DNA of 64,000 bases from the NCBI GenBank assembly GCA_903911145.1, contig CAIWCD010000034.1, forward strand, positions 1 through 64,000, given 5' to 3'. The stretch is from an uncultured delta proteobacterium. Its GTDB lineage: Bacteria > Myxococcota > Myxococcia > Myxococcales > 40CM-4-68-19. Each line of letters opens with the position of its first letter. The first letter of the stretch is position 1. Under the pieces are notes generated by a model that did not search any database, was not told the origin of the DNA, and saw nothing but the letters and a program-made list of their open reading frames with translations. The position numbers and the translations under genes are program-made. Shown here one piece after another: positions 1 to 64,000 of this stretch.

Positions 1-68
1 GCCGCCGCTTCGCCTTTTCCGTCACTTCCACCGCCTGCCCAACGAGCACTGCCTGCTCTGCCGATCCC

Positions 69-1346
69 ATGAAGACTTCCTTGATCGCCCTCTACACTAA
101 ACTCCTGAACTGGATTGTCTCACTCACGTTGGCAGAGAGGGTGGCCGCGACACTTTGTCGGCAGCTTGGACTTGCTGTTCCTCTGGCCTTCGGATGCACG
201 CTTGTGTGGAAGCATGGGTTGACCCTGCGCGCAAATCTTCAAAAAGCAGTGCTCCCTCTCGCTATTGGCTTGGGGTCTCTCAACTGTCTTCATTTCTGGA
301 TGAAATGGAACGGCAGACTTCCGGCGCTTTACGATTTGAAAACCGATCAGTTTCTTCACGTTCTGGACGCTCCATACGCACTCCCGGCGCGTCTTGCCTT
401 CTATTGTTGGAACGCCCTCTTGTACGTCGGCTTGTTCTTAGCCCCATTGACGATTTGGTGCCAAGGCGTCAAGAACCAGGAGATAAGACGGCGGGTATCC
501 ATCATTTCCTTTCTTGCGGTGTTCGTCTTCTCGCTGGCGACTTTGATTCGATTGACGACGAAGCACTCGTTGATGCCGCTGGTCGGCAACATCATTGTAC
601 CAGAGGGTATCGGTCCTCTTACACTGCGAGATGTCGCATTCTTGAGCTTGTCTCATGTGCCAGCTCTCCCGCGCGGCTTTTGGCTCTGCGTGACCATGAT
701 GAGTCTGTTGGGGGCGAACCTGTTAATCCACCGCTTCACCCGCTTCATAATTACAGGTGCACCTTGGGGGGCACTTTTTACTCGGCTACGGTCATCAACA
801 GTCTTCCTCTCGATCTGTTCGGTAGCCTATTTGGGGCCATTGCTCCTGACGGGCTTTTTCGACCGCTACCTTGTCCCCTCGTTGGTTTTCCTGATTCCGT
901 TGGTCGTCGCTGAAGTAGGTAGCGTTCCGCAGAGACGCCGCCGGTCGCGGGCCTTTTCGGCAATCGTGCTGACTTGTTTCTTTGGGATCTACGCGGTGAT
1001 TGGAACCAGAGACTACCTCGCATGGAACAGGGCACGGTGGCTGGCGCTGGGGGACAGTGCGCTGAGCGAGGTGAAACCAGACGCCATCGACGGCGGATTT
1101 GAATTCAATGGCTGGTATCAGTACACCGCTCGTCACTCCGCAGAGGCGGTAGCAGAGAGTGATCGCTGGGCCGCTGGTCATCGTTTCCTAATAGCCTTTG
1201 GGGAAACGCAAGGCTACGACGTGGTCACGGAATATAACTATGTTCACTGGATGCCTTTTTACCAAGGGAGGATATTATTGCTGAAGCGCCCTGCAATTGA
1301 GTCATCCGGAACACTCGATCAGAGAAGCAACGCCACCCAGCACTGA
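69..1346 (+). CDS. multi-pass membrane protein, envelope/polysaccharide-associated, unknown function
   Basis: Long ORF with many hydrophobic segments, next to polysaccharide genes. Confidence 0.7.
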   Translation: MKTSLIALYTKLLNWIVSLTLAERVAATLCRQLGLAVPLAFGCTLVWKHGLTLRANLQKAVLPLAIGLGSLNCLHFWMKWNGRLPALYDLKTDQFLHVLDAPYALPARLAFYCWNALLYVGLFLAPLTIWCQGVKNQEIRRRVSIISFLAVFVFSLATLIRLTTKHSLMPLVGNIIVPEGIGPLTLRDVAFLSLSHVPALPRGFWLCVTMMSLLGANLLIHRFTRFIITGAPWGALFTRLRSSTVFLSICSVAYLGPLLLTGFFDRYLVPSLVFLIPLVVAEVGSVPQRRRRSRAFSAIVLTCFFGIYAVIGTRDYLAWNRARWLALGDSALSEVKPDAIDGGFEFNGWYQYTARHSAEAVAESDRWAAGHRFLIAFGETQGYDVVTEYNYVHWMPFYQGRILLLKRPAIESSGTLDQRSNATQH

Positions 1347-1356
1347 CGGCCTCTCC

Positions 1357-2682
1357 TCAGTTGCTGACCTGCGCACGAGGAGAGGGGCGCGGATCGGAAA
1401 GGGGCGAATCCGCGCGGAGACCGCGCGAGCGACGTAGCACGAAGCCTCCGACCTTCCATACCAATAAGGCAAGCAGTCCGTTGATCGCTCCTCGAGCTAC
1501 CTGTGCGAATCCGTACCCGATTCCCTGAAACAGATTCGATGAAAAATTACAAACCATGATCAACCAGAAGAAGTTGTCCCTGTAACGGGTATCACATTTC
1601 CAAGCGAGCCAAGATAGACCGGCAAATACCAAGACAACACAAAGATAGCCGCCGTTCCAATAAAGCTCGCCGACAACGAAGATTCCACCGCCATGAATAT
1701 AGTAGTTGGCCAACTCCCACGCGGCTTCTAGCGGACGCTCGATGCCCAGCGGTCGCAGCAGGAAGCTGGGTTCAAACGTGTAGAGCAATGGCAGATAGAC
1801 ACTGCGCCACTCGCGATCAACTCCCGACTCGTATAGAGCGATGCACTCTAGGACATGGGCCGCGTATTGGGCACCATTGCCCATGGTCTCGATGCCCTCG
1901 CCCGTGTTCGCTTGGTCGCTCGACTTGCGTTGCAACTGGCTGCTGAACTGCGCGAAGGCCGCCGTCCCTTCCGTTGAGAGCGTGGCACGCATGGTGCGGA
2001 CGGCGATTAGAAATAGGGCCAACGAGGCGAGGATTGCACCCAATGTGATCCATCTGCGCGTCGGACGCGGCTCGCGGCTGAAGATCAACGTTGCTGCCGT
2101 GATGACGAACCCGGAGGCGAGTCCTGTTGATCCTTTTAGATAGTCCGTTGCCAAGAAAGCGAAGAAAAGAAAGGCGAATCCCGTCGAACGACGGAGTGTG
2201 CCAACGAAAGTCCGGCGCACAACCTCATAGAGGAGCAGAGAGGCAAGAAACGCATAGGCACCCCCTCCGATGCTCACATTGTAGACCGCCGAATCCGGGT
2301 CGGCATACGCGTTGGTGAGAATGGTTCTCTGCGAAAAGGCCACCGATACGAAGTATGCCAGCAGAAGTGTCAGAACCCAGGAGGGAACGACGGGAAGCGC
2401 AAGTTGCTCGTTTCTGAAGCGCGACGGGAGAAACGCGATCAACAACAGCATCGCGGTTGTGATGCAGAACAGATTTTCCGCGATCGAAATGTTCTCCAAG
2501 GAAAAGACCGACGTCGGCAAGAAACCCTGCGACGTCGGCTGTCCGAAGCGCGCGATGTTGCCAAACGCGACCAAGACGAGAATCTGGTTGGCAGTCAGAA
2601 TGATCGTCGCCGGCCTCATCCGCATGAGCGCGGCGGCGCAGGCTACGGCATTGAGACAAGCGAGAACAATGAACAGGTTCAC
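1357..2682 (-). CDS. O-antigen polymerase-like multi-TM membrane protein
   Basis: ORF; GTG start at 2682 (VNLFIVLACLNAVACAA...) overlaps the upstream stop as GTGA; polytopic. Confidence 0.6.
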   Translation of the reverse strand: MNLFIVLACLNAVACAAALMRMRPATIILTANQILVLVAFGNIARFGQPTSQGFLPTSVFSLENISIAENLFCITTAMLLLIAFLPSRFRNEQLALPVVPSWVLTLLLAYFVSVAFSQRTILTNAYADPDSAVYNVSIGGGAYAFLASLLLYEVVRRTFVGTLRRSTGFAFLFFAFLATDYLKGSTGLASGFVITAATLIFSREPRPTRRWITLGAILASLALFLIAVRTMRATLSTEGTAAFAQFSSQLQRKSSDQANTGEGIETMGNGAQYAAHVLECIALYESGVDREWRSVYLPLLYTFEPSFLLRPLGIERPLEAAWELANYYIHGGGIFVVGELYWNGGYLCVVLVFAGLSWLAWKCDTRYRDNFFWLIMVCNFSSNLFQGIGYGFAQVARGAINGLLALLVWKVGGFVLRRSRGLRADSPLSDPRPSPRAQVSN

Positions 2683-3638
2683 CGTGGCTCTTCCCTCTGA
2701 CTCGAGGTTGCCCGAACCACCCATTCCTCGGCGAGTGGCGTTCTGGAGAACATGAGTAGAGCCGGAAGAATCAGAGCTCGCACGGTCATTGCGACTCGCT
2801 CGATCCGGCTTGGAGGCCTCGCGAGGAATCCGGGCTTGGCAACGAGTTGACGAGCGGTGAGACTCCACCAGTCTGGAGGAGAGAATGGGGTGATCTCAAG
2901 CGAACTGAATCCGGCTTCGGTGAAAAGAGCCTCGAGGCCGCGCCGGGAAAAGAGCGTCAGATGGTATGGAACCCACACTGTCGCGCTGCGCTGTCCGAAG
3001 AGGCGAACCGACAACGAATCCCCATTGGGAACGTATGCAAGGAGTTCGCCGCCCGTGCGAAGGCGGCCGCGCAGGTGCTGGAGGATACGCAACGGATCGG
3101 TCAAGTGCTCGAGTACGTTGTCGGTGCGGATGACGTCGAAAGTCTCGGTTTCCGCGAGTTCCTGGATTGGGCCCGCGTGGAAGAACCCCTCGGGCATTTG
3201 CGCCTGGGCTCGCGCGATCCCTTCGCGATTGAGATCAACGCCCGCGACATCCCAGCCGCGCTGGTAGAACTCGATGAGCTTTCCACCATCGAGGCAGCCA
3301 AAGTCGAGCAGCCTCTTGTCGTCGGCCGGACCCTCCGGCCATGAGTGTGGGCGTCCGAAGAGAGCCCGGCGCGCAGCGCGTGTTAAGCGACGCCCGAGGG
3401 AGAGCGGCTCGGCTCTGCGATCGACGGCGGTAACCGGCGAAGAGGCGACAGGATCAATTTCGCCGCTTGCATAGGCAACGCTCAGAGCGCTTTCGGCTGG
3501 TGCATTCGAAAGGCGCAGTGTGCCGCAGCCATCGCAGCGAAGATACGTTCCGCGAGCACCATTTCCTTCCCGATGATTGAGTGCATCAAACGCCCGACGG
3601 GCGTTAACCGAACGGCAGGCTGGGCATTGAGTATGCAC
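2679..3638 (-). CDS. class I SAM-dependent methyltransferase with N-terminal zinc ribbon
   Basis: CPAC...CDGCG pairs followed by LLDFGCLDGGKLIEFYQRGWDVAGVDLN and DVIRTDNVLEHL; GTG start inferred at 3638. Confidence 0.75.
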   Translation of the reverse strand: MHTQCPACRSVNARRAFDALNHREGNGARGTYLRCDGCGTLRLSNAPAESALSVAYASGEIDPVASSPVTAVDRRAEPLSLGRRLTRAARRALFGRPHSWPEGPADDKRLLDFGCLDGGKLIEFYQRGWDVAGVDLNREGIARAQAQMPEGFFHAGPIQELAETETFDVIRTDNVLEHLTDPLRILQHLRGRLRTGGELLAYVPNGDSLSVRLFGQRSATVWVPYHLTLFSRRGLEALFTEAGFSSLEITPFSPPDWWSLTARQLVAKPGFLARPPSRIERVAMTVRALILPALLMFSRTPLAEEWVVRATSSQREEPR

Positions 3639-3802
3639 GCCACCAGTCTCGCACGAAAGGCCGGATGATGCTCGCCAACCTCCGCGCAGGGAGGCTACAC
3701 GAATTCCCTCTCGGTGGCTGGAACGCGATAAGTATGCCTCCCGCTCACGATACACGTGACCTTTGGTGGGACTGAATCTGATTGTGTTCGAGGAGGTCAG
3801 TT

Positions 3803-5548
3803 GTGGAAACAAGAGTAGGGGATCCCACCGGCGCAAACGAAGCGCCCACCAATCTGCTTGATGCTCTCAACGCATCGTTCGCGAAGAGCCGACGTTTCAT
3901 TCCATGCTTGTTGATCTGCATCGGCGTCTACCTGACAATGACGTTCGGTTTGCAGTTCAAGTTTGCAGGTCTCTATGCAGGAGACATGAATGAAAACCTC
4001 GGCTGGGCCTGGCGCACACTCGACAAAGGCGCATTCCCCGGTGATGTTCGAGTCGACTACCAGACGACGTTTTGGGGCTGGCCGGGCGTGGCGGCCGTGT
4101 ACTCAATTCTTCTCCGAGTGCTTGATCTCGAAATGGCCGGAAAGTTTGTTGCACTCGGCCTTGGGATAGTGCTCTTCGTGGTCGCATATCGAATTGGAAT
4201 CGATCAAGGCGGAGGACGAGCGGGTGCGGCCGTCGCGACGCTTGTATTGTGCGCGATGTTTCGCCCTGTCGACTTCAATCTCTGGGCAAGTGTGTACGGT
4301 GGACTTCCTCGCTCATTCGCTTATCCACTCATATGGATAGCGATATTGCTGGCGCTGCAGTTTCGGTTCTGGCTCATCGGAGGGATTACCATTCTAGCTG
4401 CGCTCTTCTATCCACCTGCCGCGCTCCTGATCGCGGGAACAACCGGTCTATATTGGTTTGTCCTCTGGGTCCGGGATCGGGCTGCGGCGCGGGCTGCAAT
4501 CGTTCCGCTCGCCTGTGTCGCGGCTGTGTGGGCTCTCGAGATGCTCTGGCTCGCGCACCGGCATCTTGGTCCGGCAAATTGGGGAGCGCCGCCAACGTTC
4601 GCACAGGCCTCTGCGATGCCGATCTTTCTGCCCGGGGGCACACTCGGGGTCATTGTTGCGGGGAGTCGCCTTGTTTGCTGGTTGAAGACGCACGGTGGCG
4701 TTTCCGCCGCGCTGTGTTTGTCATTACTTCTATTCGCCCCGTTGGCAGCGAGAGGAGCAAGAGCGAACGAGAAGGCGAGTCGAGGATTCTGGTTTGCAGC
4801 CAGCCTGCTCGTGACCTCCCTCGTCGGCTATGGCGCGGCCTATGCCTTCTTCTTTCGACTCTACCTCCCCGATCGGTATGTCCTCTATGGGGGTATCTCA
4901 AGCGCTTGGCTATTTGCATATCTCGCAGCGCTGGCCCCTTTACGCCGGATTCCAGCAACCGCTCGGTTTGTTGTTCTCGGTCGCCGCTGGTTCTATGCGT
5001 CCGCGTTGGCCGTCTGCCTGCTGAGCATCGCAAACCTATGGCGTATTGCCCCTCGAGGAGATGGTGCAGGCCATACAGGAATTTACCGCTCACCGATTCC
5101 AGACAAAATGCTCGAGATCATTCGCTCCCTGCCCAAGGACGTCGTGATCGTCTCGGATCTGGAATTCGCGGGGGATATCCCATTCCGGGCAGCGCGCAGC
5201 GTCTTCCTGACCCTGGATGACTTGTTCCCCTTTCACATGAATTACTTTGAGACCATGCGGTCACGAAGCCTCGCTCAGCAGCGCGCGCTCTTCGCGACAG
5301 ATTGGCGCGACGTGGATTCGTTCGCTCGAGATACGGGTGTTGGTGCTGCGCTCGTGGACTTGCGACACTATCAACACGGGAGGGACGACGATTGGTCGCG
5401 AGAGTATCCGTGGCTCGGTCTCCCCCGTCTTGCGAGTGGAACGTCGTTTGTGCTCTCGACCCCACCTCCCAAGCGGATCCTCGCGCAGACCGGAAATTTC
5501 GTTTTGGTTGATTTGCGGCGATTGGCCGAGGGGATTAAGCGAGATTAG
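3803..5548 (+). CDS. multi-pass membrane protein (glycosyltransferase-like), unknown function
   Basis: ORF; AGGAGG at about 3791-3796 precedes GTG 3803; many TM segments plus C-terminal soluble part. Confidence 0.65.
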   Translation: METRVGDPTGANEAPTNLLDALNASFAKSRRFIPCLLICIGVYLTMTFGLQFKFAGLYAGDMNENLGWAWRTLDKGAFPGDVRVDYQTTFWGWPGVAAVYSILLRVLDLEMAGKFVALGLGIVLFVVAYRIGIDQGGGRAGAAVATLVLCAMFRPVDFNLWASVYGGLPRSFAYPLIWIAILLALQFRFWLIGGITILAALFYPPAALLIAGTTGLYWFVLWVRDRAAARAAIVPLACVAAVWALEMLWLAHRHLGPANWGAPPTFAQASAMPIFLPGGTLGVIVAGSRLVCWLKTHGGVSAALCLSLLLFAPLAARGARANEKASRGFWFAASLLVTSLVGYGAAYAFFFRLYLPDRYVLYGGISSAWLFAYLAALAPLRRIPATARFVVLGRRWFYASALAVCLLSIANLWRIAPRGDGAGHTGIYRSPIPDKMLEIIRSLPKDVVIVSDLEFAGDIPFRAARSVFLTLDDLFPFHMNYFETMRSRSLAQQRALFATDWRDVDSFARDTGVGAALVDLRHYQHGRDDDWSREYPWLGLPRLASGTSFVLSTPPPKRILAQTGNFVLVDLRRLAEGIKRD

Positions 5549-5591
5549 CGCTGTGAGCGCTCGGACCTTGACCGCGAGTCGGGCCCCGAAT

Positions 5592-7133
5592 CTACGACGC
5601 TACTGCTCCGTTCCCGTTTAGCCGCCGCGCCACCAATTGTCTCCAGATCGCGCCCGCGATCAGCAGCGTGTAGAGCGCTTGTGCGCCAGCGTACTCGCGC
5701 GCGAAGGTGCCCGCCGGATCGCTTCCTCGAGGCAGGAGCAGAAGCGCAGCGACGTACGCCAGCTGGGAGATGATGCGGGCGAGGTTGGGCCACATCGCGT
5801 CGCGCGCGATAAAGAGAGCTGCCGTAAGCGCGGCACCGAGGGCGAACAAGCTTGCGCCGACGATCGTCCACGGGAGGAGCCGTGCGACGCTGGCGAAGCG
5901 CGCCCCGAAGGCGATCCAGGTGATGGGCTTGACGAAGAGCGCGATGAGCACGGTGACGCTCGCGAGCGCAGTGACGAGGACACCATAGAACTGTCTGAGG
6001 ATCGGTGCGGCAGCGCCTAATGGGTCTGCGGTGTCGCGCGCTGCTGCGTTTGTCGCGAATGGATAGTAGTAGTTCACGACGATCCCGCTGATCGCTCCGG
6101 TGACTGCGACGGACATGCCCATCGCCTGAACAAAGAGTGCCGTCGCCGCCGTGTCGCTCGAACGAGCGAGGCCCCACCGCTCAATCGAGGAAGCGATCTG
6201 CGGAATCAGCACGCCGAAGAAGCCGGGGACCGAATAAGTGAGGAAAGCGCGGAACGAGAGTTGGCTCGTCAGTCGCGGAGGATCCGCTGAGAGCGTCGTG
6301 CGGAAAATCCAAACATAGAGGGTGGCGGCCATTCCTGCGGCCACGAGTTGCAGGGTTACCGCGGCACCCAGCAGCCCGGCGCTCGCTGCAGTGCCCAGCA
6401 GGAGGATCCCGAATGCTTGAGCGAAGGGTCGCGCATTTCCACCGAGGAGGCTGAGCGCGCCGCTCCATCCGCGCCAACGCTCTGCGCCCGGCAACGTGCA
6501 GAGCAGCTGGTATGTTCCCGTCCCAAGTGCGAGCAGCCCGACTCCCGTGGCAGGGCCGGCACCCTCCATGCCTGCAGTCCCGGAGAAATGCATCGTGACT
6601 GCACCTGCAAGCGCGATTCCTGCCTGCAGCGCGACGGCGAATGCAATCGCGCGCGAGAACCGTCGCGTATCGCCATGCTCTCGAGCAATTGGCCAGTGGT
6701 GGTTGATATAGACAAACCCCGCCGCCGCGGGCATCGACAGCCACTGCGCGAGGTTTGCGTAGAGGTAGTACTTTCCCAGCGCCTCCGGCTGCGCCACCTG
6801 CGTCAGCAGCCGATTCCCGAAAAAGCCCCCGACAATCGACAGCAGCGAAAACACCGCGACGATGCGCGCTTCACGATCCGTCACGACGCGCAAGGCCAGC
6901 GCGCGCGCTCGGGCGAAGAGGGTGCCCGGTGTGCTCAAGTGCCGCCCGCCGTGCGCGAATAGCTCGCTGCGGCTCGCCACTGTTGAGCGTTCTTGCGCGT
7001 CACCGCTCCACCATACTTCATTCGACGACCGTTCTCCCTCGTCCCTCGTCTCGAAAAGCGGTTGACATCCCCTTTGCGACGAAAGACATTCATCGACCAA
7101 GACGTTCAACTCATCTGTGGGGGTTCCAAACAT
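5592..7133 (-). CDS. polysaccharide flippase / Wzx-like membrane protein (start uncertain)
   Basis: FGNRLLTQVAQPEALGKYYLYANLAQWLSMP and about 12 hydrophobic segments; N-terminal extension uncertain. Confidence 0.6.
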   Translation of the reverse strand: MFGTPTDELNVLVDECLSSQRGCQPLFETRDEGERSSNEVWWSGDAQERSTVASRSELFAHGGRHLSTPGTLFARARALALRVVTDREARIVAVFSLLSIVGGFFGNRLLTQVAQPEALGKYYLYANLAQWLSMPAAAGFVYINHHWPIAREHGDTRRFSRAIAFAVALQAGIALAGAVTMHFSGTAGMEGAGPATGVGLLALGTGTYQLLCTLPGAERWRGWSGALSLLGGNARPFAQAFGILLLGTAASAGLLGAAVTLQLVAAGMAATLYVWIFRTTLSADPPRLTSQLSFRAFLTYSVPGFFGVLIPQIASSIERWGLARSSDTAATALFVQAMGMSVAVTGAISGIVVNYYYPFATNAAARDTADPLGAAAPILRQFYGVLVTALASVTVLIALFVKPITWIAFGARFASVARLLPWTIVGASLFALGAALTAALFIARDAMWPNLARIISQLAYVAALLLLPRGSDPAGTFAREYAGAQALYTLLIAGAIWRQLVARRLNGNGAVAS

Positions 7134-7968
7134 GACAAAGAAAGCCGCGGATTCCGAGCCGCTTTCGCTCACGCACGCCCAGTGGTCGGCCCGCTGGGAG
7201 GACGCCGGACAGAAGGCCTTCGCTGCAGGGCGCGAGTGCCAGTTCACCTCCGACGTTCTGGCCTCGGTCGTACACAGCCTCTCCACAATCCAGGCCTCCG
7301 ACCCGGAGGTCTTTGCACTCCTCGCACGGAAGGGGCTCGATCATCAGTTCTTCGTCGGCCTCTCGACGCTCGGTGCCCGCCTGCAGGCGCTCGACAACCG
7401 CCAGCCCCCTGACCGCCGCCGCGTGCCGGTCCTCTCGGCCGCGGACAAGCAGGTCGTCGATACCGCCCACGACGCACTCTCCTTCGCCAAGGCGGTTGCC
7501 GCCTCCGCCGCGTCCGCGATCGATCGCGTCCAGGACGTCAAGGCGCTCGGCCGGGGCGTGCGCGTCAACCGCTCGCCCGCGGGCGTCCACGATGGGATCC
7601 AGCTCTTCATTTCCAACCTCGCCGAATGCAAAGACCTGCTCGCCGACGGAGGCTTCGGGCAGGACGAGATCGACCAGCTTGCGGCTTTTCTTCCCCAGCT
7701 CGACGCCATCCTGATCAGCAAGGGCAAGCGGGTGAAGGAGCGGGACAGCAGCAGCGACGAGATGGACATGCTGGGGCTGGGTATCGAGAGCGGCCTGCAC
7801 ATCTTCCGCGCCCGGGCGAGCACGGCGCTGCACGCGAAGCCGCTCCTCCTCACCCGTGCGCTCGCGCACCTGCCGCGCACGCCCGAGCGGCGAACGAAGA
7901 GTGTGCCCGCGAGCGGGACGGCGCAGGTTGCGTCGCCTCCTCCGGCGCGTGCGAGTGCGAGCAACTGA
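7132..7968 (+). CDS. hypothetical protein
   Basis: ORF with M at 7132; followed by a strong intrinsic terminator. Confidence 0.6.
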   Translation: MTKKAADSEPLSLTHAQWSARWEDAGQKAFAAGRECQFTSDVLASVVHSLSTIQASDPEVFALLARKGLDHQFFVGLSTLGARLQALDNRQPPDRRRVPVLSAADKQVVDTAHDALSFAKAVAASAASAIDRVQDVKALGRGVRVNRSPAGVHDGIQLFISNLAECKDLLADGGFGQDEIDQLAAFLPQLDAILISKGKRVKERDSSSDEMDMLGLGIESGLHIFRARASTALHAKPLLLTRALAHLPRTPERRTKSVPASGTAQVASPPPARASASN

Positions 7969-8002
7969 CGGGAGCGATTGACGATCGCGCAGTGGTGTTC
8001 AG

Positions 8003-8026
8003 GGCCGCCCGCGAGGCGGCCTTTTT
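8003..8026 (+). terminator. intrinsic terminator
   Basis: GGCCGCC-CGCGA-GGCGGCC perfect 7-bp stem followed by TTTTT. Confidence 0.85.
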
Positions 8027-8060
8027 CATGCTCGGTGCATATTCTGGGGTCTCTGGGCGC

Positions 8061-8091
8061 TTGCCAACGCGAGATCGCTCTAGAGTATAAT
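8061..8091 (+). promoter_or_regulatory. candidate sigma70-type promoter for the AbiEii-like module
   Basis: TTGCCA - 19 nt - TATAAT immediately upstream of the two-gene unit. Confidence 0.5.
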
Positions 8092-8126
8092 TAGGAATGG
8101 CTGGTCCGAAGTTCCTCGGCACCGAT

Positions 8127-8399
8127 ATGAGCGACCCTGAGGTCATCCCCTACTTCACGTGGGATGCACCGCTGACAGTGTGCGCGATCCAGGAGCGGTT
8201 GAAGTCGGCTCCTGATGCTGAACGGTTCCACCTGCTCGGCCTGATCCTGCGCGAGGCGCGAGACACGGACGTATGGGCCTTCACGACGCCCGCAATCGTC
8301 TCGGTCAATTGGGAGAGGCTCAAGCCGCACCTCGGCCGCCGCCGCGCGTTCTGGGAGTGGTTGCTTCAGAGCTGGAGAGATGGGGGCCTGCTTGGATAG
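8127..8399 (+). CDS. small protein, putative antitoxin partner of the AbiEii-like protein
   Basis: ORF 8097..8399; start at 8127 (MSDPEVIPYFTW) favoured because the promoter -10 sits at 8086-8091; 20-nt overlap with the next gene. Confidence 0.5.
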   Translation: MSDPEVIPYFTWDAPLTVCAIQERLKSAPDAERFHLLGLILREARDTDVWAFTTPAIVSVNWERLKPHLGRRRAFWEWLLQSWRDGGLLG

Positions 8400-9099
8400 T
8401 CAACTCACCGGGATTCAGCGGCAAGCGCTGGAGGCGTTCTTCCGGCACGAGACGCGTTTCTTTCTGTCGGGAGGCGCGGCGCTTGCCGGCTTCCATCTTG
8501 CGCATCGAACGACGCACGATCTTGATCTCTTCACTGAGGTGAGTGCGCTCGACGATGGAGAACGTGCATTGTTGCTGGTCGCGGAAGAACTCGGTGCGAC
8601 ACTCGAGAAGATCCAGACCTCTCCCGATTTTCGTCGCAGAATCTTGCGTCGCGGGGAAGAAGCCGTCGTGATCGACCTGGTGCACGATCGGGCTCCGCAA
8701 GGTCCGCTGCCCAAACAGAGCTTCGGCAATATCCGAGTTGATCCTCCTCTGGAGATCCTTGCGAACAAGCTCTGCGCGCTGCTTTCCCGTTCAGAGTTGC
8801 GGGATTTGATCGACGTCTATGCGCTTGAGCAGGCGGGTTTCCGCATCGAAGACGCGCTACCCATTGCTGAGATGAAAGACGCGGGCATGACACCGGCACA
8901 GCTGGCGTGGGTGCTCTCGCAGATCGATCTCTCGAGCTTGCCAGAAGGCAGGATTATCCTCGTCCAAGGCTCTGGGCCGCCACCACGAGAACCAATCTCG
9001 GACGATGCGCTCGGCGGAATTCCGACTCGTCGCCGGCTCCTCGCTTATCTGGCGGCCCTCACCAAGAGACTCGTTGGGCGGGCAATGCCGACCAGGTAG
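8380..9099 (+). CDS. nucleotidyltransferase, AbiEii/AbiGii toxin family-like
   Basis: FFLSGGAALAGFHLAHRTTHDLDLFTE nucleotidyltransferase motif; VDPPLEILANKLCALLSRSELRDLIDVYAL. Confidence 0.75.
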   Translation: MGACLDSQLTGIQRQALEAFFRHETRFFLSGGAALAGFHLAHRTTHDLDLFTEVSALDDGERALLLVAEELGATLEKIQTSPDFRRRILRRGEEAVVIDLVHDRAPQGPLPKQSFGNIRVDPPLEILANKLCALLSRSELRDLIDVYALEQAGFRIEDALPIAEMKDAGMTPAQLAWVLSQIDLSSLPEGRIILVQGSGPPPREPISDDALGGIPTRRRLLAYLAALTKRLVGRAMPTR

Positions 9100-9154
9100 C
9101 TAAAGATAAAGCGAGGCACATCAGCTCGTCGTGCCGCGCAAGTGCGCCTGACCC

Positions 9155-9406
9155 GACCAGACGATCGGGGGAGCCGACCAGACGATCGGGGGAGCCGACC
9201 AGACGATCGGGGGAGCCGACCACGCGATTGGGGGAGCCGACCACGCGATTGGGGGAGCCGACCACGCGATTGGGGGAGCCGACCACGCGGTTGGGAGAGC
9301 CGACCACGCGGTCGGGGGAGCCAACCACGCGGTCGGGGGAGCCGACCAGGCGGTCGGTGGAGCCACCCACACGGTCGGGGGAGCCGACCAGGCGGTCGGG
9401 GTGTCA
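9155..9406. repeat. 12-unit 21-bp tandem repeat (minisatellite)
   Basis: Consensus GACCANRCGRTYGGGGGAGCC; three identical GACCAGACGATCGGGGGAGCC, three identical GACCACGCGATTGGGGGAGCC, then variant units. Confidence 0.95.
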
Positions 9407-9490
9407 CCTCGGCGGTCCTGCTGACGAAGGCGTCCATCTTGAGCGGCACCACTGCATCGGGTATCTTCGGGTATCTTTCCGGGTAGGCCG

Positions 9491-9927
9491 ATGCAGCCGC
9501 TGAAGTCGCTCACCATTACGCCAGAGCTGCTGCGCATCATCGCAGAGCTGGACGAGTTCAAGGGGCGCTGGCAGGCGCTTGGCTCACTCGCGCCTGATCG
9601 CCTTCTCTCTGGACTCGACGTCCGCTCCTTTCGCTCTCGCGATGAGCAGGAAGTCGCCGGTTACGCCGCAGCGATGGAGCTGGTGTTCTCCACTGCCGAC
9701 CATCTGACGCTGACCGAGAACCACCTCCAGGAGCTGCACGGCGTTCTCCGCTCGACGAAGAGCTTTTGCAGCTCGCTCGCGAGCATGGACGGCTGACGTT
9801 GGCTGCAGCGGTGAAGCTCACGCGTGGGAACCGCAACACGCTCAAGCTGCATCTTCGGCAGCTCGTTCAAGCAGGGCGCTTGAAGCTTCGCGGACAAGGG
9901 CCCGCGTCCTGGTACGAGCTGGTTTGA
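9491..9927 (+). pseudogene. decayed Fic/DOC-family protein remnant
   Basis: Fic N-terminal hallmarks (ELLRIIAELDEFKGRWQALGSLAPDRL, LSGLDVRSFRSRDEQEVAGYAAAMELV, LTENHLQELHGVL), then a frame change into the C-terminal wHTH DEELLQLAREHGRLTLAAAVKLTRGNRNTLKLHLRQLVQAGRL (9751..9927); catalytic HxFxxGNGR absent. Confidence 0.75.
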
Positions 9928-9936
9928 CCGCCTCGC

Positions 9937-10953
9937 CTACCTTCTCCCCAACTGCACCTGCGCCGCGGACCCAAGCGCCTTGCGATACCCCTCCGCTGCC
10001 TCCTCGAACGCCGCGCGCACGTCCTCGTTCAGCTCGGGATCCTTCAGCTCCTTCTCCGCCTGCGCGAGCGCCTCCTGGATCACCGCCTGCGCCTGCGTCT
10101 CGTCGCCCGCGGCCTGCAGGAGCCCCGCGAGATGTTCCACGTCGTCGGGCCGGAAGAACTCGTCGGTCTCCTTCGTGATCGTGCGCAGCCGCTGTGCCTG
10201 CTCGAGCGAGCCCGCGTTGTCTCCCGCGAGCTCCATCGCTTCGCTGCGCAGACGGGCCGCGCTCATCGGGTCGAGCTCCTGCTTCGCCTCGGCCTCCGCG
10301 AGCGCAGTCACTGCCTCGTTCGCGCGATGCGTGAGCGTGCGCAGCCGCGCCCAGAGCGCGTGAAACTGCGCCCAGTCGTCCTGGGCACCGTCGTCGTCAT
10401 CGCTCTCGTCGGTGTCGAAGAGGCGCGCGCTCGCCGCCCAGGCGAGAATCCCCTCGTCGATCGGCGTGCGGGTCGAGCCGTTCGAGCCGAGCTGGTGGCG
10501 GATCTCGCACAGCTCCACCGCGACCTCGAGCAGCTCGAGCACCGTCGCTTCATCGCCCTCGATCGGCTCGCCCGCATCCCGCGCGGTCTTCATCGCCGTC
10601 GTGTCGTGCGTGAGTCCGAGCAGCGCGTGCGTCAGCGCATCATCCGCCTCGCGCAGCCGTCCCGCCTCGCGCAGCACGCGGCCGAGGCCGATGTATGCGG
10701 CCGGCAGCTTCGGCTCCGAGGCGAGCACCGCGCGAAACGACGCTTCGGCCGCATCGAGATCGCCGAGCTCGGTCAGATAGATCTCGCCGAGCGCGCCGTG
10801 GGCCAGCGCCGCCGCGAGCCCGCCCTGCTTGGCGATGCGCCGCAGCACCTTGACCGCCTCCTGCGGATCGCTCTCGCGCAGGTCGTAGGCGGCGTGGCGG
10901 ATCTCCGCCAGCACGTCGGCGTCGATGTCGTTGTCGTCAATCTCGTCGGACAT
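9937..10953 (-). CDS. TPR-repeat protein
   Basis: TPR-like helices (ALGEIYLTELGDLDAAEASFRAVLASEPKLPAAYIGLGRVLREAGRLREADDAL). Confidence 0.7.
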   Translation of the reverse strand: MSDEIDDNDIDADVLAEIRHAAYDLRESDPQEAVKVLRRIAKQGGLAAALAHGALGEIYLTELGDLDAAEASFRAVLASEPKLPAAYIGLGRVLREAGRLREADDALTHALLGLTHDTTAMKTARDAGEPIEGDEATVLELLEVAVELCEIRHQLGSNGSTRTPIDEGILAWAASARLFDTDESDDDDGAQDDWAQFHALWARLRTLTHRANEAVTALAEAEAKQELDPMSAARLRSEAMELAGDNAGSLEQAQRLRTITKETDEFFRPDDVEHLAGLLQAAGDETQAQAVIQEALAQAEKELKDPELNEDVRAAFEEAAEGYRKALGSAAQVQLGRR

Positions 10954-11063
10954 CTGCCCAACTTACTGCATCGCGCGCGCTGGATCGCTGCAGATTCAGC
11001 TTCCCGCGGGCCACCGTCCAAGCGTCTTGCACCCGAGGGAGGTGGAGGGATAGAACGCGCGTA

Positions 11064-13609
<2,546 letters not shown>

Positions 13610-13620
13610 GGTGCCTGAAG

Positions 13621-14436
13621 ATGCGCGTTGGCTCAATTGAGATTGGTCCCGGCAGGCCGCTCGCGCTGATCGCGGGCCCGTGCGTGATCGAGGGCGAAGA
13701 GTTCGCGATGCGGCATGCAGAGCGGCTGCGCGCGATCGCGGCCCGCCACGGATTGCCGCTGATCTTCAAGTCGAGCTTCGACAAGGCCAATCGTACATCG
13801 GGCAAGAGCTATCGCGGGCCGGGCATTGACGAAGGTTTGCGCATCCTCGCGCGCGTGAAGCGGGAGCTGTCTCTTCCTGTGCTCACCGATGTGCACGACG
13901 AGCGCCAGGTCGCGCCAGCAGCGGCTGTCGTCGATGTGCTGCAGATCCCCGCGTTCCTCTGCCGGCAGACCGATCTGCTCCTCGCGGCGGGCGCGAGCGG
14001 CTGCGCGGTGAACGTGAAGAAGGGCCAGTTCCTCGCGCCGGCCGAGATGAAGAACGCCGTCGCGAAGCTCGCCGAGGGTGGCTGCAGCAACGTGCTCATC
14101 ACCGAGCGCGGCAGCTCGTTCGGCTACAACAACCTCGTCGTCGATATGCGCGGCCTCGTCGAGATGCGCGCGTTCGCTCCGGTCTGCTTCGATGCGACGC
14201 ACAGCGTGCAGCGGCCCGGCGCAGGCGCTGGGGGCACGACCACGGGCGGAGATCGGACACTCGCTCCGCCTCTCGCGAGAGCTGCCTGCGCGGTGGGCAT
14301 CGATGCGCTCTTCTGCGAGGTGCACGAGTCGCCGGAGACGGCGAAGAGCGATGGTCCCAACTCGCTCACCTTCGAGATGTGGGACCAGCTCCTTTCTGAC
14401 GTGACGAAGATTCGCGCTGCGCTCTCGCATGGCTAG
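13621..14436 (+). CDS. kdsA: 2-dehydro-3-deoxyphosphooctonate aldolase
   Basis: LIAGPCVIEGEE; IFKSSFDKANRTS; LTDVHDERQ. Confidence 0.95.
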   Translation: MRVGSIEIGPGRPLALIAGPCVIEGEEFAMRHAERLRAIAARHGLPLIFKSSFDKANRTSGKSYRGPGIDEGLRILARVKRELSLPVLTDVHDERQVAPAAAVVDVLQIPAFLCRQTDLLLAAGASGCAVNVKKGQFLAPAEMKNAVAKLAEGGCSNVLITERGSSFGYNNLVVDMRGLVEMRAFAPVCFDATHSVQRPGAGAGGTTTGGDRTLAPPLARAACAVGIDALFCEVHESPETAKSDGPNSLTFEMWDQLLSDVTKIRAALSHG

Positions 14437-15043
14437 CCGACGTCAAGACGCGCGTTCGCGCGCGCCAGCGAAGAAGACACGATCGCGCGCAAAGCCGCTC
14501 CAGAAGCGGACGCGCGCGATTCTGGAGATCGCGAAGATCAAGCTGCTCGTGCTCGATGTCGACGGCACGCTCACCGACGGGCGCCTCTACTATGGAGCCG
14601 AGGGCGAGGCGTTCAAGGCGTTCGACGTGCGCGACGGCCACGGGCTGCGTCTGCTGCGCATCTGCGCAAACGTGCGGCTCGCAGTGCTCACGGGTCGGCG
14701 CGCCGATCTGATTCGCGTGCGGTGCAAAGAACTCGGCATCGAGCGCATCGTCGAGAAGTCGCGCGCGAAGGGCGAGGCGATCGCGGCGCTCTGCGCGGAG
14801 ATGGGCGTCTCTCTCGAAGCGACCTGCTTCATGGGCGACGACGTGAATGATCTTCCGGCGCTCGCCCGCGTCGGCCTCGCCGCCTGCCCGGCCGATGCTG
14901 CGCCGGAGGTGCGCGCGGTCTGCTCGTTCATCGCGCGCGCAAACGGTGGTCGCGGAGCCGTGCGCGAGCTGTGCGAGGCGATCTTGCGCGCGACGGTGGG
15001 CTGGCCTCCGCGCGAACCGCCCGAGAGCGCGTTCGCGACATGA
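14429..15043 (+). CDS. kdsC: HAD phosphatase, KDO-8-phosphate phosphatase
   Basis: KLLVLDVDGTLTDGRLYYG; CFMGDDVNDLPALARVG; adjacent to kdsA. Confidence 0.88.
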   Translation: MASRRQDARSRAPAKKTRSRAKPLQKRTRAILEIAKIKLLVLDVDGTLTDGRLYYGAEGEAFKAFDVRDGHGLRLLRICANVRLAVLTGRRADLIRVRCKELGIERIVEKSRAKGEAIAALCAEMGVSLEATCFMGDDVNDLPALARVGLAACPADAAPEVRAVCSFIARANGGRGAVRELCEAILRATVGWPPREPPESAFAT

Positions 15044-15996
15044 GTCGGGTTCCGCTCTTCAAGCGTTTCCGCCGAGAGCTGCGCGTGCGGGTGCTGCTGC
15101 TCGCGTTGCCGCTGCTTCGCCTTCTACCGATCGCGCTCGCGACCGCTCTGGGCGCGGCTGTGGGAGCGTTCGCCTATTGGGTCGTCGGGCGCGAACGACG
15201 GCTTGCGCTGGCCCATCTCGCGCTCGCGTTTCCCGAGAGGAGCGAGCGTGAACTGCGCGCGATCGCGCTCGGCTGCTTTCGCAACCTCGGCAGGGCCGCG
15301 CTCGAACTCGCCGTGATCGATCAGCTCCAGCCTCGTCTCGCGGAGCACGTGCTGTTCGGCGACAACGAACGGACGCTCTTGAAGGTGGCGCACGCAGAGG
15401 GCCACGGCGTCCTCTTCGCGAGTTGTCATCTCGGAAACTGGGAGCTGCTCGCACGCCGGATCGCACTCGAGGGATATGCGTGCGGCACCGTGGCGCGAGA
15501 AGCGCAGGACCCGCGCCTGACGCGAATTCTCGAGGAGGCGCGCAGCCGCGTCGGGCTCACGACGCTCTGGCGAGGACAGCCGGGCGTTGCGCGCGAGATG
15601 CTGCGATTGCTGCGCGCGGGCGGATTTCTCGGGCTGCTCATCGATCAGGACACGGACGTGCAGGGCTTCTTCGTCCCGTTCTTCGGACGCCTCGCGCACA
15701 CGCCGCGCGCCGTCGGTGACCTCGCGGTGCGGACGGGGGCGCCCGTGCTGCTCGGCTGCATCCATCGCGAAGGGGCGCGCCATCGCGTTGGCCTTCAGCG
15801 GATCGCAGTTCCTTCGACGGGCGATCGCGAGGCCGATGCTCGCGCGGTGACGGCCTCGGTCACCGCTGCGATCGAGGTCGAGATTCGAGCGCGACCCGAC
15901 GAGTGGGTCTGGATGCACCGTCGTTGGCGGACGCAGCCACCCGACGAATCGCGTGGCAGCGCAATTGCTTCCGAGCTCGACGAGGGCAAGAAATAA
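15040..15996 (+). CDS. LpxL/HtrB-type lipid A acyltransferase
   Basis: GVLFASCHLGNWELLARRIALEG (HX4-type acyltransferase motif); GLLIDQDTDVQGFFVPFFGR. Confidence 0.85.
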   Translation: MSRVPLFKRFRRELRVRVLLLALPLLRLLPIALATALGAAVGAFAYWVVGRERRLALAHLALAFPERSERELRAIALGCFRNLGRAALELAVIDQLQPRLAEHVLFGDNERTLLKVAHAEGHGVLFASCHLGNWELLARRIALEGYACGTVAREAQDPRLTRILEEARSRVGLTTLWRGQPGVAREMLRLLRAGGFLGLLIDQDTDVQGFFVPFFGRLAHTPRAVGDLAVRTGAPVLLGCIHREGARHRVGLQRIAVPSTGDREADARAVTASVTAAIEVEIRARPDEWVWMHRRWRTQPPDESRGSAIASELDEGKK

Positions 15997-16156
15997 GCCG
16001 CGGAGAGCAACTCGATCCGACGATCACTCCACCTCGTCAACCCAGCAGGACCGCGACATTCGCTGGCCCTTTTTTCCAACGGCGACGCGGTGTTGATTCT
16101 CATTCTCTCACGGGATTGCCGTCGACAGTGCTGGGCGCGGGTGTTACCGTCTGCAA

Positions 16157-16771
16157 ATGCGGCGCCACTCTAAACGCGCACTTCTCGCCGCTGCGGTGGT
16201 TGCATGCGCGGGGTGCACGACGAGTGGCAGGCAGCCCAGCAGCGCAGCACGGCACGCAAGTTCGATCGCGGCAGCCGACGCGGGTGTGGCGGCCGCAGAC
16301 CTCGTTCTTCGCGACGCGCAGCTCGTTCGGCTCTCGCTCGGAAAGACCATCGCAGTCGCGCGTGCGGATGAGCTGCTCTATCGCCGCGCGGGTGGGCAAT
16401 TCGAGGCGCGCAACGTTCGGGCGACGCTGCTGCCGGGACCGCAGGCGCATGCACTCGAGTCGTTCGGTGCCGTCGAAGTGAAGGCGGAACTTCTGGTTGG
16501 CGAGGAGTTGCAGGATGGTGCGCACACGACGGCGATCACCCGCGGTGAAGGGGGCGTCTCGGCGCGGGCTGCGCGCGGCGATTGGGCGCACGGCGAAAGC
16601 GTCGTGTGGAACGGAAAGAGCGGATTGCTGGTGAGCGATGCGCCGGTGACGCTCTCAGGGCCGAACTACTCGATGCGCGGCGGCTCGCTCAAGGCCAGCG
16701 CGGACGGGCAGCAGTTCGAGTTGGGTCACGGCGCGCAGGGAACGCTCTCTCGCTCGCAGGGCACGCGATGA
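16157..16771 (+). CDS. lptC: LptC-like LPS export protein, possible lipoprotein
   Basis: Position directly upstream of lptA-lptB; N-terminal signal ending ACAGC; OstA/LptC-like beta-rich sequence. Confidence 0.7.
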   Translation: MRRHSKRALLAAAVVACAGCTTSGRQPSSAARHASSIAAADAGVAAADLVLRDAQLVRLSLGKTIAVARADELLYRRAGGQFEARNVRATLLPGPQAHALESFGAVEVKAELLVGEELQDGAHTTAITRGEGGVSARAARGDWAHGESVVWNGKSGLLVSDAPVTLSGPNYSMRGGSLKASADGQQFELGHGAQGTLSRSQGTR

Positions 16772-17859
16772 TCGCGCTCGTCGCTGCCTTCGCTCCGCTC
16801 TTCGCCGCGCCCGCGGTGGGCACTGCGCACAAGGCGACGACGCTCCAGACCGCGCCCAGTGCGGTCGCGAGCAGTGCCGGACCTATCGAGTGGCACGCCG
16901 ACAAGATGCGCATGGAGTCGCGCGCGCATCACGTCTTCCTCGACGGAGACGTCCACATTTCGCGCGCCGGGTTGCTCATCCTCGGGGAGCGCGCGGTCGC
17001 GGATCTGGTCGCGCAGGAGGCCGCTCCCGCGCAGTCCGCGACGGGTGCGGCCGCGAAGAAGACGAGGCCCGATCCGGTTGCGATTCCCGGTCTGGGAGAG
17101 CAGGTGCAGCGCTTCGTCATCGATGGCGCGGTGCACGTCGAGAAAGGCGCCCGGCGCGCCGATGGTGATCACGCGGTCTACGACGCGCCTGCGCAGACGC
17201 TCACTCTGTCTGGGGCCGCGCGCAAGAGTGCCGAGCTTCCCGAGGGAAGTCCGCAGCCCGTGCTGCGCGACGAGAAGGAGACGCTCTCGGGCGAGACGAT
17301 CCTCATGCATCTCGACAGCGACGAGGTCGAGGTCGCACAGCCGCACCTGACGCTGCTGCGCTCGCAGGCTCCTGGCGCGGCCGGGAGCGCGCCTGCGGTG
17401 CCCGCGCGCGTGGAAGCGCGAACTCTGCTGATCGATCAAGAGAAGCACGTGATGCGTTTTCGCGACCAGGTCGTGCTTCATCGCGGCGACCTGACCGTCA
17501 CGGGTCCGCGGATGATTGCGCGCTCGAGCGGGGACGGCGAAATCGACGTGCTCGAGATGAACGGCGGCGTGCAGCTTCGTCGCGGGGAGCGACGCGCGAC
17601 GGGCAGGAACGCCGTCTACGACGCGAAGAAGCGCACGGTGGTGCTCACGGGGGAGCCGCGACTCTACGATCGCGGTGATGAGATGACCGCAGAGCGGATC
17701 GAGATGTCTCTCGACACGGACGAGGTCTGGGGCGACCGCGTTCACGCGCACATGCACGCCGACGCGCACCAGGGCGAGACGATGCCTGCGCCCAAAGCGG
17801 GCACGGCGGGCGCGAACGCAAAGGGCACGACGCCGACCTCGAGCGGAGGCGCGAAATGA
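16768..17859 (+). CDS. lptA: LptA/OstA-like LPS transport periplasmic protein (long form)
   Basis: ATGA overlap with lptC; repeated OstA-like segments (ADKMRMESRAHHVFLDGDVHISR..., VMRFRDQVVLHRGDLTVTGPRM...). Confidence 0.8.
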   Translation: MIALVAAFAPLFAAPAVGTAHKATTLQTAPSAVASSAGPIEWHADKMRMESRAHHVFLDGDVHISRAGLLILGERAVADLVAQEAAPAQSATGAAAKKTRPDPVAIPGLGEQVQRFVIDGAVHVEKGARRADGDHAVYDAPAQTLTLSGAARKSAELPEGSPQPVLRDEKETLSGETILMHLDSDEVEVAQPHLTLLRSQAPGAAGSAPAVPARVEARTLLIDQEKHVMRFRDQVVLHRGDLTVTGPRMIARSSGDGEIDVLEMNGGVQLRRGERRATGRNAVYDAKKRTVVLTGEPRLYDRGDEMTAERIEMSLDTDEVWGDRVHAHMHADAHQGETMPAPKAGTAGANAKGTTPTSSGGAK

Positions 17860-18620
17860 GCGGGGCCGCACCAGGCGCGGGCGGGAGCGAGATCCGTCTC
17901 TCTGCGCGTGGTCTCTGCAAGAGCTACCGCGGCCGCAAAGTTGTCGACGAAGTCTCATTTGACGTGCGGCCCGGTGAGGTCGTCGGGCTGCTCGGTCCCA
18001 ACGGCGCGGGCAAGACGACGAGCTTTCGCTGCGTGGTGGGCCTGATCGATCCCGATGGCGGACAGGTGCTGCTCGGTGATCGCGATCTGTCGGGATTGCC
18101 GCTCTACGCGCGCGCACGACTGGGCCTTGCGTATCTGCCTCAGGAGGCGTCGATCTTTCGCGCGCTCACGGTGCGCGAGAATCTGCTCCTCGTCCTCGAG
18201 ACCGTGGGCGGCGATCTCTCGCGTGCGCAGCGAGAGGCGCGGGTCGCCGAGCAGCTCGCTGAGTTTGGCCTCGCGCATCTTGCGAACGCGCGCGGCGAAA
18301 CTCTGTCCGGAGGCGAGCGGCGGCGCACCGAGATTGCGCGCCTGCTCGTCTGCAAACCGCAGTTTCTCCTCTTCGACGAGCCGTTCGCGGGCGTCGATCC
18401 GATCGCCGTGGGCGAGCTGCAGAAGCTGATCTCCCGTCTGCGCGAACGCGGACTGGGCATTCTCATCACCGACCACGCCGTGCGCGAAACGCTCTCTTCC
18501 TGCGACCGCGCGGTGCTTCTCTTCGAGGGAAAACTCCTCGTCGCAGGGACTCCTTCGGAGATCGCTGCATCCGATCGCGCGCGCGCTTTGTATCTGGGCG
18601 AACGCTTCAAGTTAGAGTGA
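17856..18620 (+). CDS. lptB: LPS export ABC transporter ATP-binding protein
   Basis: Walker A GPNGAGKTT; LSGGERRR; FDEPFAGVDPIAV. Confidence 0.95.
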   Translation: MSGAAPGAGGSEIRLSARGLCKSYRGRKVVDEVSFDVRPGEVVGLLGPNGAGKTTSFRCVVGLIDPDGGQVLLGDRDLSGLPLYARARLGLAYLPQEASIFRALTVRENLLLVLETVGGDLSRAQREARVAEQLAEFGLAHLANARGETLSGGERRRTEIARLLVCKPQFLLFDEPFAGVDPIAVGELQKLISRLRERGLGILITDHAVRETLSSCDRAVLLFEGKLLVAGTPSEIAASDRARALYLGERFKLE

Positions 18621-18633
18621 GGAAGGCAACATC

Positions 18634-20502
18634 ATGGGTCTAGAGCTCAAACAGAGCATGCGGCTTGGACAGCACCTGGTGCTGACGCCGCAGCTGCAAC
18701 AAGCCATCAAGCTGCTGCAGCTCTCGCGCCTCGAACTGGTCGATGAGATCCGGCGAGAGATGGAGCAGAACCCGCTCCTCGAGGAGCCGACCGAGACTGC
18801 GTCGAGCGAGCTCAACGAGACGCCTGCGGAGCATGGCGCGGCGATGATGGACGAGATGGGCACCTCGGAGCAGGCGCCCGAGCCGACGCGCGACGTTTCG
18901 CAGACGACGCAGGACGTGGCCAACAACGAGGTCCAGCGCAGCGACATCGACTGGGAGCAGTACCTCGACAACTACCAGACGCAGCACACCGCGCCCTCGG
19001 GTGCGGGCGGAATGTCGAGCGAGGATCTGCCGTCGCTCGAGGCGACGCTGACGCGGCCTGAAGGGCTCACGGAGCATCTGCTTGAGCAGCTGCGCGCGGC
19101 CAGGTTTGACGACGAGGAAGAGCTGATCGGCGCGATGATCATCGGCAACCTCGATCGCGATGGCTACCTCGTGCTCGATCCCGATGGGCCCACTGCACTC
19201 GAGCAGGAAGCAGCGCGCGGGCTCGATGGCACCGCACACGCGGAGGTCGGTGAGGCAAGTGACGCCGCGGCCGCGCCAGTGGCGGAGTTGCCGCCGATCG
19301 ACGCGATTCGTCCCGAAGAACTCAGCGGACTCGATGAGCTTGCGCGCGCAGAGACCGAGGTCGCCGAACTCGCTCGTGAGCTGCGCGTTTCGGGGAAGAG
19401 TTCGATCGCGCTCGATCGGGCGACCGCTGCGCTCGAGGCCACGGTTGCCGCGAAGGAGGTTTCGCAGGAGCCGAAGGAGCCGCCGAAGCGGCGCGTGCTC
19501 AAGGAGAAGGAGGGGCGCGTTGATCCGCTGATCGCGCTTGCGCTCGAGAGCAGCATTCCCGCGGCCACCGCCGACAAGGTGCTCAAGCGCATCCAGCGAT
19601 TCGATCCGATCGGCTGCGCGGCGCGCGATCTGCGGGAGTGCCTCGACGTGCAGGCCCACTTCTTCTGCAGCGAAGGCGAGGGCAAGGACGATCCCGACGC
19701 GGAGCTGTTGCCGCTGATCGTCTCGAAGCACTTGAAGAACGTCGAAGCGAAACGCTATCCGGCGATCGCGAAGGATCTGAAAGTCTCCCTCGAGGAAGTG
19801 GTCGCGACCATCAAGCTGCTCGGCCGGCTCGAGCCGAAGCCGGGGCGGCTCTTCAACGTCGAGGACGCGCAGTACATCACGCCCGACGTCTACATCCACA
19901 AGGTCGGCGACGAGTACGTCGCGCAGCTCAACGACGACGGCCTCTCGAAACTGCGCATCTCGCAGAAGTATCGCGCGGCGCTCAAAAACGGCGAGGCGCA
20001 AGGCGCTCCGGCGAAAGAGTACATCCAGGAAAAACTGCGCGCGGCGGTCTGGCTCATCCGCTCAATCCACCAGCGCCAGCGAACGATCGTGAAGGTCTGC
20101 GACAGCATCATCAAGTTCCAGCGCGACTTCCTCGACAAGGGGATCGCGCACCTCAAGCCGCTCATTCTGCGCGACGTCGCCGACGACATCGGCATGCACG
20201 AGAGCACTGTCTCGCGCGTGACGACGAACAAGTACGTGCACACGCAGCAGGGAATCTACGAGCTGAAGTTCTTCTTCAACTCGTCGATCTCGCGCGTCGG
20301 CGGCGAGGACATCGCGAGCGAAGCGGTGAAGAACCAGATCAAGCAGATCATCGCGAAGGAGCCTGCTGACAAGCCGTTCAGCGATCAGAAGATTGTCGAG
20401 ATCCTTCGATCGCAAAACGTTGACATCGCCCGGCGTACGGTCGCGAAATACAGGGAGGTGCTTGCAATCCTCCCGTCCAGCAAGCGGAAGCGTTACTTCT
20501 AG
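18634..20502 (+). CDS. rpoN: RNA polymerase sigma-54 factor with central insertion
   Basis: LKQSMRLGQHLVLTPQLQQAIKLLQLSRLEL; C-terminal RpoN box IARRTVAKYREVL. Confidence 0.97.
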   Translation: MGLELKQSMRLGQHLVLTPQLQQAIKLLQLSRLELVDEIRREMEQNPLLEEPTETASSELNETPAEHGAAMMDEMGTSEQAPEPTRDVSQTTQDVANNEVQRSDIDWEQYLDNYQTQHTAPSGAGGMSSEDLPSLEATLTRPEGLTEHLLEQLRAARFDDEEELIGAMIIGNLDRDGYLVLDPDGPTALEQEAARGLDGTAHAEVGEASDAAAAPVAELPPIDAIRPEELSGLDELARAETEVAELARELRVSGKSSIALDRATAALEATVAAKEVSQEPKEPPKRRVLKEKEGRVDPLIALALESSIPAATADKVLKRIQRFDPIGCAARDLRECLDVQAHFFCSEGEGKDDPDAELLPLIVSKHLKNVEAKRYPAIAKDLKVSLEEVVATIKLLGRLEPKPGRLFNVEDAQYITPDVYIHKVGDEYVAQLNDDGLSKLRISQKYRAALKNGEAQGAPAKEYIQEKLRAAVWLIRSIHQRQRTIVKVCDSIIKFQRDFLDKGIAHLKPLILRDVADDIGMHESTVSRVTTNKYVHTQQGIYELKFFFNSSISRVGGEDIASEAVKNQIKQIIAKEPADKPFSDQKIVEILRSQNVDIARRTVAKYREVLAILPSSKRKRYF

Positions 20503-20542
20503 AGAACGTCGCAGTCGAAAATCACGCCACGGAGGTCGCACG

Positions 20543-21121
20543 ATGAAGGTCGACATCACCTTCCGGAACATGTTCGCCACAGATGCACTGCGCAACCACG
20601 TCCAGGACAAGCTCGACAAGGTCGTCGAGAAGTACCTCGACAAAGTTTCGGAGGCGCACGTCACGCTCTCGCTTGAGCGCTATCTCCACCACGCCGACAT
20701 CAATCTCCACGCGGGCCATTTCCATCTGCGCGGCAAGGAGAAGTGCGAGGACATGTACGCGTCGATCGACAAGGCGGTCGACAAGATCGAGCGGCAGTTG
20801 AAGAAGTACAAGGAGCGGCTGCGCAGCCACCGGCCCGCGCACATCCACGCGAGCGAGCCGGTGCGCGTGCGCTACGAGGTGCTTGAGTCGAAGGGCATCG
20901 AGGGCGTGGAACCGGACGTCATCAGCACCAACGAATTCCTCGCCAAGCCGATGAATGTCGAGGAGGCGCTGATGCAGATGGACCTGCTCAACAACGACTT
21001 CCTCGTCTTCACGCGGCCGGAGACGCCGTCCGATGTGAGCGTGGTCTACCGTCGCAAGGACGGAAACTTCGGGCTCATCCAGGCGGGCAACGAGGTTGCG
21101 ATTCCGGCGCCGGCGAAGTAA
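20543..21121 (+). CDS. hpf: ribosome hibernation-promoting factor, long form
   Basis: MKVDITFRNMFATDALRNHVQDKLDKV and C-terminal dimerisation domain; downstream of rpoN. Confidence 0.93.
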   Translation: MKVDITFRNMFATDALRNHVQDKLDKVVEKYLDKVSEAHVTLSLERYLHHADINLHAGHFHLRGKEKCEDMYASIDKAVDKIERQLKKYKERLRSHRPAHIHASEPVRVRYEVLESKGIEGVEPDVISTNEFLAKPMNVEEALMQMDLLNNDFLVFTRPETPSDVSVVYRRKDGNFGLIQAGNEVAIPAPAK

Positions 21122-21172
21122 GTCGCGCGCGTTCTGGATTTGACCTGTGCGGTTCGGGTGTAGAGAGGCGAC

Positions 21173-21631
21173 ATGAAGATCGCAGAGTTTTTGCGCGAGG
21201 ATCTGATCCTCGACAACCTCACCGCCCAGGACAAGGCGGGCGCGCTGGCAGAACTCTGCGGCGCGCTCGCTCGTGTGCATGGTCTTGATGCGAGCAAGCT
21301 CACCGACGTTCTGCTCGAGCGCGAGAAGCTTGGCTCGACCGGCATCGGCGAGGGCGTTGCGATCCCGCATGGGAAGTTCGCGAGCGTGCCGGGCCTCATC
21401 GCGGCGTTCGGGCGCAGCAAGGCGGGCGTCGATTTCCAGGCGATCGATGGCAAGCCGACGCATCTGTTCTTTGCGCTCTTCGCTCCGGAGAATTCGGCCG
21501 GGGTGCACTTGAAGGCGCTCGCCCGCATCTCGCGCCTGTTCCGCAACGCGAGCCTGCGAGGGGCGATCCTCGACGCGCCTGATGCGCATGGGATCTTCCA
21601 GCTCATCTCGGACGAAGACGCGAAGTTCTAG
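21173..21631 (+). CDS. ptsN: PTS IIA-like nitrogen regulatory protein
   Basis: LLEREKLGSTGIGEGVAIPHGKF (EIIA active-site His). Confidence 0.93.
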   Translation: MKIAEFLREDLILDNLTAQDKAGALAELCGALARVHGLDASKLTDVLLEREKLGSTGIGEGVAIPHGKFASVPGLIAAFGRSKAGVDFQAIDGKPTHLFFALFAPENSAGVHLKALARISRLFRNASLRGAILDAPDAHGIFQLISDEDAKF

Positions 21632-21681
21632 CGCGGCACCAGGATGCGCAAAGCCGCGCCCAGAAAGGGCGCGCGCGATCT

Positions 21682-22728
21682 CTACCGATCGAGACGAAGC
21701 CAGCTCTCGAGCGGAGCGCTGCTCTTCACCAACTGCATTCCCGCGTCGGCATAGCGCTGCAGCGCGGCCTCTGCCTGCGGCGTGAAGTCGGCGAGAAATC
21801 CTCCCTTGCCGTCAGGCACGGCCACGGCCGACATGCAGTCGGTCAGCACGTAGAGCTTCTTCGCAAGACGCGGATCTCGCGCGCGAATCTCCTCGAGGAG
21901 ATCATCGATGCTGCTCATCACACAGTGGCTCGAGGCCTGTCCCGCGATGAGCAGTGCGTCGCTCGCGAGCAGCGTATTCATCAAGGCGGAATTGCGCACG
22001 CCGAGCGGCTGGCCGTCGTGGCGCGTGAGCACCTCGGGACGAAGCACCGAGTAGTTCTCGGTGAGCGGATTCTCGCCTTTGAGTTCGGTGAAGCTCTGCG
22101 CGCTTCTCGCATAGCTGTGGAAGAGCCGCGCCTCCTGAACAAGACCCGCGAGTGCGTGGCCGTCGCTGCCGAGCAGACAGTGCGGCGGCCAGAGGTAGAG
22201 CGTATAGCGACCCGCGCGCTCAAGCTGCGCGCAGTAGTCGCGCACCTGGCGCTCAAGCCACGCGACGTCTCCGCCGCAGAGCCACGAGGCCATCGCCGGA
22301 TCGGGCCGCACTTCGCCTGCACCGATCTGCGCGACGGTGATCTCGCGATGCGGAGTGAGCGGCGTGCCATGCGCATCGATCCAGAATGACGGAAAGAAGA
22401 TCTGCTGCGCGAAGTGAGAGTCGAGCGTCGCGGTGATGTTCGTCAGAGTCGCGAGATTGCGATGAATGAACTCCGCGATTCTGCGTGTGTCGTCGATCGC
22501 GCCGCGTCCGCTGCGGCCGCCGACAAAGAGCGAGCCCTCAGGAAAGCAGAAGTCCTTCTGCACATCGATGAGCAGAAGGTGGACGTTCCGAGCCGCTCTG
22601 GGAGCGGGTTTGAGCGCATGCGCGCGCTTCCACTCCTGCGCAACCGAGAGTAGCGCCTGCGGATCGGGACGGAACAAGAAGCGCGCTGCGTTGGCCGGAT
22701 CAAAGAAGGGAGGGAGCGGAAGCGACAT
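21682..22728 (-). CDS. isochorismatase-fold cysteine hydrolase, nicotinamidase-like (long form)
   Basis: HLLLIDVQKDFCFPEGSLFV; AGQASSHCVMSSIDDL (catalytic Cys); NAD gene context; start at MSLPLPPF behind GGAGG. Confidence 0.75.
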   Translation of the reverse strand: MSLPLPPFFDPANAARFLFRPDPQALLSVAQEWKRAHALKPAPRAARNVHLLLIDVQKDFCFPEGSLFVGGRSGRGAIDDTRRIAEFIHRNLATLTNITATLDSHFAQQIFFPSFWIDAHGTPLTPHREITVAQIGAGEVRPDPAMASWLCGGDVAWLERQVRDYCAQLERAGRYTLYLWPPHCLLGSDGHALAGLVQEARLFHSYARSAQSFTELKGENPLTENYSVLRPEVLTRHDGQPLGVRNSALMNTLLASDALLIAGQASSHCVMSSIDDLLEEIRARDPRLAKKLYVLTDCMSAVAVPDGKGGFLADFTPQAEAALQRYADAGMQLVKSSAPLESWLRLDR

Positions 22729-22741
22729 CGAATCCTCCATG

Positions 22742-22756
22742 GTGTACTTGATACAC
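22742..22756. promoter_or_regulatory. candidate NrtR operator 1 (GTGT-ACTTGAT-ACAC)
   Basis: Palindromic core shared with two other sites in front of NAD genes. Confidence 0.6.
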
Positions 22757-22764
22757 GAACCTTA

Positions 22765-22779
22765 GTGTCAAACATACAC
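22765..22779. promoter_or_regulatory. candidate NrtR operator 2 (TTA-GTGT-CAAACAT-ACAC-GAA)
   Basis: Same GTGT-N7-ACAC core, 23 bp centre-to-centre from operator 1. Confidence 0.6.
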
Positions 22780-23104
22780 GAAGTCAAGTCTGGGCGACGT
22801 GCAGCTCGTGACCGCCCGCCGCAGTTGATCGGTCCCTCCCGTTCAACTCCACGAGACGTGCCGGGGCGGCGGGGAGCTTGAGTCGGCGAACATTTCGCCC
22901 CGACCATCACGCTCAAGTTTCGCTGAGCACGCGCAATGCTTTCGAAAGCGCCGGCGTCCGGGACGCCGAAGCGCGACCGCCAGTGCGCACGACAGTTGCT
23001 CGACGTTTCGTCCGCCGCGCTGGCATACGCTCGAGCCTCCTCGCCGCGCCCCGAGACCAACAGGTGCGTGTTCGCCGACTCAAGCTCCCCGCCGCCCCGG
23101 GCTG

Positions 23105-23797
23105 CTACAGCTCGAAGTTGACCCCCGCCTTCTCAAGCGCCACATACCGCTTGCGATCAAATCGATACAGCCGGGCTGCGCGATGCGAGACACCCTCCTC
23201 GCGCTCTCCCGTCTCCTCGAGCAGCTCCATCGAGAGAATCTTCTTCCGGAAGTTGCGCTTGTCGACCGGCTTCTCGAGCACCGCCTCGTACAGCGACTGC
23301 AGCTGCGCGAGCGTGAATCGTGGAGGCAGGAGCTCGAACCCGAGCGGCTGGTAGCGCACCTTCGCCTGCAAGCGGGCCTTGGCGACGCGCAGGATCTGCT
23401 CGTGATCGAACGGAAGCTGCGGCTTGTCTCCGAGGCGAAACCAGGCGGCGGCGCTCGCGTCAGTCGCCGCGCGAACGCGGTGATCGGAGAGCTTCACCAG
23501 CGCGTAGTAGGCCACGCTCACGACGCGCTCGCGCGGATCGCGATGCAGATCACCGAACGTGTAGAGCTGCTCGAGGAAGACCTTCGCGCCGAGGCCCGTC
23601 TCCTCTTCCAGCTCGCGCCGCGCCGCCTCTTCGAGCGTTTCATCAAGACGAACGAATCCGCCTGGAAGAGCGGTGCGGCCCTTGAACGGCGCCACTCCGC
23701 GCTCGACGAGCAGGACCTGAAGCCCATTCTCGTCGAGGCCGAAGACGACGCAATCGACAGCGAGGGCAGGGCGAGGATGTTCGTAGCTGTGGCTCAT
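23105..23797 (-). CDS. nrtR: NrtR-like Nudix-domain transcriptional regulator of NAD metabolism
   Basis: Nudix-like [24 protein letters not shown] plus C-terminal wHTH-like region; ATGA-coupled to nadE. Confidence 0.85.
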
Positions 23798-25803
23798 GTC
23801 TGCTCCAGGGAAGTTTCGCGCAGGTCGGGCAACGACCACATCTGCTTGAGCTCGACGGTGAAGCCCGCGGAGAGGATCGGGAAGCGGCACCAGGTTTTCG
23901 GATCGAGGTTCTCGTCATCGAGGTGGAAGCTCGGCGCGTAACGCTCGCGCTTCCACTGGTTGCGGCACCAGAGGCGGAAGAAGCGGTCGATGAACGTCGC
24001 GAGCTCGCGCGGGGTGTGCATCGGGAAGTTCGCGCTGAGCACGCGGAAGACATCGACGGGCAGCAGCTTGTCGCGGATCGCCGCGCGCTCGACGGCGTCG
24101 AGCACGTCGTAGGGCATCAGATCCTTCTCTCCGGTCTGCTCGGCCTCGCGTGGACGCAACTCGGGTCCGGGCTGCTGCGCGTTGACCGCCGAGAGTGCGG
24201 GGATCGGCCCGAGGCCTCGCGGCCCCTCCTTCTCGAGCCAGCGCAGGAAGCGGCGCAGGAAGTTCTTGTCGATGCCCGCGATCGGCGCGAGCCCGCCGCT
24301 CGTGTCGCCGTCCATCGTCGCGTAACCGACCGCGGCCTCGCTGCGATTGCTTGTCGAAAGCAACAGACTGTTGCGCAGGTTGGCGAGCATCCAGACTCCG
24401 GGCGCGCGCACGCGAGCCTGGATGTTCTGCAGCGCGAGATCGTCGCGCTCCCAGGTGAGCGGTCGCCCGATCGCACTTGAGACCATCTGCGTATACGCGG
24501 TGACCAGTGGATCAACATCGAACACGAGGAACTCCGCGCCCAGTGCGGTCGCCAGCGATCGCGCCGCCTCTTGCGTGACGGATGAACTGTTGCGCGTCGC
24601 TTGATAGACGCACAGGAGCATGCGCGCGCAGAGCTGATCAGCGCTCGCTGCGTCCGCGAGCCGCGGCGCAAACGGGAAGCGTGCGCGCACGCCCGAGACG
24701 CCCAACTCTTCAACGGCGAAGTTGATCGCGAGGCGGACGAGAGAGGCCGTCGCGGCAGAATCGGCGCCGCCGCTGAGCGAGACGACCGCGCCTTCGGAGC
24801 GGCTCTTGCGCAGGTAATCGAAGAGAGCGAGCGACTCGGCGCGTGTGAACTCCTCCTCCTTCTCGTTCGCGCCGTCACACCACGGCTCCTCTGTGAAGCT
24901 CGATTCCACGAAGGAGATCTCGGGGAAGCTGAACGGCGCCGCGACGCGTCCCGGTGGATCGCGCGGGTCGGGGCGGAAGCTCGCGCTGCGTGCTTGCGAT
25001 GTGCGCGTGGCGTCGATGTCGACCACGGCGCTCGTGAGTTGCAGATCGGCGAACGAGAAGCGCCGGCCTTGCGCGAGCTGCCGGCCTCCCTGCGCGATGA
25101 GCGCGTCGCCGTCGTAGATCACGCGTCCCGCTTCGTTGCCGAGCAGGTTCGCGTAGACGTAGGTGCAGCCGAACGCGCGCGAGCCTTCGAGGACGAATCG
25201 CTTGCGGACCTCGTGCTTGCCGAAGGCGAAATGGCTCGCGCTCGGATTGAGGATGAGATCGATCCCGACCAGGCTGAGCGCGGCTCCGGGACGTTTCGCC
25301 ACCCACGCGTCCTCGCAGATCTCGAAGCCGATCGAGATGCCGCCGAGCTCGAAGAAGATGTCGCCGATCGGGTATCGCTTGCCGCCGAGTTCGACCTCCG
25401 CGCGCACGCTGTCGGGCCACGGCTTGAACCACCGCGGCTCGTAGTGAATGCCATCGCCAGCGAGGTGGCGCTTGGCGGTGAAGCCGAGGATCCGTCCGTC
25501 GGCCGCGACGCAGGCGGTGTTGTAGAGCGCGTTGTGGTGCAGCACCGGCACGCCGAACGAGACGATCATCCCCTGCGTGTGCGCGACGATGTCTTGAAGC
25601 AGCGCGAGCGCCTCCTCCTGGACGCCGGGAGAATGGAACGCGTCTTCGCAGCCGTAGCCGGTGACGCACAGTTCAGGCAGGCAGAGCAGCGTGATGCCTT
25701 GCGCGCGGGCCTCGCTGATCGCGCGGAGAATGCGCGCGCGGTTTCCTTCCCAGTCAAGCGGGAGCTGGTTGAGCGCGGCGGCGCCGACCTTGATGAGTCG
25801 CAT
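23794..25803 (-). CDS. nadE: glutamine-dependent NAD+ synthetase (CN-hydrolase plus NAD synthase domains)
   Basis: [71 protein letters not shown]. Confidence 0.96.
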
Positions 25804-25820
25804 CGAGATCTCCGGAAAAT

Positions 25821-26738
25821 CTAGGCGCTGTTGCGAAGGAAGTCGGCGAAGAGGCGCGCGACGGGTTCCACTTGAAGAAAATCGCCGCGCAGCCGCAGCG
25901 CGGACGGGTGGCTGTCGGTGCAGATGATCCGCTCGAAGAGACCGCTCTGCTGCAGCCGCGTGAGCGCGTCCTGCGGGAAGAGACCGTGCGTGGCGATCGC
26001 GGAGATCGAGCTCGCGCCCGCCGCCTTGTATGCGCGCGCAGCGCCGATGAGCGAGCCGCCCGTGCGGATCATGTCGTCGTAGATCACCACCTGCCGCCCC
26101 TCGCACTGCGCGCTGACGGCCGTGACCTCGGTGGCGCCGCTCTGCTCGCGCCGCTTGAAGATGAACGACGCCGTCACGCCGAGTTCGTTGGCGAGCGACT
26201 CGACCCACTTCGCGCGGCCCGCGTCGGTGCAGGCGACGACGTACGGAGGAACCGCGATGCGCCGAATCGCCTCGACGACGAGGCTCTTGGCGTAGACGTG
26301 CACGGCGCGGATGCCGTTCTCGAAGTAGTGCGGGATGCCTTCGCTGTGCAGGTCGAGCATCACCACGCGCAGACCCGAGCCCGGTCGCGGAATCGACGAG
26401 AAGAGGCGCGCGCGCGTCTTCGCCGTGACGATCTCTCCGCTGCGCACAGCGCGCTCCATCGTCGAGTAGCCGAAGTAGGGGATGACCAGCGTGAGCGAAC
26501 GCGCGCCTTTGTCGACGAGGCCGCAGGCGAGATCGTAGAGCTCAAGCGTGTCTTGCTCGCTGACAGTGCCGCCGACGAGGACGACATCGCGCTCGGCGGG
26601 CGAGGAGATGAGGTTGAGCGAGCGCTCGCCGTCGGGAAAGGGATGCACCTCGACCGCTCCGCGCGCGCCGCCGATGAGCCAGCTGATCTCCGACGCCATC
26701 TCCGAATAGGCGCGGGTTGAATAGACAAGAGGGGTCAT
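25821..26738 (-). CDS. prs: ribose-phosphate pyrophosphokinase (PRPP synthetase)-family protein
   Basis: VEVHPFPDGERSLNL; VVMLDLHSEGIPHYF; PRPP loop VVIYDDMIRTGGSL. Confidence 0.85.
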   Translation of the reverse strand: MTPLVYSTRAYSEMASEISWLIGGARGAVEVHPFPDGERSLNLISSPAERDVVLVGGTVSEQDTLELYDLACGLVDKGARSLTLVIPYFGYSTMERAVRSGEIVTAKTRARLFSSIPRPGSGLRVVMLDLHSEGIPHYFENGIRAVHVYAKSLVVEAIRRIAVPPYVVACTDAGRAKWVESLANELGVTASFIFKRREQSGATEVTAVSAQCEGRQVVIYDDMIRTGGSLIGAARAYKAAGASSISAIATHGLFPQDALTRLQQSGLFERIICTDSHPSALRLRGDFLQVEPVARLFADFLRNSA

Positions 26739-26741
26739 GGA

Positions 26742-28223
26742 TCAGGGCTCCTGCGCGCCCTGTGCGCGCGCTTCACGGTGAGAGAGGATCAGCGCGCTCT
26801 TGCGCTCGTGGAGCGTGCGCTCGAGGCCGACCGGATAGCGATGCGGACTCAGCAGGCGCTTGTGTCCCGCGTCGAGGCGCGAGAGTTCGCGCAGCGTGTG
26901 CGCGCGAATTTCAGAGAGCGGCGGCGAGGCGTAGACCTGCTTGCCGGCGCGGAGCACAGGCACGAGCAGATCGTTGAACGGCGTCTCGGGCTCCATCGTG
27001 CGGCGGCGCAGAGGATCGAGCGGGTCGACGATCTGCGCGGTCTGGCAGCCGTGCTGCTCATCGAAGATCGCGTCGGCGACCAGTGCGCGCGGCTCTTGCG
27101 CTTGATGGTAGCGGCGCACTTGCAGCATGCCCGGCGTGCTCACCTTGATCGCCTGCTCGGAGAGCTTGATGCGCTCGCGCCAAGCGCCGCCGGGAGCGCG
27201 AACGAGCGCGAGTTTGTAGACGCCGCCGAGCGCGGGTTCGTCTCCTCCTGTGACGAGCCGCGTGCCGACGCCCCAGACACTGATCTGCGCGCCTTGCACT
27301 TTGAGGCTCTCGATCACCTTCTCGTCGAGATCGTTGCTGGCGACGATCTGCGCGTCAGCGAAGCCCGCGGCGTCGAGGAGCTTGCGGGCCTCGATCGAGA
27401 GCCACGCGAGATCTCCCGAGTCGAGTCGGATGCCGCCGAGTCGATGTCCGTGCGCGCGCAGCCACTCGCCCGCCTCTATCGCGTGGCGCACGCCTTCGAT
27501 CGTGTCGTAGGTGTCGACGAGAAACACGCAGTTGCCCGGAAGCGCGCGGGCGTAGGCGAGGAACGCTTCGCGCTCCTCGTCGAAGAGCATCACCCAGCTG
27601 TGCGCGTGCGTGCCGCGGACGGGAATTCCGAAGCGCTTTCCGGCGAGGACGTTCGAGGTTGCGCTGCAGCCGCCGACGTAGGCCGCGCGGCTGGCGCTGA
27701 GCGCGCCGTCGATCCCTTGCGCGCGCCGCAGACCGAACTCGATCACCGGCTCGCCGCGTGCCGCGAGTGAGATGCGCGCGGCTTTCGTCGCGATCAGCGT
27801 CTGGAAGTTGATCAGGTTGAGCAGCGGCGTCTCGAGCAGCATCGCCTGCGCGATCGGCCCGCGCACGCGCAGCAGCGGCTCCTGCGGAAAGACAGTCGTG
27901 CCCTCGGGGATCGCATCGATGTCGAGCGAGAGTTCGAGACGAGAGAGTGCGGCGAGAAACTCTTTCGTGAAGAGCGGACGTTCATCTGCGCCGGTGAGCT
28001 GCGCGAGATAGGCGATGTCGGATTCGGAGAAGTGGAAGCCGCGCAGGTAGTCGAGCGCGGTCTCAAGGCCCGCCGCGATGGTGAAGCCGCTCTGGAAGGG
28101 AGCCTTGCGGAAGAAAAGGTGGAAGACCCCTTCGTGCTCCCACATTCCCGAGGAGAACGCTGCCTGCGCCATCGTCAGTTGGTAGAGATCGGTGAGGAGC
28201 GCGAGCGACGGGTCGAGCACCAT
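26742..28223 (-). CDS. pncB: nicotinate phosphoribosyltransferase
   Basis: [58 protein letters not shown]. Confidence 0.93.
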
Positions 28224-28235
28224 GGGCGCCTCGGA

Positions 28236-28254
28236 TAGTGTGAAAAGTACACTA
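28236..28254. promoter_or_regulatory. candidate NrtR operator 3 (TAGTGT-GAAAAGT-ACACTA)
   Basis: Perfect 6-bp arms, 7-bp spacer, 13 bp upstream of pncB start; core matches operators 1 and 2. Confidence 0.65.
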
Positions 28255-28313
28255 ACCATCGCCGCCTCGAACGTCAACCGCCGCGCGCTCCTCCTGCTAA
28301 TGTCCGCGACCTC

Positions 28314-29279
28314 ATGGACTCCATCCGCGTCTCCTCGCTCATCGCCGACAAAGAGTTCGACCTGCGCCTCGAGTTGCTCGCGGGCGAGACGGGCGCGGAT
28401 CGCAAGATCGTCAGCGCGCGCATCCAGAAGCCGGGCCTCGCGCTTGCGGGCTTCACCGAGCACATCCACAAAGATCGCCTGCAGATCTTCGGCAACACCG
28501 AGCTGTCCTATCTGCAGACGCTCTCCGCGGCCGACCAGCGCACGCGCATGCGGGCGCTCTTCCAGCTTCCGATCTCGTGTCTGATCGTGACGAAGAATCT
28601 TCCCGTCAACGAGATGCTCAAGCAGGAGTCGAACGACGCGCGCGTGCCGCTCTTGCGCAGCTCGCATCTCTCCTCGACCTTCATCGACAACATCGAGCGG
28701 TTTCTCCAGGAGGCGCTCACCGCCTCGACGAGCGTGCACGGTGTGCTCATCGACGTCATCGGCGTCGGCATCCTCATCTTCGGCAAGAGCGGCATCGGCA
28801 AGAGCGAACTCGCGCTCGATCTCGTCACGCGCGGCCACCGTCTCGTCGCCGACGACATCGTCGATCTCAAGCGCAAGCCGGGCGGCTCGGTCTACGGCAG
28901 CGGCTCCGAGATCATCCAGCACCACATGGAAGTGCGCGGCATCGGCATCATCAACATCAAGGATCTCTTCGGCGTGTCGGCCGTGCGCGATCGCAAGAAG
29001 GTCGAGATGGTGATCGAGCTGGTCGATTGGGACGACCGCGCTGAGTACGATCGGCTCGGCATCGACGAGCACACCTACGCGGTGCTCGACACCGAGGTGC
29101 CGCTGCTCGTGATCCCCGTGCGGCCCGGACGCAACCTCGGCACCATCGTCGAAGTCGCGGCGCGCAATCACCTGCTCAAGCTGCAGGGCCACCACTCGGC
29201 GCGCGAGTTCCAGGAGAAGCTCTCCAAGCAGATCGAGCAGGCCACGCTCACGCGCGGCATCGGCGACGAGGTCGAGTGA
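28314..29279 (+). CDS. hprK: HPr kinase/phosphorylase
   Basis: [36 protein letters not shown]-type P-loop; [26 protein letters not shown]. Confidence 0.96.
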
Positions 29280-30199
29280 TGAGCAAGACCGCGCCAGAGC
29301 TCGAGCTGGGCACCGAGACGCGCCCGCCCGCGCTGCACCAGATCCTCCTCGTCACGGGGATGTCGGGCGGCGGGAAGTCGACGGCGAACAAGGCGCTCGA
29401 GGACTCGGGCTGGTTCTGCATCGACAACTTGCCCATCGTGCTCTTGCCCAAGCTGCTCGAGCTCGCGGCGCACGGTGGCAGCGATGAGGTCGAGCGTCTC
29501 GCGCTGGTGGTCGACGCGCGCGAAGGACGTTTTCTCGACGCGGTTCCTGCGGCTCTCTCTGAAGCGCGGGCCGCGGGCCATCAAGTCTCCGTGCTCTTTC
29601 TCGACTGCGCCGACGAAGCGCTGCAGCGCAGATTTTCCGAGACGCGCAGGCGCCATCCGCTCTCACCTGACGGCGCAGTGGCCGATGGCATCGCGCGCGA
29701 ACGTGCGCTCCTGGAGCCAATCCGCGCGATCGCCGACGAGGTGATCGACTCCACGCGGCTCACGGTTCACGAGCTGCGCGAGCAGATCACCGCGCGCTTC
29801 GGCGGTGTCGTCGGCGAGCAGCAGCTGGTCGTGAACCTCATGTCGTTCGGCTTCCGCCACGGCCTGCCTGCCTCGAGCGATCTGGTGCTCGACGTGCGCT
29901 TCCTGCCCAATCCCTATTTCGTCGAGGGACTCAAAGCGCATGCGGGCACTGATCCGCGCGTCTCGCACTGGGTGCTCGAGAAGCCGGCCGCGCAGGAGTT
30001 CCTCGGACACGCCGAGCGGCTCCTGACGTTTCTGCTTCCGCAATACCGCGCCGAGGGGAAGAGCTACCTCACGGTCTCCATCGGCTGCACGGGCGGTAGA
30101 CACCGCAGCGTCGCGCTGGCCGAGGAGCTTGCGCACCGCTTGAGCGCGAGCGCGAACACGCGCATCCGTGTCGCGCATCGAGATGTCAGCAAGGTCTAG
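29276..30199 (+). CDS. rapZ: RapZ/YvcJ-family nucleotide-binding protein
   Basis: [48 protein letters not shown]. Confidence 0.95.
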
Positions 30200-30696
30200 C
30201 GATGGCGCTCGCCGAAATTAAACAGCAGGGAAGCCCAGAGCACGGCGGCCAGAATCGCAAAGACGAGGATCGCGAGAAACCGCTTTCGTTTGATTTGCGC
30301 TCGCGCCTCCTGCTCGCCGGAGGTTGTCTCCAGCACTTTGGCATAGACAAGCAATGCAACCGTCCAGATGACGAAACTGATGATTCCGCACAGAGCGAAA
30401 ATGCCCATCCCCTCGCCGTCGGTACCGCCGTCGTGAATGGCGAGGAGGCGTAACAGCAGGTCGTTCAAGAGCAGCAGGCCGTAGCTGTATGCAACGGCAC
30501 CCGGAAAATGAAACGCGTACAGCGGGCGATTGATCAGGGCGAGAGCGATCGGAAGCAGAAACAGAATCAAAACCGCGGCCGTGAAACCGTCGTCATTGCT
30601 GATCCGGATGCTGATGCAGGCCGGCGCGACATCGATGATGCAGACCAGCAGCAGTCCCGCGCACACCGACAGGATGCGTTGATTCTTGTCCGTCAC
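30196..30696 (-). CDS. hypothetical membrane protein (about 4 TM)
   Basis: ORF with four hydrophobic segments. Confidence 0.6.
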
Positions 30697-30734
30697 TTGG
30701 TTCCCCGTGTCTGCCGCGCGGCCTATGGCTGCAG

Positions 30735-31646
30735 CTAGCGACTCTTCTTCGCGAGGTCCGAGTCGGTGAAGAGCCGCTCCTCGACGCAGAGTTCGCCGAT
30801 CGTGCGCAGCACCAGATCGGCCTTCTCCATGCTCAGCCGCACCGCCTCGATGTTGAGCACTTCCTCGGGACGCAGATCGTTGCGCAGACCCTGCGGCGCG
30901 CGAGACCGGACGGCGAAGAGCGCGTCGAAATCGCTCTGCGTCGAGGGCTGCGCGGCCTGCACTCCGGGCTGCGTTCGCGTCGCGGGTGCAACCAGGCCGA
31001 GGCTGCTGAGCGACGGCATCCCGGGGGAGGTGAGGCCCGGTGACAGCGACTGCGCGGGAGGTGGCGGCGGCATTGAGACTGCGGGAGTCGGCAGCGACGA
31101 GGCATCCGAGACGTTGACGATCTCGAAGCTCTCCTCGATCTCAACTCCCTCGTCGTCGAAGGCCGCGCTCGCCGGATCCTGCTCGAACATCACCTCGTCC
31201 CCGCGGTTGGCTGTGCCGTAGATCCGTCGCACTTCGCGCGAGATCTCGCTCGGCGTCGCGACCACAGGACGCACGCGCTTGCCCGTCTTCTTGCGAACCA
31301 GCGCCATTGTCGCCGCGTCGGTCGGATCGCCCATCGCAAGCCAGAGCAGCTCGTTGTTTTCGCGCAGCGCAACTGGCAGCACGAATCGATCGGCGCAAGT
31401 CTGGCCGTCGAGCAGCGCGATCGCATTCGCCTCCGGCGGAGTCAGCCCAAGATCGATCCGGTTCAGGCCCAGCGCGACCGAGAGCGATCGGCCCACGGCA
31501 GCCTCGGTCGCGAATCCCATCTCGGCGATCCGCTGCACGGCCACGCCGCCGCTCGACGTCTTGGCGCGGATGAGCACGGTGTCGTGCTGGCGCTCGTCGA
31601 GGAGACCATTCTTGCGCAAGAGCTCGAGGACGTTGCGGGTGGCCAA
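30735..31646 (-). CDS. GspE-N/MshEN-type domain protein
   Basis: LGLNRIDLGLTPPEANAIALLDGQTCADRFVLPVALRENNELLWLAMGDPTDAATMALVRKKTGKRVRPVVATPSEISREV. Confidence 0.75.
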   Translation of the reverse strand: MATRNVLELLRKNGLLDERQHDTVLIRAKTSSGGVAVQRIAEMGFATEAAVGRSLSVALGLNRIDLGLTPPEANAIALLDGQTCADRFVLPVALRENNELLWLAMGDPTDAATMALVRKKTGKRVRPVVATPSEISREVRRIYGTANRGDEVMFEQDPASAAFDDEGVEIEESFEIVNVSDASSLPTPAVSMPPPPPAQSLSPGLTSPGMPSLSSLGLVAPATRTQPGVQAAQPSTQSDFDALFAVRSRAPQGLRNDLRPEEVLNIEAVRLSMEKADLVLRTIGELCVEERLFTDSDLAKKSR

Positions 31647-31696
31647 GCTGTAGCCCTTCGTGGATCAGACGATGATGGTGGCGTGCGCGCGGTCCG

Positions 31697-33112
31697 TCAC
31701 TTGTTCAGCTCTGCATCAGGAAGCGCGAGTTGCACAAGATATTCGCCGGTGAAGCAGGCGTCGCAGAAGGTGCGCGGCTTCGTCGCGACCGCGGCGTGCG
31801 TGCCTTCAACCGAGAGGTAGCCGAGCGAATCGGCGGTGATGTAGCGCGCGATCTCGTCGGTGCTGTGCGAGGCGGCGATCAGCTCCGAGCGCACGGGAGT
31901 GTCGATGCCGTAGTAGCAGGGCCAGCGCGTCGGCGGCGCGCTGATGCGCACGTGGACTTCGCGCGCGCCTGCGTCGCGGAGCATCTTGACGATCTTGCGA
32001 CTGGTGGTTCCGCGCACGATCGAATCATCGACGACGACGACTCGCTTTCCGCGAACCACCGCGGATACCGGGTTGAGCTTGAGCTTGACGCCGAAGTGCC
32101 GGATCGACTGCGACGGCTCGATGAACGTGCGCCCGACGTAGTGGCTGCGGATGAGGCCGAGATCGTAGGGAATGCCGGTCGCCACCGAGTAGCCGAGCGC
32201 CGCCGGGACGCCGGAGTCGGGAACGGGAACGACGACGTCGGCCTCGACAGGCGCTTCTTTCGCAAGCTGACGTCCAAGGAGCTTGCGCGTCTCGTAGACG
32301 CTGCGGCCGAACACAGTGGAGTCGGGGCGCGCGAAGTAGATCAGCTCGAAGATGCACTGGCCGGCTCGCTGCGACTCCTGCTTGCGCAGCGTGCGCAGAC
32401 CATTCGCGTCGACCACCACCAGCTCGCCCGGCTCGATCTCGCGGATGTACTCGGCCTCGATGAGATCGAGCGCGCAGCTCTCGGAAGCGAAGACCCACGC
32501 GCCGCGCAGGCGTCCGAGAATCAGCGGGCGAAAGCCGAGCGGATCGCGCCCCGCGACGATCGAATCTTCAGTCAGGCAGAGCAGCGACCAGGCGCCGCGA
32601 ACGTGCGCAAGGGCGCGCTGGATGCGGTCCACCGTGCTGCCGCCGCGTTCACGCGCGATGAGATGAACGAGCACTTCGGTGTCGCTCGAACCCTGAAAGA
32701 GAGCGCCGCCTTCGGCGAGCTGCGCGCGCAGCTCCTCGGTGTTGACGAGGTTCCCGTTGTGCGCGACCGCGACCTGACCGGGCGAGAGGCGCGCGACCAT
32801 CGGCTGCGCGTTCTCGATCACCGACTGGCCCGCCGTCGAGTAGCGCGTGTGGCCGATCGCGGCGCTGCCCGGAAGTCTGCTCAACGTATCCTTCGCCGAG
32901 AAGACATCCGCGACGAGGCCCATCCCCTTGTGCAGAGAGATGCGTCCTTCCCCGAGCGCCGCGATCCCCGCCGACTCCTGCCCTCGGTGCTGCAGCGCAT
33001 GGATGCCGAGATAGGTGAGGTTCGCCGCTTCGGGATGTCCGAAGATGCCGAAGACGCCGCACTCGTCGTGAAAGCCGTCGAGCGCTTCGTCGTCGCCAGC
33101 CTGCGCTTGCAT
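31697..33112 (-). CDS. purF: amidophosphoribosyltransferase
   Basis: [51 protein letters not shown]. Confidence 0.98.
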
Positions 33113-33194
33113 GCGGTCACCTCATGACGGGGAGCGGGAATCTAGTGGCGACACGCCGTGCCGTGCAATGCGTAGCCGTACTCCGTTGCGCGCT

Positions 33195-34499
33195 ATGCTC
33201 TCTCGCATGCCTCCTTCGTCGCTGAAAACGCAGACGCGCCGTTGGCCTGCTCCTGTCGGGCGCTGGATGCTCGCAGCCGCGCTGGTGGCGGGCGGGAGCG
33301 TTTCGTCGGCGCCGCGGAAAAACATTCTCGAGTACGTCGATGATGCGCTCGCCAGCGATCGCGGCCTCGCCGATGACGAGCGGCGCGCGCTCTCCACTGC
33401 GCTTCACACCCGCTTCGGTGCGTACGCGACGGCGGTGATCGATCCGCAGAAACTCGAGGGGCCGAAGGTGGTGCTGCACACGATTGCCGAGGGCGAGATG
33501 GATTCGCTGCCGCCGGCGCGCGTCGCCGAGGTCGCCTTCGCGGCCTTCCAGGCGATCTATCGCGGCGCGCCGCCCGAGGTGGTCGAGGGGATCGCGCTCT
33601 ACGGGTATCGCAAGCAGATCGACGCGGATCGAATCGCGCTCTGGGCCAACGGCTACCGGCTCTGCACCGATCGCGGCGTTCCGTCTGAGGTCGCGGCCGA
33701 TCTGGTCCGCAACGCGATGGAGAGCAACTGGGACGATCACACGTTCGACACGCTCAAGTGGGCGCTCGTCGAGGGAGTCAAGCAGCACGAGGACGCGCGG
33801 CTCTACGCGGCGACGCTCTTCTCGGAGCTGAAGAAGAAGCCGGGCCAGCCGGGCGAGGCTGCCGCGCGGACCGCGCGCATCTTCAATGAAGCGAGCGCGA
33901 CGCATCATCCGGTGCCGAAGCCTGATTACGAGGGAGGCTTTCGTGCGCAGCCGTTCGCGGTGCCACCGGAGAGTCCAGGCGAGCCCGCGATCCAGCCGCA
34001 CGAGCCGCACGTCAAGCCACCCGAGACAACGCGAAATTCGGAGCCGACGGGCGAGGCGCCGAAGGGTGACGCGACTCCGCGAGGGAAGCGCGAAGAGGAG
34101 TCGCTCGGGCGTGCGATGGCGTCGCTCTGGCCCCGCCTCGAGCGTGCGCTGCGGTCGTATCTCGGCACGCCCTACGTCTGGGGCGGCGAGACGCACTCGG
34201 GTGTGGATTGCTCGGGCCTGACGCAGAGTTCGTACGCGGAGGTCGAGGTGATGCTTCCTCGCATCGCGAAGCAGCAGTGGCTGACCGGCGAACACATCGA
34301 TCGACAGGACGAGCTGCGCAAAGGAGACCTGCTCTTCTTCGACACGCTCGGCTCGGGCGTTTCGCACGTCGCGGTGGTCGTCGATCCGGCAGAGCACAAG
34401 TTCATTCACGCCTCGTCGTCGCGCGGGGTGATGGAGGAGACGCTCACGAAGAAGTATTTCCAGGCCCGCTATCTCGGCGCGCGTCGCGTGGTTCAGTGA
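33195..34499 (+). CDS. NlpC/P60-domain protein (start uncertain)
   Basis: [48 protein letters not shown]. Confidence 0.88.
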
Positions 34500-34506
34500 G
34501 ATTCGC

Positions 34507-35823
34507 GTGCGTCTGATTCGCATGGTGATGCGCGCAGCCTTGCTGGGCCTGCTCGCGGCGATTCTTGCGCTGTCGACGATTTCGTTTGCGCACCAAGCAT
34601 CGGTCTCTGCGCCGCTCCTTCTGCACGGCCGCGCGCCGCTCACGCAGGTCGGCTCGGGAGAGCTGCGTGTCGGCGCTGCGCGCGTGGAGTTGCACGTCCC
34701 TCCTCGCGGGCCGATCGCGGGCTACCCGGCCTGGCGACGCGACGATGGACATGGGGAGCCGCTGTTCGTCCGTGCGCTCGCGATCGAACAGGGACCGCTC
34801 TCGGCGCTGCTCGTCTCGCTGCCGCTCCTGATGGTGTCCGGCCCGCTCGAAGAGGCGATCGTGCAGCGCGCATCGATCTCTCCCGCGAGCTGCGCGCTGA
34901 TCGCGGCGACGCACACGCACTCGGGGCCGGGCGGGACGTGGGACGACCTGCTCGTCGAAATCGGAGGCAATGGTCTTTATTCAAGAGAGCGCGCGGACGC
35001 GGTGGTGCAGGCTGCGGTCGACGCGATCGCGCAGGCCCGTGCGAGCCTCAAACCCGCGCGGGTCGCGGGGGCGAGCGATCGCTGGGCGGATGGACCGGCT
35101 GTCGCACGCAGCGGGGAGCTCGATCCTTCTCTCGGTGTCGCGCGCTTCGTTGATGCCGATGGGCGGCCGATCGCGAGCGTGGTGATCTATGGAATGCACG
35201 CGACGGTGATCCCGCGCAGCGTGCATCATCTCTCGGGCGATTGGCCCGAAGCGGCGGCGCAGCAACTCGAGCGAAGCAGTGGCGCTCCTGCGCTGGTGCT
35301 GCAGGGAGCGGGCGGCAACGCGACGTTTTCGCGCGAGGGGATCGCCGCTGATCCGCAACGAGCTGTGGAGCAGATCGGCGCTCGCGTGGCCACGGCGGCG
35401 GCGCGCGAACTCTCTGGAGCGCCGCTCGCCGAGACGACGCAGCCGCTCTCGTGTGGAACGAAGATCGTTGTGCTTCCCGAGCCGCGTGCAGCTCTGTCGG
35501 TCGCGTGGCCGCTGCGTCGCGCCGCGGGAAATCTCCTGCGAATCTTTGCCGAGCGCGCGGCCGTCGCGAGTTCGCTCACTCTCCCCGGCCTTGCTTTGCG
35601 CGGAATTCCTGGTGAGCCCACTGGCGCGCTGGCGCATGCTGGGCGCGGCCCGGACAATCGCGCGGAGATCTTCGTTGGCCTCGCCGATGGCTACGTCGGC
35701 TATGTCGAGAGCGCCGAACATTGGACGCTCGCCGAGGGAGAATCGGCGCGCACCTGGTACGGACCTGCGCTCGCGGCCGCGCTGGGCCTCGAATCGGCAG
35801 CGCCGCGCGAGATGGGCAAGTGA
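34507..35823 (+). CDS. neutral/alkaline ceramidase-like protein
   Basis: CALIAATHTHSGPGGTWDDLL; YGMHATVIPRSVHHLSGDWPEAAAQQLE; LQGAGGNATF. Confidence 0.75.
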   Translation: MRLIRMVMRAALLGLLAAILALSTISFAHQASVSAPLLLHGRAPLTQVGSGELRVGAARVELHVPPRGPIAGYPAWRRDDGHGEPLFVRALAIEQGPLSALLVSLPLLMVSGPLEEAIVQRASISPASCALIAATHTHSGPGGTWDDLLVEIGGNGLYSRERADAVVQAAVDAIAQARASLKPARVAGASDRWADGPAVARSGELDPSLGVARFVDADGRPIASVVIYGMHATVIPRSVHHLSGDWPEAAAQQLERSSGAPALVLQGAGGNATFSREGIAADPQRAVEQIGARVATAAARELSGAPLAETTQPLSCGTKIVVLPEPRAALSVAWPLRRAAGNLLRIFAERAAVASSLTLPGLALRGIPGEPTGALAHAGRGPDNRAEIFVGLADGYVGYVESAEHWTLAEGESARTWYGPALAAALGLESAAPREMGK

Positions 35824-35842
35824 GTTGGAAGAGAGCGAGTGA

Positions 35843-36796
35843 ATGAGCGAGATGGTGAGTGAGTCGTTGCGAAGCGTGCTGCGGATTTCGCCGGAGGTGC
35901 GCGAAGCGATCGCGCGCGGCTGCGCGGTGGCGCTGGAGACGAGCGTCGTCGCGCAGGGATTGCCGCCGCCGCACAATCTCGAGGTGGCGCGCCGGTGCGC
36001 TGCGGCCGTGCGTGCGTCGGGCGCGGTGCCCGCGGCGATCGCGCTGCTCGATGGCGCGCTGATCGTTGGTGCGAGCGACGCAGAGCTTGAGCGGCTTGCG
36101 GATCCTTCGCGCAAGCCAGCGAAGGCGGGTGCACGCGATCTCGCGGCGCTGCTCGCGGCGAAGCGCGAAGCGGGCACGACCGTCTCGGCCACGTGTGTCG
36201 CGGCTGAGCTCGCGGGCATCCGCCTCTTCGCGACCGGCGGCATCGGCGGCGTGCATCGGCGCATGAGCGAGCGCGAGCCGCTCGATGTCTCGAGCGACCT
36301 CGGCGAGATCTCGCGACGGCGCGTCTGCGTCGTCAGCGCGGGACCGAAGGCGATCCTCGATCTGCCCGCCACCGCAGAGCTGCTCGAGACACTCGCAGTG
36401 CCGGTCTGGGGATTTCGCACCAGCGAGCTGCCCGCGTTCTACGCGGACGCAAGCGGCATTCCTCTCGAGCACCGGGTCGACTCTCCCGAGCAGGCTGCGC
36501 GCGGGTTGCAGCTGCATTGGGACGCGCTGCGCATGCAGTCAGGCGTGTTGCTCGCTGTGCCTCCGCCGCGTGCGCTGCCTCGCGCGGAGATCGAGGCGGC
36601 GATGGCGCAGGCGCTCGCCGAAGCGCTCGCGCGCAAACTCTCGGGCAAGGAGACGACGCCGTTTCTTCTCTCGGCAGTGGCACGGCTGACGGCCGGTCGC
36701 ACGCTCGAGGCGAACCTGGCGCTGCTCGAGAACAACGCGCGCGTCGCGGGCGAAGTTGCGTGCGCGCTCGCTGCGCTCGGCACTGTTGCGCAGTAG
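35843..36796 (+). CDS. psuG: pseudouridine-5'-phosphate glycosidase
   Basis: [76 protein letters not shown]. Confidence 0.95.
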
Positions 36797-36878
36797 CCTC
36801 GACGCGATGGAGCAGCCGCCCACCGGCCGTCTGTTGAACGCCAAGGCCTGAAGCTTCCGGCGATGGTATCGAAGCGCG

Positions 36879-37262
36879 ATGATCGCCTTCTTGGTCATCG
36901 TCGCCGTGCTCGCCGCGTCTGCCGGCGCACTCGTTGCCTCCTCTGCGCGACAGCGCCGTGAGGAGCTCTGCAACTACAAAGCCTCCCTCGCCGACGAGAC
37001 GACGCAAGCGATCGAGTCTCGCGCGTGGAACTGGTCCTACCTTGAGCGTCACGCGGACAGCTCCGCGGTGAAAGAGTTTCGCGCGCTGCTCGAAGCACGT
37101 CGCTACGCAGAGATGTTGGCCCGATGGCGCAAGCTGACCATCTCGCTCTCTGCAGTCGGAGACGATTCGTCGCCCGCGAAGCCAGAGTTCTATGACAGCG
37201 GCTCTGACATCGCCTTGCGCGCCTATGTCGAACTGCTCAACGAGCGCGCAGCGCGGTCATGA
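36879..37262 (+). CDS. small single-TM hypothetical protein
   Basis: ORF with one N-terminal hydrophobic segment. Confidence 0.4.
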   Translation: MIAFLVIVAVLAASAGALVASSARQRREELCNYKASLADETTQAIESRAWNWSYLERHADSSAVKEFRALLEARRYAEMLARWRKLTISLSAVGDDSSPAKPEFYDSGSDIALRAYVELLNERAARS

Positions 37263-37296
37263 TTCTTCGAAGCGCTCGCTGGGCCGCGCCTCTTCC

Positions 37297-38334
37297 TCAA
37301 CTCGGCTGCGCCGCAGCTCGCGTGAGCCGATCGCGGATCGCATCCCACGCGACGCCCACGGGCACCTCTTCGATCGCGATCGCGCTGCACTCCGCGTCCT
37401 CGAGTGCGCGCAGCGCGCTGTAGAGAAAGCGCGCGTAGACCACCGCATCGCCCGGCAGCCGCAGCACCAGCGCTCCCGCGGGCTCGGGCGTCTCGTCGCC
37501 ACAGAGGAGCACGCCGAGTTTCGGCGGCTCGGCAAGCGTCTCCTGCGCGATCGCCGAGAGATCGCACAGCACGCTTGGAACTTCCGGCCCGACGCAGAGG
37601 CGCAAGAGACCCGCAGGCGCGTAGTGGCGCTGGTGCTGGCCCGGCGACGCGCTCACCAGCACGGATTTCGAGAACCGATCCTGCGCCGCACCGAGCGCCA
37701 CGGGGCCGATCAGCGCCTCGAGTCGATCGCGCGGAATCGCTCCAGCCCGCAGCAGGCGCGGCCCAGCGCGATCGAGCTGGAGAACCGTGCTCTCGATTCC
37801 GAAGCCGCACTGGCCTCCATCGAGCACGGCGTCGATGCGTCCGTCGAGGTCGGCGAGCACATGCTCGGCGGTGGTCGGCGAGACGTGTTCGGAGCGATTC
37901 GCGCTCGGCGCTGCCAGAGGAGCGCCGAGCTGTTTGAGCAGCGCACGCGCGACCGGATGATCGGGCACGCGCAGAGCCACCGTCTGTCCTCCAGCCGTCA
38001 CCTCGTCGGGAATCGTCTCCGCGCGAGGAAGCACCAGCGAGAGCGGGCCAGGCCAGAACGCACCTGCGAGCGCGCTCGCCAGCGGCGGCCACCACGAGGT
38101 GAGCGCGCGGGCCGATTCGAGATCATGCGTGTGGACGATGAGCGGGTTGCTGCTCGGCCGTCCCTTCGCGGCGTAGATCCCGCGCACCGCGAGCGGATCG
38201 AGCGCCAGCGCGGCGAGTCCATAGACCGTCTCGGTGGGGATCGCGACGAGCCCTCCCGCGCGAAGCAGGCGCGCTGCCCGCTCGACATCGGCCGCGATCG
38301 ATCCGTCGAGCCGCTCCGTCTTGCGCGTGCTCAC
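37297..38334 (-). CDS. tsaC: L-threonylcarbamoyladenylate synthase (TsaC/Sua5 family)
   Basis: LLRAGGLVAIPTETVYGLAALALDPLAVRGIYAAKGRPSSNPLIVH; APSANRSEHVSPT. Confidence 0.94.
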   Translation of the reverse strand: MSTRKTERLDGSIAADVERAARLLRAGGLVAIPTETVYGLAALALDPLAVRGIYAAKGRPSSNPLIVHTHDLESARALTSWWPPLASALAGAFWPGPLSLVLPRAETIPDEVTAGGQTVALRVPDHPVARALLKQLGAPLAAPSANRSEHVSPTTAEHVLADLDGRIDAVLDGGQCGFGIESTVLQLDRAGPRLLRAGAIPRDRLEALIGPVALGAAQDRFSKSVLVSASPGQHQRHYAPAGLLRLCVGPEVPSVLCDLSAIAQETLAEPPKLGVLLCGDETPEPAGALVLRLPGDAVVYARFLYSALRALEDAECSAIAIEEVPVGVAWDAIRDRLTRAAAQPS

Positions 38335-38367
38335 CGCCTGCTCCCGATGGCGCGGAAGGCGTTCATG

Positions 38368-40635
38368 CTACGCGCCCGCGATCGCGGGAATCGTCGCGCT
38401 CCACGCCGCGCGCAGCTCGCGCACGCTCTCATCGATGAGCAGCACCTCGCCCGCGCCGCGGATGATCAGGCGCTCTCCTGCGACCGTGCCGAGCTCGTGC
38501 AAAGGGCTTGCGTGCTGCGCCGCGATCGCCGCGATCTTGTCCGCGTCCTGTGCGCGATAGGCGATGAGGATGCGCGCCGCATCTTCGCCGAAGAGCATTC
38601 CGTCGAGGCGCAGTGCGGGATCGCGCGCGAAGGCGGCCGAGAGAGTGACGTCGCAGCCGAGGCCGTTTCCGAACGCGCACTCGGCGAGTGCGACGGAGAT
38701 ACCTCCGTCCGAGCAGTCGTGGGCCGTGCGCACAAGTCCCGCGCGGACGAGCGCGCGCACGGCGCCCTGCACCGACTTCTCCTTCGCGTAGTCGAGAGGA
38801 GGAGGCACGCCGCGCTTCTGGTTGTGCACGGCGCGCAGATACTCCGAGCCGCCGAGGTGGCTTGCCGAAAGCTCGCCGAGCAGCGCGATCTTCTCGCCCG
38901 CCACGAGGAAGCTCTGGCCCGCGCGCACGCGGCAGTCGTCGATGAGGCCGACCATTCCGATCGTCGGCGTGGGGAAGACCGCGCGGCCTTCGGTCTCGTT
39001 GTAGAGCGAGACGTTGCCGGAGACGACGGGCGTGCCGAGCGCGCGGCACGCCTCGGAGATCCCGCGGCAGGCTTCGCTGAACTGCCACATGATCTCCGGC
39101 CGCTGCGGATTGCCGAAGTTCAGGCAGTCGGTGATGGCGAGCGGCTCGCCTCCGACGCAAGAGACGTTGCGCGCGCTCTCGACCACCGCGTGCGCCGCGC
39201 CGAGTGCGGGGTCGAGGAAGCACCAGCGCGAGTTGCAGTCGACCGCGAGCGCGACGCCACCTTCGCGCTGGCCGGTGAAGCGGATCACCGCTGCGTCGCC
39301 GTCTCCAGGTCGCACCGCGGTGCCGAGCCGCACCATGTGATCGTACTGCCGGTAGACCCACTCCTTCGAGGCGACGTTGGGAGAGGCGAGGATGCTCTTG
39401 AGCGCAGCGCCGAGCCCGGAAGAATTGATTGGTTGCACGACCAAACTAAGATCGAGCGTCTGGACTTCGTCCTGCCAACTCGGCCGCGCGATCGGCCGCT
39501 CGTAGACCGGCGCGCCGTCGGTGAGCGGCGTGATCGGCAGCTCCGCCGCGACCTGGCCGTGCCACTTGAGCACCATCTTGCCGGAGTCGGTGACGCGCCC
39601 GACGACCGCGTGCGCGAGATCCCACTTCTCGCAGATGTCGAGCACCTCCTTCTCCCTGCCCCGCTTGGCCACGAGCAGCATCCGCTCCTGCGATTCGGAG
39701 AGCATCAGCTCGTACGGCGTCATGCCCGTCTCGCGCATCGGGATCAGATCGAGCTCGAGCTCCATCCCGCTTCCAGCGCGGCTCGCCATCTCCACGCTCG
39801 ATGACGTGAGCCCGGCTGCGCCCATGTCCTGGATGCCGACGAGCGCGTCGGTGCGGAACAGCTCGAGGCAGGCCTCGAGGAGCAATTTCTCGAGGAAGGG
39901 ATCGCCCACCTGCACGGTCGGCCGCTTCGACTCGCTCTCCTCGTCGAACTCCGACGACGACATGACTGCGCCGCCGAGTCCGTCGCGGCCCGTGCGCGCG
40001 CCGATGTAGATGACCGGATTGCCGAGGCCGCTGGCGGTGCCGCGGAAGATCTTGTCGCTCTTCAAGATGCCGAGCGTGAACGCGTTGACGAGGCAGTTGC
40101 CGTCGTAGCTCTCGTCGAACTGCACCTCGCCGCCGACCGTCGGCACGCCGATGCAGTTGCCGTATCCGGCGATGCCCGCGACCACGCCGTTCAAGAGCCG
40201 CGCGGTCTTCGCGTGCGTCGGCGCGCCGAATCGCAGGCTGTTCATCGAGGCGATCGGGCGGGCGCCCATGGTGAACACGTCGCGCAGAATCCCGCCGACG
40301 CCTGTCGCCGCGCCCTGGTACGGCTCGATGTAGCTCGGGTGGTTGTGGCTCTCCATCTTGAAGCAGACAGCGAGTCCATCGCCGACATCGACGACGCCCG
40401 CGTTCTCGCCCGGCCCCTGCAGGACGCGAGGGCCGCTCGTCGGGAACTGCTTCAAGAAGCGGCGCGACGATTTGTATGAGCAGTGCTCGCTCCACATCGC
40501 CGCGAAGATCCCGAGCTCGATCAGATTGGGCGCGCGTCCCATCGCTTCGACGACGCGCGCGTACTCCTCTGGTGTGAGCCCGTGTTGAACGCCTTGCTCG
40601 ACAGTCGTGGCCTTCATCTCGTGATCGATCGACAT
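38368..40635 (-). CDS. purL: phosphoribosylformylglycinamidine synthase subunit
   Basis: [55 protein letters not shown]. Confidence 0.98.
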
Positions 40636-40754
40636 GGGAGGCGAACCTTAGCAACGAAGTGGGGCCAAGCGTCGATCGGTTGCGTTGGGTGGCAGGTGCG
40701 TGCGAGTCGATCCGCACCGGGCGTCTTGTTGCGGCCGCGGCGTGGAGACGAACG

Positions 40755-42104
40755 ATGCAGGCCAGAGCAGATCTCCTCACAGCTCCCCTGCGAATCCTGC
40801 TCGTGGGCCTGCTGGCATCGTCGTGCGCGGCCCGCCAGCCAGCGACTGCGCCGCATGCACCGAGCAGCGCAAAGCCAGACCAGACGCGGTCGGGAGATGT
40901 TTCGAACGAACCGATCGCGCCGCCGCCGAGCGGACCGCCGGCCGCAGCTGAAGCCTCGTCGGGCTGGATTTCTGCTGCTGGCACCAGCGTTCCGCCGGCT
41001 CTCTTCGCGCGCGAATCCGGCGCGCTCAACGCCTTCAAGTTCTCCTCTGTCGATGGCCGGTACAGCGGGCGTGCGCTCGCTGCGGCGTCGCCGCGTGTCG
41101 ACCTCGCGAAGGAGGGCGGTGTGCCGCAGTTGCGCATCCCCATCGGCGCAAACCAGCCGATCACCTGCGCGCTCCACGATGGCCAGATCCACCCGGGCGT
41201 GCGCCTCGAGAAGATGGTGCAGAACCTCTCGAAGAAGCTGACGGGCGTGACGGCGGTTCCGGTGAGCGTCGTCGCGGCGGCTGGAGCGCCGCTCATCTTC
41301 ATCGACGTGCTCTATGCCGCAGAGAAGGAAGGCAAGAAGTCGACGGGCGAGCTGAAGGTCGCGTTTCTTACGCGCGCATCTGCGTCTCTCATCTGCACGC
41401 ACGACGGAGTTGGCTACCGGCGCACGTTCGAGGAGGCGGTCCAGGCGGTCGCGGAGAGTGTGCGTGATTCGCAGGCCCACGCTGCGGGCGAAACGCGATT
41501 CGCAGAGTTGAACGTGCTGCGCGCAGCCCAGCAACTGCTTGGTTACTCGCTGCGTACAGTGATGGCGCCGCGGCCTGACGGCGCGCACGACGAGTACGTC
41601 TCCTCATTCTCGTTCGACCGGATCGATGGACCACAACTGGCGACGCGCGATCTGGTGGCCACCGAGCAGCGCAACGCGTCCGGGCAGCTGCGACACGCGA
41701 AATATTCGCTCAGCCGCAATGGAGCCTGGTCGAGTCTCTCCGTCGAAGAGGAGCCGGATGGGAGCTACAGCGTCCGCGGCACCGCTGACGACAGGCCCCT
41801 GTCGGGAACGCTCCGGCCGAACGATTGGCTGACGCGCCCGAGCGGGGCTGCGTTGCTCGAAGTGGCGTCCGGTGCGCACGAGCAACTCGCCTTCGATGCC
41901 TACTCGCCCTATACGCCGCTGGAGCTGCAGCCCACGCGCGTCAAGCGAGCGAGCAGTCCGAATCGCGTGGTGGCGAGCGACGGGAGTGGCTCGGAAGAGA
42001 CGTGGACGCTGGATGAGTCGGGAGCGATTGTGCGCGCAGTGACGCGGACTCCGGACTTTCCCGACCAGAGCACCGAGCGCATCTGGTCGCAGGGCACGCC
42101 ATGA
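40755..42104 (+). CDS. putative lipoprotein, unknown function
   Basis: Signal peptide ILLVGLLASSCAARQ (lipobox-like); ATGA overlap with next gene. Confidence 0.65.
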   Translation: MQARADLLTAPLRILLVGLLASSCAARQPATAPHAPSSAKPDQTRSGDVSNEPIAPPPSGPPAAAEASSGWISAAGTSVPPALFARESGALNAFKFSSVDGRYSGRALAAASPRVDLAKEGGVPQLRIPIGANQPITCALHDGQIHPGVRLEKMVQNLSKKLTGVTAVPVSVVAAAGAPLIFIDVLYAAEKEGKKSTGELKVAFLTRASASLICTHDGVGYRRTFEEAVQAVAESVRDSQAHAAGETRFAELNVLRAAQQLLGYSLRTVMAPRPDGAHDEYVSSFSFDRIDGPQLATRDLVATEQRNASGQLRHAKYSLSRNGAWSSLSVEEEPDGSYSVRGTADDRPLSGTLRPNDWLTRPSGAALLEVASGAHEQLAFDAYSPYTPLELQPTRVKRASSPNRVVASDGSGSEETWTLDESGAIVRAVTRTPDFPDQSTERIWSQGTP

Positions 42105-43018
42105 GCGACGCGGACGTGCGACCCGTGCGGCGCAAGAAGAAGCTGAAGCTGGCGATCCTCTCGCGCAAGACGTCCCTCTACTCGACGCGCCGTCTGCTCG
42201 ATGCCGCGAAGGCGCGCGGAGTTTCGACCAAGGTGATCGACGTGCTGCGCTGCAGCCTCTCTCTCGAGAGCGGGAGCCTGCAGCTCTTCGTCGACGGCAA
42301 GCTGCTCGCGCGCCCCGATGTGGTGCTTCCGCGCATCGGCGCGAGCGTGACGACGCATGGGCTTCACGTCGTCCGCCAGCTCGAGGCGCAAGGGGCGCGC
42401 ATCGTCAACAGCTCGGCGGCGATCGAGCAGAGCCGCGACAAGCTGCGCGCGCTCCAGCGCCTGTCTCAAGCGAACGTCGCGGTTCCTCGCACGGTGCTTG
42501 CGCGCGGAGGAAAACATCTCGAGGCGCTCGTCGCGCAGGTCGGCGGACTACCGGCGATCTTGAAGATGATCCGTGGCACGCAAGGCATCGGCGTGATGAT
42601 CGCGCACACGATGGCCGAGGTGGAGAGCATCCTCGCGACGCTCTGGGAGCTCGGGCAGGAGATCCTTCTTCAAGAGTTCATCGCCGAGGCGCGCGGCAAT
42701 GATCTGCGCGCGCTCGTCGTCGGAGATCGCGTGGTGGGCGCGATGCGGCGCGAGGCGAAGCAGGGCGAGTTTCGAAGCAACCTCCATCGCGGCGGCGCGG
42801 CGCACAGCGTGGAGATCTCTCCCGACGTCGCGAAACTCGCGGTGCGCGCGGCCCGCGTGCTCGGGCTCGAGGTCGCGGGCGTCGATCTGCTCGAGTCGCA
42901 CGCGGGCTTCAAGGTGCTCGAGGTCAATTCGAGTCCAGGCTTCGAAGGGCTTGAGCGCGCAACGGGCATCGATGTCGCGGGCGCGATCGTCGATCGCGTG
43001 GTGGAGCTGGCGAAATGA
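42101..43018 (+). CDS. RimK-like ATP-grasp ligase
   Basis: KLKLAILSRKTSLYSTRRLLDAAKARG; PAILKMIRGTQGIGV; GVDLLESHAGFKVLEVNSSPGFEGLE. Confidence 0.85.
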   Translation: MSDADVRPVRRKKKLKLAILSRKTSLYSTRRLLDAAKARGVSTKVIDVLRCSLSLESGSLQLFVDGKLLARPDVVLPRIGASVTTHGLHVVRQLEAQGARIVNSSAAIEQSRDKLRALQRLSQANVAVPRTVLARGGKHLEALVAQVGGLPAILKMIRGTQGIGVMIAHTMAEVESILATLWELGQEILLQEFIAEARGNDLRALVVGDRVVGAMRREAKQGEFRSNLHRGGAAHSVEISPDVAKLAVRAARVLGLEVAGVDLLESHAGFKVLEVNSSPGFEGLERATGIDVAGAIVDRVVELAK

Positions 43019-43845
43019 GTGACGAGCGGACGAAGCTGAGCGCAGAGGTCGGCGACGGAGCAGTCGAGGCGATGCGAGTCGATGTGCCGATCGCGCGCGC
43101 GTCCGCGCCCAGTGCGGTCGAGCCGACGTTCTCGGAAGCGCAGGTCGCGCAGATTCTCCAGCGCATCGTGGAGCTGGAGCGCGGCAAGAGCAGTGCGCGC
43201 CCGGCGTTGACGCTCGCAGAAGTGGAGACGATCGCGCGCGAGTCGGGCCTCGATCCGTCGCTCGTGCGCATCGCGGCGCAGTCGATCGAGCAGCAGACGG
43301 ACACGCGTGGATGGCTCGCGCGGATGTTCGGTCCGCCGCCGCGTCGGATTGTCGAGCGCGTTGTCGATGGAGAGATCTCCGCCGCGCAGCACGAGCATCT
43401 CGGTGCACTGCTGCGTGCGCTCGTGCCTGCGGGCTCGATGCTTCGTCCTCCGCAGATCTCGGGCCTCGGACGCGCGTTGACGCTGACCGTGCAGGACATC
43501 CAGGGCCGACTCGCGCTGCAGATTGAGCTGGTCCCGCGCAACGGCAAGACGAGCATCCGGGTGGAGAGTCCGGTGCCGCTCGTTTCGGGAGCCGTCGTCG
43601 GTGGAATCTTCGCGATGCTCCCCGCAATGGTCAGTCTCCCGTTCGCGCAGCAGAGCGGTCTGGGGCCTGCAGTGGCGATCGCAGGAATGGTGGGGTCATT
43701 CGGGATCTGCGGCGCAGCCGGGCATCGACTGGGGATCTGGTTGGGTCGCCGGGAAGTGCGGCGGCTGGAGAGTCTCGCCGACGCGATCTCTGCACGCCTG
43801 CGCGACGAACTCGCGCTGAGCGCCGCTGACCCGTCGCTGCGATAG
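43015..43845 (+). CDS. hypothetical protein with C-terminal TM region
   Basis: ATGA overlap with RimK-like gene; two hydrophobic segments. Confidence 0.6.
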   Translation: MSDERTKLSAEVGDGAVEAMRVDVPIARASAPSAVEPTFSEAQVAQILQRIVELERGKSSARPALTLAEVETIARESGLDPSLVRIAAQSIEQQTDTRGWLARMFGPPPRRIVERVVDGEISAAQHEHLGALLRALVPAGSMLRPPQISGLGRALTLTVQDIQGRLALQIELVPRNGKTSIRVESPVPLVSGAVVGGIFAMLPAMVSLPFAQQSGLGPAVAIAGMVGSFGICGAAGHRLGIWLGRREVRRLESLADAISARLRDELALSAADPSLR

Positions 43846-43870
43846 ATCGCAACTGATCGCGAAGCGCCGC

Positions 43871-44485
43871 TCAGCGCCGCTCATGCGTGAGCAGCCACTG
43901 CTTGCGCTCGATTCCGCCCGCATATCCCGTGAGCGATCCATCCGCGCCGATGACGCGGTGGCAAGGCACCACGAGCGAGATTGGATTTCGGCCGTTCGCG
44001 AGGCCGACCGCGCGCATCGCTTTCGGCGAGCCGATCTGCGCGGCCAGCTCTGCATAGCTGCGCGTCTCGCCCGCCGGAATTGTCCGTAGCGCGCTCCAGA
44101 CGCGGCGCTGAAATCCGGTCCCCGCGGCATCGATCGGCAGCGATTCGAGCGCGTGAAGATCGCCCGCGAAGTATCGATCGAGGGCATCGCAAACGCGTGC
44201 GATGGAACGCGCTGCTGCGGGGCGTTCCGTTTTCAGCACGTCGCTCCCGACCGCGCTGGTGGCCGACGGGAGCGCCTTGTCGCCGAATCTCTTCGCCAGC
44301 GCGCGGCGCAAGCCAGCTTCCCGGTGCGCGAAGCCGAGCGCGCAGAGCGCCTCGCCGGTGAGCGCGAAAAAGATCGGACCGAGCGGCGACGATGCGAAGC
44401 AGCAGTGGAGCTGATCATCGGTCTCGATCTCGTTCGCCGACCCTGCTGGACGCGCCACTTGAGTGGATGATTTCGCAGCATTCAT
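43871..44485 (-). CDS. ogt: methylated-DNA--[protein]-cysteine S-methyltransferase
   Basis: [56 protein letters not shown]. Confidence 0.95.
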
Positions 44486-45990
44486 GTCGTCTCTCCGTCG
44501 AGCAGCCAGAGCGCGATCGCCGCCGTGGCGCGAAAGGGTCTCCACGCCTCCGCGCGCGCGCGCAGATCAGCGAACGTTGCGTCGCTCTTCTCTCTGCGAA
44601 TCGCACGCAGCAGGCCCAGATCGCGCAGAGGGAACGCGTCCGGTTCGTTCAGCGCGCGCATCGCGATGTAGTGGGCGCTCCACGGGCCGAATCCGCGAAG
44701 CGACTCGAGCGCAGCGCTCGCATCGTCGAGCGATCGCAGGCGCAGCCGCTCGAAGTCGAGCGAACCCTCGTTGACCGCGCGCGCGAGTTCATGCAGCGCG
44801 AGAGCGCGCGAGGGCATCAGCCCGAGCTCCGCGAGAGCCGCCGGCGTCGTGCGCGCGACCGCACTGGGCGCGGGGAATAGGTGCGTCGGCCCTTCGCTCG
44901 GACCCGTCGTCGAGGTCGATGCGGCCGAGCCTGATGAATCGATCGGCTCGCCGAGTTCGCGCACCAGGCGGCCCGCGAGCGTCTGCGCGGCGCGCACCGA
45001 AATCTGCTGGCCGAGCAGCGCGCGGACAGAAAGCTCGAACGGGTTCCACGCGCCCGGAACGCGCAGCCCTGGATGCTTCGCGAGAGCTCGCGCCAGCAGC
45101 GGGTCGTGCGCGAGATGCTCGGTGACAGTGAGCGATTGAACGTCGCAGCCGAACATCCGCCGCACTCCAGCCACCAGCGCAGGCAGGCTGTGCGCAGCAG
45201 TGGGCATCGTCCGCACGAGCAGCGCATGTCCGCGCGCGGCCTGCTCGACCTCGATGACCTGCGCACCTGCCGATCCGGGAAGACGCACGCTGCGCGAGTA
45301 GCTGCGCTCGCCAACGACCTCGACTCCATCGATTGCGCGGGCGCGGAAGAACGCGAGCAGCGCTGCCCAGTCGAGCGGCGGCGCATAGGGGATCTGCAGT
45401 TCGAGCAGATCGCTGCGGACCGCGCGGGGAGCGGCCTTGCGCAACATAGTTGGTGACGTCTGAAATGTTCGCTTCAGTTCTGCGTTGAAGCGACGCGTGC
45501 TGCCGAAGCCCGATGCGAGCGCGACTTCGGTCATCGGCAGCCGTGTCTGCTCGAGCAGTGTGCGTGCGAAGCGAAGTCGCTGCGTGCGAAGGACCGCGTG
45601 AGGAGAGGCGCCGAGATGTTGCATGAACAGACGGCGCAGATGCCGCTCGCCCACGCCCAGCCTGGTGCAGAGCTCCGCGATGCCGAGCTCGCCGATGTTC
45701 GCGCCGATCAGGTGCAGCGCGCGCGAGACGGTGGCGGAGCTTCCCGCAGCCGCAGGCAGAAGTGCCGACGTATCCGGTCGGCAGCGCAGGCAAGCGCGAA
45801 AGCCGGCCTCCTCTGCAGCCGCCGTGCAGGCGAAGAAGCGCACGTTCTTCGCGAGCGGCATCTTCGCGCTGCAGCCGGGGCGACAATAGATGCCGGTCGT
45901 GGTGATGCCCGCGATGAAACTCCCCTCGAAGCGCCGGTCGCGACTCTGCATCGCGCGAAAGAGTCGGGCCTCGTCGAAGAGCTTCGGCAT
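44482..45990 (-). CDS. Ada metal-binding/AraC HTH/AlkA DNA-3-methyladenine glycosylase fusion
   Basis: [26 protein letters not shown]...CLRCRPD; AraC-type HTH; Hh[24 protein letters not shown] and [15 protein letters not shown]. Confidence 0.92.
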
Positions 45991-46110
45991 GGAGTGGGTC
46001 TAGCAAAGCGCCGTGCACTCATGCGCGCCAAATCCGGACGTCGAATTTCTTCGCGAGGTGCCCGCGCACGATTTGTCGCAGCGCCAAACACGGGCTATCA
46101 CGCGCGCGCA

Positions 46111-47145
46111 ATGCAGAACGCCTCCGCGCCCAGTTCCGCTGCCTCTTCGCGCGCGATCACGTTGGCGCATCTGCTCGTCCCGCTCGGCGCGATCTCCTGC
46201 CTGGTTCCGTTCGATGCGCTTGGCGTGCCGCTCCCGCGCGCGAGCGGCGGATTGGCTCTCTGCGCAGGCGCGACGCTCGGTCTTCTGCTGGGAAATCCCT
46301 ACGCCGCGAAGACGCGCAAACTCGCGCAGTGGGCGCTCCAACTCTCCGTCGTCGGACTCGGGTTCGGCATGGATCTGCGTGTCGTGATGCGTGCCGGTCT
46401 GCACGGAATCGGTTGGACCCTCACCGGGATCACAGGCTGTCTCGCGCTCGGCGCGCTCCTCGCGCGCACTCTGCGCGTCGGGGGCCGCACCGGAATGCTC
46501 ATCTCGGTGGGCACCGCAATCTGTGGAGGCAGCGCGATCGCTGCGGTCGCGCCGGTGGTGCGCGCTGACGAAGACGAGATCGCGGTGGCGCTGGCGACGG
46601 TCTTTCTCCTCAACGCAGTCGCATTGCTGATCTTCCCGCCCATCGGCCACGCGGCGCACCTCTCGCAGACGCAGTTCGGTCTCTGGGCCGCGCTCGCGAT
46701 CCACGACACCTCGTCCGTCGTCGCGGCTGCGATGTCCTACGGTGCGCAGGCACTCGAGATCGCGACCACCATCAAGCTCGCGCGCGCACTCTGGATCGTC
46801 CCGCTCACGCTGGTGGCCGGAGTGTGGATGGCGCGCCAGGATCGATTCGGAGCGCGCGCGACGGCCACAGGCGCGGCTTTGCGTGCGAAGTCTGCGCGGC
46901 CCTGGTTCATCGCGGGCTTCATTGCCGCCGCGGCGCTGGTGACGCTGTTGCCCGCGTTGCGGCCGTTCGGCCAAGCGATCCGGCTCGGTGCGCAGCAGGC
47001 GCTGGTGGCGACGCTCTTCCTCATCGGCACCGGCCTCTCCGCAGGGGCGCTTCGTCGCGTGGGAATTCGCCCGCTGGCTCTGGGTGTTCTGCTCTGGTGT
47101 GCCGTCGGCGCGATTTCCCTCGCCGCCATTTCCCTCTCGACTTGA
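46111..47145 (+). CDS. YeiH-family putative membrane exporter
   Basis: LQLSVVGLGFGMDLRVVMRAG; GTAICGGSAIAAVAPVVRADEDEIAVALATVFLLNAVALLIFPPIG; AIHDTSSVVAAAMSYG. Confidence 0.9.
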   Translation: MQNASAPSSAASSRAITLAHLLVPLGAISCLVPFDALGVPLPRASGGLALCAGATLGLLLGNPYAAKTRKLAQWALQLSVVGLGFGMDLRVVMRAGLHGIGWTLTGITGCLALGALLARTLRVGGRTGMLISVGTAICGGSAIAAVAPVVRADEDEIAVALATVFLLNAVALLIFPPIGHAAHLSQTQFGLWAALAIHDTSSVVAAAMSYGAQALEIATTIKLARALWIVPLTLVAGVWMARQDRFGARATATGAALRAKSARPWFIAGFIAAAALVTLLPALRPFGQAIRLGAQQALVATLFLIGTGLSAGALRRVGIRPLALGVLLWCAVGAISLAAISLST

Positions 47146-47211
47146 TGCAGCTGCCGATGCTTTGAACACCAATCGAAATGCTTTGAACACCAACGATCCG
47201 GAGATCCTCCT

Positions 47212-49314
47212 TTGAACCGCAATTCACTCAAGCTCCTCACTCTCGGCCTGCTCGCGGCCTGTCCCAAGGCGCCCATGAACTCAAGCAATCCAACAACTCC
47301 CTCCGCTCCGGCGGCGGTCTCGGGCATCGACGTGCAGTTCGTCGACGCGACCGTGCGCCCGCAGGACGATTTCTACAAATACGTGAACGGCAAGTGGCTT
47401 GAGAGCACGCCGATCCCGGCGGACAAGTCGCGCATCGGCTCGTTCACCACGCTCGCGGACGACGCGGAGATCGCGCTGCGCACGATCATCGAGAACGCAG
47501 CGAAGGATCCGAATCGGCAGCCGGGCAGCGAGGCGCAGAAGATCGGCGACCTCTTCGCGAGCTTCATGGATGAAGCGACGATCGAGCAGAAGGGACTTGC
47601 TCCGCTGCACGCTGCGTTCGCGCAGGTCGACGCGCTCGCCGACAAGAAGGAGATCCCCGCGCTCATCGGCAAGTTCGGACAACTCTCCATCGATGCGCCG
47701 ATCGGCGCCGGTATCCACCAGGACAACAAGGATTCGACGAAGTATGTCGTTGATATCGGCCAGAGCGGATTGGGCCTGCCCGATCGCGACTATTACCTGA
47801 CACCAGCGGCTCGAGCTGCGCACGGCGACATCCCACTGTCGCCAGCCGATGAAGCCAAGATGAAGGAGGTATTGGGCAAGTATCAGGCCCATATCGTCAA
47901 GATGCTCACGCTGGCCGGGGATGCGAACGCCGCGACTGCAGCCGCCGCGATCATCGCGCTCGAATCGGAACTGGCATTGCAGCAATGGACGAAGGTTGAG
48001 AATCGCAATCCGAACAAGACCTACAACAAAGTTGAACTCGCCAAGCTGGGCGACCTGGCGCCGGGATTCGATTGGAAGCGATATCTCGTTGCAGCGGGAG
48101 TCGACGGCAAGGTTGATTACCTGATCATCAGCCAGCCGACTTATATCGCCGGATTCAACAAGATCCTCCACGACACGCCGCTCGCGACCTGGAAGGCCTA
48201 TTTCCGTTGGCAGATCCTCGGAACCTATGCGCCCTATCTCTCGAAGGCGTTTGTCGACGAGAGCTTCGCCTTCTATGGAACCGTTCTCAGCGGCGTTCCT
48301 GAGAATCGCCCGCGGTGGAAGCGCGGCGTTTCGCTCGTCGAGGGCGCGGTCGGCGAAGGCCTCGGCAAGCTCTATGTCGCGCAATACTTCCCGCCCGCGA
48401 GCAAGGCCCGCATGGAGACGCTGGTCGCCAATCTCCTCAAGGCATATGAGCAGAGCATCGATACGCTCGATTGGATGAGCGCGGAGACCAAGCACGAGGC
48501 GCGTGCGAAGCTTGCCAAGTTCACGCCGAAGATTGGATATCCGAAGACGTGGCGCGACTACTCGTCGCTGAATATCTCGGCGACCGACCTGATTGGAAAT
48601 CTCGAGCGGGCGCGCCAGTTCGAATACACGCGCAACGTCAATAAGCTCGGCAAGCCGATCGATCGCGACGAGTGGGGCATGACGCCGCAGACGGTGAACG
48701 CCTATTACAATCCCGAACTCAATGAGATCGTCTTTCCTGCCGCGATCCTCCAGCCGCCGTTCTTTAATCCCGCCGCCGACGATGCCGTGAACTACGGCGG
48801 CATCGGTGCGGTGATTGGCCACGAGATCAGCCACGGCTTCGATGACCAGGGCGCCCAATATGACGGCAATGGAAACCTGCGCGACTGGTGGACGAAGGAC
48901 GACCACGCGAAGTTCGCGGCCAAGACGCAGGCGCTGATTGCTCAATATGCCGCGCAGGAGGCGGTGCCCGGATATCACGTCAATGGCGAGCTGACGCTGG
49001 GCGAGAACATCGCGGATAATTCGGGATTGGCGATTGCCTATAAGGCCTATCAGCTCTCGCTCAATGGTGGCGCGGCTCCGGTGATTGATGGTCTCTCCGG
49101 CGCGCAGCGGCTCTATATGGGCTGGGCGCAGGTCTGGCGCGGCAAGACTCGCGAGAACGAAGCGATCCGGCGAATCAAGACCGATCCGCACTCGCCCGCT
49201 TCGATCCGCGGCTCGGTGACGCTGACGAACCAGCCCGGCTTCTTCAAGGCGTTTGATATCAAGCCGACCGATAAGCTGTTCGTCGCGCCGGAGAAGCAGA
49301 TCATCATCTGGTAA
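47212..49314 (+). CDS. M13-family zinc metallopeptidase (neprilysin-like)
   Basis: VIGHEISHGFDDQGAQYDGNGNLRDWW; GENIADNSGLAIAYKAY; TTG start. Confidence 0.95.
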   Translation: MNRNSLKLLTLGLLAACPKAPMNSSNPTTPSAPAAVSGIDVQFVDATVRPQDDFYKYVNGKWLESTPIPADKSRIGSFTTLADDAEIALRTIIENAAKDPNRQPGSEAQKIGDLFASFMDEATIEQKGLAPLHAAFAQVDALADKKEIPALIGKFGQLSIDAPIGAGIHQDNKDSTKYVVDIGQSGLGLPDRDYYLTPAARAAHGDIPLSPADEAKMKEVLGKYQAHIVKMLTLAGDANAATAAAAIIALESELALQQWTKVENRNPNKTYNKVELAKLGDLAPGFDWKRYLVAAGVDGKVDYLIISQPTYIAGFNKILHDTPLATWKAYFRWQILGTYAPYLSKAFVDESFAFYGTVLSGVPENRPRWKRGVSLVEGAVGEGLGKLYVAQYFPPASKARMETLVANLLKAYEQSIDTLDWMSAETKHEARAKLAKFTPKIGYPKTWRDYSSLNISATDLIGNLERARQFEYTRNVNKLGKPIDRDEWGMTPQTVNAYYNPELNEIVFPAAILQPPFFNPAADDAVNYGGIGAVIGHEISHGFDDQGAQYDGNGNLRDWWTKDDHAKFAAKTQALIAQYAAQEAVPGYHVNGELTLGENIADNSGLAIAYKAYQLSLNGGAAPVIDGLSGAQRLYMGWAQVWRGKTRENEAIRRIKTDPHSPASIRGSVTLTNQPGFFKAFDIKPTDKLFVAPEKQIIIW

Positions 49315-49359
49315 TCGCGCTGGCGACTGGGGAGAGCGGGTTTTTTATTTGAGCCCGCC

Positions 49360-49393
49360 GTGAGTGCATGCAAGCTGCTTTGCATGCACTCAC
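49360..49393. repeat. perfect 14-bp inverted repeat (hairpin), loop GCTGCT
   Basis: GTGAGTGCATGCAA - GCTGCT - TTGCATGCACTCAC; contains both candidate start codons of the next gene. Confidence 0.95.
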
Positions 49394-50856
49394 CCTCGCT
49401 GTTCCGCGCTCGCCGCGCCTGCGCGCTGGTCCTCGTTGCTGCCTGCGCCACCTCGTTTACCGCCCGCGCGAGCGGCTTTTTCTATGCCGATCTCGGCGCG
49501 CGCGAATTGGGCCGAGGCGCCACTGGCGCGGCCGGCACCGACGATCTCTCCTCGATCATCTACAACCCGGCAGGCCTCGCTGATCTCACCGGGCTCACCG
49601 TCCAGCTCGATGTTCAGTTCGCGCATCAGCCCTTGTCGTTCACGCGCGACGTCGGTGTCGTTGGAGCGGGATGCGGCGTTGGCGGCGGTGCCTGCAACAC
49701 GGTCAGCGACGGGGCCTCCTACTTTCCCAACACGATTTCCGGCGTCGCTCTCGACCTCGGCGTCCTCTCTCCCGTGCTGCGCGGAGTCGTCGTCGCGCTC
49801 GCCGCGCACGGGCCGCCCGCGGCAGGTATCCATACTTTTCCGGATCCGCGCACGTTCGGCTCGGCCACCGAAGTGGCGCAGAGCGCGCCGCAGCGCTATT
49901 CGCTGATCGCGAGCAACAATTTCATCTTCTATCCAGGCGTGCACATCGGCTGGCGCGCGACCGACTGGCTCTCCATCGGCGCGGGCGCAGAGATTCGCAT
50001 CTTCCACATCACGCAGACGCAATCGATCTTCGGCATCGCCGATCTGGGCGGCGACTATCCCGCCTTCGACGCGGTCGCCACCATCGATGCCAAACAGAAT
50101 GCCTATCCGGTCTTCGATGGCGGGCTGATTGTTCGCCCCATTCCGTCGATGCGAAATCTCTCCATCGGTCTCTCGGGCCACCTCGGAACGCCGGTCTCTG
50201 CGGATGGAACGATGACCATCCAGACTCCTCCGGCTGCCGCTGCGCTCAACATTCAAGTGGTGGGAAATCGAACGCACGTCGATCTGCGTTTGCCGAGTGA
50301 CGCGCGCCTCGGCGTGCAGTGGAAGGGCGGGCGGGCGCTGGTCGCGGTTGACGGGACCTGGGAAGGCTGGGGTGCCGTGCAGAACATCAAGGTCACTCCC
50401 ATCGGCATCTCGCTCGTCTCGGGGACCGGGGCGTCGCAGAAGAGCACGCCGGTCGCGCCGATCTTCCTGCACAAGGATTTCCACGGCGCGTTCACCGCGC
50501 GCGTTGGCGGCGAGTGGCGCCTGTTCGACAAGGGCGATCAGCTTCTGCCGGGCGGCACCGAGATCGCGCTTCGCCTCGGCGGCATCTACGAGAGTTCGGC
50601 GATCCCGGATTCGAGTCTGCAGGTCGATTTCGTCGACGGTCCACGCTTCGCCGCCACGGCAGGTCTCTCCGTCACCACGCACGATGTCTCGCTCACGTTC
50701 GCCTACGCGCACTACTTCCAGAGCGAGCGCGACGTCACGACCAGCGCCGCCACGCGCGTCGATCCCTATCCAGCGCCGCCCTTCATCGTCGGAAACGGAA
50801 CGTATGTGACGTCGCTCGACGCGATTGCCATCGACCTGCGCTGGCACGCGTTCTAA
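49384..50856 (+). CDS. OmpP1/FadL-family outer membrane protein
   Basis: Signal peptide then SGFFYADLGARELGRGATGAAGTDDLSSIIYNPAGLADL; beta-barrel pattern. Confidence 0.88.
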   Translation: MHSPSLFRARRACALVLVAACATSFTARASGFFYADLGARELGRGATGAAGTDDLSSIIYNPAGLADLTGLTVQLDVQFAHQPLSFTRDVGVVGAGCGVGGGACNTVSDGASYFPNTISGVALDLGVLSPVLRGVVVALAAHGPPAAGIHTFPDPRTFGSATEVAQSAPQRYSLIASNNFIFYPGVHIGWRATDWLSIGAGAEIRIFHITQTQSIFGIADLGGDYPAFDAVATIDAKQNAYPVFDGGLIVRPIPSMRNLSIGLSGHLGTPVSADGTMTIQTPPAAAALNIQVVGNRTHVDLRLPSDARLGVQWKGGRALVAVDGTWEGWGAVQNIKVTPIGISLVSGTGASQKSTPVAPIFLHKDFHGAFTARVGGEWRLFDKGDQLLPGGTEIALRLGGIYESSAIPDSSLQVDFVDGPRFAATAGLSVTTHDVSLTFAYAHYFQSERDVTTSAATRVDPYPAPPFIVGNGTYVTSLDAIAIDLRWHAF

Positions 50857-50871
50857 CCAGCCGCGAGAAGG

Positions 50872-51288
50872 TCAGCGTCGGTGCAGCACGCCGAGAGCGA
50901 ACGCGAGAATGCCGAGCCCAGCGTGGCACAGCGCAACCGTCGGGTGCCACGGTTCGGGCACGAGGTAGGCGAGCGCGAATCCGCTGAGCGCGAGCGTTGC
51001 GAAGAGTGCGCTCACCGAGACGCCGCTCGCGACGCGCTTGCGCAGCACGAGGCCGACCGGAATGTGGCGCGCGGCGACGAGGCCGAACGCGAAGAGGCTG
51101 AGCATCGAGGAGAGGCCGTGCCAGCGGGCCAGCCACGGATCGAGTGCGCTCGGCAGACCGGACGGATCGCGGCGCAGATCGGAGAGCTGCCACGCGAGTC
51201 CGCTCGCGGTGAGCGAGATTGCAGAACAGACAACTGTCTGTATTTGCCAGCGTGGGAGCGCGTTGGCGCGCGTGCGCTTCGTGGTCAT
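50872..51288 (-). CDS. 4-TM His-containing membrane protein, possible b-type-cytochrome-like redox partner
   Basis: Four hydrophobic segments with several His near membrane segments; ATGA-coupled to apbE. Confidence 0.55.
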   Translation of the reverse strand: MTTKRTRANALPRWQIQTVVCSAISLTASGLAWQLSDLRRDPSGLPSALDPWLARWHGLSSMLSLFAFGLVAARHIPVGLVLRKRVASGVSVSALFATLALSGFALAYLVPEPWHPTVALCHAGLGILAFALGVLHRR

Positions 51289-51998
51289 GCGTGCTGCCAG
51301 GCGGTCGCGCCGAAGCGGGCGAGCAGGGGATCGTCGACGGCGGAGAGCGCGACGATCTTCGTGAGCGCGTCGGAGATGAGGCAGGTGGAGGCGGCGACGC
51401 TGACGTGGCGTGCGCGTGCAGCTCCCGCGAGCAGTGAACGTGCGCTCGCGCCGAAGTAGCTCGTCGCCAACGCTCCTTCGCGCAGCACCATCCAGGGCCG
51501 CACGCCGCCGCGCACTTCGTCGCGCAGTTGCACCGGAACTTCCATTCCCTGCACGCGCAGATCGCCCCCGGCGTTCACCCAGCAGGCGGCGCCCTCGAGC
51601 GCACGGCTGAGCGCCTCGAACGCGCGATCGACCGCGAACCCTTTGCCAATGCCGCCGAGATCGATTCGCACGCCGTCGCTGTGCTTGAACAGACGCCCGT
51701 CTTCGTTGATCGACCAGTCGTGGGGACCGGTGCCTTGCGTGATGTCGAAGCGCCCCGCGCTCTCGCACTGCAGCTCTGCAGCGACGCGAAGAACGCAGGC
51801 CGTCTCGTCGGTGATCCTGCGCGCGGCACCAGCAGGCGCGGCGTTGAAACGGTGGATGTCGCTCTCCGAATGGAAGATTGAAAGCGCGCGCTCCACTTCG
51901 GCGATGGCGAAGTATGCGGCATCGAACGCACGCGCATTGATCGGCGCGTCCGCACCGAGCTCCACAATCGTGCCCAGGGCAGGCCGTGCGCGCCGCAT
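51285..51998 (-). CDS. apbE: FAD:protein FMN transferase (ApbE-like)
   Basis: FDITQGTGPHDW; RIDLGGIGKGFAVDRAFEAL; CWVNAGGDLRVQG. Confidence 0.9.
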   Translation of the reverse strand: MRRARPALGTIVELGADAPINARAFDAAYFAIAEVERALSIFHSESDIHRFNAAPAGAARRITDETACVLRVAAELQCESAGRFDITQGTGPHDWSINEDGRLFKHSDGVRIDLGGIGKGFAVDRAFEALSRALEGAACWVNAGGDLRVQGMEVPVQLRDEVRGGVRPWMVLREGALATSYFGASARSLLAGAARARHVSVAASTCLISDALTKIVALSAVDDPLLARFGATAWQHA

Positions 51999-52000
51999 GA

Positions 52001-52549
52001 TCACTTCAGCGCTCCCACGGATCTCAACGACGCGAGCACCGCGATGCTGCGCCGGGCGCCGTCGGCGACGTGATTGCACGAAAGCGTTGCACCGCTGATG
52101 TTCGAGAGATCGTCGCCGACGCGCAGAGGAGAACTCTCGCTCTTGCCCGCGAACTGCGCGCGCCACGCGGCCTGCCGTACCTCCTGCCCGTGGCTCTCGC
52201 GATACGCGAGGATCTCGACTTCGCGGACCACGCCGTTCAATCCCAGTCCGGCGGCGAACGTGATGCGATCGAACTTTCCGATCACGTCATCGACGATCAC
52301 GGCACCAACGATCACGCCGCCGCGCAGCGCGAGCCGCACGATCCACTTCGCGCGCACGGGCAGGCCCAGCTTGCTCTCGAGCGCACTGCGCGCCTTCTCG
52401 TCGAGGTGAAACTCGCGTGTCTGGAACTGCTCCGCTTCGGGAAAAATCGTGGCCTGCGCCTGATCGCCAGAGAGATATTCGACCGCGAAGGCCGCACTGG
52501 GCGCGGTTGCGGTGGCCGCGGCAGGGATGATGATCGACCAGCGCGCCAT
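52001..52549 (-). CDS. exported FMN-binding-domain protein (flavinylation substrate candidate)
   Basis: Signal-like N-terminus; C-terminal SGATLS motif typical of ApbE substrates; next to apbE. Confidence 0.8.
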   Translation of the reverse strand: MARWSIIIPAAATATAPSAAFAVEYLSGDQAQATIFPEAEQFQTREFHLDEKARSALESKLGLPVRAKWIVRLALRGGVIVGAVIVDDVIGKFDRITFAAGLGLNGVVREVEILAYRESHGQEVRQAAWRAQFAGKSESSPLRVGDDLSNISGATLSCNHVADGARRSIAVLASLRSVGALK

Positions 52550-53824
52550 CTAGAACGCCATCCCGATGCCGAGGTCGAGGCGATCGAACGTCGTGTTGTT
52601 GGCGAACCACTGGTAGTCGCACTTCATCACCACTTGAGGCGTGATGAAGAAGTTCGCGCCAATCGTGAGCACCTTGTCGCTTTGCTGCGGCCAGAGCACG
52701 TTGTCTCCCGGCGTATTCGAGGCGGGAACCAGTCCGGTCGGTGTCACCGGTCCCGTCGTGCCCTTGTAGCGTGCGCCCATGTCGTAACTCTCCCCGCGAA
52801 CGAAGGGCGCGAGGCGGAACATTCCATTCTGCCAGACGCTGTAGGCGGCCTGCAGAAAGTAGCCATTGAACGAGGCGGGAATCGGATTGCCCGCACCCGG
52901 ATTGGCCGCATTCGCCGCGGCAGTATTGCTGATATATCCGGCCGTATAGAGCGCGCTGAGATCGAGCCGTCCCGGCGTGTAGCGGACGTGGGCCTCCCAA
53001 AGGGTCACGAGCGGATCATCCGCTCCTGGAGCGGTCGCGATGCTCGAAGGCTTTACTGCGCGGCCTGTCTTGATTGCGCCTCCGACCACCAGCCCTGGAT
53101 ATCCATGGTAATCGGCCGCGATATATCCAGATAATCGCTTCGCGCTGGCGGACTGCAACTCCTGGTGGCTCGCCTGCAGCGGTGCCATCTCGTGCGCTTC
53201 GAGATCGAATGCGTTCGCATAGAGCGGATAGGTCGGCGCGAAATTCCACGAGGAGAAGCTGTTGCCCGTGGTGACGCCAAGGCTCCAGCCGATGCCGAGA
53301 GGAGTGGTGCCGTGCAGACCGATGCCGCCTTCGCGCCAGGTGCTCGGGAGGATCAGCGTCTCGACGAAGTTTCGCTGCACGCCAAAATACTGCGTCGGTT
53401 CGTGATGCTCATTGATCAGACCGAACGGCATGAGGAAGAGGCCAGCGGTGATGGTCATCCAATCGGTGGGCTGGAACTCCAGATAGAACTGCTCGACCTC
53501 GAACTCGCCGTCATCGCTGGCCGAGGCGACGGAGTGCTCCACTTCCCACTCGGAGTTGAACGAGACGGCGGGGCTGAAGCGATAGCCGATGCCGACGACG
53601 GCGCGCCGCAGGTCAGCGACCGTGCGGTCGAGGTCGCGCGTGGGGCGCGCGTATTCGATCTCGCCGTAGCCCCAGAAATTGATGTTGTCGAGGACCGACG
53701 AAGTGCGCGTCGCGGGTAGAGCGAGCGGTACCTGCTCGGGAGATTGTTCGGGCGCAGAGTCGCCCGCGAGTGCGGCGAAGGGGAGGAGCAGGAGCAGCGC
53801 AAGCAGGAAACGGGGCGGAGCCAT
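52550..53824 (-). CDS. porin-like outer membrane protein
   Basis: Signal peptide; beta-barrel pattern ending in LDLGIGMAF (terminal aromatic). Confidence 0.8.
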   Translation of the reverse strand: MAPPRFLLALLLLLPFAALAGDSAPEQSPEQVPLALPATRTSSVLDNINFWGYGEIEYARPTRDLDRTVADLRRAVVGIGYRFSPAVSFNSEWEVEHSVASASDDGEFEVEQFYLEFQPTDWMTITAGLFLMPFGLINEHHEPTQYFGVQRNFVETLILPSTWREGGIGLHGTTPLGIGWSLGVTTGNSFSSWNFAPTYPLYANAFDLEAHEMAPLQASHQELQSASAKRLSGYIAADYHGYPGLVVGGAIKTGRAVKPSSIATAPGADDPLVTLWEAHVRYTPGRLDLSALYTAGYISNTAAANAANPGAGNPIPASFNGYFLQAAYSVWQNGMFRLAPFVRGESYDMGARYKGTTGPVTPTGLVPASNTPGDNVLWPQQSDKVLTIGANFFITPQVVMKCDYQWFANNTTFDRLDLGIGMAF

Positions 53825-53869
53825 CGGGCGACCGGGGCAGGAGGGAGCAGCGAACCGGTGTTGATGAAG

Positions 53870-53898
53870 TTGAGAATGATTACCAAAATCAATCTCAA
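53870..53898. promoter_or_regulatory. candidate Fur box / 12-bp-arm inverted repeat
   Basis: TTGAGAATGATT-ACCAA-AATCAATCTCAA (one mismatch); GAGAATGATTACCAAAATC matches GATAATGATAATCATTATC at 14 of 19 positions. Confidence 0.6.
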
Positions 53899-54010
53899 CA
53901 TGTCAAGACGGCGCCTGACCCGCGACACGGCGCCTTTGTCGCGCTCGCTCCGCCGACAGGTCGCGCTATAAGCACGCGCGCAGTCCCACCGGACGTTCGG
54001 GAGCATCACG

Positions 54011-56158
54011 ATGGCCCCAATTCCTGCTGCACTCCTGCTGCTCGTCGGCTTCGGGTTTTTCCTCTACACGATGTCGTTCCGCATCCGGCCGCTGCTCTTC
54101 GCGCGCGCGGACAACCGCATCGACAATCCCGAGGAGCGCACGGTCCGCCTGCTCGAGTTCGGGTTTGGCCAGAAGCGCATGCCGAGCAAGCCGGAGAAGG
54201 TCGCGGGCCTCGCGCACATCATGATCTTCGCGGCCTTCATCGTCGCGCAGCTCGGCACGATGACCTCGTTCGGCCTCGCGTTCGACGCGCACTTCGTGAT
54301 GCCGATCTTCAACGAGGGCACCGCGATCGGCCGCGCCTACTTTGCGGCCAAGGACATCATCTTTCTCTTCGGCACGCTCGGCGCGCTGACGTTCCTCTTC
54401 TTCCGTCTGACCAAGTCGAAGGAGCGCATGACTCTCTCGTGGGAGGGCACGTTCATTCTCTGCATGCTTTGCGGCGTGATGTGGACCGACCTCCTCATCA
54501 ACGTTGCCGACATCGCCGAGCGCTCCGAGCTCTCGAAGATGAACGACTTCATTGCGTACGCGAGCTCCTTTCCCGTCTCGGCGATGCTCGCGATGCCTCT
54601 CGAGGGGCGCGGGATCTCGCCGCAGTTCTTCCACGGCCTGATGACGGTGGGCGTGCTCCTGCACGTCGCGATCGTGCTCGCGTTTCTGAACTTCCTGCCG
54701 CTCGGGAAGCACTTCCACATCATCACGGGATTGCCCACGGTCTTCTTCCAGCGCCTCACGCCGCAGGGCCGTCTCTCGAAGCTCGATCTGGAGAACTCGG
54801 AGAAGTTCGGCGTCGCGAAGCTCAACGACCTCTCGTGGAAGGAAGTCCTCGATACCTACTCCTGCACCGAGTGCGGCCGCTGCCAGACCTACTGCCCGAC
54901 CTACGTGACGGGGAAGCCGCTCTCGCACAAGGAAGTGAACCGGGCGATCCGCGCGCACGCGACGGAAGTCTCGAAGCAGATGCCGCTGCCGATCGCGACG
55001 CTCTGGGACAGCCTCAAGCGCGAAGTCGTTGGTACACCGAATATTGGCACTCAAACGATCGACGCGGGCGGCGCTGCGGGCGCGACGGCGTCAGGGCTGC
55101 AGCTCTCGGCGGAGATGATCGAGAAGTTGCCTCCGCTCGTCGGCGAAGGCGGCGTGCTCCCCGATGAGACCGTCTGGGCCTGCACGACCTGCGGCTGGTG
55201 CGAGCAGGCCTGCCCGGTCTTCATCGAGCAGCTGCCGCGCATCGTCGACATGCGGCGCAATCTCGTCCTGATGGAGTCGCGCTTTCCCGATGAGGCCGCG
55301 CGCGTCTTCAAGAACCTCGAGAACCAGGGGAACCCCTGGGGCATGGGCTCGAACCGGCGCGGTGAGTGGTGCGCCGATCTCGACGTGCCGACCGCGGCCT
55401 CGCTCAAAGAGGCGGGCAAGGATTTCGAGTACCTCTTCTTCGTCGGCTGCGCCGGCTCGTTCGACGATCGGCAGAAGAAGGTCTCGCGCGCGCTGGTGAA
55501 GATCCTCAAGGCAGCGAACGTCAGCTTCTGCATTCTCGGTGAAGAGGAGACCTGCACCGGAGACGCCGCGCGCCGCCTCGGCAATGAATACCTCTTCCAG
55601 TCGCTCGCGCAGGCGAACGTCGAGATGTTCAACGGCTACGGCGTGAAGAAGGTCATCACGCAGTGCCCGCACTGCTTCAACACCATCGCAAAGGAGTATC
55701 CGGAGTTCGGCGGCAACTTCACCGTGCTCCATCACTCCGAGGTGATCGCGCAGCTGGTCGCGGACGGGAAACTCAAGCCGGGACAGGTCAAGCTCGAGGA
55801 CGAGGTCACGTACCACGACAGCTGCTACCTCGCGCGCCACAACGGGATCACCGAGGCGCCGCGCCAGACGCTCGTGTCGCTCGGGCTGAAAGTGAAAGAG
55901 ATGGATCGCAGCCGCACCGAGACGTTCTGCTGCGGTGCGGGCGGCGGCCGGATGTGGCTCGAGGAGAAGTTGGGCCAGCGCGTGAATCAGAATCGCGTCG
56001 AGGAGGCCGCGGCGACGCTCGACGGGAAGGGCACGGTTGCGACGGCCTGCCCGTTCTGCCTGACGATGATCAAGGACGGCATCAACGAGACCGGGCGCGG
56101 CGAGCAGATGAACGCGAAGGACATCGCCGAGCTGGTCGCGATGGGGCTGCCGGATTAG
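54011..56158 (+). CDS. membrane-bound HdrD-like Fe-S oxidoreductase (CCG domains)
   Basis: SCTECGRCQTYCPTY; ACTTCGWCEQACPVF; two CCG-type domains (FFVGCAGSFD, YHDSCYLARHN, FCCGAGGG); N-terminal TM region. Confidence 0.92.
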   Translation: MAPIPAALLLLVGFGFFLYTMSFRIRPLLFARADNRIDNPEERTVRLLEFGFGQKRMPSKPEKVAGLAHIMIFAAFIVAQLGTMTSFGLAFDAHFVMPIFNEGTAIGRAYFAAKDIIFLFGTLGALTFLFFRLTKSKERMTLSWEGTFILCMLCGVMWTDLLINVADIAERSELSKMNDFIAYASSFPVSAMLAMPLEGRGISPQFFHGLMTVGVLLHVAIVLAFLNFLPLGKHFHIITGLPTVFFQRLTPQGRLSKLDLENSEKFGVAKLNDLSWKEVLDTYSCTECGRCQTYCPTYVTGKPLSHKEVNRAIRAHATEVSKQMPLPIATLWDSLKREVVGTPNIGTQTIDAGGAAGATASGLQLSAEMIEKLPPLVGEGGVLPDETVWACTTCGWCEQACPVFIEQLPRIVDMRRNLVLMESRFPDEAARVFKNLENQGNPWGMGSNRRGEWCADLDVPTAASLKEAGKDFEYLFFVGCAGSFDDRQKKVSRALVKILKAANVSFCILGEEETCTGDAARRLGNEYLFQSLAQANVEMFNGYGVKKVITQCPHCFNTIAKEYPEFGGNFTVLHHSEVIAQLVADGKLKPGQVKLEDEVTYHDSCYLARHNGITEAPRQTLVSLGLKVKEMDRSRTETFCCGAGGGRMWLEEKLGQRVNQNRVEEAAATLDGKGTVATACPFCLTMIKDGINETGRGEQMNAKDIAELVAMGLPD

Positions 56159-56536
56159 CTGCAATCGGAGTCTGTCATCGCCGCGTTCAACGACATTCTC
56201 GTCGAGCAGATCTGCCCTGCCTGCTCGACGAAGTCGCGCCTGCGATTCCAGACGCACGTGGCTTCTGACTTCGACGGCGATGACTCGGGGCGATTCGCCT
56301 TCAAGGAGGTTCGGCTCCAGCAGCGCATGTCCTGGTGGCCCGCTGGACACGCGAAATTCGCGCAGTGGCGGAATGCGTTCAGCGCGTCCGATGGCACCGC
56401 TGTCGAGGCCTGCACGGGCGAGTGCGAGCGCTGCCGGGCCGATCTCTTCGGCGTGATTCGATTTGCCGACGTGACGCCGATCGCTCTCGAGGCGGTCGGA
56501 CTTGATGCGGATTGGCCGGCTGGATTTTCGCGGTAG
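56159..56536 (+). CDS. zinc-ribbon-like small protein; start unclear (CTG at 56159, or amber read-through, or GTG 56258)
   Basis: Open frame continuous after TAG 56156-56158; ICPACSTKS...EACTGECERCRADLFG. Confidence 0.45.
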   Translation: MQSESVIAAFNDILVEQICPACSTKSRLRFQTHVASDFDGDDSGRFAFKEVRLQQRMSWWPAGHAKFAQWRNAFSASDGTAVEACTGECERCRADLFGVIRFADVTPIALEAVGLDADWPAGFSR

Positions 56537-56579
56537 CGAGGGGATCGAGCGCGTGGCGAGAAGCGATCCCGGCGTCGTG

Positions 56580-57860
56580 ATGGTGCGGCCGTTCACGCTC
56601 GACGATCTCGAGCGGGCGGCCGACTTCTGCGATCGCGCACGCGAGTCTGATCCGAGCATCGAGCCGTTCGCGCAAAGGCTCGCGCTGATCGCGACCGGCC
56701 CGCGCGCGATGCTGCCGCTCTGGCAGGTCGCGGAAGGCGAGGACGGGCTCATCCACGGCATCGCATTTGCGGCGGTGCGCGAGCAGAGATCGTCCGCAGC
56801 GGCGCTGACCTCCTCGGGGGGCGAAACCGGGAAGTCCGCTCTGGGCGCGGGTGCGCGCGATCCAAGACCGACGTCATCGGTACCGGCGGCGAGCCCGATC
56901 GTCTCTCGCCCGCCGCGCCAGCCCTATGCGGGCGCGCCCGATCTCTCTGCGCTCGCGAGCGGTCGCGTGGCGAAGCCTCCGGCGGTCCTTCCGGTCGCAC
57001 GCACGGTCAAGGGACCGGCGCCGCGTCCACCTGCGCGGCCGCAGATTCAATCTCCCCAGGAGTCGCAAGCAGCCTCGGAGAATGCGCGTGTGAGCGAGGC
57101 CCCGCGCGGGCCAACTCAGGCGCGAGAGTTGTCCAGCCAGCCCGCCGGAGCGCCGCTCGCGCCACTGAAGCCACTGCGCACGACGCTCGAACTCTACGCC
57201 GCGGTCGATCCACCGCTGCGCCGCCAGGGGCTTGGTCGGGCGCTCGTCGACCCGGCGCTCCAATGGCTGCAGAGCGCCACTGAACCGGTCGCTCTGCGTG
57301 CACGCATCAAGGATGAACCTGAGTTGAAGGCGGGGCGTGAGTTTCTCAAATGCTTGGGGTTCAAAGCATCTCAGGCGCAGCTGACGCTCTCGTGGAACCA
57401 GGCGCCACTCTCCGAGCGCGCATTGCCCGCGCTCACGCTGCGCCAGCTCCTTCCCGGTGATGCGGCAGGCCTTGCGCAGCTTGCGAAACTCTCCGACGCC
57501 GCGTGGGTGGGCGCGCCCGATGCGTTCGAGACGCGCGCCGACGAGATTGCGCAGCTGATGAGCGAGCAGGGGCGTCTCGTCATTCTCGCGAGCGATGGCG
57601 CGCGCGCGGTCGGCTACCTGAGCGCGCTCTGGCTGGGCAAGACGCTCGGCATCGAAGAGGTCGCGGTGTTGCCCGACTATCGGCACGCAGGAGTCGGGCG
57701 CGCGCTGGTGCAGGCTGGGCTTGGTCGGGGTGCGCGCTCAGCCGTTCTCTCGGTGAGCGAAGAGAACCGCGCCGCGCGTGCGCTCTATCGATCGCTCGGC
57801 TTCACGCAGACGGCGCGCAGGCTGATCCTGACGATGCACGGCGGTCCTTCGTTCGAGTGA
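56580..57860 (+). CDS. tandem GNAT acetyltransferase-like protein (start uncertain)
   Basis: PPLRRQGLGRALVDPALQWLQ and EEVAVLPDYRHAGVGRALVQAGLGRGARSAVLSVSEENRAARALYRSLGFTQTARR. Confidence 0.8.
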   Translation: MVRPFTLDDLERAADFCDRARESDPSIEPFAQRLALIATGPRAMLPLWQVAEGEDGLIHGIAFAAVREQRSSAAALTSSGGETGKSALGAGARDPRPTSSVPAASPIVSRPPRQPYAGAPDLSALASGRVAKPPAVLPVARTVKGPAPRPPARPQIQSPQESQAASENARVSEAPRGPTQARELSSQPAGAPLAPLKPLRTTLELYAAVDPPLRRQGLGRALVDPALQWLQSATEPVALRARIKDEPELKAGREFLKCLGFKASQAQLTLSWNQAPLSERALPALTLRQLLPGDAAGLAQLAKLSDAAWVGAPDAFETRADEIAQLMSEQGRLVILASDGARAVGYLSALWLGKTLGIEEVAVLPDYRHAGVGRALVQAGLGRGARSAVLSVSEENRAARALYRSLGFTQTARRLILTMHGGPSFE

Positions 57861-57905
57861 AGCGCGCGGTGAGGGATGTTACGCGTGGCGCGATCGATCG
57901 TCGCC

Positions 57906-59171
57906 TCAACGTCCGCGCGAAAGGAGCAGCCACTCCATCGTGATCGTCGAAGTGGCGAGCATCGCAATCATCAGCGCGGGAATTGCGCGCAACTTCTCGT
58001 GCACGCGCGGAGCCGCCACCAGCGCGGCGCAAAGCACGAGAAGCGACGAGAGCAGGATGTAGCGACCCTGCGGCTGGAAATCGACAAACCAGAGATGGTG
58101 CAGCTCGAGGAGCAGATTCGCCACGACCGCGCCGATGACCCAGAGCAGTTCGCGGCGTGCTCCATCCCGCGCGCGCAACGCGAGCCGAATCGCGCACGCG
58201 ACGCCAATGAGGAAGAGCAGCGCGAAGAGCGCGTAGTGCCAGATCGGCAGGCGCAGACTCATGTTGCCGAAGAGTCCGTACACCGAGGCAGGCATGAGCC
58301 GCACGAGTTGCAGCAACGCATCGGGGATCTGCGGCCACGTCTTCGGTTTCCAGACGGTGGCAAGGTAGCGCGCGTACGCGTCGAGGCCGAGCGGATCGCC
58401 GCCGAGCTTGTGCGCGTTGAGCGCGAGCGGCGGGACCGCGACGACCAGCAGGATCGCGATTGGCGCGAGCAGTTCGCGTGCGCGGACGCGCTTCTCGATG
58501 AGCGCCCAGGCGATCCAGAGCGCGGTCGGTACGAGCAGAAAGAAGCCGCTCGCCTTCGTGATCAGCACGCCGCCGCAGGCAGCGCCGATCGCGAGCAGGC
58601 CCCGGCCAGACTCGCCGAGGTCCTTCCATCGGGCGAGCGCGAGAGTGAGCGCCGCGCCTGCGCAGATCGTGACCGCATCGGAGTTCACATATGCGCCGAG
58701 GAACGCCAGCTGTGGATGGAGCGCACAGGCGAGTCCCGCGAGAAGTCCCGCACGCGCGTCGCGAGCAACGCGCGCGACAGTGAGCGCAAGGAGAAGACAG
58801 ACGAGAGTCGACGCGATCGCGCTGCCGAGGCGCGCCCAGAGATAGCCGCGGCCCTCCTCGTGCATGGGTGCGAAGCTCGCGAAGCGATCGCGAAGTCCCA
58901 GCTGCTCGCTGATGCGAAGCATCGCCGCCTGCGCCGCATCCTGGCTCGGCGGGAAGACCGAATAGATGGTCCACGTCTCCTCGGGCCAGCGCAGCAGCTG
59001 TCCATGCGCGAGCGCCTGCACCACGATGAGATGCCCCTGCTCGTCGGGCGCGAAGTTCGGATCGCCCGCGTCGCGCGCGTAGGGAATCGCGCAGAGCGCG
59101 AAGAGCCGCACTGCGAGCGCGAGAGCGGCGATCAACATGAGCGAACCGCGCATCGCCGGAGGAAAAGCCAT
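57906..59171 (-). CDS. GT39-like membrane glycosyltransferase
   Basis: Polytopic, PNFAPDEQGHLIVVQAL acidic first loop, LACALHPQLAFLGAYVNSDAVTI. Confidence 0.7.
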   Translation of the reverse strand: MAFPPAMRGSLMLIAALALAVRLFALCAIPYARDAGDPNFAPDEQGHLIVVQALAHGQLLRWPEETWTIYSVFPPSQDAAQAAMLRISEQLGLRDRFASFAPMHEEGRGYLWARLGSAIASTLVCLLLALTVARVARDARAGLLAGLACALHPQLAFLGAYVNSDAVTICAGAALTLALARWKDLGESGRGLLAIGAACGGVLITKASGFFLLVPTALWIAWALIEKRVRARELLAPIAILLVVAVPPLALNAHKLGGDPLGLDAYARYLATVWKPKTWPQIPDALLQLVRLMPASVYGLFGNMSLRLPIWHYALFALLFLIGVACAIRLALRARDGARRELLWVIGAVVANLLLELHHLWFVDFQPQGRYILLSSLLVLCAALVAAPRVHEKLRAIPALMIAMLATSTITMEWLLLSRGR

Positions 59172-59264
59172 GCGCCGCGAGTATCATCGCCGCGGCACTG
59201 AATGCAGCGGTTCGTGGCGGCTGCGAGGCGCACGCTGCGCGCACGGGATGAATGAGGAGCGTTC

Positions 59265-59819
59265 ATGTTCGAAGAGCAGGGCGAGATCACCATCCGTCGC
59301 GCGGCTCCCGAGGACGATGCGCAGCTCGGCGAGTTGCTCGTGACCGCCTACGTCGCGGGCTACGCGAAGAAGCTCCCGCACATCGTCGTCTCCGAGGCGC
59401 GCAAGCGCGATCTGCGCGCGGTCAGCGACCGTCGCGATGTCGCGATTATCCTCGTCGCGGAGCTGCACGAATCGCGCAACTCCGCTCCCAGCACGGCTCG
59501 CATCGTCGGCACTGTGGCCATCTGGCCCGCAGGCAAACCCGGCAGCGAAGCCTGGATCGACGGCGCGGTTGATCTGCGCCACCTCGCGACAGCACCCGAC
59601 CTGCACGGCCGCGGTCTGTCGAGAATCTTGCTCGATGAGGCCGAGCGCATCGTCCGCGACGAGCTGCGCGCGACGACGATCTGTCTGCACGTGCGCCGCG
59701 GTAACGAGGGCGTTCGCGCGATCTACGAAGCGCGCGGTTACGTTCGCGATGAGTCGGGCGATCTCGAATATCCGGGCGTGTCCCTGATGGCGTTCGCGAA
59801 GCAGCTCTCGATCGAATAG
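59265..59819 (+). CDS. GNAT-family N-acetyltransferase
   Basis: LRHLATAPDLHGRGLSRILLDEAERIVRDE; GNEGVRAIYEARGYVRDE. Confidence 0.85.
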   Translation: MFEEQGEITIRRAAPEDDAQLGELLVTAYVAGYAKKLPHIVVSEARKRDLRAVSDRRDVAIILVAELHESRNSAPSTARIVGTVAIWPAGKPGSEAWIDGAVDLRHLATAPDLHGRGLSRILLDEAERIVRDELRATTICLHVRRGNEGVRAIYEARGYVRDESGDLEYPGVSLMAFAKQLSIE

Positions 59820-59841
59820 CCGACGCCCGAACTGCCGCTCT

Positions 59842-61134
59842 CTACTTCGCCCCCTTCACTGGCGGCGGATTGCTCATTGCGCGGCGGATCTTCACTTCCT
59901 TCACCCTGCGTGCATCGCGCAGCGCCACGGTGAGCTCGAGCCCGCCGACGAAGAAGCGATCCCCCTGCTGCGGGATCGCGCCCGCGCATGAATTGAGCAG
60001 GCCCGCGAGCGTCTCGAAATCTCCGTCGGGCAGCGCCGCTCCGAGCGCGCGATTGATCTCGTCGATACTCGTCTCGCCCGACAGCTGCACGCTGCCGTCG
60101 GGTCCGAGCGCGAGCGCCTGCTCCTTGCGGTTGTCCTCGTCGGGCAGCTCGCCCACGATCTGCTCGAGGATGTCCTCGATCGTCACCACTCCCGAGAAGC
60201 CGCCGAACTCATCGACCACCAGCGCGAGATGGCTGTGCTTGAGCTGCATCTCCTTGAGCAGCGCGCGCACCGGCATGTTCCACGGCACAAAGAGCGGCGC
60301 TCTCAAGAGGTCCTGCAGCACGAGCAGCGAGGGATGCGCGAGGAGCGGAATCACGTCCTTCGTGTGCAAGACGCCCGTCACATGATCGAGGCTGCCGTCG
60401 TAGACCGGCATGCGCATGTGGCCCTCTTCCGAGAGCAGATCGATCACCTGCTGCGGAGTTGCATCGAGCGGTACGCCGACCACGCGCGTGCGCGGGACCA
60501 TCACCTCCTTCGCGGTGCGCCCGGCGAATGCGAACAGGCCATGGATCATTTCGGGCGGCGGCGCGCTCGAGCTGCCGCGCGCCTCCTCGCTCAGGATGCG
60601 TTCGATCATCTCGAGCGGTGGGGGCGGCGGCGTATAGCGGGCCTGCGCTCCTCGGCGCATCAGCAGGCGATCGGCGATCCGCAACAGCGCCGTGACGGGA
60701 GGGCGAAGCAGGCGGCAGATCGGATAGGCGATGGGCGCGAGCGCGAGCGCCCAGGAGAGCGGCTCGTCGGCTGCGAGCGAGACGGGAATGAGATCGAGCG
60801 CGAGCGCCGCGGCTCCGGCGAAGAGCGCGGCAAGCAGCGTCAGCGGAATGCGTCCCGCCGGTGCCAGCAGCGCCGTTCCTGCGAAGAGCGGCCCCATCGC
60901 CAGTGCGCTCGCGACCGCTGCGAATGCGAGCAGGCCGCTCGATGCGCCGCGCAGTGCAGCCGCGGTCGGCTCGGGATGCTTCTTCAGATCGCGCACCCAA
61001 CGCAGGCCCAGCTTGACCGAGAGCGAGTCAGCGCGCCGCAGATCCTCTTCGCCGACCGCGAGCAAGGCGGAATCAGCGGCTTGCAGGACGGCGCGCCCGA
61101 TCAGTGCGGCGGCGGCAGCGGGAAGTTCGAACAT
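59842..61134 (-). CDS. CorC/HlyC-family protein (CNNM-like, CBS pair, CorC domain)
   Basis: KEVMVPRTRVVGVPLDATPQQVIDLLSEEGHMRMPVYDGSLDHVTGVLHTKDV; VDEFGGFSGVVTIEDILEQIVGEL. Confidence 0.92.
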   Translation of the reverse strand: MFELPAAAAALIGRAVLQAADSALLAVGEEDLRRADSLSVKLGLRWVRDLKKHPEPTAAALRGASSGLLAFAAVASALAMGPLFAGTALLAPAGRIPLTLLAALFAGAAALALDLIPVSLAADEPLSWALALAPIAYPICRLLRPPVTALLRIADRLLMRRGAQARYTPPPPPLEMIERILSEEARGSSSAPPPEMIHGLFAFAGRTAKEVMVPRTRVVGVPLDATPQQVIDLLSEEGHMRMPVYDGSLDHVTGVLHTKDVIPLLAHPSLLVLQDLLRAPLFVPWNMPVRALLKEMQLKHSHLALVVDEFGGFSGVVTIEDILEQIVGELPDEDNRKEQALALGPDGSVQLSGETSIDEINRALGAALPDGDFETLAGLLNSCAGAIPQQGDRFFVGGLELTVALRDARRVKEVKIRRAMSNPPPVKGAK

Positions 61135-61227
61135 GGCCGCATTGATCGTAGCGCCTTTCTCGCGCCAGAAAAGCAAATGCGCCGTTTGCTTGCTTCGAGA
61201 AGCAAGCGGCGTCTAGCCTGCGCGACG

Positions 61228-61491
61228 ATGAAAGCCCGCGTGGTGGTGACCCTGAAGCGCTCCGTGCTCGACCCTCAAGGCCTGGCCGTCTCGCGCGCGC
61301 TTGGCTCGCTCGGTTTCGCCGAGGTGCAGGGGGTGCGGCTCGGCAAGATCATCGAGCTCGATCTCGACGAAAAGGACGCCGCACGTGCCCGCGAGCGCCT
61401 TGCTTCGATGTGCGAGAAGCTGCTCGCGAACACCGTCATTGAAGAGTACCGGATCGAATCGATCGACGGCGCGCCCGTCGCGAACAGCTAG
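61228..61491 (+). CDS. purS: phosphoribosylformylglycinamidine synthase subunit PurS
   Basis: VVVTLKRSVLDPQGLAVSRALGSLGFAEVQGVRLGKIIELDL; followed by purQ. Confidence 0.95.
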   Translation: MKARVVVTLKRSVLDPQGLAVSRALGSLGFAEVQGVRLGKIIELDLDEKDAARARERLASMCEKLLANTVIEEYRIESIDGAPVANS

Positions 61492-61506
61492 GCGGGATCG
61501 AAGATG

Positions 61507-62196
61507 ATGTTCGCCATCGTCGTCTTCCCCGGCAGCAACTGCGACCACGACGTCTATCACGTGGCCAAGCACGTCCTCGGACGCGCGGCGCGCTACATCT
61601 GGCACAAGGATCGCGATCTGCGCGGCGCGGATGTCGTCGTGCTGCCCGGCGGATTCTCGTACGGCGACTACCTGCGTACGGGAGCGATCGCGCGCTTCTC
61701 TCCGGTGATGGAAGAGGTTCGCAAGTTCGCCAACCGCGGTGGACACGTCATCGGCATCTGCAACGGCTTCCAGATCCTGCTCGAGGCGGGGCTTCTGCCG
61801 GGCGCGATGCGGCGCAACGATTCGCTCAAGTACGTCTGCCGCGACGTGCACATCAAGGTGGAAAATCCCATGACGCCGTGGACGCGCAAGTACGCCAAGG
61901 GCGAGACGGTGCGCATCCCGATCGGGCACGGCGATGGCAACTACTTCATCGACGACGACGGACGAAAGCGCCTCGAAGATCAGAATCAGATCGCGTTCCG
62001 CTACGTCTCAGCGAGCGGCGCGCGCGGAGAAGCTGGCGCGAATCCGAACGGGTCGCTCGGTGACATCGCCGGCATCACCAACGCACGCGGCAATGTGATC
62101 GGGATGATGCCGCATCCGGAGCGGCTCGCGGAAAAAGCGCTGGGCGGCGACGACGGAGTCCGGCTCTTCGAAAGCATCATCGAGGCGGTCGAGTGA
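61507..62196 (+). CDS. purQ: phosphoribosylformylglycinamidine synthase subunit PurQ
   Basis: [47 protein letters not shown]. Confidence 0.97.
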
Positions 62197-62828
62197 GCGA
62201 GCGGTTCACGAGTCTCTCGCGTCGCCGAATCGTTGGGATAGCAATCATTGGCATAGCAATCATCTCACCGCTCCGGGCTGCGCGCGCGGCACCGCCCGAC
62301 GTGCGCCTCGCGCTCCCGGTGGGAACGCCGCGCATCGAGAGGGTCGACGAGAGCTTCACTGCGGTGCTCTCGGACGACGACGCGATCGTTCACGCCGAGC
62401 TGCTTCCCTCGGGCGAGCTGCTGCTCGAACCGCGCGCCCCCGGGACCGTGCGCGTGCTGCTCTTCGCGACACGGCTCGTGCGCGCGCTCGAGATCTCCGC
62501 CTCCGTGCCGCTTCCCGCGATCGATCCCGCGCCCGCCGGGCTGTGCGCGAAGCCGCGGATCACGCCGAGCTGCTACGCCGCATGGCGCTTGCATCTGCAG
62601 CACCTTCCCGCAGCCGACGCGCCGCCGATCGAGTTCGAGATCGAGGGTGTTCAAGAGCAGATCCGGCAGGCGCAGTCCGCGCTCACCCGGGCGGGGCTGA
62701 CGAAGATCTCGCTTGCGGTCAGCTCGTCCGGCGTGCGGCTCAAGGGAGTCGCGGATCCCAGCGAGGAGCGGCGCGCGCTGCAGACCATCTGGCCGTGGCT
62801 GCTCGGCCCGCTGCGGATCGATCGATGA
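62193..62828 (+). CDS. exported protein, pilus/secretin N-terminal-domain-like
   Basis: Signal segment; [50 protein letters not shown]. Confidence 0.55.
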
Positions 62829-64000
62829 CGGACGTGCGCACACGCGTGAAGCTGCGCAAGTGTCGGCTGATCGTCCAGAGCGGGCCTGGCGCGGGTCGCG
62901 AGCTCGTCAGCGACAAGGAGCGCCTGCGCATCGGAAACGCGCGGGTGCTGCCCGGGCACAACGACAGCGGCAACGATCTCGCGCTCGATGATCGCAAGCT
63001 CTCCCGTGCCCACTGCGAGATCACGCGCACGAGCGCCGGATACGACCTGATCGATCTCGACTCGGCGGGCGGCACGTTCCTCGACGGCGCGCGCGTTTCG
63101 CAGGCCAGCCTCAGACCCGGCATGACGATCGCGGTCGGCGATTCGACGATTCTCTTCTCGCCGCTCGAGGAGGAGATCGTCGTCGAGACCGAGCGCGCCG
63201 GCGCGTTCGCGGGGATGGTCGGCAGCTCGCTGCAGATGCGCCAGATCTTCGGGCTGCTCAAGAAGGTCGCGCCGATGGACGTCTCGGTGCTCATCTCTGG
63301 CGAGACCGGCACGGGCAAGGAGCTCGTCGCGCGCGCGCTGCACAAGGAGAGCTCGCGCAAGGGGCCGTTCGTGGTGCTCGACTGCGGCTCGATCCCGGAG
63401 AACCTGATCGAGAGCGAGCTGTTCGGTCATGAGAAGGGCGCGTTCACGGGTGCCATCGCCTCGCGCGAGGGCGCGTTCGAGCGCGCGATGGGCGGCACGA
63501 TCTTCCTCGACGAGATCGGCGAGCTGCGCCTCGACATGCAGCCACGGCTCCTGCGTGTGCTGGAGAATCGCGAGGTGCGGCGCGTCGGCGGCAACGATGT
63601 GATCGATGTCGATTGCCGCATCGTCGCCGCGACCAATCGCGACCTTGCGCACGAGGTGCAGGCGGGGCGCTTCCGCGAAGATCTCTTCTTCCGACTCAAC
63701 GTGATCAACGTACCGTTGCCCGCGCTGCGCCAGCGTCCGGAAGACATCGTGCGCATCTTCGAGAACGCGCTCTCGGCTCCCGATGTGGTCGAGCGCTATG
63801 GCCGCAAGCAGCTCACGCTGCCCGCCGCGCGCGTGCTCTCCGACTATCGGTGGCCGGGCAACGTGCGCGAGCTGATGAACGTCGTCAGCCACGCGCTGAC
63901 GTTTGCGGACGGGCCGACCATCGACGTGCAGGAGCTCCCCACGCGGCTGACGGGTGCGCCGCGCAGGGCCCCGGTGCCGCTCAATGAGCATCTCGGTTTT
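62825..64000 (+). CDS. FHA-domain sigma-54-dependent transcriptional activator (truncated by window end)
   Basis: Read directly from sequence: FHA-like RLRIGN...[11 protein letters not shown]+ [31 protein letters not shown]; absent from ORF track because it is open at the edge. Confidence 0.93.

Follow-up and report, generated by a model that had tools for sequence, protein, structure and literature searches.

A compact four-gene operon of a myxococcal bacterium probably encodes an electron-transfer chain that is induced by iron starvation and carries out assimilatory reduction of Fe(III) in the periplasm. It occupies positions 53824-50872 on the minus strand of the window, that is, of the whole 64,000-nucleotide stretch of DNA analysed here, in the order porin, FMN_bind, apbE and a gene for a membrane protein with four transmembrane helices (4-TM), and it is preceded by a sequence resembling a Fur box:

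53869-53899, minus strand: Fur-box-like near-palindrome GTTGAGATTGATTTTGGTAATCATTCTCAAC, 31 bp, holding a 19-nt core
53890-53872, minus strand: Fur-like core GATTTTGGTAATCATTCTC, agreeing with the E. coli Fur consensus at 15 of 19 positions
53824-52550, minus strand: porin gene, 424 aa, with an N-terminal signal sequence; first gene of the operon
52549-52001, minus strand: FMN_bind gene, 182 aa, product exported and of RnfG/NqrC type
51998-51285, minus strand: apbE, 237 aa, a short ApbE-family flavin transferase gene
51288-50872, minus strand: 4-TM gene, 138 aa, membrane protein

The genes are packed end to end, and the junctions, read from the sequence and its translations, are those claimed in the initial annotation: the TAG stop of the porin gene (52552-52550) is immediately followed by the ATG of the FMN_bind gene, a gap of 2 nt separates the latter from the ATG of apbE, and apbE and the 4-TM gene share an ATGA overlap (51288-51285). 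GC by codon position is of the coding type in all four genes. A profile check of the four proteins placed three of them in the expected Pfam families above the cut-off, namely the porin in Porin_O_P (PF07396; E 1.9e-6, 27.8 bits against 20.9), the FMN_bind protein in FMN_bind (PF04205; E 2.5e-5, 25.3 bits against 22) and ApbE in its own family (E 1.2e-22, 81.2 bits against 25.6), but the 4-TM protein gave only a sub-threshold match, to DUF4405 (PF14358; E 0.055, 14.4 bits against 26.7). No domain of the PepSY, MsrQ, NapH, DsbD or NQR-type modules was detected in the four proteins with Pfam at E values up to 1.

In the chain that we favour, Fur would leave the box upstream of the porin gene when iron is low and the operon would be read. 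Electrons from the quinol pool or from a cytoplasmic donor would enter the 4-TM protein, which would carry a heme close to either face of the membrane (at His57/His122 on the periplasmic side and His75/His136 on the cytoplasmic side), and would leave it for the FMN that ApbE would have attached to Thr155 of the exported FMN_bind protein. The porin would admit a ferric chelate, the reduced flavin would convert Fe(III) or the ferric chelate to Fe(II), and FeoB, encoded elsewhere in the genome, would carry the Fe(II) into the cell. The host genome has one clear FeoB (at G000:C46) and two Fur-family genes; feoAB and fur do not adjoin the operon, and an overlapping Fur-like match of 14/19 lies just upstream of feoA. 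The only FMN_bind match in the genome is the operon's own protein and, since there is just this one, it is ruled out that the protein is an Rnf or Nqr subunit.

No other site in the 64 kb of the window matches the E. coli Fur consensus as well as the Fur-like core, which is 48 nt from the start codon of the porin gene, on its upstream side; the site named in the initial annotation is a real one. The promoter match is conserved upstream of homologous operons: within Myxococcota, boxes of at least 14/19 were found in 21 of 50 regions upstream of FMN_bind-operon genes and in 4 of 107 controls (Fisher p 5e-9, before shared regions were removed), and three of the four control matches come from intergenic regions already counted on the operon side and entered a second time through the divergent neighbouring gene; without them, the figure is 1 of 104 independent controls. 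The Anaeromyxobacter-like genomes in these counts are not independent of one another, and the sites span about eight separate lineages. Boxes were not found upstream of the relatives at L025, L026, L030 and L032, or on the plasmid operons of Methylocystis and Bradyrhizobium. A perfect TTGACA is present upstream of the porin gene at 53906-53901; a sigma-70 scan gave no promoter at threshold. The lead to iron that had been drawn from the Fur-like site is strengthened both by the boxes upstream of homologous operons and by the fur, feoB, ideR/feoA, bfd and ferritin genes that neighbour some of them. The 186-bp intergenic region that contains the site is shared with a divergent gene (54011-56158) for a 715-aa membrane Fe-S oxidoreductase with two cysteine clusters, which reads like HdrD/GlpC, and the second-best Fur-like site of the window (13-14/19) is located at 16089-16107, upstream of a gene of 161 aa.

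Homologues of the FMN_bind protein occur in 39 of 195 Myxococcota genomes, and at most of the loci examined a porin gene immediately precedes FMN_bind or is separated from it by one small gene. In two distant genomes of the phylum (L083, L093) all four genes are present but arranged differently. An Anaeromyxobacter-like genus (g15 of family f6, the genus name being a deduction) has, in this order, fur, feoB, a gene for a 72-aa zinc-hook protein, an IdeR-FeoA fusion, porin, FMN_bind and two small TM genes, with a convergent apbE in most genomes. The cluster from fur to the TM genes is kept at L036:450-6914, and also at L033, L034, L035, L037, L038, L040 and L029, giving a direct link to feoB; bfd is added at L034, L035 and L038, the last of which also has a ferritin-domain gene. 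A member of the window's own family (G003) has the order bfd-porin-FMN_bind-apbE, and in other lineages of the phylum the flanking genes are unrelated (SpoU/Obg, glycosyltransferases).

A second type of membrane protein adjoins FMN_bind at L025:4815-5390, L026:4705-5322 and L030:5882-6385. This HFHLF family is about 160-205 aa long, has conserved histidines (E-x-x-HFHLF...H) and gave no Pfam match in those members that were scanned. It is apparently duplicated as TM1+TM2 in f6 (L036:5906-6914) and forms a single 332-aa, 9-TM protein in L085. In the metagenome-assembled genome G003 the porin reads in frame into an HFHLF protein (L027:7022-8653), with the end of the barrel and the start of the HFHLF part missing, and this fusion is probably an artefact of assembly or deletion. 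Other local variations are a small gene without a Pfam match, in some cases a probable lipoprotein, which families f4 and f7 have between porin and FMN_bind (L025:5988-6404, L026:5919-6473), and two adjacent FMN_bind genes with a weakly HFHLF-like membrane gene nearby in G185 (L087:5028-6397).

The full gene order is found outside the phylum. Searches with the FMN_bind, ApbE and 4-TM proteins revealed, on plasmids of alpha- and betaproteobacteria, co-linear operons in which a gene for an outer-membrane protein is followed by FMN_bind, apbE and 4-TM, with all three queries matched in Ideonella dechloratans, Novosphingobium and Sphingomonas; the same layout is present in Methylocystis and Bradyrhizobium, where the 4-TM gene was recognised by its position and by alignment and not by the search. 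A search of genome contigs with the FMN_bind protein returned one distant Firmicutes match only. The operon closest to that of the window is the one in Ideonella, with identities of 44.5% for the porin, 47% for FMN_bind, 46% for ApbE and 33% for the 4-TM protein. The two pair at 100/100 in a tree of concatenated porin and FMN_bind sequences and at 94/92 in a tree of FMN_bind only, and in the concatenated tree an all-Myxococcota clade was rejected (p-AU 4.4e-5), as was a grouping of the window with G003. Because the window pairs with Ideonella and the all-Myxococcota clade is rejected, the trees point to a transfer of the whole operon between phyla, in one direction or the other. The GC of the operon (0.657) equals that of the window and the transfer therefore does not look recent.

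The 4-TM protein is the least familiar of the four. Its family gave matches to DUF4405 or cytochrome b561 that were all below threshold, the best homologue reaching 17.4 bits against the DUF4405 cut-off of 26.7 (homologue E values down to 0.0067), and membership of DUF4405 was rejected on the grounds of that cut-off. An alignment of seven homologues has no invariant columns other than Met1, Gly30, Gly69, Gly89, His57, His75, His122 and His136, and the spacing of the histidines, 18 for His57/75 and 14 for His122/136, was identical in all four homologues checked by position. Conserved histidines had been named in the initial annotation as one of the points on which its reading would stand or fall; there are four of them, invariant and at fixed distances. 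The hydropathy profile has four helices. If the Lys and Arg residues of the N-terminus, of positions 83-85 and of the C-terminus are placed on the cytoplasmic side, the periplasmic face of the membrane would have His57 and His122 close to it and the cytoplasmic face His75 and His136. Two conserved histidines on each of two parallel helices is the pattern of a two-heme b-type cytochrome, for which the 4-TM protein is a candidate, and the 14-residue spacing in the last helix is that of cytochrome b. A single-sequence AlphaFold model was of low confidence (pLDDT 58.7). A rough profile comparison with loci matching the DUF4405 model in relatives, which include ordinary bc-type cytochrome b, gave no match, several of the automatically picked frames being wrong. 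The possibility that the protein is a diverged HFHLF protein was rejected as well, the two having no profile similarity (probability 0.2%), and no HFHLF match was found in the host genome. The reading of these genes as an extracytosolic flavin electron-transfer system, with which the analysis began, is supported by the invariant histidines and by the conservation of the neighbourhood, which extends to the porin-FMN_bind pair across families of Myxococcota and to the full four-gene order across phyla.

The FMN_bind family profile matches solved RnfG and NqrC chains (best RnfG 4e-14). The SGATLS site reported earlier in the exported small protein is present at residues 152-157, and Thr155 within S-G-A-T is the proposed acceptor of the FMN, by comparison with the motif D-x-x-[S/T]-G-A-[S/T]. 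SGAT, Lys136 and Glu118 are conserved in the family, Lys136 being invariant in both family alignments. In NqrC, the pKa of the threonine that accepts the FMN is proposed to be lowered by a lysine (PMC12052999), and it is suggested by analogy that Lys136 may do the same here. The first position of the motif is not conserved, in that residue -6 from the acceptor is Ser149 in the window protein, with an Asp at -8, and the Asp at -6 is missing from the plasmid homologues also.

The main complication for the proposed iron-reduction chain is that its ApbE has no obvious signal peptide or lipobox (it starts MRRARPALGT, as read by eye) whereas the target is apparently Sec-exported, and this, together with the missing Asp, counsels caution in assuming a covalent flavin. 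It is conceivable, though quite unlikely, that the operon's ApbE is a cytoplasmic, partly degenerate relative which attaches no flavin to the FMN_bind protein, and that the latter binds its flavin non-covalently or depends on a second ApbE. The DPRTG loop is missing from the operon's enzyme, and the host genome does hold a second ApbE gene (G000:C31), the product of which has an HHLIDPTTG loop. Nevertheless, Ser180, His198 and Asp210 of the operon's ApbE still align with the catalytic Ser-His-Asp triad in alignments with TM1553 and with the family and are candidate active-site residues; the triad His is itself missing in some relatives. The gene directly adjoins FMN_bind here and in each of the five plasmid operons of proteobacteria, whose short ApbEs group with that of the window and likewise start without a hydrophobic N-terminus, as read by eye. 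Replacement of the Asp in the flavinylation motif of a model protein had minor effects only, and a working cytosolic ApbE is known from Klebsiella (PMC12052999). The second ApbE gene (G000:C31:157906-158745; L044:7907-8821) also encodes a protein without a clear signal peptide, precedes a small gene whose product looks like a Rieske protein, and has no other FMN_bind protein in the genome as a target.

Given a working chain, its substrate and its reach across the envelope could still differ from those proposed. The same carriers may have another job, reducing Cu(II), peroxide or an organic acceptor or serving respiration, with iron control arising because electron carriers built on heme and flavin are costly, or can replace one another, when iron is limiting. 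The operon of Methylocystis has copper genes and genes for multicopper oxidases around it, that of Ideonella adjoins a cytochrome c peroxidase gene and lies near MbnP/MbnM copper genes, and several Myxococcota loci have neither iron genes nor Fur boxes, but the boxes in about eight independent lineages and the feoB, ideR, bfd and ferritin neighbours point to iron acquisition, and we consider another job rather unlikely. A further reading gives the porin a larger part, with the FMN_bind protein docked in or under it and electrons passing through the outer membrane to ferric minerals or chelates outside the cell, as a flavin analogue of the porin-cytochrome (Mtr/Pio) conduits. An outer-membrane beta-barrel gene does adjoin FMN_bind in most operons, and in two Sphingomonadales the outer-membrane position is kept and the protein is swapped for one unrelated to the porin (of the DUF6662 family in Sphingomonas), so that a barrel seems to be needed. 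However, a 424-aa barrel of the Porin_O_P type is probably too narrow for a 17-kDa flavoprotein, there is no gene for an outer-surface reductase, and a plain diffusion channel is the simpler reading. Such a conduit is very improbable, and it is just as doubtful that the porin, FMN_bind and 4-TM proteins make a continuous path from the quinol pool to the outside that would serve iron assimilation and not respiration.

The favoured chain, assimilatory reduction of Fe(III) in the periplasm, is a variant within known flavinylation-based extracytosolic electron transfer, set apart from the systems described by its 4-TM module and its porin. Meheust et al. (2021, PMC8238504) described clusters of NapH-, MsrQ-, PepSY-, DsbD- and NQR/RNF-like classes that likewise combine an FMN_bind substrate, ApbE and an inner-membrane electron module, several of them linked to iron reduction and assimilation, and reported 6230 genomes with evidence of flavinylation and no characterised system. 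The 4-TM module belongs to none of those five classes and, in contrast to those clusters, the operon includes an outer-membrane porin; the main text of that paper does not contain the word 'porin'. The DUF4405/FezC cytochromes (Huang et al. 2024, PMC10979944) are also small membrane proteins with four central histidines encoded beside apbE, but DUF4405 is described in that paper as having six TM helices, whereas the operon's protein has four, falls below the Pfam cut-off and is paired with FMN_bind and a porin. The Caulobacter cluster CC_3059-CC_3063 (PepSY-DUF2271-DUF4198-ApbE) is iron-responsive and Fur-regulated (PMC3751524) and resembles the operon as an iron- and Fur-linked flavinylation cluster with an ApbE; a plasmid-borne ApbE of the DUF2271 type shares with the operon's enzyme the lack of a signal peptide. 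The Caulobacter cluster differs in its flavin carrier, which is DUF2271 and not FMN_bind, in its membrane module and in having no porin. The porin-FMN_bind-HFHLF operons of Myxococcota (L025, L036 and others) have homologous porin and FMN_bind proteins and, in several cases, Fur boxes and feoB, fur, ideR or bfd neighbours, but their membrane protein (HFHLF or TM1+TM2) is unrelated by profile and they encode a longer ApbE, which has a hydrophobic N-terminus. The porin-FMN_bind-ApbE-4TM set does not appear in the main texts of PMC8238504 and PMC10979944 and may stand unnamed in their supplementary tables. The open-access literature searched contains no description of a porin, FMN-binding, ApbE and FeoB set, or of flavinylation together with FeoB and a ferric reductase, in agreement with the initial statement that the arrangement is not a characterised pathway.

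A further membrane module, 138-158 aa long with four histidines and four TM helices and belonging to no named Pfam family, is proposed for flavinylation-linked electron transfer. To our knowledge, the means by which periplasmic ferrous iron is supplied to FeoB in Gram-negative bacteria are poorly settled. The operon is a compact, apparently mobile and Fur-linked candidate for that supply that would bring an electron source, a flavin carrier and an outer-membrane entry of its own.
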